From positions 1-40,809 of the forward strand of contig CABMCA010000118.1 of assembly GCA_902384525.1 (NCBI GenBank): a stretch of DNA of 40,809 nt, read 5' to 3'. The notes under the pieces were generated by a model that saw nothing but the letters and a program-made list of their open reading frames with translations, did no database searches and had not been told where the DNA came from. Made by a program: the position numbers and the translations under genes. Of the stretch, positions 1-40,809 are shown one piece after another. The DNA comes from an uncultured archaeon (GTDB lineage: Archaea; Halobacteriota; Methanosarcinia; Methanosarcinales; Methanoperedenaceae). Position 1 is the stretch's first letter, and each line of letters starts with the position of its first letter.

Positions 1-2
1 AA

Positions 3-119
3 TTGAAAGACCTGATTCAAGCTAATTTTAAAACATTTTCGAAGAGTTTAAGCTTTGCATTGGGTTGGATCGGATTATTCTTGTTTGGAACAAATTATTA
101 TCATATGTTATGCGTGTAA
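3..119 (+). CDS. C-terminal end of a possible membrane protein (5' end outside window)
   Basis: An open frame runs in from the left edge and stops at TAA 117-119. It gives about 38 residues with a hydrophobic stretch (ALGWIGLFLFG) and a short polar tail, as expected for the last transmembrane helix of a membrane protein. It converges on the deacetylase gene 25 bases further on. The piece is too short to assign to a family, and a chance open frame cannot be excluded. Confidence 0.3.
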   Translation: MKDLIQANFKTFSKSLSFALGWIGLFLFGTNYYHMLCV

Positions 120-143
120 CTATAATGGGAAATGATACCTTCA

Positions 144-1223
144 TCAAGCATAGAACCTCCTGAGAAATTCTACAATTTTCTCAAAAATACTTTTTTCCGG
201 TTCTTTTGTAACACTCTCCTGGTTATGTACTGCTACCCAACTACCACTAGTTATTTGAGTATTAAGGTCTGGTGTTTCAGTAGGTTTTGGCGTGGCAACC
301 TCTATTGGTTGTGTTTCAGCAGGTATATAGTATACTCTCTCAATAGTATAGCTGGGCCTGGTATTTTTTGGTGCTGCTGGAATACTGGTAACAACCGGAG
401 TATTAGTAATTGTTCGGGTATTAGTAACTACTGGAATACTGGTAGCAACCGGAGAATTAGTGACTGTTGGCTTTACCCCAAGATAATCTGATAGTGTACG
501 TACATCAACACGTTTACTCTTTAGATAATTGCTGACCTTCTGAAAATCTGATGTCGTGTATTCTGTTTCTGCATCTGTAGCATTTATAGAGAGATTATCT
601 ACTATTTTGTGGAATGATAATATCAATAATCCATTGGCTGCAATTGTATTATCGATTTGATTTATAACTGTAATATTATTGTCCTGTCCACCTATAATCT
701 CATAACTCTTAAGGCTAAATATATCCGGACTACTCAAATTATAATGCATACCGTTTGAAGCATCAACTGTTCTTGCCGCAACATAGCCATTGGCTTTTAA
801 TGCTGTTATTACGCCAGAATTATAGTCTCCATACGGGTACGCCAACAACATCGCACCTCTTGGATATCCATTTGCATTCAACCAGTTCCTGCTTGCAGCC
901 AATTCATAATTTAATGTTGTATTATTCGCTGTTGTGAGAGCTATATGCGAGTATGTATGGCTTGATATATCCCAGCCTGCCCCATATAATACGTTTAATT
1001 GGGACTTTTGCATAAAGTCTGACCATCCTCCTATTATTGGGTCAATAATGATAAAGTCTACACCCTTTTGATTGTTAGCTTGCATTATTGGATATGCCTT
1101 ATCATAAACAGACAACCATCCATCATCAAATGTTATTATCACTGTTGGTCTTTCTGCTGCTCCTATCATAGTTAAAACCATAAAACAAATTGTAATTTCT
1201 ATTAATATTTTCATTTTTCTCAT
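144..1223 (-). CDS. Exported polysaccharide deacetylase (NodB/CE4 fold)
   Basis: This 359-residue protein has an N-terminal signal peptide (residues about 1-23, ending near GAAERP) followed by a NodB-type domain. TFDDGW near residue 32 is the CE4 motif 1 with the catalytic base and metal-binding Asp. SSHTYSH is motif 2 with the metal-binding histidines, and LSFHKI near residue 205 matches the later active-site histidine segment. Family members hydrolyse N- or O-acetyl groups on extracellular polysaccharides. Residues about 250-330 form a Thr/Pro/Val-rich linker with an 18-residue repeat, followed by a basic amphipathic tail (FEKIVEFLRRFYA). The start is supported by an AGGTGGG ribosome site just upstream. 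The lipoprotein gene 40 bases upstream is probably cotranscribed. The substrate is unknown; archaeal surface glycans or exopolysaccharide are plausible. Confidence 0.88.
   Translation of the reverse strand: MRKMKILIEITICFMVLTMIGAAERPTVIITFDDGWLSVYDKAYPIMQANNQKGVDFIIIDPIIGGWSDFMQKSQLNVLYGAGWDISSHTYSHIALTTANNTTLNYELAASRNWLNANGYPRGAMLLAYPYGDYNSGVITALKANGYVAARTVDASNGMHYNLSSPDIFSLKSYEIIGGQDNNITVINQIDNTIAANGLLILSFHKIVDNLSINATDAETEYTTSDFQKVSNYLKSKRVDVRTLSDYLGVKPTVTNSPVATSIPVVTNTRTITNTPVVTSIPAAPKNTRPSYTIERVYYIPAETQPIEVATPKPTETPDLNTQITSGSWVAVHNQESVTKEPEKSIFEKIVEFLRRFYA
377..484 (-). repeat. 54-bp direct repeat, two copies, inside the deacetylase linker
   Basis: Two copies (377-430 and 431-484) share the start CTGGAATACTGGTA and encode an 18-residue unit rich in Thr, Pro and Val (TNSPVATSIP and TNTPVVTSIP). 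The period is a multiple of three, so the reading frame is kept. It looks like a flexible, possibly glycosylated stalk that can vary in length. Confidence 0.75.
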
Positions 1224-1263
1224 AAACCCACCTATTTTTATTTTAATATTTTAATGTTCGCTA

Positions 1264-1887
1264 TCAATTCCAGGCAATCTGAGATTGAGTAATTATTTCT
1301 GTCCATGGGCCATCTGGCACATTCCTGGATTCGATAAATTGCCAATCTATCTTGTCTATATCTTCCAATCCTAAATAATCCCGGACCGCAGGTGAAACAT
1401 CTAATCCGGCATTATCATTTATATCATTTTTTGGTTTACTATTGCCAAAAACATAGTCAATATCATCTATTTCAAATGGACCTACATCCTCCCATTGTGC
1501 ATAAGCAGTTTTATCGCCTTTAGTTATCTTTATCCATTTATTTTTGCAAATGGGTTCGCAAAACGACTCTTTCGATTTGTTATTGCCATTTGTATCAAAA
1601 TCATTATAAGGTAAAGCAAAATAAAACTGATTTTCCTTCGGAATAAAATTTCCTGGATAGAAAAATTTTCTATCATAAGGATCGTCTATTCCACCAAAAT
1701 GATCTTTCCAATTACTATCCCATGCACTCTGACTGTTCTGGATATAATTATTTTCATCAGTTGCATCTTCTCCGATCCAAAAAACTGTTACAGTAATATC
1801 CTTGTGCAAGGGATACTGATTGCTGCTCTTGTCCACACATCCGCTTAGAACCACTAAAATAAAAAGGAATAGATAGACTGGTCGCAT
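1264..1887 (-). CDS. Lipoprotein with a putative double-psi beta-barrel (RlpA/expansin-like) domain
   Basis: The chosen ATG at 1887 follows a GGGAGGAG ribosome site. The longer open frame up to 2031 has no such site and would bury the signal peptide. The 207-residue product begins MRPVYLFLFILVVLSGC, a lipobox with a Cys at residue 17, so it is expected to be lipid-anchored outside the cell. The mature part carries motifs I associate with a family of secreted double-psi-barrel proteins: FALPYNDFD, a Cys pair (CEPIC), WEDVGPF, YVFGNSKPK, GLDVSPAVRDYLGL and VPDGPW. The WEDVGPF and LDVSPAVRDYLG blocks are the strongest evidence. The molecular role is unknown. It is the upstream partner of the polysaccharide deacetylase, suggesting joint work on a surface polymer. 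Confidence 0.72.
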   Translation of the reverse strand: MRPVYLFLFILVVLSGCVDKSSNQYPLHKDITVTVFWIGEDATDENNYIQNSQSAWDSNWKDHFGGIDDPYDRKFFYPGNFIPKENQFYFALPYNDFDTNGNNKSKESFCEPICKNKWIKITKGDKTAYAQWEDVGPFEIDDIDYVFGNSKPKNDINDNAGLDVSPAVRDYLGLEDIDKIDWQFIESRNVPDGPWTEIITQSQIAWN

Positions 1888-2031
1888 TTTTACTCCTCCC
1901 AAAAATATCACTTCGTACATCAACCTTTGATAATAGTGATGTTTAATAAATGCTTGTGTTGTAAAGATACTGTTTCGGGTTATCCGGGCATACGCATGTT
2001 TAATCATTTCAGCGATTTCATAAAAATCCAT

Positions 2032-2321
2032 TCACCCTGCACCTTCGCAGCCCTGGCAGCGCGCTGGATTGGGAGATTGGGTGGCGAAAGGATCTTCACC
2101 ACCCTTATTGTAATTATTCCATACCTATCGAATTATCCAATAATCAAAATGTATGCTCATTTTATGTGATGGAAATGTATTTATTACATCATAATTATAA
2201 TCATTATATACAGGCATTTTTGTCATTCCCCATCAACACATCTCGCCTGCTCTATCCAATCAATAAATCCTATGGAATTAATAATAACTAACATCAGTCG
2301 AAAGAAAAGAAGAAGAAAATT
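2032..2321. other. Intergenic stretch, no gene supported
   Basis: I see no convincing gene. There is a possible hairpin with GGGTGG at 2079-2084 and CCACCC at 2099-2104, and an AT-rich run near 2185-2210 (ATAATTATAATCATTATA) that could be promoter sequence for the gene at 2322. A short plus-strand open frame at 1927-2169 has no family features and mostly overlaps the region antisense to the lipoprotein leader. Confidence 0.5.
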
Positions 2322-2717
2322 ATGACCCAAACAAAGAAAAGCATGATACGAGAGAAATCTGAGCGGACGACTAATGAACCGGAACACAAAGACGACATAT
2401 CGAATATTGTAACAACAATAATAAAAGAACCGGTAATAGGTTTCATAGTTTCGGCAGCTGAAAGAGACGACGGCTCTAAATTTTTGTGGGTCACTCCGAT
2501 ATCATTGAACTGGGAAGGTTTGCTCAATGATGAAGACCTGGATGCTCTTGTTTCTAAGGCATCGGTGCTTGGTGTTTTACCTGCACCAGCCGAATCATAT
2601 AAAGTATTTGGGTCAGATGCCCAGGATGATGAACTAAAAGCGCTTGGGTTTGAATTCAAAGGATGTTATCATCCTGAGTGGACAAAGGAATTCAAAGATA
2701 AGTTAAATCTGGAGTGA
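2322..2717 (+). CDS. Hypothetical acidic protein
   Basis: This 131-residue soluble protein is not recognised. It has a charged N-terminal tail (about 1-30, Lys/Glu/Thr-rich) and then an apparently folded part: PVIGFIVSAAERDDGSKFLWVTPISLNWEG, an acidic helix-like stretch NDEDLDALVSKA, and a C-terminal segment ending FKDKLNLE. There is no signal peptide or membrane helix. A purine-rich run (AAAGAAAAGAAGAAG) just upstream could act as a ribosome site. A minus-strand open frame on the same DNA (2294-2659) is Ser-rich and looks like its shadow. Confidence 0.55.
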   Translation: MTQTKKSMIREKSERTTNEPEHKDDISNIVTTIIKEPVIGFIVSAAERDDGSKFLWVTPISLNWEGLLNDEDLDALVSKASVLGVLPAPAESYKVFGSDAQDDELKALGFEFKGCYHPEWTKEFKDKLNLE

Positions 2718-2801
2718 AAAGAGCTTATAAAACAGACCTGCATATCGTATAATTTAGGAAAGTATATACCTGATGAAGTTTTAACGCCATTTGGATGGAA
2801 A

Positions 2802-3155
2802 ATGGTGAGAATTAATAAAAGACAACAGCAGATACTGGTTTGTCTTAATAAAAAATTTCCTAACTGCCTGGCTTATGAAGTTCTGCTTTCACAATTGGGA
2901 CATAATCCCGGGGATGCAGTTTTCCTAGAGGATCTACAATTGAAGGGATTAGTTGATATCAACCGGACTTGTTTTGTATATCCGAATGGCGACCGGTCGC
3001 ATGAAGTTCCGGCAGATTCATGGATTACATTAGAAGGAAGAAAAAAAATTCAAGAAACTATATTCAATAGATTAATGTTGCTATTGATAGTTTTTATGGT
3101 AGTGATCATTGTGGCAATGATCAAAATTAATTTAATTCTCAGGGCTTCTTATTGA
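2802..3155 (+). CDS. Small protein with winged-helix-like N-terminus and one C-terminal membrane helix
   Basis: In this 117-residue protein, residues 1-85 look like a helix-turn-helix/wing fold: RINKRQQQILVCLNKKFPN, then YEVLLSQLGHNP and a LEDLQLKGLVDINR helix, ending WITLEGRKKI as winged-helix domains often do. Residues about 90-112 are a strongly hydrophobic helix (LMLLLIVFMVVIIVAMI). The arrangement suggests a membrane-tethered regulator, but no family could be named. A TATA-like CTTATAAAA lies at about 2725-2733. Its 3' end overlaps the end of the convergent PLP-enzyme gene by 7 bases. Confidence 0.55.
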   Translation: MVRINKRQQQILVCLNKKFPNCLAYEVLLSQLGHNPGDAVFLEDLQLKGLVDINRTCFVYPNGDRSHEVPADSWITLEGRKKIQETIFNRLMLLLIVFMVVIIVAMIKINLILRASY

Positions 3156-4324
3156 ATAACCTCAAGCGCCTGCTCCAGATCATGGATAATATCCCTTACA
3201 TCCTCAAGGCCAACTGAAAGACGAATAAGTTCATCCGAAATCCCATATCTTATCCTGTCCTGCCGCGGAACAACTGCATGGGTCATCGTGGCAGGATGCT
3301 GTATGAGCGTTGCAGTCTCACCAAGGCTTACAGCCAGCGTGCAAAGCTTGAGGGAATCAAGAAATAGAGGCACATCTTTTATGTCTTCCAGTAGAAATGC
3401 CATCACGCCGCCAGCTCCACTTGCCTGTTTTCTTCCGAGATCATACTGAGGATGCTCAGGAAGCCCGGGATAAATTACTCTTTTAACCATATCATGTCCC
3501 TGCAGGAATTTTGCAACTGCCATTGCATTCTGGTTATGCCTGTCCATCCGGATAGGAAGGGTCTTAATTCCCCTTATGATGAGCCATGACGAGAATGGGG
3601 TGATGGAGCCACCAAAGTTCTTTGCAGTGTGCCTTGCTGATTTTATGTAATCCGAAGAACCTACGATTATCCCGCCAAGAGTATCCCCATGGCCGTTCAG
3701 GTATTTTGTGGCGCTATGCACAACCACATCTGCACCAAGTATAAGCGGCTTCTGGAGATAAGGTGTCAGGAATGTATTATCAACCATCACTTTCGCACCT
3801 TTTTCATGCGCAATATCGCTTACGGCTTTGATATCCGTCAGCTTCATCGTGGGATTGGCCGGGGATTCAAAGAATACAAGTTTTGTGTTCGCGCGAAAAG
3901 CTTTTTTTACATTTCGCGGATCTGATGTGTCGGTAAAAGTAACATCAACGCCATAATCTTTAAGTCCAACGAACAGGTCATATGTGCTTCCGTATATCAC
4001 TTCATCGGCAATCACATGGTCACCCCCTTTGACTGATGTGAAAACAGCTGCACAAATCGCTGCCATACCTGTTGTTTGTGCAAGCGCTGCCCCCCCATTC
4101 TCAAGATCTGCCATTTTCTCCTCAAGCACTTCTGTCGTGGGGTTCAGGCCGCGTGAATAAATATATCCTTTTTTTCGCCCCCCCATCAGGTCGGCTGCAT
4201 GTGCAGCGTTCTTAAATTTAAAAGGCGCTGTCTGGTAGATCGGGGTTGTGACTGACCCGGTATCTTCATGTTTTTCTCCTGAATGGATGGCGCGTGTGGA
4301 AAATCCTGATTTTTTTGAGATCAT
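3149..4324 (-). CDS. PLP-dependent Cys/Met metabolism enzyme (methionine gamma-lyase / cystathionine gamma-synthase family)
   Basis: At 391 residues this has the standard length for the Cys/Met metabolism PLP enzyme family (fold type I). The PLP lysine is K207 in VHSATKYLNGHGD, the aspartate pairing with the pyridine nitrogen is D182 (VDNTF), and the phosphate-binding region includes QTTGMAAI near residue 83. The tail segment SLGETATLIQHPATMTH is also typical. Members carry out gamma-elimination or gamma-replacement on methionine, cystathionine or O-acyl-homoserine. Substrate cannot be decided by eye; the sequence reads slightly more like methionine gamma-lyase or O-acetylhomoserine sulfhydrylase. 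Its ATG overlaps the upstream membrane-protein stop by 4 bases, implying coupled translation. Confidence 0.9.
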   Translation of the reverse strand: MISKKSGFSTRAIHSGEKHEDTGSVTTPIYQTAPFKFKNAAHAADLMGGRKKGYIYSRGLNPTTEVLEEKMADLENGGAALAQTTGMAAICAAVFTSVKGGDHVIADEVIYGSTYDLFVGLKDYGVDVTFTDTSDPRNVKKAFRANTKLVFFESPANPTMKLTDIKAVSDIAHEKGAKVMVDNTFLTPYLQKPLILGADVVVHSATKYLNGHGDTLGGIIVGSSDYIKSARHTAKNFGGSITPFSSWLIIRGIKTLPIRMDRHNQNAMAVAKFLQGHDMVKRVIYPGLPEHPQYDLGRKQASGAGGVMAFLLEDIKDVPLFLDSLKLCTLAVSLGETATLIQHPATMTHAVVPRQDRIRYGISDELIRLSVGLEDVRDIIHDLEQALEVIQ

Positions 4325-4785
4325 TTACCTTCCATTACTTTATTGGTATTATTTGTATTATATTTATCAGTAGCGCCTGGTAAATAAGAACAAACCAATA
4401 AAAGAATTGAGTAAAAAAAGATACTCAGATAATATATCATATCAAAATAATTATTCATAATAACATTGAATAAAAATGTATTTGAAAGTTCGGAATTGTA
4501 CATTGGGGCACCAAAGGTTACACTTATTATTGACAGGAAAATTTGCAATAATGGGTACAGAACGTACAATATTGGGACTATAATTATTGAAACAGGAGCT
4601 CTTCTTATTATTAAGAAAATTATAAACAGTATTGAAGGGATGGATAAAAGGGTGCTGACTCCATAAAGAGAATTGCCGATATTATGGATGAAATCCATGT
4701 ATATATATGTAAATCCCAGCCCTGCAACTCTTAGAAGAGATAATAAACCAAATATTAATATAATATGTTGTTCAGCTTTTTTCAT
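4321..4785 (-). CDS. Multi-pass membrane protein of unknown function
   Basis: The ATG at 4785 was chosen because it lies 2 bases after the stop of the upstream gene; an earlier in-frame start at 4833 would overlap that gene by 46 bases. The 154-residue product is very hydrophobic with about four membrane helices (HIILIFGLLSLLRVAGLGF, LLSIPSILFIIFLII, SIIIVPILYVLYPLLQIFL, IYYLSIFFYSILLLVCSYL) and a short Asn/Thr/Lys-rich tail. No family is recognised. It sits between a larger membrane protein and a PLP enzyme in one probable operon. Confidence 0.7.
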   Translation of the reverse strand: MKKAEQHIILIFGLLSLLRVAGLGFTYIYMDFIHNIGNSLYGVSTLLSIPSILFIIFLIIRRAPVSIIIVPILYVLYPLLQIFLSIISVTFGAPMYNSELSNTFLFNVIMNNYFDMIYYLSIFFYSILLLVCSYLPGATDKYNTNNTNKVMEGK

Positions 4786-4787
4786 AT

Positions 4788-5993
4788 TCAGTCGTACATC
4801 AGACTCCCAGCAGAAAGACTTACATTCTGCCATCCCCGGTTCAGCTTCATCTCTCGTTCTGTTCCTATATGTATCTCTTTTCCCCAGCCATTATTCCGTA
4901 TGATAGAAAGACTGAATAAAGTGTCGTCTTTTTCCGAATACACCCATGCATACACAGGACGACCACTGATACTGTCATAATTTGTAGCATTACTTGTGCT
5001 TAACGTAAACCCATTAACGAACTTTTCATTTGCTTCCGGATCTGTTGCCAGCGTTCCACCCGTCTGTTTCAGATTCACATTGGTTGAACCTGAAACGCTT
5101 ATTTTGAGGGCTTTACCATGATCGGTATCTATTATTTCAGTTGTTGCATTGCCAGAAATACCTGGATTTCCATACATTTCCATTAAAGTCCCGTTCTCAA
5201 ACAGAACCGGAACTAACACTGTCGTATTTTTGTCACCGGATGAAATATAGATCGATACATCCGTATTTGCATACTTAACAACACTTACAAACATCAATGC
5301 GGAAAAAAACACTACAATGAGCGTCAGAACAACCCCTGCACCCCTGGTTATTTTTAAAAATCCGGGAATTTCCCTTGCCATGAAGGCTGCCTTTTCAGAA
5401 AAATACATTCCGATAGCTATTGAGGCGCCTGCTATTCCTATTGCAAGTAAAGGGAAAATGATCGCTATCAAAAGCGCAAATACGGCACCTCCTGAGCTAT
5501 TAAGATAAACAGTTATGTTCTGGCCAAAAGAATAGACGCCATAACCTATTAACGCGCCAAAAGCACTTGAAGCAGTCATTATAACTATGTTCTTGATCTT
5601 TGGAAAACCTAAAATCGGTCCTGCAAAAAACAATGAAAAAAATAACGGGTCAAAATATCCGGCGCTCATAGTAATGAAACCCTTTGTTAAAAGACCTGCG
5701 GTCACAAGTCCTCCAAAAACCCCAGCTATGGCACATGTTATTGATATCCTGTATGATCTTTTCTGTCCCCCGAAAATATACCCGATATAGAAGCCATAGA
5801 GGCCGTAAATTAGTAAGGCTGTAACCAAACCAGCAGCCGCTATTATGATCTGGGAACTGCCATCAATTAAAGATGAGAGTATAAGAAAGAGTATGAAACC
5901 CACACCAATTCCCATCAATAACCCGAGAACTCCATGTGTTCCGTAGCTTCGAATACTTTTTAGATCCAACTTGTTTATTTGCATATTAATCAC
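4788..5993 (-). CDS. Polytopic membrane protein with C-terminal extracytoplasmic domain
   Basis: In this protein of about 400 residues, residues about 18-245 form roughly six to seven membrane helices, many Gly/Ala-rich (VLGLLMGIGVGFILFLILSS, IIIAAAGLVTALLIYGLYGF, AIIFPLLAIGIAGASIAIGM). The last 150 residues are a soluble beta-rich part with several N-x-S/T sites and pieces such as RPVYAWVYSEKDDTLFSLS, probably outside the cell. The open frame begins with GTG at 5993; an ATG three codons later (5984) has a slightly better upstream AAGTGAT, so either may be used. No family is recognised. First gene of a likely three-gene unit. Confidence 0.72.
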   Translation of the reverse strand: MINMQINKLDLKSIRSYGTHGVLGLLMGIGVGFILFLILSSLIDGSSQIIIAAAGLVTALLIYGLYGFYIGYIFGGQKRSYRISITCAIAGVFGGLVTAGLLTKGFITMSAGYFDPLFFSLFFAGPILGFPKIKNIVIMTASSAFGALIGYGVYSFGQNITVYLNSSGGAVFALLIAIIFPLLAIGIAGASIAIGMYFSEKAAFMAREIPGFLKITRGAGVVLTLIVVFFSALMFVSVVKYANTDVSIYISSGDKNTTVLVPVLFENGTLMEMYGNPGISGNATTEIIDTDHGKALKISVSGSTNVNLKQTGGTLATDPEANEKFVNGFTLSTSNATNYDSISGRPVYAWVYSEKDDTLFSLSIIRNNGWGKEIHIGTEREMKLNRGWQNVSLSAGSLMYD

Positions 5994-6174
5994 TTATCAA
6001 TATTCTTGCTTTTTCCGAAGTGTCATAGAAGACAAACTTTATTATCTAATTATCATGTCTTTACTTAAACTTGTCTATTAATAATCAAGTCGGCAACAAA
6101 ATGACCTGGATTATTACTTTAAAGCATAGTTCTCGAGTAATAGCTATACAACCTTCCTTCTCCCAAAGTTCCGA

Positions 6175-6185
6175 TATATTTAAAT
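6175..6185 (+). promoter_or_regulatory. TATA box for the AbrB-like gene
   Basis: TATATTTAAAT at 6175-6185 lies about 35-45 bases before the ATG at 6220. With an archaeal start site about 25 bases after the box, the transcript would have only a short leader. Confidence 0.55.
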
Positions 6186-6219
6186 ATTCCGAAAATCAAG
6201 ATTATTCAGATAAATTAAA

Positions 6220-6471
6220 ATGGCTGAATACATATTGAAAGTAGGTAAGAAAGGGGAATTATATACTCCCAAGAAATTAAGGTTAAAAATTGGTTTGTCT
6301 CCAGGAAATGAAATTATTGCAACAATAAAAGGTGAAGAAATCCTGTTGAAAAAAAGAAAAACAATAATCAACTTATTGGAAGAAGACAGTATCACTTCTG
6401 TCACTGAAGGGGAAATAAGAAAAGAAAGACCTCTACTTGAGAAGGAATTATTGGAAATAAAGAAATATTGA
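6220..6471 (+). CDS. AbrB/MazE-type antitoxin-like DNA-binding protein
   Basis: This 83-residue protein has residues 1-48 that fit the swapped-hairpin AbrB fold: YILKVGKKGELYTPKKLR, LKIGLSPGNEIIATIKGEE and ILLKKRK, matching the usual V-x-x-K-G-x-I-x-I-P-K...L-x-x-G-D pattern. The C-terminal half is a charged helix typical of antitoxins that wrap around a partner toxin. Its stop codon overlaps the start of a PIN-like remnant by 4 bases, the usual VapB-VapC arrangement. Since the toxin appears broken, this may be an orphan antitoxin or a free regulator. Confidence 0.8.
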   Translation: MAEYILKVGKKGELYTPKKLRLKIGLSPGNEIIATIKGEEILLKKRKTIINLLEEDSITSVTEGEIRKERPLLEKELLEIKKY

Positions 6472-6584
6472 AATCCCTGGAAAGGATTCATATCAGTGAG
6501 GTCTCTCTTATTGAAGCAAAAGCTAAGAGCCTTAAACTTGGTATACCAATAAATAAAGTAAATGAAAAGTTCAATGAAGGTATT
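6468..6584 (+). pseudogene. Remnant of a PIN-domain (VapC-like) toxin
   Basis: The frame overlapping the AbrB gene starts MKSLERIHISEVSLIEAKAKSLKLG, which resembles the middle of archaeal PIN-domain toxins (a strand, then S-x-x-S-x-x-E-A-K-A-K around the second acidic residue). The N-terminal part with the first catalytic aspartate is missing. After about 39 codons the frame runs into sequence belonging to another element (see 6593-6670). I read it as an internally deleted, inactive toxin gene. The PIN assignment rests on one short block. Confidence 0.5.
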
Positions 6585-6592
6585 CAACCCTG

Positions 6593-6670
6593 TTACAGAT
6601 ACTTATCCAGCAGCTTCGGTATATCCTGTAAAGTCTTAACCAGATTCAAAATTCGTGTCAATCGTGAAAT
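6593..6670 (-). pseudogene. Fragment of a paralogue of the small membrane protein at 7137-7349
   Basis: Read on the minus strand, this piece gives about 25 residues ending LQDIPKLLDKYL followed by TAA. The intact gene at 7137-7349 ends LSQDVTKMMDKYL and TAA, and both are followed by the same AACAGGGT-type sequence. The upstream part of the fragment soon meets a stop. It is best explained as a degraded tandem copy of the 3' end of that gene. Confidence 0.55.
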
Positions 6671-6700
6671 AAAAAAATACAAAGATTATTGTTTTTTAAC

Positions 6701-6961
6701 TCATGCCTTTGCCTTTTCACATGCTGCTATATGTTCAGCAAGTCGGACTTTAAGAGCAGATATTTCTTCTTTCATGTCAAGCCTCGTCAGGACTTCCCTG
6801 ATGTCTCCTTTTAGTTCAGCATCGCTTAAACGGGATTCTTCACGGTATGCCCTGAACTCTTCTTCTAACTTTACAATCCTATCAGTGTTTTCCCTGACTT
6901 TATCTGTAATTGTAACAAGTTCTTTGAGCTTCTCGTAGATATCGCCAAGTCCTATTGCCAT
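6701..6961 (-). CDS. Small coiled-coil protein
   Basis: I chose the start at 6961 (MAIGLGDIYEKLKEL); the longer frame to 7102 adds residues that look non-coding. The 86-residue product is highly charged and almost entirely helical, with heptad-like spacing (VTITDKVRENTDRIVKLEEEFRAYREE and further on DIREVLTRLDMKEEISALKVRL). It lacks a membrane helix. No family is recognised. It is the last of four minus-strand genes that begin with a DUF5371-like protein and a pilin, so a role in oligomerisation or scaffolding around the pilus genes is possible but unproven. Confidence 0.6.
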   Translation of the reverse strand: MAIGLGDIYEKLKELVTITDKVRENTDRIVKLEEEFRAYREESRLSDAELKGDIREVLTRLDMKEEISALKVRLAEHIAACEKAKA

Positions 6962-7136
6962 ATACACTGAAATTCTGCTTAAACTACTTAATACTTTGCC
7001 GCCAATTCCCGAATGGGCTATCGGAACAAAAGGAAAATCAAGATGAGGGAGAATGACCGAGAGCAAGGAGTTAGCACAAATTAATATAGTCGCAGGGTAC
7101 ACGAACCATTAATTATGATAGAGTTAATTAACCCTG

Positions 7137-7349
7137 TTACAAGTACTTATCCATCATCTTCGTGACATCCTGCGAAAGTCTTTCGCTAATATACTTCAAG
7201 GAAACCAACATTTCCTCAAAAGTCTTACCCGCGGAATTGATACTGTTTCTCATTATTGGAAGAGCCTTATCTATCCAGATCGGGAGCGTCATCACAATTA
7301 ATGCAACGAAGAATAATAAGAAGAACAAGAATATTTGTTTTGTGTTCAT
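7137..7349 (-). CDS. Small single-pass membrane protein
   Basis: The ATG at 7349 follows an AGGTGG ribosome site. The product has 70 residues: an N-terminal membrane helix (IFLFFLLFFVALIVMTLPIW) followed by an amphipathic helical tail ending DVTKMMDKYL. No family is recognised. It lies 50 bases downstream of the pilin gene on the same strand and is probably cotranscribed. A decayed copy of its 3' end lies about 540 bases away at 6593-6670, which suggests past duplication. Confidence 0.62.
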   Translation of the reverse strand: MNTKQIFLFFLLFFVALIVMTLPIWIDKALPIMRNSINSAGKTFEEMLVSLKYISERLSQDVTKMMDKYL

Positions 7350-7399
7350 AAACCACCTAAAAAATAAAAATACCCCCATGAAAGGGGGCATTCACATAT

Positions 7400-7867
7400 T
7401 TATGTTACAGTTATCTGCATCTGGGTTATTACCTGGCCTGATGGGACATCTTGAAGCATTACTTTCAAAATAGTTCCCTTATCAGGTGCAGTTCCATTCC
7501 AGTTATGAATTATGCTTGTTCCTGCACCAAGAGTATCGATCGCAATTCCTGATTGGAATTCAGTCCCATTAAGACGCAAATTTGTTCCCATAAGACCGTC
7601 AACTATAGCTCCATTAACAGCATTAGTAACTGTCATTTTCTGATCTTTCAGAATCAGTGCATCTCCTCCATTATGGGTAATTTGGAATGTACCGCCAGAT
7701 CCATTATTTATTGCCGATACTCTCAACTGCACCGATGGCGCTTTTGCCGGGGGTGCCATACCGAATACGAATGCAGCGATAACTGCTGCTAATATTACAG
7801 TGATCGCAACCATCAGGATAACACCGATGACTGGCGATACTGCCTCTTCATTGTTTCTAAGTTTCAT
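7400..7867 (-). CDS. Archaeal type IV pilin (PF07790-type N-terminus)
   Basis: This 155-residue protein begins MKLRNNEEAVSPVIGVILMVAITVILAAVI, the hallmark of archaeal class III-like prepilins: a short charged leader, the VSPVIGVILMVAITVILAAV core helix that packs in the pilus, then a beta-rich head domain (APSVQLRVSAINNGSGGTF and following). The prepilin peptidase would cut near the start of the hydrophobic helix. A strong AGGAGG ribosome site overlaps the end of the upstream gene, which stops only 2 bases before this ATG. The product is expected on the cell surface, in adhesion or extracellular filament formation. No pilus ATPase or platform gene lies nearby, so assembly must use machinery encoded elsewhere. 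Confidence 0.9.
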   Translation of the reverse strand: MKLRNNEEAVSPVIGVILMVAITVILAAVIAAFVFGMAPPAKAPSVQLRVSAINNGSGGTFQITHNGGDALILKDQKMTVTNAVNGAIVDGLMGTNLRLNGTEFQSGIAIDTLGAGTSIIHNWNGTAPDKGTILKVMLQDVPSGQVITQMQITVT

Positions 7868-7869
7868 TT

Positions 7870-8085
7870 TTATTTTTCCTCCTGATATATTCCTTTAGTT
7901 CTATTTTTTACAACGTTTTCGAGTTTTGTAGTCCACATATTCTGAATCTGTGTATATTCACATTCAAGATAATGTGAGACTGCCTTGGCGAGAGCGTCTT
8001 TGGTATTGGTTTCGCCCGTCTTTGCTTTCAGGGCATCGATATCCTCTACCATGAGAACCGTTTGTACATGCATTATTTTCGCCAT
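7870..8085 (-). CDS. DUF5371-like small protein upstream of pilin
   Basis: This 71-residue protein has the block VQTVLMVEDIDALKAKTGETNTKDALAKAVSHYLECEY, which I recognise as the pattern of small methanogen proteins labelled DUF5371. The N-D-ALAKAV-HYL helix resembles the second helix of ribbon-helix-helix regulators, so DNA binding is possible. The ribosome site GAAGGAGAC sits 5 bases before the ATG. It is the first gene of the pilin operon, ending 2 bases before the pilin start, and could control it. Confidence 0.68.
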   Translation of the reverse strand: MAKIMHVQTVLMVEDIDALKAKTGETNTKDALAKAVSHYLECEYTQIQNMWTTKLENVVKNRTKGIYQEEK

Positions 8086-8357
8086 TTTTCGTCTCCTTCA
8101 AGAGAAATCATACTCTATTAGAAGTATAATTTTTCTTATAACTATAATTATGATTATGATATATTTAAAGATGATGGGAGTCAGGACATTAATATGAGTA
8201 TGAGCATTTTTCAAAAAGCATAAACTGACTCTTCTGATAGCGTTTTATGTAGATAACAATCAAAAAATATCTCTAAATTCAAAAAAGAGAATCACAAAAA
8301 TATTAATGCATTAAAACTTATTGATCGGGTAAAAGCGCATACTTGACCATGTTAAGT

Positions 8358-8915
8358 TTAATTATTGGTGCGTGATACATATTTTTGAATATTTTTTCTA
8401 AAAAACAGGAATACATCGCTTGAAACGTGTTCGTACAGATCTTCATCATCTTGCCTTTTGACCTGGGTAACTGAGTATCTTTCTAAAGATAATTCTTCTT
8501 TTAAAAGAGTCTCCATTGCAGGTATTTCTTTTTCTATTTCTTCAAAAATTCTGCTTTTCCAGAGGATTTTTGGATCTTCAATAGCATGGATCAATTCTCT
8601 TGCTACACTACCCGTTTTCCCTCTGCATGTAAAGACAAGGATATTCAAATCAGCCCATTCCAGGCAATCTAAACTCTTTTCCAGGTTTGGAATACCTGAT
8701 CCTTCAGAGCTCGAAAATTCCTCAACTATAGCAGTATTTGTATATCCATCTGCTTTCAAGCGATCACGGAGTTTTATTAGACGTTCCCTTTCCCCTGGTG
8801 GATTATAAGCACCATATATGGCGATGTGGATTTTATCCTTATACGCAAGAATGGATTCTTTTTTCGTCCTCTGAAATTCACTGAATCTTTTTTGAATCTT
8901 CACGTTCAGGATCAC
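8358..8915 (-). CDS. Unknown protein with nucleoside deoxyribosyltransferase/TIR-like Rossmann features
   Basis: In this 185-residue protein, residues 28-125 look like an alpha/beta fold: IHIAIYGAYNPPGERERLIKLRD (strand with a G-x-Y-N turn), then NLEKSLDCLEWADLNILVFTCRGKTGSVARELIHAIE. The order of a small-residue turn, an A-D-x-x-I-L-V strand, then G-x-x-x-x-x-x-E helix resembles nucleoside 2-deoxyribosyltransferases and TIR-like NADases, where that Glu is catalytic. This is a pattern-level suggestion only. The C-terminal 60 residues are helical and charged. GTG at 8915 is the first start; GTG at 8903 is an alternative. It is divergent from a winged-helix regulator across a palindromic site. 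Confidence 0.5.
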   Translation of the reverse strand: MILNVKIQKRFSEFQRTKKESILAYKDKIHIAIYGAYNPPGERERLIKLRDRLKADGYTNTAIVEEFSSSEGSGIPNLEKSLDCLEWADLNILVFTCRGKTGSVARELIHAIEDPKILWKSRIFEEIEKEIPAMETLLKEELSLERYSVTQVKRQDDEDLYEHVSSDVFLFFRKNIQKYVSRTNN

Positions 8916-8961
8916 ACGCCCTTTTAAGACAGATTCGATAGATAAGCTTTTACCTTAGTAG

Positions 8962-8994
8962 AAATAAATATACACAAGTATACCAAGGTATACT
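8962..8994. promoter_or_regulatory. Divergent promoter with palindromic operator candidate
   Basis: AGTATACC at 8977-8984 and GGTATACT at 8987-8994 are perfect inverted arms separated by AA. Just before them, AAATAAATATA (about 8962-8972) can serve as TATA box for the plus-strand regulator at 9017, placing its start site inside or at the edge of the palindrome. Read backwards, TATATTTATTT can serve the minus-strand gene at 8915. A related half-site, TACCTTAGTA, lies at 8951-8960. The layout fits a repressor controlling its own gene and perhaps its neighbour. Confidence 0.62.
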
Positions 8995-9016
8995 CAATGC
9001 CTTTAGAGAGTTGACA

Positions 9017-9445
9017 ATGGGAATAAATAAAAAAATAGAAGAATACGCAAACGAGATGCCGATAGAGCTTATAAGAGCGATAGAGGCTTTAAATGACGAT
9101 TTTAGAAGGGCTATTTTCTTTGTTCTCCTCAAAAACGGCAACCTGTCCTTCACTCAGATAATGACCGAATTAGAAATACCCCGTAAAGATAGCAGCATCC
9201 TCTCTCATCACCTGAAAATACTTGAAAAAGGATCACTCATCAAAAACGAATATGCCAAAAAAGAAGGTACGGATAGCCATTCTTTCTATGACCTTACAGG
9301 GTTCGGAGAGGATATCCTTAATGGATTAATGGATACGCTTGTTGTTCCTGATTTAACTGTTCAACCTATTGAACCACTTAAAAAACTGCTAATTCAGGTA
9401 GGATCAAATCGATCTGATAAAGTATTCAAGGAACTGACAAAATGA
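9017..9445 (+). CDS. ArsR-type winged-helix transcriptional regulator
   Basis: This 142-residue protein contains a winged-helix domain at about 10-95: LIRAIEALNDDFRRAIFFVLLKNGNLSFTQIMTEL, then the recognition helix SSILSHHLKILEKGSLIKNEY and a wing reading SHSFYDLTGFGEDIL. The SHHLKxLExGxLI block is typical of ArsR-like HTH_20/HTH_5 domains. No metal-binding Cys motif is visible. The ATG at 9017 is preferred over the TTG at 9011. The start codon lies 23 bases after a palindromic operator candidate, suggesting autorepression. The next gene overlaps its end by 4 bases. Confidence 0.82.
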   Translation: MGINKKIEEYANEMPIELIRAIEALNDDFRRAIFFVLLKNGNLSFTQIMTELEIPRKDSSILSHHLKILEKGSLIKNEYAKKEGTDSHSFYDLTGFGEDILNGLMDTLVVPDLTVQPIEPLKKLLIQVGSNRSDKVFKELTK

Positions 9446-9654
9446 ATCTGACATCTCAAGAAGTTGAAAGGATGGAGTATCTTCTGGGCAAATCCAGATT
9501 AAGCTATCTAACCAAGAAGGAAGAATCTATATTGCGCGATCTAATCGTAAAAGAGAATCCTTCAGCTAAGGATAATTCTCTGGATGACTTGATCAAACTT
9601 GGGTTAACCCTTGTTGGATTGTATGTTTTAGCAAAGGCACTGGATGAGAAATAA
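9442..9654 (+). CDS. Small protein coupled to the winged-helix regulator
   Basis: This 70-residue protein has a charged helical first part (TSQEVERMEYLLGKSRLSYLTKKEESILRDLI), resembling a short helical hairpin, and then a hydrophobic helix (LIKLGLTLVGLYVLAKAL) near the C-terminus that could insert in or lie on the membrane. Its ATG overlaps the regulator stop (ATGA), so it is translated with it and may act as its partner or membrane tether. No family is recognised. Confidence 0.65.
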   Translation: MNLTSQEVERMEYLLGKSRLSYLTKKEESILRDLIVKENPSAKDNSLDDLIKLGLTLVGLYVLAKALDEK

Positions 9655-9705
9655 AGTTCGTATCCACGGATTGAGGATAATGAATAAAAAAAATATAGAA
9701 AAATA

Positions 9706-10377
9706 ATGATATCCATCGGTGTATTAACGCGGGGAAAATACGGCTTGCGCCTGATCGAAAATATCAGGAACAGTTCCGGTTTCAAGGTCTCATCATTAGA
9801 ACTTCCTGAATCACTTCCCGATTTCATAGAAGAACCGGAAGAATTTATCAAAGGGTTGGATCTGGATAAAACCTTTTTTTCAAATGACCTGATAATAGCT
9901 TACATAATGCATCCTGACCTGGCGCCTGAAATTGTCCGGCTTGCAGGCGAAAACGGGGCTCACGCTGTAATTATCGCAGGAGGCGCGGCAATTGCAGGCG
10001 GAAGAGATGAGCTTTTAAACCTGTCCGAAAAATATGGCATTCACATCGAGATACATGAGATATGCTGCGATATAGGACAATCAAGCAACAGTACCGTTAC
10101 GGAATTTGCAACATGTTTTGGAAGGCCGCAAATACATATCACTACAAAAGATGGTCTGATCTCTACCGTAAAGGTCATCCGGGGCGCCCCATGCGGAAGT
10201 ACATGGCACATGGCAAAAAACCTTGTCGGGTCAAAAACAGATGAAGCTCCTGCAAAAGGCGGTCTTCTTGTGCAGCAATATCCATGCAGGGCCATCCGGG
10301 GCACAAAAGGCGGAATACATAAAGCTGCGAAGTTTCATAAGGAAGCAGTGGAAAAAGCATTAAAGGAGAGTGATTAA
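9706..10377 (+). CDS. DUF166 family protein
   Basis: This 223-residue protein matches the DUF166 pattern known mainly from methanogens, where it was once labelled a thymidylate synthase-like protein. It begins ISIGVLTRGKYGLRLIENI, and the later conserved pieces are AHAVIIAGGAAIAGGRDEL, IHEICCDIG, the VIRGAPCGSTWHMAKNLVG block and VQQYPCRAIRGTKGGIHKAA. Conserved Cys residues in these blocks suggest metal or thiol chemistry, but the reaction is not established. The stop codon is directly followed by the malic-enzyme ATG, so the two are cotranscribed. Confidence 0.78.
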   Translation: MISIGVLTRGKYGLRLIENIRNSSGFKVSSLELPESLPDFIEEPEEFIKGLDLDKTFFSNDLIIAYIMHPDLAPEIVRLAGENGAHAVIIAGGAAIAGGRDELLNLSEKYGIHIEIHEICCDIGQSSNSTVTEFATCFGRPQIHITTKDGLISTVKVIRGAPCGSTWHMAKNLVGSKTDEAPAKGGLLVQQYPCRAIRGTKGGIHKAAKFHKEAVEKALKESD

Positions 10378-11604
10378 ATGAAAGGATCAATATATGAACG
10401 CTCACTCAAGTTCCATGAAGCGCATCAGGGAAAGATAGCCCTGAAAAGCAAAGTAAGTTTAAAAACAAAAGATGACTTAAGCCTTGCCTATACACCAGGC
10501 GTCGCGCAGGCGTGCCTGCAGATACAGTCAAACAAAGACGATATCTACCGTTATACTTCAAAAGGAAATTTCGTTGCCGTAGTGAGTGACGGCACATCGG
10601 TTCTGGGATTGGGAGACCTCGGCGGTTGTGCAGCGCTGCCGGTGATGGAAGGAAAAGCGGCGCTTTTTAAAGTTTTTGCAGGCGTGGATGCTTTTCCGAT
10701 ATGTCTTGACACCAGGGATACTGAAGAAGTTATCAATATCGTAAAGAACATAGCGCCGGTTTTCGGCGGGATAAATCTTGAGGATATCGCAGCTCCCCGG
10801 TGTTTTGAGATAGAGACAAGGTTAAAGGGATTACTTGATATTCCCGTATTCCACGATGACCAGCATGGAGCAGCTCTCGTCATGCTTGCCGGGCTGATAA
10901 ATGCCCTGAAAGTTGTGGGAAAGAAATTCTGCGATATAAACGTTGTTATAAGCGGCGCGGGCGCAGCAGCTACAGCAAGCGCAAAACTTCTTCTGGATGA
11001 AGGTGTGAGGGATATCATAATATGCGATTCAACAGGCATAATTTATGAAGGCAGAGCCAGGCTAAATCCTTATAAAGAAGAACTTGCCAGGCTTACTAAT
11101 AAGAACCAGATGACAGGGAATCTTGCAGATGCCATGAAAGGAGCAGATGTTTTTATAGGTTTATCCGTGGGCGGGATAGTCTCTGAGGAAATGATACAAT
11201 CCATGTCTGATGATGCAATAGTCCTGCCACTTGCTAATCCCATCCCTGAGATCATGCCGGAAAAAGCAAAAAAAGCAGGAGCTCGTATTGTCGGGTCAGG
11301 CCGCTCGGATTGCTCCAATCAGATAAATAATGCCCTTGGTTTTCCCGGAATATTCAGGGGAACTCTGGATGTCAGGGCAAGAGATATCAATAAAGAAATG
11401 AAAATGGCAGCAGCAAATACACTGGCGTTACTTGTGCCCGAACCTTCGGAAGAAATGATAATTCCAAGCATTTTTGATCCTGAAGTCGCGCCGCGAGTTG
11501 CCTCTGCTGTTGCCCGGGCTGCCATGGAAAGTGGAGTTGCAAGAAAACGGGTTTCTCCTGAAGAAGTGGCAAGACATACAAGAGAACTGGTCAGGGATCA
11601 ATGA
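10378..11604 (+). CDS. NAD(P)-dependent malic enzyme
   Basis: This 408-residue protein has the length of the short prokaryotic and archaeal malic enzymes. It converts malate to pyruvate and CO2 with reduction of NAD(P). Visible signatures are SLAYTPGVA near residue 34, GLGDLGG near residue 78, the metal-site block GINLEDIAAPRCFEIE, FHDDQHG, and a Rossmann GAGAAA near residue 190. The C-terminal phosphotransacetylase-like domain of the large bacterial MaeB is absent. The preceding DUF166 gene ends right at its ATG and the rhomboid gene overlaps its end by 4 bases. Cofactor preference cannot be read reliably. Confidence 0.93.
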   Translation: MKGSIYERSLKFHEAHQGKIALKSKVSLKTKDDLSLAYTPGVAQACLQIQSNKDDIYRYTSKGNFVAVVSDGTSVLGLGDLGGCAALPVMEGKAALFKVFAGVDAFPICLDTRDTEEVINIVKNIAPVFGGINLEDIAAPRCFEIETRLKGLLDIPVFHDDQHGAALVMLAGLINALKVVGKKFCDINVVISGAGAAATASAKLLLDEGVRDIIICDSTGIIYEGRARLNPYKEELARLTNKNQMTGNLADAMKGADVFIGLSVGGIVSEEMIQSMSDDAIVLPLANPIPEIMPEKAKKAGARIVGSGRSDCSNQINNALGFPGIFRGTLDVRARDINKEMKMAAANTLALLVPEPSEEMIIPSIFDPEVAPRVASAVARAAMESGVARKRVSPEEVARHTRELVRDQ

Positions 11605-12206
11605 AGCTCACGAATTTCCTGATAATATTGTGCATATTTTTGAGCCTTTATTTTTGGGGCTCAAAAGAGAATCTTGCATTCAGTGAATATGCCCTTTTTC
11701 ACGGAGCATTTTATACTTTATTGACCGGGCTTTTTGTTCATGCAAATCTTGTACATCTTTCCGGGAATATGATTTTCCTTTATGTTTTCGGGAACAGCCT
11801 TGAAGATGAAGTCGGAGCCTTCAATACCGCCCTTGTTTTTTTTACAGGCGGCATATTATCTTTCATTATCAGTATACCATTTTATCCGGGAGCGACCATG
11901 CTGGGGGCATCTGCCGCCATATTTTCAGTGATGTCTGCACTTTTGCTTGCCCGGCACCCGGGGTATTCATTTCAATTTCTTTCGCCAATTGGGCCCCTTG
12001 CGCTTTTATATTTTATGTTCAATATAATGGCTGTTAAAAACGCTATGGGCGGAAATGTTGCGTATTTTGCACATATATTCGGGTTTATCATAGGAATGTT
12101 TTTCGGGGCAAAATGGAACAAGCAGTGGAAGGAGAGCCTGTTTCTGACTTTTGCATTGTTAATTGTTTATTTCATATTATATATTTATTTGATTAAATGG
12201 ATTTAA
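11601..12206 (+). CDS. Rhomboid family intramembrane serine protease
   Basis: This 201-residue protein has about six membrane helices. The conserved HANLVHLSGNMIFL block (about 47-60) corresponds to the rhomboid H-x-x-x-H-x-x-x-N helix. GASAAIFSV carries the catalytic Ser (S104), and AHIFGFIIGM carries the catalytic His (H158). It should cleave membrane proteins within or near the bilayer. The ATG overlaps the malic-enzyme stop (ATGA). No functional link between the two genes is known; this may be simple gene packing. Confidence 0.88.
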   Translation: MKLTNFLIILCIFLSLYFWGSKENLAFSEYALFHGAFYTLLTGLFVHANLVHLSGNMIFLYVFGNSLEDEVGAFNTALVFFTGGILSFIISIPFYPGATMLGASAAIFSVMSALLLARHPGYSFQFLSPIGPLALLYFMFNIMAVKNAMGGNVAYFAHIFGFIIGMFFGAKWNKQWKESLFLTFALLIVYFILYIYLIKWI

Positions 12207-12228
12207 GTGAATATGATTGATTTGAATT

Positions 12229-12258
12229 TTGATAAATAAAGAGTTGATAAATAAAGAA
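12229..12258. repeat. 15-bp tandem repeat, two copies
   Basis: TTGATAAATAAAGAG is followed directly by a copy differing only in the last base. It lies in the AT-rich gap between the rhomboid gene and the UDP-sugar genes and could be part of the promoter region of the latter. Confidence 0.8.
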
Positions 12259-12330
12259 AAGATTAAAATAAAAATAATCTGTAATAAGATTAATTTTGAA
12301 AAATAGCCAGATTAAGAAAAGGACTAATTT

Positions 12331-13614
12331 ATGAGAATATCAGTAATAGGAACAGGTTATGTCGGAACTGTAAGCGCAGCATGTTTTGCGCAACTTGGGC
12401 ATGAAGTTATCTGTGTGGATATTGATAAATCAAAAATTGATAAGATAAATGCAGGTATTCCTCCTATATATGAAGAAGGGCTGGATGAGCTTCTGGAAAA
12501 GCATGCCGGAAAAAAATTGAGCGGGACTTCTGATTACAGGTATGCAGTAATGAATTCCGATGTTTCATTCATATGTGTGGGGACACCATCGGGTCCATCA
12601 GGAAATATCGAACTTGGTATCGTTAAAGCGGCGAGTGCAAGCCTTGGTGATGCGCTAAAGGATAAAAAAGATTACCATGTTATCGTCGTAAAAAGCACAG
12701 TGGTGCCTGAGACAACAGAAAAAGTAGTATTGCCAATAATTGAAAAATATTCAAAGAAACGTTCCGGGGATTTCGGTATAGCCATGAACCCTGAATTCCT
12801 CAGGGAAGGAAAAGCAATTTATGATTTCATGCATCCTGATAAAATAGTCATCGGATCAATGGATAAAAAAGCAGGCGATCTCGTAGCATCCCTTTACAGC
12901 GGTCTTGATTGCGAGATAACAAGGACGAATCCGAGAACCGCTGAAATGATCAAATATGTTAATAATGCATTCCTGGCAACGAAAATATCCTTTTCAAATG
13001 AAATAGGAAATATTTGTAAACAGCTGGATATCAATACCTACGAAGTGATGAAGGCCGTTGGAAAGGATTTCAGGATCGGTCCGTATTTCCTTAACTCTGG
13101 CGCAGGCTTTGGAGGCTCATGCTTTCCCAAAGATGTAAAAGCACTTATCGGGAAGGCAAAAGCCATAGGATATGAACCTTTGATCCTTGAATCGGTTATC
13201 AAGGTAAATGAAAAGCAGCCCGGACAAATGGTTCTATTGCTAAAGAGAGAACTTGGGAATCTTAAAGGCAAAAAAATCGCCGTTCTGGGATTGGCTTTCA
13301 AGAACGATACCGATGATATAAGGGAATCAAGAGCAATACCGGTAATAAGTGAGTTGCTTGAAAATGGCGCAGAAGTTAGCGCTTATGATCCGATGGCAAA
13401 TGAGAATATGAGCCGGATTTTTGGGAATATTAAGTATAATTCAAGTGCTGCTGATGCCCTGAAAGAAGCAGATGCCTGCCTTGTAATGACAGAATGGGAT
13501 GAGTTCAAAAAGCTTGATAAGGAATTTGACCTGATGGAAAACAAACTTATTATCGATGGGCGCCATATGCTTACCCCGCGAAAAGATACTAAATATGTAG
13601 GACTTTGCTGGTAA
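12331..13614 (+). CDS. UDP-glucose 6-dehydrogenase
   Basis: This 427-residue protein belongs to the UDP-glucose/GDP-mannose dehydrogenase family. The N-terminal NAD site reads VIGTGYVGTVSAACFAQLGH. The central part has NPEFLREGKAIYDFMHPDKI, and the catalytic Cys is C264 in GAGFGGSCFPKDVKAL. The C-terminal domain has LGLAFKNDTDDIRESRA. It oxidises UDP-glucose to UDP-glucuronate using two NAD. A ribosome site AAAGGA lies just upstream. The following two genes supply UDP-glucose and use UDP-glucuronate, so substrate choice is well supported by context. Confidence 0.93.
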   Translation: MRISVIGTGYVGTVSAACFAQLGHEVICVDIDKSKIDKINAGIPPIYEEGLDELLEKHAGKKLSGTSDYRYAVMNSDVSFICVGTPSGPSGNIELGIVKAASASLGDALKDKKDYHVIVVKSTVVPETTEKVVLPIIEKYSKKRSGDFGIAMNPEFLREGKAIYDFMHPDKIVIGSMDKKAGDLVASLYSGLDCEITRTNPRTAEMIKYVNNAFLATKISFSNEIGNICKQLDINTYEVMKAVGKDFRIGPYFLNSGAGFGGSCFPKDVKALIGKAKAIGYEPLILESVIKVNEKQPGQMVLLLKRELGNLKGKKIAVLGLAFKNDTDDIRESRAIPVISELLENGAEVSAYDPMANENMSRIFGNIKYNSSAADALKEADACLVMTEWDEFKKLDKEFDLMENKLIIDGRHMLTPRKDTKYVGLCW

Positions 13615-13615
13615 A

Positions 13616-14644
13616 ATGAAGAAACTGATGACAAATAAGATCAAGGTTATTATTCCTGCAGCAGGAGCGGGAAAAAGACTTTTTCCCCATACTTACACAA
13701 AACCAAAGCCGATGGTGTATATTGCGGGTAAACCTATAATTGGCCATATACTTGACAGGATGAAGGATACCAGACCTGAGGAAATAATAATTATTGTGGG
13801 TTACAAGAAAGAACAGATCATATCTTATGTCGATGCAAATTATTCAGATCAGTTCAATATATGTTATATCGACCAGGATGAACAGTTAGGTCTTGCTCAT
13901 TCTATTTATGTGGCAAGGGAAAAGATTGGCGATTCTGAAATAATGATCGCTCTTGGCGATATGATATTCAAGGCAGGATATATCGAATTTTATAATCATC
14001 ACATGAAAAACGGGGATACATCAGGTTCTATTGGAGTGCGGGAAGTAGAAGATCCCACAAAATATGGAATAGTTGAACTTGACGGACATTGCATAAAAAG
14101 CATGGAAGAAAAGCCGGCTCATCCGAAATCCAATCTGGGGATAGCAGGTGTGTATTTTATCAAAGAAACAAAAATTCTTATATCGATCATAGAAGAAATG
14201 ATAATTAAAGATACAAGGACACGGGGTGAGTACCAGCTCACAGATGCATTACAGGAAATGATAAACAGGGGTTACCGCCTCAAAACATTCCCGGTTTCAA
14301 GCTGGTATGATTGCGGGCATTCAGAATCTCTCCTGCAAACAAACCGTGTGCTGCTTGATGAAAAAGAGGATATAGATCATATCCACCAGATAAAAGATTC
14401 TGTTATTATCCAACCGGTCGCCATCGGAGATAATGTTACTATCATTAATTCGGTTGTTGGGCCGCATGCTTCCATCGCAAGTGATTCTTATATCGAGAAC
14501 AGCATAATCTCAGATAGCGTCATAGGTTCGCGCTCTCACATATCAAAAGTTAATCTCCTGCGGTCTATAATAGGAGATGACGCCAGCGTACACGGTAAGC
14601 ATAATTCCCTTAATATCGGCGATTCATCATCAATTGAATTCTAA
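13616..14644 (+). CDS. Sugar-1-phosphate nucleotidyltransferase with left-handed beta-helix tail
   Basis: In this 342-residue protein, residues 8-245 are a nucleotidyltransferase domain with the signature IPAAGAGKRLFPHTYTKPKPM, IVGYKKEQI, LGDMIF and GIVELDG...EEKP. The last 90 residues read as a hexapeptide-repeat beta-helix (SVIIQPVAIGDNVTIINSVVG and on). Given the neighbours, the most likely reaction is UTP plus glucose-1-phosphate to UDP-glucose, but dTTP or other sugar phosphates are possible. It starts 1 base after the preceding stop; a second ATG at 13628 is an alternative. Confidence 0.88.
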   Translation: MKKLMTNKIKVIIPAAGAGKRLFPHTYTKPKPMVYIAGKPIIGHILDRMKDTRPEEIIIIVGYKKEQIISYVDANYSDQFNICYIDQDEQLGLAHSIYVAREKIGDSEIMIALGDMIFKAGYIEFYNHHMKNGDTSGSIGVREVEDPTKYGIVELDGHCIKSMEEKPAHPKSNLGIAGVYFIKETKILISIIEEMIIKDTRTRGEYQLTDALQEMINRGYRLKTFPVSSWYDCGHSESLLQTNRVLLDEKEDIDHIHQIKDSVIIQPVAIGDNVTIINSVVGPHASIASDSYIENSIISDSVIGSRSHISKVNLLRSIIGDDASVHGKHNSLNIGDSSSIEF

Positions 14645-14676
14645 AGATTTTTAAATTATAATATTAGGAGATATAT

Positions 14677-15621
14677 ATGAAAACATTAATAACAGGCGGG
14701 GCAGGATTTATTGGATCGCACCTATGTGACCTGTTGCTTGCAAAAGGTCATGAGGTCATTTGTGTGGATAACCTGATTACAGGAAATAAAAATAACATTG
14801 CTCACATTGAAAATGAAAAATTCTCATTTATTGAACATAATGTCACAAAACCTCTTTATCTTGAAGAAAAGATCGATTATATTTTCCATCTAGCAAGTCC
14901 GGCCAGTCCCATAGATTACCTGGAGCTGCCGATCCAGACACTCAAAGTTGGCGCTCTTGGAACTCATAACATGCTGGGTCTTGCCAGGGAGAAAAATGCG
15001 AGGTTTTTACTGGCATCAACTTCCGAGGTTTATGGTGATCCTCTTGTGAATCCGCAAAGTGAGGAATATTGGGGGAATGTAAACCCTATAGGCCCGCGCG
15101 GAGTTTATGATGAGGCAAAAAGATTCGCTGAAGCCATTACTATGGCATATCACAGGTATCACGGGGCACAAACGCGGATAGTACGCATTTTCAATACATA
15201 TGGCCCACGCATGCGTTTAAATGACGGCCGGGTAGTGCCGAACTTCATCGGGCAGGCTCTCAATGGAGAGGACATCACTGTATACGGGGATGGCTCCCAG
15301 ACAAGAAGCTTTTGCTACGTGAGTGATGAAATTGAGGGAATATATCGCCTGATGATGTCAGATTATACCAATCCTATGAATATCGGGAATCCGGAAGAGC
15401 ATACTATACTTCAGTTTGCAAAATTCATAATAAAGTTAACCGGAGCAGATTCAAAGATCATTTTCAAGGAATTGCCAGAGGATGATCCAAAACAAAGAAG
15501 GCCCGATATCACAAAAGCAAGGAAAATCCTGAAGTGGGAACCAAAAGTTTCTCTTGAGCAAGGGTTAAAAAATACGATACAATACTTTAAGGATGTTTTG
15601 TCGTCAAAAGATTTTATCTAG
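14677..15621 (+). CDS. UDP-glucuronate decarboxylase (UDP-xylose synthase), SDR family
   Basis: This 314-residue extended SDR protein has an NAD site [16 protein letters not shown] and a catalytic Y-x-x-x-K of Y144 and K148 (YDEAK). The stretch [22 protein letters not shown], followed by [30 protein letters not shown]-like sequence (EEYWGNVNP here) and a [14 protein letters not shown] block, is diagnostic of UDP-glucuronate decarboxylases rather than 4-epimerases. It would make UDP-xylose for glycans or protein glycosylation. A clear AGGAG at 14666-14670 precedes the ATG, and a TATA-like TTTAAATTATA lies at about 14650-14660, so it may have its own promoter as well. Its 3' end overlaps the convergent DUF2227 gene by 18 bases. 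Confidence 0.9.
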
Positions 15622-16038
15622 GATCACATGCAGGGCATTAGCTATAATTATTCCTATTAAAAATACAATCACATAAACATATGAAAAAGTAAATTCCTGT
15701 GGGAGCGATTTGAATATTAGATAATAAAATCCCAGGATTATTACGCTGATATACAATATCCTCACGATCGCCCCATAGAAAATATTATGTGAACTTTGCC
15801 TGTGCTTGAATAACCACTTATAGGGAAGCATAAGGATTTTTAGCCTCCCCCATCGTTTATATGCTGCGCTATCGACATCAAGGTCAGGAGTTACAAATTC
15901 AGTGCCAATGTAAAATCCCAGACATATTGCAAGCAACATTCCAGAACTGAAACTAAAGATATTTTCAAAATAAAGGATAAGGGCAACAACGATAAAAACA
16001 ATGTAATTGAATATCCTGTGTTTGTTGTATCCCGGCAT
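15604..16038 (-). CDS. DUF2227-type membrane protein
   Basis: This 144-residue membrane protein starts [11 protein letters not shown] and has about four helices. The block [25 protein letters not shown], followed by HRQSSHN, fits the DUF2227 (putative metal-binding) family, where the scattered His and Asp residues may bind a metal at the membrane. The reaction is unknown. Its ATG overlaps the hemB stop by one base, so it is translated from the hemB message. Confidence 0.75.
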
Positions 16039-17015
16039 TATTCTGAATTGAGGTCAAGAGCTACATCTTTCGCAAAATATGTCAATATCATATCTGCACC
16101 TGCCCGCTTTATCGATATCAGCGATTCATATATAGCCCTTTTTTCATCGATCCAGCCATTCTGGGCTGCCGCTTTTATCATCGAATATTCACCGCTGACA
16201 TGGTACGCCGCAGTTGGCATCTTGAATTTCTTCTTTACCCTGTAAATGATGTCAAGATAAGCCATTGCAGGCTTGACCATTATAATGTCTGCGCCTTCTT
16301 CGATATCAAGTGCAACTTCACGAAGCGCCTCATCGGAATTTCCGGGGTCCATCTGGTATGAAGCCCTGTCGCCAAAAGAAAAGCCCGAGCTTGCAGCTTC
16401 ACGGAACGGGCCATAGAAAACTGAGCAATATTTTGCAGCATAGGACATAATTGGAACATCCTTGAAATTATTCTCATCAAGTGCCCTGCGTATCGCTCCC
16501 ACCATTCCATCCATCATTCCCGAAGGCGCAACGATATCAGCGCCGGCCCTGGCATGGCTGACTGCTGTCTTTCCAAGGATATCAAGCGTGGGGTCGTTGA
16601 GTATTTCATGTTTCTCGTTTACCATGCCGCAGTGGCCGTGGGATGTGTATTCGCAAAGGCAAAGATCAGTGATCACGATCAGGTCATCTCCCACCTTCTT
16701 TTTGATAGCTCTCACAGCTTTCTGGACTACATCATCGTCACCGTATGCGTGGGTTCCTGTTTCGTCTTTTTCAGCAGGGATACCAAAAATAATTATTGCG
16801 GGGATACCGAGCTTTGAAATACTTGCTGCTTCATCGGCAACAGTTTTAAGGGACTGGCGAAAAACGCCTGGCATTGCATTAATTTCAAGAGGTTTTGATA
16901 TTGTTTCATCGACAAATATGGGACATATCAAATCCCTGACATCAAGAGTCGTTTCACGGACCATGGGCCTGAATTTTGATGAGCGCAATCTTCTCATGCG
17001 CATCGTGGGGAACAT
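16038..17015 (-). CDS. hemB: Porphobilinogen synthase (delta-aminolevulinic acid dehydratase)
   Basis: This 325-residue protein condenses two 5-aminolevulinate molecules to porphobilinogen, an early tetrapyrrole step needed for F430, haem and cobamides. The two Schiff-base lysines are K195 ([15 protein letters not shown]) and K248 ([11 protein letters not shown]). A zinc-type site is present with C119, C121 and C129 in [14 protein letters not shown]. The start [11 protein letters not shown] matches family N-termini. No other hem gene is nearby; in many archaea hemB clusters with hemA/C/L, so this copy is separated from them. It shares a divergent promoter region with the Fic gene. Confidence 0.96.
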
Positions 17016-17121
17016 ACGTGTTATAATTGGATGGGAAGTACTTAATTATTACCGATTCTCTTGTTTTTTCAGAGTCCTGTTATTCCATCCTTGCCCCTAC
17101 ATTTTATCAAAAAAACAAAAC

Positions 17122-17128
17122 TATATAA
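17122..17128 (+). promoter_or_regulatory. TATA box for the Fic gene
   Basis: TATATAA in the context ACTATATAAGT lies 27 bases before the ATG at 17156, which would give an almost leaderless transcript. This is a common arrangement in archaea. Confidence 0.65.
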
Positions 17129-17155
17129 GTTTGTAGGGATAATACGGTTAATCTT

Positions 17156-18052
17156 ATGGTAGTGATCAGAAAAAAAACTGTGGGGAAACAGACATATTAC
17201 TATATTGAACACAGCTTTCGCGAAAATGGTAAGGTGGAGAAGAAGGAAAAATACCTTGGAAAAACTTTGCCGCCAAATATCGAAGAGGTGAAGCAGGAGT
17301 TTATTTCGCAAATTTACAGGGATAAATGGTTTTTTCTTTTTGAGAGGATAAAAGAAGAATATTCAGCGCAGGAAAAAAGCACCCCTCCATCGGCAAAGGA
17401 AAAAGAGTTCGAGAACTTCGCTATTAAATTCACTTATAATACGAACAGGATAGAAGGATCAACGCTCACTTTCAGGGAAACCTCACTTCTCCTTGAAAAA
17501 GGTATAACTCCAAATGCTAAACCCATGCGAGATGTAAAAGAGGCAGAAGCGCACCGGAAAGTATTTTATGATTTGCTTAATTCTAAGAAAGAGCTGTCAC
17601 TTGATGTTATCCTTTACTTTCACAAAAAATTATTTGAAGACACAAAAAAAGACATAGCAGGGAAGATCAGGCAGCATCAGGTAACAATCGCAGGAAGTAA
17701 ATTTATGCCGTCTTTTCCTGCAGAAATATATCCTCTGCTAATGGATTTTTTCAAGTGGTATCATAAAAATAGGGACAAAATGCATACTGTTGAACTCGCG
17801 GCGCTTGTCCATCTTAAACTTGTAACAATTCATCCTTTTGCAGATGGGAATGGTAGGATAAGCAGGTTAATGATGAACTTTGTTTTAAATAAGCATGGCT
17901 TCCCTATGCTCAATATATCTTATGAAAAAAGAGCGGGTTATTATGGGGCCCTGGAACGGTCTCAGACCAAAAGAGAGGATAGTATATTCCTGCAATGGTT
18001 CTTTAAACGGTATTTGAAAGAACATATCGGATATCTTAAAAAAAAGAAATAG
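17156..18052 (+). CDS. Fic/DOC family protein (putative AMP-transferase)
   Basis: In this 298-residue protein, the Fic motif HPFADGNGRISR is at about 226-237 with catalytic H226. Upstream, TNRIEG (residues 96-101) fits the inhibitory S/T-x-x-x-E-G helix, with E100 expected to block ATP binding, so this is an autoinhibited class II-like Fic protein. The N-terminal 50 residues (KKTVGKQTYYYIEHSFRENG) form a small separate beta-rich region. Family members usually attach AMP to target hydroxyl groups. The target is unknown. It stands alone, without a separate antitoxin, at the start of an accessory region. Confidence 0.9.
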   Translation: MVVIRKKTVGKQTYYYIEHSFRENGKVEKKEKYLGKTLPPNIEEVKQEFISQIYRDKWFFLFERIKEEYSAQEKSTPPSAKEKEFENFAIKFTYNTNRIEGSTLTFRETSLLLEKGITPNAKPMRDVKEAEAHRKVFYDLLNSKKELSLDVILYFHKKLFEDTKKDIAGKIRQHQVTIAGSKFMPSFPAEIYPLLMDFFKWYHKNRDKMHTVELAALVHLKLVTIHPFADGNGRISRLMMNFVLNKHGFPMLNISYEKRAGYYGALERSQTKREDSIFLQWFFKRYLKEHIGYLKKKK

Positions 18053-18067
18053 GCAGTGATCGATCCA

Positions 18068-18133
18068 GACAGGAATAACGGAATGGACAGGATAAAATAT
18101 TATATCGTATCCCGTTAATCCTGTTATCCTGTC
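18068..18133. repeat. Imperfect inverted repeat of GACAGGATAAC-type units
   Basis: The left arm begins GACAGGAATAACGG at 18068 and continues with GGACAGGATAA. The right arm ends CCTGTTATCCTGTC at 18133. Both arms contain about two 10-12-base units of the ACAGGATAAC type, so the element is a large imperfect hairpin with an AT-rich centre. It sits between the Fic gene and an hsdM remnant and resembles dispersed short intergenic repeats of many genomes. Confidence 0.65.
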
Positions 18134-18163
18134 AAAAAAGGCCTTCGAAGAAGAACATACATT

Positions 18164-18397
18164 ATGCGCCTCGCCCCCGAACTCAAATCCAAAATAGAAG
18201 CCCTCCGGGATAAATTCTGAAGCGGCGGCTTATCCAATCCCCTCTCATCCATCGAGCAGATGTCATACCTGATTTTCATGAAGCGCTTTGAGGATATGGA
18301 TGTGGCTGAGCAGAAGAAGGCGTTGCATGTCAGGGAGGGCGCATGGGGATTGAGGAAAGGGCGCGGGATAATAAGCATGGTTAATTTAACTTATTAG
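18164..18397 (+). pseudogene. Remnant of type I restriction methyltransferase gene (hsdM N-terminus)
   Basis: Read from ATG 18164, the frame gives MRLAPELKSKIEALRDKF, a stop codon TGA, then SGGLSNPLSSIEQMSYLIFM followed by KRFEDMD. In intact HsdM proteins this block reads LWDKFWSGG...IEQMSYLIFLKRL, so the TGA most likely replaces the usual TGG tryptophan codon. Homology is lost after about 45 codons and the frame ends at 18397. Methylase catalytic domain, specificity and restriction genes are absent. It is a truncated and interrupted relic of a type I restriction system. Confidence 0.8.
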
Positions 18398-18494
18398 GCC
18401 GTTTGGAGCGAACCGGATTGAAACAATGCAACTATGGGAGTTCATACTTGCGAAACAATGCTTAAATATAGATTAAGGTAATAATGACTATTAA

Positions 18495-18686
18495 ATGAGC
18501 AGTGAAATTGAAGCTTTTACAGAGCATAAAGCACACTGGGTAACCATTTCCAGTGATGAATATGAATCTATGAAATCTACTCTGGAAGTTCTTTCGGATT
18601 CCGAACTCATCGACCAGATCAAAGAGAGTAGAGAGGATTACAATTCTGGTAAATTCAAGAAGCTCCGTGATTTAATGAAAGAATAG
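18495..18686 (+). CDS. Antitoxin-like protein (RelB/Phd type)
   Basis: This 63-residue protein has the block WVTISSDEYESMKSTLEVLSDSELIDQIKES, typical of the dimerisation part and toxin-binding helix of archaeal RelB/Phd-type antitoxins, and a charged C-terminal helix (YNSGKFKKLRDLMKE). Its own promoter may be TTAAATA near 18461. It ends 4 bases before the end of a RelE-like gene on the opposite strand, which is an unusual arrangement since such pairs are normally in tandem. Confidence 0.75.
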   Translation: MSSEIEAFTEHKAHWVTISSDEYESMKSTLEVLSDSELIDQIKESREDYNSGKFKKLRDLMKE

Positions 18687-18690
18687 CTTC

Positions 18691-18951
18691 TCAAGCCATT
18701 TCATCTTTGTGTTTGAATCCAACAATAATTATCATCTTTTCATTTTCATTTATTTCAAAAAGCACGCGCCATCTTTTTTCAAAATAGATTTCCCAGATGC
18801 CAGCAAGAGGGACGCGCAATGGTTTAGCGTATGATTGTGGGGCGTTTTCGAGTTTCAGTAATTTTGTATACAACCGCTTTTTTAGGTGATTATCGCACTT
18901 CTTATCGATTATCCTTTGAATCTTCTCAGGGATAATGATCTCATAAGGCAT
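18691..18951 (-). CDS. RelE/ParE-type toxin-like protein
   Basis: This 86-residue protein has the RelE/ParE order: PYEIIIPEKIQRIIDK, a helical part ending LRVPLAGIWEIYFEKRWRVLFEI, and IIIVGFKHKDEM. The G-x-W-x-x-x-x-x-x-x-W-R-V-L-F-E core and the final G-F-K-H-K-D-E-M pattern fit archaeal RelE-like mRNA interferases. Residues for RNA cleavage would be the basic and His positions near the end. A TATATTTA box at about 18973-18980 and an AGGAAG ribosome site precede the ATG, so it has its own promoter facing the antitoxin gene. Confidence 0.8.
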   Translation of the reverse strand: MPYEIIIPEKIQRIIDKKCDNHLKKRLYTKLLKLENAPQSYAKPLRVPLAGIWEIYFEKRWRVLFEINENEKMIIIVGFKHKDEMA

Positions 18952-19207
18952 GCTTCCTATATTGTTTCAGGATATATTTAATCAATCCCAGCCCGCGCAG
19001 TTGTGTGCAGATGAGGGCGCAGGATGCTAGGGGAGGGAGGGCGCATGGGTCTTCAGGGAATAAAAATGGTACTGCCAGCAGCGCCATCCTTGGATGATAG
19101 AAATCGAATACCTTCGTAGGTTTTGATGTCCATTGAAGAGCTATAATTCAGGTCATATATCATCATATATTAAATGATACATTTATAATCAAGTAACCAT
19201 ATAAAAT
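18952..19207. other. Intergenic stretch with a repeated GC-rich fragment
   Basis: No gene is seen. GGGAGGGCGCATGGG at 19035-19049 is identical to 18333-18347 inside the hsdM remnant, and both are followed by a similar GGATAATAA/GGAATAAA run and ATGGT. The two copies flank the antitoxin and toxin pair. The last 50 bases are AT-rich (ATATTAAATGATACATTTATAATC) and hold the probable promoter of the helicase gene. Confidence 0.5.
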
Positions 19208-22096
19208 ATGATTATTATGGCGGATTTTTTATCTAATACTGTTTACTCGGTAACCCAGATAGAAGATTACATTGCATTTATAAATCTTCAATTAAAAAAT
19301 CCGAATACACAAGATATTCCAATGAGCAACGGCTCATTTTATGAATTCTGGAAAGAATACCCTATTTATAATTTTAAGATAACTACTAACTCTGGAAAAA
19401 AATTAGAGAATATAAATGGAGATTATTGGATAGAAATAAATGGTCAGAGAAAGGAATGCAACTTAATAGATATATCTGAAGGACATGTGTCAATCTGGAT
19501 AAAAGATGATAAAATAGACACAAAAAATATTATCCGATATGCTTCCATAAAAATTGATTTAGGTTTTATTTTAAAACGCCAATTAAATGGATTAGAACAA
19601 TTTAGAAACATACGCTTTGAAAATTTCAGAAAATATTTGTTCAATGATGAAGATATTCCAAAAAGCTATTGTGTTGATTGCACTTTCGAAAAAGACACTC
19701 TTAATGAAGAGCAAAAAGATGCGATTAGATTTGGAACAGGCATTAGAGAGTTCTATTTGATCTGGGGACCTCCAGGGACAGGCAAAACCACTATGATACC
19801 AGAACTAGTGGTCAATTTCAAAAGAAACTTCATAAAAGAAAATGGTAAAGAACCTCGAATTCTTGTTTGTAGTTATACTAATGCAGCTGTTGATAATGTT
19901 ACAAAACGACTTTTTGGCAAAATAGAGAATTTAGTGAGATATGGTGAAACATCATTAAGAAAAAAAGAATTTAGAGATAAATATAAAAGTATTCTTTTTG
20001 AGGAGCAAGTAGAATCAAAAAAGAAAGAGTTAGAGGAAGAATTTAATAAAAAATTTAAAGCATTTGAATATGATATTTATAGTCTACAAGATAAAATTAA
20101 TTTAGATGAAAAACAATTAAAAACTTTTAGTGAAAGAAAAGATGGAATTCAGTCAAAAGTAAGTAGAGTCGAAAGTGAAATAGTAGATCTACAAGATAAA
20201 ATTGGTCAGGGAGATAATAAGTTAAAATTATTGAAGGGAGACAAAGAATCGATTTCTTTAAAATATGACAATATCGATGCAGATATAGAAGTTCTAAAAA
20301 AGAGAAAGTTGCATGAAGAACATATCTTTGATTCTTCATTTTACAAAAGAATATTCCATCGTTCAAAGCATGTGGAAATAATGGCAGAGTTACAACGCCA
20401 ATATGATAATTTATTATTACAAAAAAATAAATTAAATATTGAATTAAAAAATATTGACCAATCTATGATTTTGTTGAACTTGGAATGGTCCAGAAAAAAG
20501 ATGGAATTGCAAAATCAATTTAACAGCTTGCTTTTACAAAAAAACGAATTCGATGTAGAGTCAAAAAACATTGAGGAATCTATACCAACAGTTAACCAGA
20601 ACCTATCTCGCAATAAAGAAGAAATAAAAACTATAAAAAATAAACAGCATGAACTAAGCGAAGATAGGAATCAAGCTTTTAGAAATATAGAACTAAAAAT
20701 TCTCAATGAAAACTTCACAATATTAACTACAAATCTCCGGACTGCAAATAGTATATTTGATAATTTCAATTTTGATCTTACGATAATGGATGAAGCCGGA
20801 GCTATAGACCTTCCAAGTACCGTAATGGTACTAATTCGCTCATATAAAGTCGTTTTTGTAGGTGACCACAAACAACTTTCGCCTATAATTTCGGATAATT
20901 CAGAAGAATTAAAATCTTTTCTCAGAAAACATCCCAAAATCAAATACAGTATTTTTGAGATTCTTTATAAAAACAATTATGAAAAAGACCGCCTGATCAT
21001 GCTGAAAAATCAGTACCGAATGAAAAGAGAAATTGCTAATTTTATAAGTACCCAATTTTATAAGGGCAAAATTAAGACGCCCATGAATATTAGCAATGTA
21101 CTAAAGAATACAGATGATAAAATTTTGAGTGCCGAATTTCCCGTTGTATTCTTTAAACGTAATTTTCAATTTGAATATGATGAAAGATATTCTATTTACA
21201 ATTTATCTGAGATAAAATTTATAAAAAATATCGTTAACAAGTTTGAGCAGGAATATGGAAAAGAAATAAAACAGAATATTTCTATAGTTACTCCTTATAG
21301 GGCACAACTTGAACATCTAATTGAGGAAATTCCAGATGTTGACTGCGGAACTGTGCATAGGTATCAAGGTCAAGAAAAGGATATCGTCATATTTTCAACC
21401 GCAAGATATAAAAAGGGGGCAAATGGTTTTGGTCAACTTTTCCAAGATAAAAATGGTGAGAATTTGCTCAACGTTGCTATGTCTAGAGCCAGAGAGAAAT
21501 TCATAATAATCGGTGGATATGCTTTATTTAAGAATGTGAAAGTGTATAATGAGCTTTACAAGTATGCTGAATATAATGGATTAATAATTAAAGAACAGAT
21601 TCCAGGATACGATGAGATTATCCTGAATAAATGTATAATGTGTGGTGAAAAAATAAAATTTAATCAGGTTCGGTGTCCTGATTGCGAACAGCTTAATAAA
21701 ATGCAGACATTCTTGGAAGAAAAACCGCGCGAATGGAAATGTATGGATGGGGATACAGTAAGATCAAATGGTGAAACGCTAATTGATAATTGGCTAAACT
21801 ACAATAATATCAAACATCAAGTCGAAATGAAAATTCCAATACAACAACTACGATACTGTGATTGGTATATTCCTGATTTCGATATATACGTAGAGTTCTG
21901 GGGCGATGTTCATACAAAATATCCTGAGGCGAGGAAAATAAAGGAGAAATTGTATCAAAAAAATAAATTGAAATTAGTGAATATTGAACCAGAAGACTTA
22001 AAAAATCTTGATGAAATATTAAAATATAAATTGAAATTGAAGGGTATGGTAGTTGAAAATGCTGGTAAAACTACTACATTGGCAAAAAAGGTTTAA
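19208..22096 (+). CDS. SF1 (DNA2/UPF1-like) helicase with coiled-coil insertion, zinc ribbon and nuclease-like C-terminus
   Basis: In this 962-residue protein, residues 1-155 are an unrecognised N-terminal domain. Walker A GPPGTGKT is at 187-194, then SYTNAAVDNV. About 265-500 is a long coiled coil (KKKELEEEFNKKF onward) inserted in the motor. The motor resumes with MDEAGAIDLPS (Walker B near 527), VGDHKQLSP, NQYRM, TPYRAQ, TVHRYQGQEKDIV and LLNVAMSRAREK. A four-Cys zinc ribbon (CIMCGEK...CPDCEQ) follows near 809-826. The end (about 845-950) reads SNGETLIDNWLN, YIPDFDIYVEFWG and a Lys-rich helix, a PD-(D/E)xK-like nuclease pattern common at helicase ends. The gene is visibly more AT-rich than its neighbours. 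ATG at 19217 is an alternative start. A defence or DNA-repair role is inferred. Confidence 0.88.
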   Translation: MIIMADFLSNTVYSVTQIEDYIAFINLQLKNPNTQDIPMSNGSFYEFWKEYPIYNFKITTNSGKKLENINGDYWIEINGQRKECNLIDISEGHVSIWIKDDKIDTKNIIRYASIKIDLGFILKRQLNGLEQFRNIRFENFRKYLFNDEDIPKSYCVDCTFEKDTLNEEQKDAIRFGTGIREFYLIWGPPGTGKTTMIPELVVNFKRNFIKENGKEPRILVCSYTNAAVDNVTKRLFGKIENLVRYGETSLRKKEFRDKYKSILFEEQVESKKKELEEEFNKKFKAFEYDIYSLQDKINLDEKQLKTFSERKDGIQSKVSRVESEIVDLQDKIGQGDNKLKLLKGDKESISLKYDNIDADIEVLKKRKLHEEHIFDSSFYKRIFHRSKHVEIMAELQRQYDNLLLQKNKLNIELKNIDQSMILLNLEWSRKKMELQNQFNSLLLQKNEFDVESKNIEESIPTVNQNLSRNKEEIKTIKNKQHELSEDRNQAFRNIELKILNENFTILTTNLRTANSIFDNFNFDLTIMDEAGAIDLPSTVMVLIRSYKVVFVGDHKQLSPIISDNSEELKSFLRKHPKIKYSIFEILYKNNYEKDRLIMLKNQYRMKREIANFISTQFYKGKIKTPMNISNVLKNTDDKILSAEFPVVFFKRNFQFEYDERYSIYNLSEIKFIKNIVNKFEQEYGKEIKQNISIVTPYRAQLEHLIEEIPDVDCGTVHRYQGQEKDIVIFSTARYKKGANGFGQLFQDKNGENLLNVAMSRAREKFIIIGGYALFKNVKVYNELYKYAEYNGLIIKEQIPGYDEIILNKCIMCGEKIKFNQVRCPDCEQLNKMQTFLEEKPREWKCMDGDTVRSNGETLIDNWLNYNNIKHQVEMKIPIQQLRYCDWYIPDFDIYVEFWGDVHTKYPEARKIKEKLYQKNKLKLVNIEPEDLKNLDEILKYKLKLKGMVVENAGKTTTLAKKV

Positions 22097-22608
22097 TGCC
22101 CCGCCTCAGCGTGCAGCGCCGCATACCTCTCGCTTATCAGCGCCCGCTTGAGCTTGAAAATCACCCGCTGCTTATCGAAATTGAACTGCTCGGCCAGCAT
22201 TTTGATGAGCCTCTTCTTTGATGCGCCCTTAAGCGCCATCTCTGTCATGATGCTATCCACGAATTCCTTGCTGGGGTCGGCTTCCTTCTTTAATTCTGCT
22301 TTTGGAGCTTCTGTTTTTACTTCAGGTTCTGCCTTTACAGCTTCAGCTTTAGGCGTCGCAGGTTTTGCTTCTGATGCAGTTGCTTTTACAGGTTCTGCCT
22401 TTGCAGCATTGGGTTTTGGAGTTGCTTTGATAGCTTTTTCCTCCGGTTTTTGCACATTCTGGACTGCTGACGGCGCCTTGACTGCTGCTGCTTTCTGAGC
22501 ATCCGTCTGAGCAAGCGCCTGCAATGTGGCCTTTGAAGCTTCTTTTGCTGCCTTATCATCGATCTTTGGCTTTCCTTTTTTAACTGCTTTCTTTACTGCT
22601 TCTGCCAT
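22093..22608 (-). CDS. Ala/Lys/Pro-rich protein, last gene of the Hdr operon
   Basis: The ATG at 22608 lies 6 bases after GAGGTG, so it is preferred over GTG 22617 and ATG 22614. The product has 171 residues. About 1-115 is low-complexity (KAEPVKATASEAKPATPKAE and similar), like eukaryotic histone H1 tails or flexible linkers. About 116-165 looks folded: SKEFVDSIMTEMALKGASKKRLIKMLAEQFNFDKQRVIFKLKRAL, a compact three-helix pattern. No family is recognised. It begins within a few bases of the molybdopterin-protein stop, so it belongs to the operon. It may be a flexible linker or a scaffold for the complex. Its stop overlaps the end of the helicase gene by 4 bases. Confidence 0.75.
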   Translation of the reverse strand: MAEAVKKAVKKGKPKIDDKAAKEASKATLQALAQTDAQKAAAVKAPSAVQNVQKPEEKAIKATPKPNAAKAEPVKATASEAKPATPKAEAVKAEPEVKTEAPKAELKKEADPSKEFVDSIMTEMALKGASKKRLIKMLAEQFNFDKQRVIFKLKRALISERYAALHAEAGH

Positions 22609-22613
22609 TCCCA

Positions 22614-24029
22614 TCACCTCGATATTTCAACTGGCGTAATGATTCCTTTTTCTATCCCGAACCTTTTCCCTGTGAGCAAAATATTATCCTGCACTGGCGC
22701 CACTTTGAATTTCTTTTCGATAGCGCTGCCATTTGATTTTATCTTTAACGTCCCGCCCTTAAAGAGCTTAAGCGCCCTCACAGTATTCAAATTCAGTTCC
22801 ACAAAATCATTGTCATCTGCTAAACTATTCCACATGAAAGGATTATAAACATCAATAAGCACAGGTTTTGCCTCCAGCGGTTTTGGCGCTGCCTGTATCG
22901 CGCCGTATGCGGGTCTTTCGTATTCCGGGATCGTAAATTCATCGACAGCCGTGATGCCGATCGCTTTTTTTACTGATTCATGGAGTGCATTAAAATCAAA
23001 TTTGGCACCCGCAATGATCCCGAGCGCATCAAGCCCGTTCGTCCCTGCGCCGCCCAGCGCCTGAGCCCTTCCTTCATTGTTTATGAGCGTGCCTTTTTTC
23101 TTGTAAAGCGGTTCGTGCGCAATAATGATGTTCGCTTTTGCAGATATTGCCTGTCCTGTCTGGATTATCAGGTTAGTGAGTTTTGAAAGGGTCTCAGGAG
23201 ACATCAACGCTGATGGATCGGATTCAAGAGCAAAAAGCGTCTTGATCGTTCCTTTATTGATATCATCAATAAGCTGTGCCAGGGATTTCTGTTTTGCATC
23301 CTTTGAAAGGATATATGCGCCAGTTGAATTCGCAAATGGTTTGAGGAACGTAACCTTTGCTCCTGCGTTCCTGGCAAGTGAAAGGACGCTTTTAACCTGC
23401 TCAACATCAGAGAGAGGATGAAAATCAGCAATAATCACCGAATCTTTTGTGAGCTGCAATTTAGAGACATCATTCGGCCTGATATTTTCATTTGCAAGAG
23501 GGAGGTCTTTCCACCAGACTGCTGTTATTGTTGCGCCTTTATTTTTTGCCAGAAGCAAGCGCCGTACGATCAGGGGGTACTGCTCATACGGGTCAATGAA
23601 CAGCACGATGTGCTTTGCAGCCTCGATTTCGCTATAAGGAATTCCCACGCTAACAGTTTGATAAGTATCCTTCGGAAGCGCCTCAAAGTTTACTCCTGTG
23701 CATAAATATGATTCAGCTATCTTCTGGAATGCAAGAAGCTCTTCACCTGTGGTATTGCCTGATGAGAGAAATGCAACAGAACCCTTACTTCCTGAAATTC
23801 GTTTTGCTGCTTCCTTTGCAGCCTCATCAAGTGTTGTTTCCTTGCCGTCCACCGTTGACTTTACCGGCTTATAGAACCGTGGAAGGCTCATCCCGAACCT
23901 GCACAGTTTTCCAGCATTAGCAGGCGACGATTTCCTGAAATCAACTTCAGGATTCCCGTTCTCGCGAATATATAATCCGCAGCCGAAATTGCAGCCAGGG
24001 CATATTGTTGAATAAACATTATCGCTCAT
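22614..24029 (-). CDS. FdhA/NuoG-like molybdopterin-fold protein lacking a visible catalytic Cys/Sec
   Basis: This 471-residue protein has an N-terminal [4Fe-4S] site formed by C10, C13, C17 and C43 (CPGCNFGC and KLCRFG). Molybdopterin-oxidoreductase fold segments follow: SSGNTTGEELLAFQK, IPYSEIEAAKHIVLFIDPYEQYP, LLLAKNKGATITAV, KKGTLINNEGRAQ (the NuoG/FdhA E-G-x-x-x-N-x-E-G-R-x-Q block) and a short C-terminal barrel-like part. It is much shorter than FdhA (about 680) and close to FwdB in size. Where FdhA or FwdB has the Cys/Sec metal ligand, I see FEALPKDTYQTVSVG with no Cys. It is probably an electron-transfer or structural relative, as in NuoG. The operon places it with an FdhB-like subunit. 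Confidence 0.8.
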   Translation of the reverse strand: MSDNVYSTICPGCNFGCGLYIRENGNPEVDFRKSSPANAGKLCRFGMSLPRFYKPVKSTVDGKETTLDEAAKEAAKRISGSKGSVAFLSSGNTTGEELLAFQKIAESYLCTGVNFEALPKDTYQTVSVGIPYSEIEAAKHIVLFIDPYEQYPLIVRRLLLAKNKGATITAVWWKDLPLANENIRPNDVSKLQLTKDSVIIADFHPLSDVEQVKSVLSLARNAGAKVTFLKPFANSTGAYILSKDAKQKSLAQLIDDINKGTIKTLFALESDPSALMSPETLSKLTNLIIQTGQAISAKANIIIAHEPLYKKKGTLINNEGRAQALGGAGTNGLDALGIIAGAKFDFNALHESVKKAIGITAVDEFTIPEYERPAYGAIQAAPKPLEAKPVLIDVYNPFMWNSLADDNDFVELNLNTVRALKLFKGGTLKIKSNGSAIEKKFKVAPVQDNILLTGKRFGIEKGIITPVEISR

Positions 24030-24517
24030 TCGATCACCCGTATTTTATTGATCTTACTTCCAGGACGTAGTGGAGCCAATCCTGAAGAAGTTCTCCATGC
24101 CCTTTCTGTAGCCGGGAATCCCTGGTGCGCAAAATCGCGATCTGGATTCATATCATGAATTTCAAATGGATGTAAAGTGTTTAATCCTGGCGAATTTTTC
24201 AATATCTCGCCAGTAAGAGGCACACAGATTTCTGAAAAGCTTTTTTGTTCCTTGCTTTCATCTACGGCTGGAACTTCTTTATCAGCGAAATCATTTTTAA
24301 TATTCCCATCCTGATTAATATTCCCATTCTGAATATTATTAACAGGAATTTCATCAGCAAGAATTTCATTAACAAATCTCAAAGGAGTTAATCCCGGAGC
24401 ATTTTTTATAGCTTCTGTATTCAACATCCCTTCTCCCAAACGTAAATCCAGCTCACCTGTGCATTTATCTTTCCTTATCTGTAATTTATATTCAAGAAAT
24501 TGATTATATTCACTCAT
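24026..24517 (-). CDS. Unknown protein with a threefold Gly-Leu-x-Pro-Leu repeat
   Basis: This 163-residue protein is not recognised. Three degenerate repeats are visible: NTEAIKNAPGLTPLRFVNEI (about 33-52), TGEILKNSPGLNTLHPFEI (about 102-120) and TERAWRTSSGLAPLRPGSKI (about 137-156). They are separated by Asn/Asp-rich or Glu/Lys-rich linkers. There is no Cys pattern, signal peptide or membrane helix. Its ATG overlaps the FdhB-like gene by 8 bases, behind a GAGGTG ribosome site, and the next gene overlaps its stop by 4 bases. This placement implies a part in assembling or bridging the FdhB-like and FdhA-like subunits. Confidence 0.72.
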   Translation of the reverse strand: MSEYNQFLEYKLQIRKDKCTGELDLRLGEGMLNTEAIKNAPGLTPLRFVNEILADEIPVNNIQNGNINQDGNIKNDFADKEVPAVDESKEQKSFSEICVPLTGEILKNSPGLNTLHPFEIHDMNPDRDFAHQGFPATERAWRTSSGLAPLRPGSKINKIRVIE

Positions 24518-25664
24518 TTAACTTCACCTCGAAATAGGGAGGCTTTCGCATATCCATCCCTGGCTCATACTTTAACTGCTCCTGCACAGGATTTGCAAAC
24601 CTCCTGTATAATCTTGTAAGCGGAATATCAACCGGGCATACGTCAGTGCACTGGCCACACCCGATACATGCATCTGCAAGATGCAAAAAGCGAACGAGAT
24701 GATACATCGACATCTTATAAGCATCACCGCGGGAATGATATTCTGTGCACTTTGAAACTTCACCGCAGGAACATGTTGGGCATACGGCCTTGCATGCGCC
24801 GCAGTCAATACAGTTTTCAAGTTCTTTCCTGAAATACTCCAACCTGTTATTTTCGATCGGAACGAATATTCTTTCTTTCCATTTCTGGCCAAGACCTTCC
24901 ATCACGCCTTTTATCTTGGCGCGCATTGCAACTCCTTTCTCATCCGGCTTCTGCACCTGCACATATCCGGCATCAACCGCATTCTGCAAGAGTGTGGCGC
25001 CTTTTTCCGAGTTAATCTCAACAAATGTGGCTTTTCCTGCAAGGTCTCCGGTAACACCCCAGTTGCCGCATGCAATATCAGAATTATTTGGGACTTTTAT
25101 CGTGCAGTACCGGCAGCTTTCGCGTCTTCCATATCCTTTTTCTTCAAGCTCGTCAATGGTAATGGCGTTCTCTTTCCCGTCTTTTGTCTCAAAAATCAGT
25201 TTTCCTTTCTCAATCTCTTCGCCATGGACATCTTCCGGCTTTATCTTGTACATTACTTCAAGCATCTCACGGGTAACAACAGGATGCATTGATCCGCCGC
25301 AGTTCAATCCTACGATAAAAGTATTATCAGGGTTAATCGCATTGCGCTTTCCCTGCTCGATTATCCCTCTAACATCGCATCCTTTGGCAGGAAGTGCGAC
25401 TTTCAGGTTCCTGTTAGCGATCAGCTTTGCAAAGTTGCTCGGGACTGAGTGCAGGGAACCCGCTGAATTCAGTACTTCATTCAAGTCAGAAGTGATGATA
25501 GGAACAGCCTCAAACTCATTTATTTTCTTTAATACAACAACAGCATCAACTAACTTCTTTTCAAGCGCAGCAGCCAGCATGGAAGTTACAAGACCGCCTG
25601 AGCCTCCGCGTTTTCTTACATCGTCTTTTGTTGACCATCCAACATACATATCGCCTTTTTGCAT
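24510..25664 (-). CDS. F420-dependent FrhB/FdhB-type subunit with two C-terminal [4Fe-4S] clusters
   Basis: This 384-residue protein has an N-terminal FrhB-family part (residues about 10-270) that begins with KRGGSGGLVTSMLAAALEK and includes LPAKGCDVRGI, GLNCGGSMHPVVTREML, and CRYCTIKVPNNSDIACGNWG for FAD and an iron-sulfur site. Two ferredoxin motifs lie at the C-terminus, CIDCGACKAVCPTC near 283 and CIGCGQCTDVCPVDIP near 335. This layout is that of archaeal FdhB rather than of the shorter FrhB. The protein would exchange hydride with F420 and pass electrons to its partners. A GGGGGTGG ribosome site precedes the ATG, which overlaps the mvhD stop by one base. Confidence 0.9.
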   Translation of the reverse strand: MQKGDMYVGWSTKDDVRKRGGSGGLVTSMLAAALEKKLVDAVVVLKKINEFEAVPIITSDLNEVLNSAGSLHSVPSNFAKLIANRNLKVALPAKGCDVRGIIEQGKRNAINPDNTFIVGLNCGGSMHPVVTREMLEVMYKIKPEDVHGEEIEKGKLIFETKDGKENAITIDELEEKGYGRRESCRYCTIKVPNNSDIACGNWGVTGDLAGKATFVEINSEKGATLLQNAVDAGYVQVQKPDEKGVAMRAKIKGVMEGLGQKWKERIFVPIENNRLEYFRKELENCIDCGACKAVCPTCSCGEVSKCTEYHSRGDAYKMSMYHLVRFLHLADACIGCGQCTDVCPVDIPLTRLYRRFANPVQEQLKYEPGMDMRKPPYFEVKLNE

Positions 25665-26116
25665 TACGCCACCCCCTCAGGTTTTAAGGGGCTCGGCCCA
25701 AGCTTTTTTATCTGGGCAGTTACATCACGGATAAAATTTGCGAACTTTTCGCCTTCGCTTGCCGATATCCAGTTAAGCTGGAGCCTCTCTTTTTCAATAC
25801 CAAGCTCATGCGCCACGTTTTCAAGATATTTGTATTTTATTTTTGTTTTATCATTACCGTTAACATAATGGCAGTCGCCGATATGGCATCCTGTCACCAG
25901 TACAGCGTCAGCTCCTTCCAGGAATGCATTGAACACATGCAGCGGATCGATCCTGCCTGAACACATGACACGTATGATCCTTGCCGAAGCCGGCTGCTGG
26001 AATCTTCCCATCCCTGCGCTGTCTGCGCCTCCGTATGAACACCAGTTGCAGCAGAAGGCCACGATCTTGGGTTCCCAGTCATTGGTCTTCGTATCTGTGG
26101 CAGCTTCTGCGCTCAT
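25664..26116 (-). CDS. mvhD: MvhD-type [2Fe-2S] electron-transfer subunit (copy 2)
   Basis: This 150-residue protein belongs to the MvhD/FlpD family, which connects HdrA to hydrogenase or formate dehydrogenase. Conserved cysteines are visible in [29 protein letters not shown] and [15 protein letters not shown]. The end [14 protein letters not shown] is the normal length for the family. An AGGAGGT ribosome site lies within the end of hdrA, and the ATG overlaps the hdrA stop by 4 bases. It sits between HdrA and the FdhB-like subunit, exactly where an electron bridge between the two would be expected. Confidence 0.93.
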
Positions 26117-28122
26117 ACCGCTACCTCCTGGAACTTGAATACATTCTTAACTTGTGCCAGTATCTGGTTATTCTTGAAATGGCTCTGCTCAAGCGCACCT
26201 GTCGGGCATGCTGCTACGCATGTTCCGCACCCTTTACAGAGTGCTTTTACAACATTTGCTTTTCCAGCTTTTTCATCAAACTTGATAGCCTGGAATGGGC
26301 ACATCGGGATGCACACATTACAACCCACGCATACATCGGGATCAACAACAGCAGTAATGCCTTCTGTTATGGCTTTCTTGTTCTTGAGCAAAATGGTGGC
26401 GCGGCCTGCGCATGCGCTACCCTGGGATACTGCATATGGAATATCCTTGGGTCCTGAAGCGCAGCCAGCAAGGAACACGCCATCGATAGTTGTATCAACG
26501 GGTTTTAATTTCGGATGCGCTTCCATCAGAAGACCGTCTGCTGCTTTTGATAATTTTAATAACTGCTGTATCTGGCCTATGCCTTCGTTCGGGACAATGC
26601 CAGTCGCAAGTACAAGAAGATCAAATTCAAGATTCCTCATTTCACCAGCAAGTGTATCCTCGACCCGCACCTTGATATTCTTGGTGACGGGGTCTTCCTT
26701 CACTTCCACAGGTCTTCCGCGCAGGAATTTAACACCAAGATTTCTTGACCTGTTGTATGATTCCTCATATGCCCTGAAGGGTGTCCTGATATCAATATAC
26801 ATTACGGTATGGTCCGTCTCAGGGCGCTTCTCTTTGAGTAGCTGCGCGTTCTTTATTGTGTACATGCAGCATACCCCTGAGCAGTAAATATTAGTAGCCT
26901 TATCGCGCGAACCCACGCAGTTCACAAATCCAACCCGTATTGGCTCTTTGCAGTCCGATGGGCGCACAACATGACCCCCGGTCGGCCCGGCTGCATTAAG
27001 AAGCCTCTCAAATTCCATAGCAGTAATAATATTATCATATAACCCGTATCCAAAGTCGTGCCTTGGCTCCGGGTCATATGTCTTGAAACCCACTGCTCCT
27101 ATAATTACACCAACATTAAGGTCAGTATATGAAGTCTGCATATCATAGTTTATTGCCCCGCTCTGGCATGCTTTTGCACATGCCTTGCAGTTAATGCAGT
27201 TCTCTTTGTCAATAAGGGCACGAAGGGGTACAGCCTGCGGGAATGGGACATATATCGCTTTACGTGTGCCGAAGCCTTCATTGAAATCATAAGGCACTTC
27301 AACAGGGCATACTTCGCTGCATTTGGCGCAGCCCGTGCATTTGGCGACATCCAGATACCTGGGTTTATGCTCGATCTTTACATTGAAATTACCTACATAC
27401 CCATCTACTGCTTTCACTTCTGAATAGCTCATTATCTTGATATTCTTATTACGCGCGACTTCTACCATCTTGGGGCCAAGGATACATATTGAACAGTCAT
27501 TTGTCGGGAACACTTTGTCAAAGCGGGCCATCCTTCCGCCTATTGAAGGCTCCTTCTCCACAAGGTAAACCTGGAAACCCATATCAGCAAGGTCAAGCGC
27601 TGATTGCATTCCCGCAACACCCGCACCGATGACAAGAGCTTTATCAGTTACAGGTACCTCGCTTGCCTGAAGGGGTTCAAGCAGCTTGGCGCGTTCAGTT
27701 CCCATGCGGATAAGGTCTTTTGCCTTCTCAGTGGCTTTCTCCTTCTCCCACATGTGGATCCATGAGCAATGATCTCTGATATTTACGAATTCAAGGAAAT
27801 ACTGGTTCAGGCCCATCTCTTCAATACAGGCGCGGAATGTCGGTTCATGCGTCTTCGGAGAACATGCCGCAACTACAACGCGGTTTAAGTTGTGTTCTTT
27901 AATTTTTGCCTGGATATCAGCCTGGCCTGAGTCAGAACATGTGAACTTATTAACGGATGTTACTTTTACGCCTGGAAGCGTTCCGATATATTCGGCCACA
28001 GCTTTAGTATTTACTACACCTCCGATATTTACGCCGCATTCACAAACAAATACTCCAACCCGTTTTTCTTCCTGATCAACCTTTGATTCAACAGGTTTCT
28101 CATCGCCCTTATTATCACTCAT
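26113..28122 (-). CDS. hdrA: Heterodisulfide reductase subunit A (HdrA), single-length
   Basis: At 669 residues it has the usual HdrA length. The N-terminal domain starts [17 protein letters not shown] (near 22). An FAD fold begins [20 protein letters not shown] (near 163), with [17 protein letters not shown]. Two inserted ferredoxin motifs read [14 protein letters not shown] and [22 protein letters not shown] and [14 protein letters not shown] follow, then C-terminal [16 protein letters not shown] and [16 protein letters not shown]. This is the full set for flavin-based electron bifurcation or confurcation. The gene lies between two mvhD genes, overlapping each by 4 bases. The protein may pair with either MvhD copy. 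Confidence 0.95.
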
Positions 28123-28631
28123 TTAACTTCACTTCCTTGAACATTAACCGCCGATGCATTCGATCTGCGTTCATCTGCGTTTATCTGCGGTTCGATTTTT
28201 GTTTTCACAGGGTTCTTACCCAGTTTCTTTATCTCTTCTGTAAAATTTCGAATAACTTCTGAGAATCGTAATCCTTCGCTGGCAGAAATCCACTCAAGCC
28301 TGAGCCTCTTATCGAATCCGAGTTTTTCCAGCGCTTTTTTAGTATTATTTATTCTTACCTCTGCATTCTTATTTCCATCAATATAATGGCAGTCCCCGAT
28401 GTGGCATCCGGCCACAAGAACGCCGTCTGCTCCGTCTTTCAATGCTTTTAAGATGAATGCCGGTTCAACCCTGCTGGAACACATAACACGCAGGACTTTA
28501 ACAGTTGGCGGATACTGGAACCTGCTCACGCCTGCCAGATCTGCGCCTGCGTATGAACACCAGTTACAGCAAAAAGCAAGGATATTTGGTTCCCAGCCCT
28601 CTGATTTTGGTGTTCCTGCTTCCGTGCTCAT
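28119..28631 (-). CDS. mvhD: MvhD-type subunit (copy 1) with a repeat-derived C-terminal tail
   Basis: This 170-residue paralogue of the gene at 25664 has the same cysteine blocks ([44 protein letters not shown]). The family domain ends at KKLGKNPVK, near residue 145. About 26 extra residues follow (IEPQINADERRSN and on). This tail is encoded by three 10-base repeats and adjoining sequence, so it probably arose by insertion of a short repeat element before the stop codon. The overlap with hdrA is kept. The function of the core should be unchanged. Confidence 0.93.
   Translation of the reverse strand: MSTEAGTPKSEGWEPNILAFCCNWCSYAGADLAGVSRFQYPPTVKVLRVMCSSRVEPAFILKALKDGADGVLVAGCHIGDCHYIDGNKNAEVRINNTKKALEKLGFDKRLRLEWISASEGLRFSEVIRNFTEEIKKLGKNPVKTKIEPQINADERRSNASAVNVQGSEVK
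28161..28190. repeat. Three 10-bp tandem repeats (ATCTGCGTTC type) inside mvhD
   Basis: Three adjacent 10-mers occur: ATCTGCGTTC, ATCTGCGTTT and ATCTGCGGTT. Read on the minus strand they give ACGCAGAT-type units that encode QINADERR. Such ACGCAGATGA-like repeats are familiar as dispersed intergenic elements in many bacterial and archaeal genomes. Here the element lies in the coding part of an essential-looking gene, at its extreme 3' end. Confidence 0.85.
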
Positions 28632-31600
28632 ACTGTCATCTCCACAAAGCCTTTTTCAATTGAAATGCTCTTAACACCCTTATCAAAAGCATCAATCGCT
28701 TCGCCAATCTCTTTTGAGGAGAAATGCTGCGCAGTGATAGCTCCGGCCGGGCAGGCGGCTGCGCATGAACCGCAACCTTTGCAGGATGCAGCGTTTATTT
28801 TTGATTTATTTGTGGTGTATGTAACCTCTTCCACGTTTACAGTCACATCATACAATGAAGGGGCATTATAGGGACAAACTGTAACACACGTGCCGCAGCC
28901 AATGCATTTAGCTTCGTTCACAACTGATACTGCACCTTCTGTTTCAATGAATTTCCTCGAAAGAATTGTGCAAGCACGCGATGCTGCGGCACTTGCCTGC
29001 GATATGGCTTCATCCATGAGTTTTGGCGCCTGGGCGCTTCCGCACAGGAATATGCCATCAGTTGCGAAATCCACAGGCCGCAGTTTGGGATGTGCTTCAA
29101 GGAAGAATTTGTTCCTGTCAAGTGGTATCTTGAAAAGCTGGTTTATTTCTTCGTTTTCCCCGGCCACAAGAGGCGTGCTCAGTACCACAAGGTCTGATGC
29201 CAGTTCAATATCCTGATTGAGCATATGGTCATGTACTAAAACTGACCCGCCCTGTACTTTCGGCGGATTATCAGCTTCGTATTTAATAAATATTACGCCA
29301 AGATCCCTGGCATTTTCATAGAGTTTTTCCATCACTCCATATGTCCTCATGTCCCGATAAAGGACAAAGACATTTGCTTTGCTATTTGCTTTCTTTATTC
29401 TTATCGCATTCTTGACCGCATCCACACAGCATGTTCGACCGCAGTATTCCCGTTCTTTGTTGCGGGCTCCGACACATTGGATCATCGTAATATTATTCGC
29501 GCTTATGCCCTTACCGAGCATTTTTTCAAATTGCGCCTGCGTGACCACATGGGGATCTTTGCCATAATTGAATAATCCCGAAGGTTCAAGGTTCCGGGCT
29601 CCGGTAGCAACCACAGCAGCGCCAAAATCAAGTGCTAGCTCCTTGCCGTTTGCGAGGACAACTCCTTTAAAATTGCCAAGATAACCTTCGACCTTGAGGA
29701 GTTTTGCCTCATTTATTACGTTGATATTTTTATTTCCGTTTACTTTACCTATAAGTTCTTTTAGCACATCAGCAGGCTTCTTACCATCATACAATTCCGT
29801 CATTTCACGAAGCATTCCGCCAAGTTCCTTTTCTTTTTCGATGATTGTCACATGATAACCATTATTTGCTATATCAAGCGCAGCAGTCATGCCAGCAACA
29901 CCGCCGCCAAGCACTATAGCCTTATTAATAAGCGATACTTGCTGTTTATAAAGTGGCTGGAATAGAGCGGATTTTGCGACAGCCATCTGCACGATGCCTT
30001 TTGCTTTCTCGGTAGCTCTTTCTTTTTCCTTCGAGTGTACCCAGGAGCAATGCTCGCGGATGTTGGCAAGTTCGAATAAATATGGATTAAGTCCTGCCTC
30101 GCGGCATGTATTCTGGAATAAAGGCTCATGTGTGCGCGGCGTGCATGATGCAACTACCACGCGGTTCAGGTCATTTTTCGCGATCGCATCTTTTATTGCG
30201 GCCTGTGAATCGGAAGAGCATGCATACAGCATCTCCCGGGCATGCGCTACGCCAGGCAGGGTTCTGGCATATTCCACAACACCGGGGACATTGACCACGC
30301 TTCCGATATTTATTCCGCAGTGGCACACGAATACACCTATGCGCGGCAGAGGCGAAAGCTGTTTTTCATCAGGGAATTTTCTCTCTTTGATGAGCGTTCC
30401 GCGCTCACCTGACAGGAGTGCTGCGGCCTTTGATGCGGCAGCGCTTGCCTGTGCTACGGTATCAGGGATATCTTTTGGTCCCTGCGCCACTCCGCATACA
30501 TATATGCCTGCAACGCTTGACTCAACAGGGCTCTCGATACTTGTTGCTATATTCCCGAAATCATCAAGCGCGATACCCGACGATTGCGCAAGCGCGCGGG
30601 TTGAATCAGCAGGATCAAGCCCGATTGAGAGAACGATAAGATCAAAATCCTGTGTCACAACACCTGTACTGAAATCCTCATATTTCAGGGATAGGGCATT
30701 ATTTGCGCCCACGATCACTTCGGGTGGGCGTGAGTTGATGTATTTGATACCGTATTCTCTTTGCGCCCTGTTGTAGAATTCCTCGAAATTCTTGCCATAC
30801 GCCCTTATATCTATGTGGAAAATCGTAATATTAAGTTCGGGATCATGCTCTTTTGCGATTATGGATTCTTTGGTCGCATACATGCAGCACACTGAAGAGC
30901 AGTGCTTCCTGTCGATGTGCGGATTCCGTGAGCCCACGCACTGGATGAAAGCAATATTTTTCGGGACTTTGCCGTCAGATTGTTTTGTGACATGTCCCTG
31001 TGTCGGGCCGCTTGCGCTGAGCAGGCGCTCAAACTGTAATGATGTGATCACATCAGGATGATCAAACCTGTAATTCTTGAGAATTGAGGGGTCAAATGGT
31101 TTAAAACCTGTGGCAAGCACAACTGAACCTACATTCAATTCGATCTCTGTATCTTTTTGTTCATAGTCCACAGCTTTTGGACCGCAAACTTTCTTGCATA
31201 CCCCGCATTTGCCTTTTGTCAGATATAAGCAATGTGCTGCATCAATCGTTGCAATCCTGGGTATGGCCTGTGCAAACGGGATATAGATGGATTTGTGCTT
31301 GCTCATTCCTGCATTATATTCATCCTGGACTTTTGAGGGGCATTTTTCAGTACATGATCCGCAGCCTGTGCATTTTGTTTCATCAACGTAGCGCGCTTTC
31401 TTTACTACTTTAACTTTGAAATCACCTGCTTTCCCGCTAATGGATTTAACATCGCTATAAGCGAGTAATTCAATATTAGGGTGCCTTGCAGTTTCCACAA
31501 GTTTTGGAGATAAGATGCACATGGCACAATCGTTCGTGGGGAAAGTCTTATCAAGCTGCGACATTACTCCGCCAATGCTGGGTCTTGATTCTATGAGATA

Positions 31601-31684
31601 AGTTTTAAAACCGCTGTCAGCAAGATCAAGAGCTGCCTGGATTCCTGCGATGCCCCCGCCTACTACAGCAACTGAGCCTTTCAT
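28628..31684 (-). CDS. Double HdrA fusion protein (HdrA-HdrA)
   Basis: This 1018-residue protein has two HdrA-like halves. The first half (1-435) starts directly with an FAD fold (VVGGGIAGIQAALDLADSGF), lacks the usual HdrA N-terminal domain, has two inserted clusters (C105/108/111/115 and C152/160/163/167) and ends at VAQASAAASKAAALL. The second half starts with that missing domain (RIGVFVCHCGINIGSVVN, near 448), has a second FAD fold (VLGGGVAGMTAALDIANNGY, near 590) without the inserted ferredoxin, and ends with CIGCGTCVTVCPYNAP and CKGCGSCAAACPAGAI (near 926 and 968). So two FADs and about four clusters are expected on one chain. Neighbours hdrB and mvhD overlap by 4 bases each. Confidence 0.93.
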   Translation of the reverse strand: MKGSVAVVGGGIAGIQAALDLADSGFKTYLIESRPSIGGVMSQLDKTFPTNDCAMCILSPKLVETARHPNIELLAYSDVKSISGKAGDFKVKVVKKARYVDETKCTGCGSCTEKCPSKVQDEYNAGMSKHKSIYIPFAQAIPRIATIDAAHCLYLTKGKCGVCKKVCGPKAVDYEQKDTEIELNVGSVVLATGFKPFDPSILKNYRFDHPDVITSLQFERLLSASGPTQGHVTKQSDGKVPKNIAFIQCVGSRNPHIDRKHCSSVCCMYATKESIIAKEHDPELNITIFHIDIRAYGKNFEEFYNRAQREYGIKYINSRPPEVIVGANNALSLKYEDFSTGVVTQDFDLIVLSIGLDPADSTRALAQSSGIALDDFGNIATSIESPVESSVAGIYVCGVAQGPKDIPDTVAQASAAASKAAALLSGERGTLIKERKFPDEKQLSPLPRIGVFVCHCGINIGSVVNVPGVVEYARTLPGVAHAREMLYACSSDSQAAIKDAIAKNDLNRVVVASCTPRTHEPLFQNTCREAGLNPYLFELANIREHCSWVHSKEKERATEKAKGIVQMAVAKSALFQPLYKQQVSLINKAIVLGGGVAGMTAALDIANNGYHVTIIEKEKELGGMLREMTELYDGKKPADVLKELIGKVNGNKNINVINEAKLLKVEGYLGNFKGVVLANGKELALDFGAAVVATGARNLEPSGLFNYGKDPHVVTQAQFEKMLGKGISANNITMIQCVGARNKEREYCGRTCCVDAVKNAIRIKKANSKANVFVLYRDMRTYGVMEKLYENARDLGVIFIKYEADNPPKVQGGSVLVHDHMLNQDIELASDLVVLSTPLVAGENEEINQLFKIPLDRNKFFLEAHPKLRPVDFATDGIFLCGSAQAPKLMDEAISQASAAASRACTILSRKFIETEGAVSVVNEAKCIGCGTCVTVCPYNAPSLYDVTVNVEEVTYTTNKSKINAASCKGCGSCAAACPAGAITAQHFSSKEIGEAIDAFDKGVKSISIEKGFVEMTV

Positions 31685-32613
31685 TCTGCCGCCTCCGCTT
31701 CTTCTGCTTTAGCCCCTTCTGTAGTTGCGCCTTTTACTTCCGCTTTTGTTTCTCCCTTGCCGATAGAGTCAATAAGTTTTGAGGTTGGCACCATATTCTT
31801 ATCAAGCTCAAGCTCTTTTTCGCTTATTCCCATGGCAAGCCCGATAAGCTGGGTAAAATAAAGGACAGGCATATCGATAACAGTATTATGCGCCTTTTCG
31901 ATCGTTGTTTGCTGGCCGTCAAGCAGCATATGGCACATAGGACATGCGACAACAACGCAATTTGCGCCAGCTGCTTTTGCTTCATCGAATAACTTCTTTG
32001 TGAGGAGGAATGCGTAATCCTGCTTACTCATGAGGAGGTTCCCGCCGCAGCATTTTGTTTTCTGTGTGAAGGGAAGGCAATCTGCGCCTGTTGATTTGAT
32101 CAGGTTATCAAGAGGCATGGGATTTTCAGGATTATCGAATTTTGAAACTTCAGATGGCCGCACAAGAAGGCACCCATAATAAGCAACCGCTTTTATGCCT
32201 TTTAATGATTTTGTGAATTTCCTGGATATCGCATCTGTTCCTATATCATTTACAATGACATCCAGCAGGTGTTTTATCTTTACGCCATTGTATTTTTCAC
32301 CAAGAGCTCTTTCGATCTTTGTCCTGAAGGCTTCATCATTTTTCATCGCTGTATCTGCCCTTGAAAGATTATGTGAGCATATGCTGCACGGGATCACAAG
32401 GTCAAGACCTGTTTTCTGTGCTTTGAAGTTATTGCGTGCGGACAAACCCATCGATAGTTCCTTATCAAATATAGCTTCAAGCGCGCCGCAGCAGTTCCAG
32501 TCATCGATCTCGACAAGATCAACACCTGCTGCCCTACAAACCGCTTTTGTGGATGCATCGTATTCGCGCGCCGTGCCGTGTAGGGTGCATCCGGGATAAT
32601 AAGCAAGCTTCAT
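31681..32613 (-). CDS. hdrB: Heterodisulfide reductase subunit B (HdrB) with acidic/Ala-rich tail
   Basis: This 310-residue protein has both CCG domains complete. C9 (YYPGCTLHG), C41/C42 (WNCCGALEA) and C76/C79 (IPCSICSH) form the first site. C148 (AYYGCLLVRP), C188/C189 (TKCCGGNLL) and C224/C227 (ACPMCHMLLD) form the second. In HdrB these bind two noncubane [4Fe-4S] clusters that reduce or form the CoM-S-S-CoB disulfide. Residues about 285-310 form an Ala/Glu/Lys tail not needed for the fold and similar in composition to the last protein of the operon. HdrC lies just upstream with a 4-base overlap. Confidence 0.95.
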   Translation of the reverse strand: MKLAYYPGCTLHGTAREYDASTKAVCRAAGVDLVEIDDWNCCGALEAIFDKELSMGLSARNNFKAQKTGLDLVIPCSICSHNLSRADTAMKNDEAFRTKIERALGEKYNGVKIKHLLDVIVNDIGTDAISRKFTKSLKGIKAVAYYGCLLVRPSEVSKFDNPENPMPLDNLIKSTGADCLPFTQKTKCCGGNLLMSKQDYAFLLTKKLFDEAKAAGANCVVVACPMCHMLLDGQQTTIEKAHNTVIDMPVLYFTQLIGLAMGISEKELELDKNMVPTSKLIDSIGKGETKAEVKGATTEGAKAEEAEAAE

Positions 32614-33179
32614 TTCTTCTCCACTTCCTCAAAAATGCGCTTTATTTCTTTTGTACCTTTGATCTTATGGGGCATAATGCTCAATTTTCCCTTTTTGAAT
32701 AATTCCAATACCATCGGAGCATAGCCGATAGCTCCCCCGATACCTTTTGTCTTTAGCATGAACATGCCGCTGACCCCTGCTTCATACCATTTGCCGTTAC
32801 TTTTTACCGAATCAATGAACAGATGATCGAACAGGGATTTGTCATTTGTGATCTTTATCTTACCTGCTTTTGCCTCGCGCTGGGCGATCGCCCTTATTGC
32901 CCCTATCACTTCTGTTATTTTAACATCCTGCGGGCAGCGTTCATAGCAGATATAACATGATGCGCAAAGCCATAATGAATCATCAGCCAGGACTTCTTTT
33001 CTCATACCAAGAAGAGCTTTACGAAGTATAATCCTGGGATTATAGGATTTATCAATTTCCGTCACCGGGCAGCCAACCGTACAACCTGTACAATTAAAGC
33101 ATTTCTTTATATTTTCACCGCCGGGTTCATTTGATATCTCATATTTGAAATTCGGATCAAGATCGCTTGATTTAATCAT
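32610..33179 (-). CDS. hdrC: Heterodisulfide reductase subunit C (HdrC)
   Basis: This 189-residue protein has two ferredoxin motifs, C27/30/33/37 (CFNCTGCTVGCPV) and C72/75/78/82 (CASCYICYERCPQD). HdrC carries electrons from HdrA to HdrB. The C-terminal 60 residues (about 130-189) include a Gly/Met-rich stretch (GMFMLKTKGIGGAIGYAP) and a basic helix, in line with family members. A GGAGG ribosome site precedes the ATG, which overlaps the end of the HdrD-like gene by 4 bases. Confidence 0.94.
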   Translation of the reverse strand: MIKSSDLDPNFKYEISNEPGGENIKKCFNCTGCTVGCPVTEIDKSYNPRIILRKALLGMRKEVLADDSLWLCASCYICYERCPQDVKITEVIGAIRAIAQREAKAGKIKITNDKSLFDHLFIDSVKSNGKWYEAGVSGMFMLKTKGIGGAIGYAPMVLELFKKGKLSIMPHKIKGTKEIKRIFEEVEKK

Positions 33180-34204
33180 TTTCCCGCCTCCAGTTGTTTT
33201 GCGAGGAATACGCTAAGGTCAACAACATCAAAATTATACTTCTTTACCGCATCTTTTTCACTCTTCAGGCAATTAAAATGAGCAAGGCATTTTGAACATG
33301 TGGTGATCAGGGTCTTTGCGCCTGTTGCCTCGGCTTCATTCATCCTTGCAATGCGAAGCGCTTTTGTCTGTTCATTGCAGTTCATGAAATTGCTCACACC
33401 GCAGCACAGGGCCTTTTCCTTTGAATGTTCCATCTCTTTTAGTGTAACACCATTTGCAGTGAGCGCTTTTCGCGGCGCATCATATTCTCCCATGTGCCTT
33501 CCCAGCCTGCACGGGTCATGGTAGGTCACATCCTGATTTATTTTCAAGCCCAGTTTATCCCATAACTGTGATGTATGAACAACTTTTATCCCCAGGTCAT
33601 AATCCTTTGAAAAAGTACGGTAGCATTCGGCGCAGCTTGTTACAAGGGTATCGATACCGCTTTCCTTTATGTATTTTTTATTATATGCCTTAAGGCCATC
33701 GAAAACATCTTTTTTTCCCTGCCAGAGGACATCATGGCCGCAGCATTTCATATTTAGAACCTGGGGTTTCATACCCAGTTTATCAAGAAGCTTAACAGAT
33801 GATGTTGTTATTTCCCCAAAATTGGTTTTAACATCATGCAGGAATAAGTCAAGTGAATCCACGCATCCGGGGAAGAAACCGATTTTTGAATCGCCTGATT
33901 TCGCTGCAATGTTCCCATTGAGCCTGGAACTCAATTCAGCAAGCTCTGTGAAAACACCAAGATGCGCAATAGAAAGAGGCTGTTTTCCTTGCCGCTCTTC
34001 CCTGATAAAGCTCAGGAAATCCACCTGCTGAAGACATTCTTGGGGGCATAACCCGCATGTCAGGCATGTCCAGATATCCTGGGTTTCAAGCCCATAGACA
34101 TTAGCATTGTAAATGGAACTCCGGGGAGATGTTTTTGATACTCGGCGCATGGGGCATATGGATGTGCATTTGCCGCACTGATAACATGATTGTACGTTAC
34201 TCAT
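33176..34204 (-). CDS. HdrD-like protein: ferredoxin domain plus two CCG domains
   Basis: In this 342-residue protein, C7/10/13/17 (CYQCGKCTSICP) and C47/50/53/57 (CLTCGLCPQEC) form two [4Fe-4S] sites like those in HdrC. The rest resembles HdrB: GFFPGCVDSLDL, KCCGHDVLW and SCAECY, then YHDPCRLGRHMGEY, CCGVSNF and TTCSKCLAHF. It therefore fuses HdrC and HdrB in one chain as HdrD does, but it is shorter than membrane-associated HdrD (about 400) and no cytochrome (HdrE) is next to it. It is the first gene of the operon. Its disulfide or thiol substrate is unknown; related proteins also occur in GlpC and lactate-oxidase systems. Confidence 0.88.
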   Translation of the reverse strand: MSNVQSCYQCGKCTSICPMRRVSKTSPRSSIYNANVYGLETQDIWTCLTCGLCPQECLQQVDFLSFIREERQGKQPLSIAHLGVFTELAELSSRLNGNIAAKSGDSKIGFFPGCVDSLDLFLHDVKTNFGEITTSSVKLLDKLGMKPQVLNMKCCGHDVLWQGKKDVFDGLKAYNKKYIKESGIDTLVTSCAECYRTFSKDYDLGIKVVHTSQLWDKLGLKINQDVTYHDPCRLGRHMGEYDAPRKALTANGVTLKEMEHSKEKALCCGVSNFMNCNEQTKALRIARMNEAEATGAKTLITTCSKCLAHFNCLKSEKDAVKKYNFDVVDLSVFLAKQLEAGK

Positions 34205-34532
34205 TTTGTACCCATCAGATTTAATTTGTTTGTAACGTTTTTTTTAATATTTAGAGGGATTGATTGGTTTTAAATCTTTCTATTTTTAGCGATGCAGAGA
34301 TGCATTATTATTAATATAACATCATTATTAATAATGGAGCATAATTATTAATCATGTTACTTTACCCTGGAACCCCTGTCGCCAATGGTCAAAATAAGAT
34401 TATTAACTTCATGGCTCGTGGGCTCCCTGTGGTTTTCCATCTCAAAGATGTCAATAATTGCGCTGAACGTGCAATGCAGTCTGTCAGTTGTTTTTCTCCT
34501 GCTTTGTCGGGTCATATTTACAATTGATGTAA
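34205..34532. promoter_or_regulatory. Upstream region of the Hdr operon, with three ATTATTAAT direct repeats
   Basis: A probable TATA element for the minus-strand operon lies at about 34242-34253 (read backwards TAAATATTAA), about 40 bases before the HdrD-like ATG. Further upstream, ATTATTAAT occurs three times at 34307-34315, 34324-34332 and 34344-34352, spaced 17 and 20 bases apart. These could bind a regulator. A short plus-strand open frame (34385-34570) has no features that I trust. Confidence 0.45.
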
Positions 34533-34901
34533 ATGATATGTACAGTAATAAGGATTTTGGTTCGTATTGATACGAATGAAATGATTGATTATGATGAATT
34601 CATTTCTTTTGCCGACCTCAAGATCATGTTCAGCTCGGTGAGATATTTCGATTATCACTGGCTGCTTGTGTCTCTTTTCTCCCTGCGTGTCCTCCTCTGG
34701 TTCATCGTGATTGGCTGCGCCACAATGGTTCTTATAACAAAAGCATATACTGTTCATCCTGAAGAACCTGAGGATGCTAAACGCGTTATTGAGGGTATGG
34801 CAAATTCAAAGCAGCGATGGCTCATGCGCGGTCTGTATGTACTTATGGCGAGCTTTGTTGTGTTATTCCTGGATATCGTTCTCTTCCTGAGTGCGAGATG
34901 A
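34533..34901 (+). CDS. Small membrane protein with two helices
   Basis: This 122-residue protein has a first membrane helix at about 40-68 (WLLVSLFSLRVLLWFIVIGCATMVLITKAY), a polar loop (TVHPEEPEDAKRVIEGMANSKQRW) and a second helix at about 98-119 (LYVLMASFVVLFLDIVLFL). The first 16 residues may not be coding, since ATG 34581 (MIDYDEFISF) is an equally good start. No family is recognised. A protease gene follows on the same strand, 148 bases later. Confidence 0.55.
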   Translation: MICTVIRILVRIDTNEMIDYDEFISFADLKIMFSSVRYFDYHWLLVSLFSLRVLLWFIVIGCATMVLITKAYTVHPEEPEDAKRVIEGMANSKQRWLMRGLYVLMASFVVLFLDIVLFLSAR

Positions 34902-35049
34902 ATTTTCATTATCCAGAAAATATTAATACTTCTCAGAACTATGTAATATGTGAGAAGTCAGCTCAGAAGGATGTCATGGGGTGTCAGTTAACTTAAAAAT
35001 TCGGTGTGCGACCATAAAAATGATAATGATAAACAGGTGACTATACTAT

Positions 35050-35919
35050 ATGCCGATTCTGGACAATATTAATTTCAATATCACGGACATCCTTTGGATA
35101 CTCGTATTTATTTCATTCTTTATACCTGTGGTACAAAAGCGGATACTTTTGTCAAAGCGTCAGATGATCATGCGTTCAATCGAGACAAAGCGCAATAGCA
35201 GGGTGATCAGCATGATACACAGGCAGGAGGTCATGAGTTTCTTCGGGTTCCCACTTGCCAGATACATCGATATTGAGGATTCGGAGGCCGTGCTTCGGGC
35301 CATACGCATGACACCGCATGATATGCAAATCGACCTTATCCTGCATACGCCAGGCGGACTTGTACTTGCTGCTGAACAGATAGCCTCCGCACTTAAACGT
35401 CACAAAGGAAAAGTAACCGTGTTTATCCCTCATTATGCGATGTCCGGCGGTTCCCTTATAGCCATGGCAGCCGATGAGATTGTCATGGATCCAAATGCAG
35501 TCCTGGGCCCGGTCGATCCGCAGCTTGGCGGACCTCAGGGGTATTATCCCGCGGTTTCCATACTTAAGGCGCTGGAGCAGCCAAACCCTCACAGGGATGA
35601 CCAGACCCTTATTCTTGGTGATATAGCAAAAAAGGCTATTGACCAGGTATATGAAGCTGTACATCTTCTGCTGCTTAAACACAATACTCCTGAAAAAGCG
35701 TCGGAACTTGCAAGAATGCTCAGCGAAGGCCGCTGGACGCATGATTATCCGATTGATTTTGAGCAGGCAAAGGAACTGGGTTTGCCAGTTAATGACCAGA
35801 TGATCAGAGAAGTCTATGATCTTATGGAACTATACCAGCAAGCAGGCATGCGCCGGCCTTCTGTCGAGTTCATTCCCACCCCATATATGCCACATGCTCC
35901 GCCTGGCAAGGGAAAATAA
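35050..35919 (+). CDS. SDH-family Clp-fold serine protease, membrane-anchored (PF01972 type)
   Basis: In this 289-residue protein, residues about 12-30 are an N-terminal membrane helix (DILWILVFISFFIPVV). The protease core has LILHTPGGLVLAAEQIASAL (near 97), HYAMSGGSLIAMAADEIVMD with catalytic S132, and LGPVDPQLGG. These features match the SDH/SppA-like Clp-fold proteases of archaea, which are thought to clear signal peptides or damaged membrane proteins. The segment EGRWTHDYPIDFEQAKELGL near 235 is also conserved in the family. It is followed by tldD and lonB on the opposite strand, so three proteolysis genes sit together. Confidence 0.88.
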   Translation: MPILDNINFNITDILWILVFISFFIPVVQKRILLSKRQMIMRSIETKRNSRVISMIHRQEVMSFFGFPLARYIDIEDSEAVLRAIRMTPHDMQIDLILHTPGGLVLAAEQIASALKRHKGKVTVFIPHYAMSGGSLIAMAADEIVMDPNAVLGPVDPQLGGPQGYYPAVSILKALEQPNPHRDDQTLILGDIAKKAIDQVYEAVHLLLLKHNTPEKASELARMLSEGRWTHDYPIDFEQAKELGLPVNDQMIREVYDLMELYQQAGMRRPSVEFIPTPYMPHAPPGKGK

Positions 35920-35948
35920 ATACAGGATTCACTATCCGCAGATGATCT

Positions 35949-37277
35949 TTACCCGCTTCCCCCGACCATCGCCCTGTTAACAAGCACATGCGGCGCCCCG
36001 TCGCTGACAGGTACAAGCTGGCCTGCTTTACCGCATCGTCCTGAATTCATCTCCAGGTCATTTCCAACTTCTGATACATTATTTAATATTTCAAGAGTAT
36101 TTCCTGATAAAGAGACATCCCTGAGTGACGTCGTCAGCTCTCCGTTCCTGACTATGAACCCGCGCTCTGCATTGAACTGGAAAACCCCTTCACCAGGATT
36201 CACCTGGCCTCCGCGTGAGCCTTTAAGATAAATACCGTTTTTTAATTCAGAGAGCATTTCATCAAATTTCATACCGTCCGGCGCTATGAAGGTGTTGCTC
36301 ATCCTGATCACGGGTCTTGCATACCCCTGGGAGCGTGAATTCCTTGATTCGCCGCCAAGTTTGCCTGCTGTTTCCCTTGAATGAATAAAGGATTTCAGTA
36401 CCCCGTTCTGTATCAATGTAGTTCTTTTTGATCCTGCGCCCTCGTCATCAAAAGGATAGTATCCGTATTCATGAAGGGACGGGTCGTCATAAACCGTAAT
36501 AAGCGGGGATGCTATTTGTTCGCCAATTTTTCCTGAAAGGATAGAGTTTCCCTCAAGAACATGGTCTGCTTCTACTGCATGACCAACTGCCTCATGGATA
36601 AAAACACCGGCAAGTTCCTGGTCAAGGATCACAGGGTAGGTCCCTGCTTTTGGCGTTTTTGCAGATAAAAGCTCTATTGCAGTAGTAGCTGCTTTTTCTG
36701 CAAGTGCAAAAGCATCATGTTTCTTAAATATCTCAAATCCCATTACTCCAAACCTGCTTTCTCTTCCGATCTGGTAAACGCCTTCTGACTGCGCAATTGA
36801 GCTTATCGCAAAACCAATACGGGTTAACGTATATTCACAATCAAGCCCTTCGGAACTCGAATATTTGACGTTTATCAGTGATTCGGAATAAACGGCATTT
36901 GTACTTTGTATCCCGGTTTTTTTTGCACTTTTTTCGATTTCAAGAAGTAATTTGACTTTGTCTTCGATTGGAATATCCTGCGGTTTTTCCTTTATCACCG
37001 GAAGATCCTTAAGATCAGGTTTTTTTATAGGGGCAAGATCAATCGGGTTCCTTGGACTCCTGTTTCGTGCAGATTCCGCAAGCCTTCCCGCAGATGAAAT
37101 CGCAGCATCGGTATTCTCAACAACGCCATCCAGGGAAACGAATCCCCATGAGCCGCCGTCAAGAACTCTAACAGCTCCTCCACTTGAGAAATTATTCGAT
37201 ATCTCACGTATCTGGCCGTTATCAAGAACAATTGATGTGCTGACACTCTTTATAATACGTGTATCATAAAAATCCAT
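35949..37277 (-). CDS. tldD: TldD-type metalloprotease
   Basis: This 442-residue protein belongs to the TldD/PmbA family. The catalytic zinc site is HEAVGHAVEADH (near 229), with the H-E-x-x-x-H pattern and a downstream Glu. Other conserved pieces are DEGAGSKRTTLIQNGVLKSF, SRSQGYARPVIRMSNTF and the C-terminal CGKAGQLVPVSDGAPHV. TldD usually works with TldE/PmbA, which lacks the metal site; no such gene is in the window. The gene starts 7 bases after the lonB stop and is presumably cotranscribed with it. Confidence 0.93.
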   Translation of the reverse strand: MDFYDTRIIKSVSTSIVLDNGQIREISNNFSSGGAVRVLDGGSWGFVSLDGVVENTDAAISSAGRLAESARNRSPRNPIDLAPIKKPDLKDLPVIKEKPQDIPIEDKVKLLLEIEKSAKKTGIQSTNAVYSESLINVKYSSSEGLDCEYTLTRIGFAISSIAQSEGVYQIGRESRFGVMGFEIFKKHDAFALAEKAATTAIELLSAKTPKAGTYPVILDQELAGVFIHEAVGHAVEADHVLEGNSILSGKIGEQIASPLITVYDDPSLHEYGYYPFDDEGAGSKRTTLIQNGVLKSFIHSRETAGKLGGESRNSRSQGYARPVIRMSNTFIAPDGMKFDEMLSELKNGIYLKGSRGGQVNPGEGVFQFNAERGFIVRNGELTTSLRDVSLSGNTLEILNNVSEVGNDLEMNSGRCGKAGQLVPVSDGAPHVLVNRAMVGGSG

Positions 37278-37284
37278 AGATTTC

Positions 37285-39198
37285 TCACACTATGCTTATT
37301 GGCTTTGTTTCAGGGATAGGAAGGGCGAATTTTGTTCTTGAAGCGAATTTTTTAAGGGTAGCAATAAGACCATCCTTTTCCACGCCAACAAGGCTGTATT
37401 CCAATACCTCTTCAATATTTGACACAGGGATTATTCTTATCTGATCCTTGTATTCATCTTCAATAAGCACATCTCCCATATTTGATTTTGTAATGAGGAC
37501 TGTTTTTATTCCTGCCAGTGCCGCTGCTTCTATCTTGTATGTGACGCCTCCTACAGGCAACACGTCGCCCCTGACCGAGAGTGAACCGGTCATTGCTACT
37601 GTCTGGTCAATAGGTATTCCCTGGATCGCAGATAATACCGCTGTAGCTATGGAAATGCTTGCAGAATCGCCTTCTACACCCTCATACGTTCCCACGAACT
37701 GGATATGGACATCCATTCTGGAAATATCCTTGCCAGTTGTCTTCTTGATAAGTGCGGAAACATTCTGCACAGCCTCTCGTGCAATATTTTTCAACATTCC
37801 TGTAGCAATTATATGGCCTTCGGATGTGGATTGTGTTGGTGTGACCTCAGCTATTATCGGAAGGACTATACCCGAATCCTCACCCATGACAGCAAGACCA
37901 TTTACTCTTCCAACCTGTGCGCCCTCTTTTATATAGAGCTTATAATCTTTTCTTCGCTCAAGATACTGGTGCGCAAGCTGCTGTTCAACAGAACGGGCAA
38001 TACTCTTTGCTTTTAACACATGTACAGCTGTGGTGAGCGGTGCATTTTCCCCATGTGCAATATCACCGGCAACACGAACAAGACCTCCAAGGTCCCTGAG
38101 TTTAAGTGTCAGATGCCCTTTTCTTCCTGCACGGCGGCGTGCTTCGCGGATTATCTCTTCAACAGCGCCTTTATCAAAATGAGGTATCTTGCCATCTCTT
38201 ACAACTTCCTGGGCAACGAACCTGACAAGCTTTTGCCTGTTATCGGGCGTATCCTCAATGGTATCGCTCATATATACTTCGTATCCATAGCCTTTGACAC
38301 GTGAGCGAAGTGCAGGATGCATTCCCTTGATAGCATCAAGGTTTCCCGCTGCCACCATTATAAAATCACATGGTACAGGGTCTGTTTTAACCATTGCGCC
38401 GCTTGAACGTTCAGACTGTCCTGTGATTGCAAATTCCTTTTCCTGGAGTGCGGTCAAAAGATTTTGCTGGGATTCGATCCTGAGCGTATTTATTTCGTCA
38501 ATGAACAGCACACCCTTATGGGCTTTATGGATAGCACCACTCTCTACCCTGTCATGCGCTGGTGTTTCAAGTCCGCCTGACTGGAACGGGTCGTGACGCA
38601 CATCGCCAAGAAGCGCGCCTGCGTGCGCACCAGTGGCATCAATATAAGGAGCGATCTCCTTGCTCTTGTTTGAAACGAGAAGTTTGGGGATCAAAGCAGT
38701 TTCTTTTGGCATGAACTGGCGCATCATCATAGCTATTAATACCGCTGCTATGATTCCCATAAGATATTCCCCAACGAAAAATGAATATCCTACGATGCCA
38801 AGGACAAGAAGCATAATGAACATATTACGCGCTGTTGTTCTTTTTTGCGCTTCCACTTTGTGGGCATCGGTGATCTCTTTGCCTTTTCCAGCTGGCACTA
38901 TGCGTATCTTTGGATTATTGGGATCATCCGGATTGTTATATACCAGAACATCCTGTAATTCCTCTTTTGGAAGCAATTCAGCCATTGCTTTTGCAAGCAT
39001 TGATTTACCAGTCCCCGGTGTTCCAAGCATCATTACATGTCTTCTCTGGTTTGCCGCTTTTCGTACTACCTCCACGGCATGTTCCTGGCCAATGACCTGT
39101 TCGATCAATTTTTTAGGAACCTCAATATCTTTAGTAGATGTTATTTCTAACCCGCCAAGAAGGTCCTGATTCTTTACTTCGTTTTCAGTATTTTCCAT
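37285..39198 (-). CDS. lonB: ATP-dependent protease LonB (archaeal, membrane-anchored)
   Basis: This 637-residue protein has the archaeal LonB length. The AAA+ module has Walker A GTPGTGKS at 59-66 and FIDEIN near 232. Two membrane helices are inserted between Walker A and B (MFIMLLVLGIVGYSFFVGEY and MGIIAAVLIAMMM, about 126-158). The protease domain carries the Ser-Lys dyad with the Ser in EGDSASISIATAV (near 510) and the Lys in GGVTYKIEAA (near 553). It degrades unfolded and regulatory proteins at the membrane. The start is supported by an AGGT-type ribosome site and an AT-rich promoter upstream. Confidence 0.96.
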   Translation of the reverse strand: MENTENEVKNQDLLGGLEITSTKDIEVPKKLIEQVIGQEHAVEVVRKAANQRRHVMMLGTPGTGKSMLAKAMAELLPKEELQDVLVYNNPDDPNNPKIRIVPAGKGKEITDAHKVEAQKRTTARNMFIMLLVLGIVGYSFFVGEYLMGIIAAVLIAMMMRQFMPKETALIPKLLVSNKSKEIAPYIDATGAHAGALLGDVRHDPFQSGGLETPAHDRVESGAIHKAHKGVLFIDEINTLRIESQQNLLTALQEKEFAITGQSERSSGAMVKTDPVPCDFIMVAAGNLDAIKGMHPALRSRVKGYGYEVYMSDTIEDTPDNRQKLVRFVAQEVVRDGKIPHFDKGAVEEIIREARRRAGRKGHLTLKLRDLGGLVRVAGDIAHGENAPLTTAVHVLKAKSIARSVEQQLAHQYLERRKDYKLYIKEGAQVGRVNGLAVMGEDSGIVLPIIAEVTPTQSTSEGHIIATGMLKNIAREAVQNVSALIKKTTGKDISRMDVHIQFVGTYEGVEGDSASISIATAVLSAIQGIPIDQTVAMTGSLSVRGDVLPVGGVTYKIEAAALAGIKTVLITKSNMGDVLIEDEYKDQIRIIPVSNIEEVLEYSLVGVEKDGLIATLKKFASRTKFALPIPETKPISIV

Positions 39199-39486
39199 AT
39201 TTTACCTGATATATTATAAATAATAAGTTTATTAGACTTAAGATTATCGCATTTAGGGAAATGATGATAATTAGAATATGCCTTTATATCTTTTTCGCTG
39301 CTACATCCAAAAAGTCTATATGATTTAACCCATATTAAGCTTACGTTTAATCAGAATTTTTTATGATATTTTAATCAGAAATACTACTTTATGACTCAAA
39401 GGCAAGTGAAAGCGGGCGAACTGCTACAAAAAAGTGAATTGAACCTGTTGTTAAAATCCATCTTTTGATAACAAAATACAAAAAGA
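39199..39486. other. Intergenic stretch between lonB and the stress-protein gene
   Basis: No gene is seen. It holds the lonB promoter (TATTATAAATAATAA near 39212-39227), two copies of TTAATCAGAA near 39348 and 39370, and a weak inverted repeat (TTGTTA at 39448-39453 and TAACAA at 39469-39474). Confidence 0.45.
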
Positions 39487-39515
39487 ACAGGTTAGATATC
39501 GGCTAACTAACCTGT
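39487..39515 (-). terminator. Hairpin terminator downstream of the stress-protein gene
   Basis: ACAGGTTAG at 39487-39495 pairs perfectly with CTAACCTGT at 39507-39515 around an 11-base loop. Read on the minus strand, the stem is followed by TTCTTTTTGTATTTTG. It lies 21 bases past the stop codon at 39537 and is a good candidate terminator for that gene. Confidence 0.7.
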
Positions 39516-39536
39516 CTGCTGTCTGGAAAATTCCTG

Positions 39537-40184
39537 CTAATACTCAGTAGAAGGAGTTTTCTCTGCAGCGTGCGGTTGCACTACTGTTTCTTTCTCTGTA
39601 ACTACTGTTTCACTCTCTACTGTATGGGGTGTCACCACTGTTGTACGGGGTGGCACTGTTTCCTCTGCTTTTGCCTCTCCTGTTGTAGAAATATCTTCAG
39701 CTCCCGTACTTTTCAGGATTTCTTCAGCGCGCTTTGCCCATTCCGAACTATCTGTATGAACTGATAGTAAGATGCCGCCTTTATTAATCAGTCCTTCGTA
39801 CCTTTTTGCCTCATACTCAGGAACGCCCATGCCGACAAGAGCTCCTACAATTCCACCGACCGCACCGCCAACACCAGCGCCAGCCAGAGCTGCCATAAGA
39901 GGGCCTGCTGCTATAAAGGGACCGACACCTGGAATTGCCAGTGCGCCAATACCTGCCAGCCATCCAAGAGCCCCTCCTATTACAAGTCCGGAGCCTGCAC
40001 CTGTTGCTGCGCCTTCAGGAGCCTTAGTGTGTTTCTCATGTGCGAATTCTTTTGTACTTGTCTTTTCAGGCATGAGTACCGAGATGTCTGAACTGCGAAA
40101 ACCTGCAGCTTTTAGAGCATCAACAGCAGATTCAACTCCCACTCGTGTCTTATATATTCCAAATACTGCTTTATTTGTTGCCAT
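39537..40184 (-). CDS. YflT-like general stress protein with glycine-zipper membrane segment
   Basis: In this 215-residue protein, residues 5-40 (KAVFGIYKTRVGVESAVDALKAAGFRSSDISVLMPE) match the N-terminal alpha/beta part of the heat-induced YflT/GSP17M family. About 58-120 is a Gly/Ala-rich membrane-associated segment with G-x-x-x-G zippers (GLVIGGALGWLAGIGALAIPG and following). Another alpha/beta unit follows (YEGLINKGGILLSVHT). The C-terminal 40 residues are a Thr/Val/Glu-rich low-complexity tail with TTVV and ETVV repeats. An AGGAGAT ribosome site precedes the ATG. A role in envelope stress is plausible but not shown. Confidence 0.78.
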   Translation of the reverse strand: MATNKAVFGIYKTRVGVESAVDALKAAGFRSSDISVLMPEKTSTKEFAHEKHTKAPEGAATGAGSGLVIGGALGWLAGIGALAIPGVGPFIAAGPLMAALAGAGVGGAVGGIVGALVGMGVPEYEAKRYEGLINKGGILLSVHTDSSEWAKRAEEILKSTGAEDISTTGEAKAEETVPPRTTVVTPHTVESETVVTEKETVVQPHAAEKTPSTEY

Positions 40185-40218
40185 ATTATTTATCTCCTTT
40201 TCAATTTAGTATATTTTT

Positions 40219-40320
40219 CTCTAACTTTCTCTAACTTAATTATCCGGTAATTTTCGACTTACTTCCGGTAAGCTCTAACCATACTGATAAAATTCTCATG
40301 ATACTAAGAAATATCCGGTA
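40219..40320. promoter_or_regulatory. Upstream region with TCCGGTA and CTCTAAC direct repeats
   Basis: TCCGGTA occurs three times (40243-40249, 40264-40270, 40314-40320) and CTCTAAC three times (40219-40225, 40229-40235, 40273-40279), all within about 140 bases upstream of the stress-protein gene. Repeated short motifs in such a position suggest binding sites for a regulator. Confidence 0.4.
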
Positions 40321-40372
40321 CGGTTACAGAATTTTTTAACAAAGTATGTTGTTTTATCACTGTTCAGGGTAA

Positions 40373-40413
40373 GAATCAGGCAATATAGCAATGTCGCACT
40401 TTTTGCCTGATTC
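40373..40413. repeat. 11-bp perfect inverted repeat
   Basis: GAATCAGGCAA at 40373-40383 and TTGCCTGATTC at 40403-40413 are exact complements with a 19-base loop. A close third copy, TTGCCTGAATC, lies at 40469-40479. The hairpin could end transcription from either side or be part of a short mobile or structural element. Confidence 0.7.
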
Positions 40414-40452
40414 GCTTTGAATTTTTTGAGACGTTTATTAGTTATTTTCGAA

Positions 40453-40719
40453 CTATTTTCCCTGATTATTGCCTGAATCTCCAGGACTCTTCTTCTTGCT
40501 TGCTTCCCCTTGACCCTTTTCCAAATCTCTGTGACTCACTTCCGGATCTCTCAGATTCTTCCTGCCTGTATCTTCCTGACTCTTCAGGTCTGTACCTCTG
40601 GGATTCTCTTCCAAATCTCTGTGACTCACTTCCGGATCTCTCAGATTCTTCCTGCCTGTATCTTCCAGATTCTTCAGGTCTGTACCTCTGGGATTCTCTT
40701 CCAAATCTCTGTGACTCAC
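40453..40719 (-). CDS. Possible repeat protein, coding status uncertain
   Basis: The minus-strand frame is open from the right edge region to TAA near 40453 and would encode about 88 residues from GTG 40719, made of a 30-residue repeat (SHRDLEENPRGTDLK and EDTGRKNLRDPEV). The product would be very polar and disordered. Because the repeat length is a multiple of three, two plus-strand frames are open as well, so an open frame here is weak evidence. No ATG and no convincing ribosome site are seen. Confidence 0.25.
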   Translation of the reverse strand: MSHRDLEENPRGTDLKNLEDTGRKNLRDPEVSHRDLEENPRGTDLKSQEDTGRKNLRDPEVSHRDLEKGQGEASKKKSPGDSGNNQGK

Positions 40720-40729
40720 TTCCGGATAT
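40521..40729. repeat. 90-bp tandem repeat, about 2.3 copies
   Basis: Copies begin with CCAAATCTCTGTGACTCAC at 40521, 40611 and 40701; the last is partial and ends near 40729. Within each unit four degenerate sub-repeats of 21-24 bases can be seen, each a pyrimidine-rich run ending in GACTC, GATTC or similar. Copies 1 and 2 differ at very few positions (for example TCTTCCTGACTCTTC against TCTTCCAGATTCTTC), so the duplication is recent. Confidence 0.88.
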
Positions 40730-40809
40730 ATCGGAAGATAGAAGTGTATGGATAGAGTGTTGATCTGGGGTGTAGCAGTATCATTATATTAAAAATGTGT
40801 GTGGGTGGG

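Follow-up and report, generated by a model that had tools for sequence, protein, structure and literature searches.

Effectors with the fold of TIR domains and nucleoside deoxyribosyltransferases (NDTs) are typical of prokaryotic immunity. For DNPH1, PMC10603095 describes a catalytic triad Y24/D80/E104, in which the glutamate is the nucleophile and D80 and Y24 are its partners. The locus described here encodes a protein of this predicted fold, designated A, next to a winged-helix regulator, designated R. A resembles the NDT family (PF05014), DNPH1/RCL and MilB with respect to predicted fold and the position of a conserved glutamate; in contrast to these enzymes, it has no Pfam match, lacks the catalytic aspartate motif DxDSG, which is invariant in 11 archaeal NDTs, carries an invariant serine where the NDT profile has an asparagine, and comes paired with a regulator. 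With TIR domains, including TIR-STING and SEFIR, A shares the predicted fold and a single conserved glutamate; unlike these, it is a small stand-alone protein without a sensor domain and without a TIR match in Pfam. R corresponds to regulators of the ArsR/HxlR/MarR type in its HTH_5 match and its fold, but possesses an additional, putative docking tail and a candidate operator consisting of several phased boxes.

Two families named in Pfam are close to this arrangement. DUF7509 proteins (PF24349) of haloarchaea are like A in that they match its profile and are encoded divergently from a homologous winged-helix gene; the operator sequence of these loci differs from the one described below, and a third gene is established only outside the haloarchaea. 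DUF3467 (PF11950) is the third gene after R in Methanococcoides (L020) and, with scores below the cut-off, in further loci, whereas in Methanoperedens its place is taken by a protein of 70 residues (S70). A search of the full-text literature, with subscription papers and preprints outside its scope, found no description of the A-R module, no paper on DUF7509, nothing on winged-helix transcriptional regulators of Methanoperedens, and only unrelated work on DUF3467 and on a nucleoside 2-deoxyribosyltransferase of Haloferax volcanii. The A-R module is real, conserved and undescribed, and its parts belong to known folds.

Organization of the locus

The window, i.e. the whole stretch of 40,809 nucleotides analysed, corresponds to contig G000:C118 in its entirety and belongs to an archaeal genome of 2.92 Mb. 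Its A protein is 97% identical to that of Candidatus Methanoperedens sp. BLZ2 and 83% identical to that of Ca. M. nitroreducens, the closest named matches, which identifies the contig as coming from a relative of Methanoperedens. A and R are oriented head-to-head and are separated by a gap of 102 nt. The start of the S70 reading frame (9442-9654) shares 4 nt with the end of R; S70 is the coupled, membrane-like protein of 70 residues mentioned in the earlier note. The features are as follows:

8358..8915, minus strand: gene A, 185 residues, GTG start, predicted TIR/nucleoside-deoxyribosyltransferase fold
8936..8950, minus strand: possible promoter element of A, AAAGCTTATCTATCG, about 27 nt before the GTG start, proposed from its sequence
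8948..8953, plus strand: weaker candidate for a fifth box, TTTTAC, one 10-bp step nearer to gene A (a two-mismatch match of the array, shifted by 20 bp)
8958..8993, plus strand: candidate operator of four boxes in 10-bp phase, GTAGAA-N4-ATATAC-N4-GTATAC-N4-GTATAC (22/22 specified bases)
8962..8972, plus strand: putative TATA-like, AT-rich stretch AAATAAATATA of the R promoter, placed by its composition and by the usual geometry of archaeal promoters
8977..8994: perfect 8+2+8 palindrome AGTATACCAAGGTATACT, i.e. boxes 3 and 4 plus flanks
9017..9445, plus strand: gene R, winged-helix regulator of 142 residues, ATG start, alternative TTG at 9011; winged-helix domain at residues 1-108 and C-terminal helix at 119-140, according to the HTH_5 match and the predicted model
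9371..9442, plus strand: tail at the C-terminus of R (IEPLKKLLIQVGSNRSDKVFK...), with homology to that of a small membrane protein which precedes S70 elsewhere
9442..9654, plus strand: gene S70, 70 residues, C-terminal hydrophobic helix at residues 49-67

Fold and putative active site of A

The model of A, generated from 16 relatives, has a mean pLDDT of 81 and adopts the flavodoxin-like fold of TIR domains. In a Foldseek search, TIR-STING, TIR and deoxyribosyltransferases were the best matches, with E-values between 1e-3 and 2e-2. VIA-align gave a Z-score of 12.4 for a bacterial STING chain (2.7 Å for 122 residues) and of 12.3 for DNPH1 (3.6 Å for 136 residues) as well as for MAL TIR and MilB; TIR and TIR-STING chains scored between 11 and 12.4, values that do not separate a TIR from an NDT fold. 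The sequence-only reading had noted a resemblance of A to NAD- or nucleoside-cleaving enzymes, which is in agreement with this predicted fold and Z-scores of about 12. At the level of sequence families, A had no match in Pfam, NCBIfam or PADLOC, TIR families included: the PF05014 profile stayed below a match, and the sole Pfam row was YqzH with an E-value of 0.11. Searches with phmmer and hmmsearch against the PDB sequences gave nothing credible.

A profile-profile comparison by means of hhalign with the 11 archaeal NDTs yielded a probability of 86.4% and placed E107 of A on the glutamate (E83) of the NDT motif 'SGTAWEIGYA'; the catalytic-Glu position of the NDT family, '(S)GT..E.G.A', is thus filled by E107. 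Among 31 aligned relatives of A, 12 of which are haloarchaeal DUF7509 proteins, G35 and E107 occur in 31/31 and S81 in 30/31 sequences, and residue 37 is a tyrosine or a phenylalanine in all of them. S81 may correspond to D80 of DNPH1, whose Y24 presumably has no equivalent in A. Because of the fold, the alignment with the NDT glutamate and these near-invariant residues, A is likely to possess an active site around E107. Left out of this alignment and of the operator comparison below were L012 (the contig stops before R), L036 (N runs), L056 (broken), L059 (R undelimited), L060, L062, L063, L066 and L037; in two haloarchaeal cases (L040 and others) the start codon was picked by eye.

Pairing of A and R

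Three samples were compared, namely 237 genomes of the class, 294 genomes of the phylum and 31 genomes of the genus. Strong matches of A were found in 15 of the 237 class genomes; a sixteenth (G195, E-value 5e-4) is a different, pentapeptide-like protein and was left out of the co-occurrence count. A strong R (E ≤ 1e-11) accompanies A in all 15 of these genomes and occurs in only one of the 222 without A (G030). In the phylum sample, 17 of the 294 genomes had a match of A with E ≤ 0.01, and A is divergent from a related winged-helix gene also at L053, L054, L055, L057, L058, L061 and L064. DUF7509, whose members are remote relatives of A, was detected in 21 of the 294 genomes and in the control genome of Haloferax volcanii. 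At each of the 12 haloarchaeal DUF7509 loci inspected, a divergent winged-helix gene matches the R profile (E-values from 8.6e-16 to 5.9e-11) and the DUF7509 protein matches the A profile (6.2e-7 to 3.3e-3). The DUF7509 profile itself did not match A of the window, and the relative encoded at L012 reached 16.1 bits, which is under the cut-off of 27. Distance matrices of A and R from 30 loci correlate with r = 0.97, a value reached in 0 of 5000 permutations, and those of the 18 non-haloarchaeal loci with r = 0.96; shared species descent can explain part of this correlation. Judged by these sequences, the association of A with R is old, and the pair occurs across the Halobacteriota.

Within the genus, A is patchy and matches in 6 of 31 genomes. 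In G011 (L006, 1510-1896) A is truncated, and in G030 (L134, upstream of 2698) it is disrupted near the start, where other sequence takes over; both genomes retain intact R and S70 genes. A second, distant relative of A with 24% identity lies at a contig end of G024 (C49; L012, 1444-2049), a genome which also carries the A-R locus L004. One further A-R copy (L017, JAQVOS010000076.1) is located on a contig of 3.7 kb that is labelled as part of a Bacilli genome and is probably a misplaced archaeal contig.

The candidate operator

The perfect inverted repeat AGTATACCAAGGTATACT lies, as the sequence-only reading had stated, between the reading frames of the 185-residue protein and of the winged-helix protein. 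By itself, a palindrome of this size is unremarkable, because the window holds seven perfect inverted repeats with arms of at least 8 nt and a gap of 0-6 nt; the score of this one was matched by about one in 100 dinucleotide shuffles of the 102-nt gap. It turned out to be the visible end of the phased array that covers the predicted promoter of R, and to this extent it does belong to a predicted regulatory site. Boxes 1 and 2 overlap the TATA-like stretch; since the array reaches into this element, placing the palindrome at the expected start site of R, as the earlier note did, is a fair reading of the promoter geometry.

For the comparison of the A-R gap, 23 loci were used, ten of which belong to the R clade of the window: L001 (identical to the window), L002, L003, L004, L005, L006, L017, L018, L020 and L032, with L001/L002 and L003/L004 being near-duplicates. 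For three TATAC boxes, the mean best score over the ten loci was 13.5 out of 15 at a period of 10, versus 9.2-10.4 at periods of 7-9 and 11-14. According to dinucleotide shuffles, the phasing has P ≤ 0.01 in nine of the ten loci, the exception being L020 (P = 0.27). The pattern GTANAA-N4-ATATAC-N4-GTANAC-N4-RTATAC was set on the Methanoperedens copies and then applied to the five loci outside them; as these loci had already been viewed by eye at that stage, they count as held-out only with regard to their sequence. Four of the five were positive, with 19-21 of 22 bases and P = 0.001 each (L005, L017, L018, L032), and L020 failed (13/22, P = 0.46) despite belonging to the same R clade. In 11 control gaps from other R clades, L053 reached 16/22 at P = 0.003 and none of the other ten had a P-value below 0.05. 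In G030, whose A gene is disrupted, R is still preceded by the array (14/15). The gap of L017 shows five boxes at 10-bp phase.

In its own genome, the array has a single full match, which is the one in the A-R gap. When up to two mismatches were allowed, the hits in this genome were the site itself, an overlapping match displaced along it and one additional place. With up to three mismatches, AGTATACCNNGGTATACT was found at the own site and at three other places of the same genome (three mismatches each), whereas its reversed control gave 18 matches on each strand. Further targets are not evident from these searches.

The palindrome as such is not conserved upstream of homologues, the outcome which the earlier note had named as counting against its reading: it recurs exactly in BLZ2, whose copy is near-identical, and takes the form AGTATACTNNAGTATACT in L017, and what the other copies of this R clade conserve is the set of boxes in 10-bp phase. 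As a conserved operator the palindrome was also dismissed on statistical grounds, given that it beats the shuffles in some of the 23 gaps only (it fails in L006 with P = 0.97, in L018 with 0.33 and in L032 with 0.67). R clades other than that of the window carry palindromes of their own in the corresponding position, immediately past the TATA-like element of R, namely GTGAACATTTGTTCAC (L008-L010) and GTGAGGATTTACTCAC (L011). The haloarchaeal gaps are mostly 95-98 nt long; apparent palindromes, read by eye, follow a TATAAA-like box in them, TCAGTAACTACTGA being one example.

The regulator, its tail and the third gene

R matches HTH_5 (PF01022) with 27.2 bits at a cut-off of 22, and its model resembles folds of the MarR/HxlR/ArsR type with Z-scores of about 10. 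With the ArsR/SmtB metalloregulator family of NCBIfam (NF033788), it scored 31.4 bits, which is below the cut-off of 55. In the model, the tail of R is a separate helix of low confidence (pLDDT below 50), as is expected of a docking part.

The gene following R is S70 in the window, in BLZ2, in Ca. M. nitroreducens and in G024, G011 and G030. In L005, L017, L018, L020 and L032 it is a DUF3467-like gene; of the four copies scanned, the Pfam score exceeds the cut-off in L020 (45.1 bits) and stays below it in L018, L032 and L005. At L058 and L061, a DUF3467-like gene faces R, as judged by eye, and at L007, L010, L011 and L052 the locus includes other small proteins. The third place is thus taken by varying proteins. 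The proposed co-occurrence of all three genes holds for A and R but not for S70, which is present in 13 of the 237 class genomes: it is accompanied by A in five, by R alone in G030 and by neither in the remaining seven (G008, G035, G052, G060, G102, G185, G218).

In these seven genomes, S70 overlaps the gene of a protein of 67-89 residues with an N-terminal hydrophobic stretch. An HMM of the C-terminal 45 residues of the seven small membrane-protein partners was compared with the 2780 reading frames of the fetched loci and matched only R of six Methanoperedens genomes, with E-values from 9.4e-8 to 4e-5 (34 rows, which reduce to six R genes once redundant copies are discounted); the tail is absent from R of the other copies. 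These matches indicate that S70 and the tail travel together, the tail being attached to a membrane segment in some genomes and to a DNA-binding domain in others. The pair of small membrane protein and S70 might constitute an independent system. It was seen in L135, L136 and L137 (G060, G185 and G008), which are integrase-bearing or mobile-looking regions of other Methanosarcinales. A match of S70 to SieB (12.6 bits, E-value 0.1) was treated as chance.

Proposed mechanism and alternatives

We lean towards the view that the locus is an autoregulated, divergently transcribed switch, in which R represses itself and controls the glycosidase-like enzyme A. R would bind the phased array and repress its own promoter; self-repression is the most likely effect, because the boxes extend over the TATA-like element of this promoter. 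An R oligomer would probably limit A as well, since the array comes within about 10-20 bp of the possible promoter element of A. R could also activate A, which is compatible with the array being positioned upstream of the A promoter. In the autoregulated switch as it may operate in Methanoperedens, the tail of R would dock onto S70, which is small, hydrophobic, probably membrane-attached and presumably co-translated with R; this contact would set the amount of R free for DNA and could hold R at the membrane. Upon release of R, A would be made and would probably cleave or transfer an N-glycosidic bond of a nucleotide or an NAD-like substrate via E107. More tentative, and in our opinion rather doubtful, is the extension to a whole family of switches, in which a glycosidase of TIR/NDT fold would be controlled by an autorepressor whose tail docks onto exchangeable partners (S70, DUF3467-like proteins, others); the partner would then pick the releasing signal, which might be membrane state, infection or a metabolite.

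The module might alternatively be antiviral or toxin-antitoxin-like, with A as a nucleotide- or NAD-depleting effector that is held by R (and S70) and freed on infection or membrane disturbance. The fold of A, which is typical of immunity effectors, its patchy presence within the genus, the broken A beside retained R and S70 in G011 and G030, and the integrase genes that adjoin the S70 pair at two of the three loci scanned (L135, L136) are consistent with such a role. We nevertheless consider it unlikely: PADLOC contained no family for A or S70 and for R only the general winged-helix parts of Csa3, CasR and CARF proteins. The 94 neighbouring reading frames of 15 loci, analysed with PADLOC and Pfam, are mostly housekeeping genes (ATP synthase, tRNA synthetase, transport genes) with few AAA-type or defence-like ones, a result for the 25 commonest of 97 families, which means that single defence matches may be missed. 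The stress or defence role put forward in the sequence-only reading thus gains no support from PADLOC or from the neighbours. Moreover, the viral contigs, phages and plasmids searched contained no relatives of A, and A and R lie on opposite strands, in contrast to classical two-gene toxin-antitoxin operons.

The housekeeping character of the commonest neighbours and the wide distribution of A would equally suit a role in nucleotide salvage or clean-up of the nucleotide pool, with A as a DNPH1-like hydrolase and R sensing a nucleotide. DNPH1 and MilB are among the top structural matches of A, and the E107 motif resembles theirs, as judged from the hhalign result and from the DNPH1 chemistry given in PMC10603095. 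This explanation appears improbable to us, as those genomes with A that were searched already hold one to three canonical PF05014 proteins, the DNPH1 triad is not evidently complete in A with only the glutamate being clear, and patchiness inside one genus would be unusual for such a function. We give similarly little credence to A being a non-enzymatic ligand-binding partner, which would sense a nucleotide and control R by protein contact: the very tight A-R linkage and the missing NDT aspartate would agree with it, but all 31 aligned relatives share the glutamate which serves as nucleophile in proteins of this fold, and R of G030 keeps its array despite the disrupted A.

If the autoregulated switch is the correct reading, the Halobacteriota would hold an old, patchily kept combination of a repressor and an enzyme of TIR/NDT fold with an interchangeable third part, and DUF7509 and DUF3467 would gain a genetic context. 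The module is testable in a workable host, because DUF7509 is matched in the genome of Haloferax volcanii. The phased array provides a precise, falsifiable candidate operator, by which the control of such enzymes in archaea becomes testable.

Neighbouring genes

Relatives of S70 were likewise absent from the viral contigs and phages searched, and a viral origin of A or S70 was rejected for lack of relatives in these two collections. A DUF166 gene, which lies beside the module, was found in 30 of 31 relatives; in the eight flanks inspected the genes adjoining it differ, and for this reason no clean empty site can be defined. In the window, the DUF166 protein is encoded at 9706-10377 (plus strand) and is followed by malic-enzyme-like and rhomboid-like genes; this order occurs also in several Methanoperedens genomes without an adjoining A-R-S70 module. 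Close downstream of A, a DUF5371 protein (93 bits) is encoded at 7870-8085 on the minus strand and adjoins a type IV pilin (7400-7867). Both genes adjoin A in the BLZ2 copy (L002) as well.
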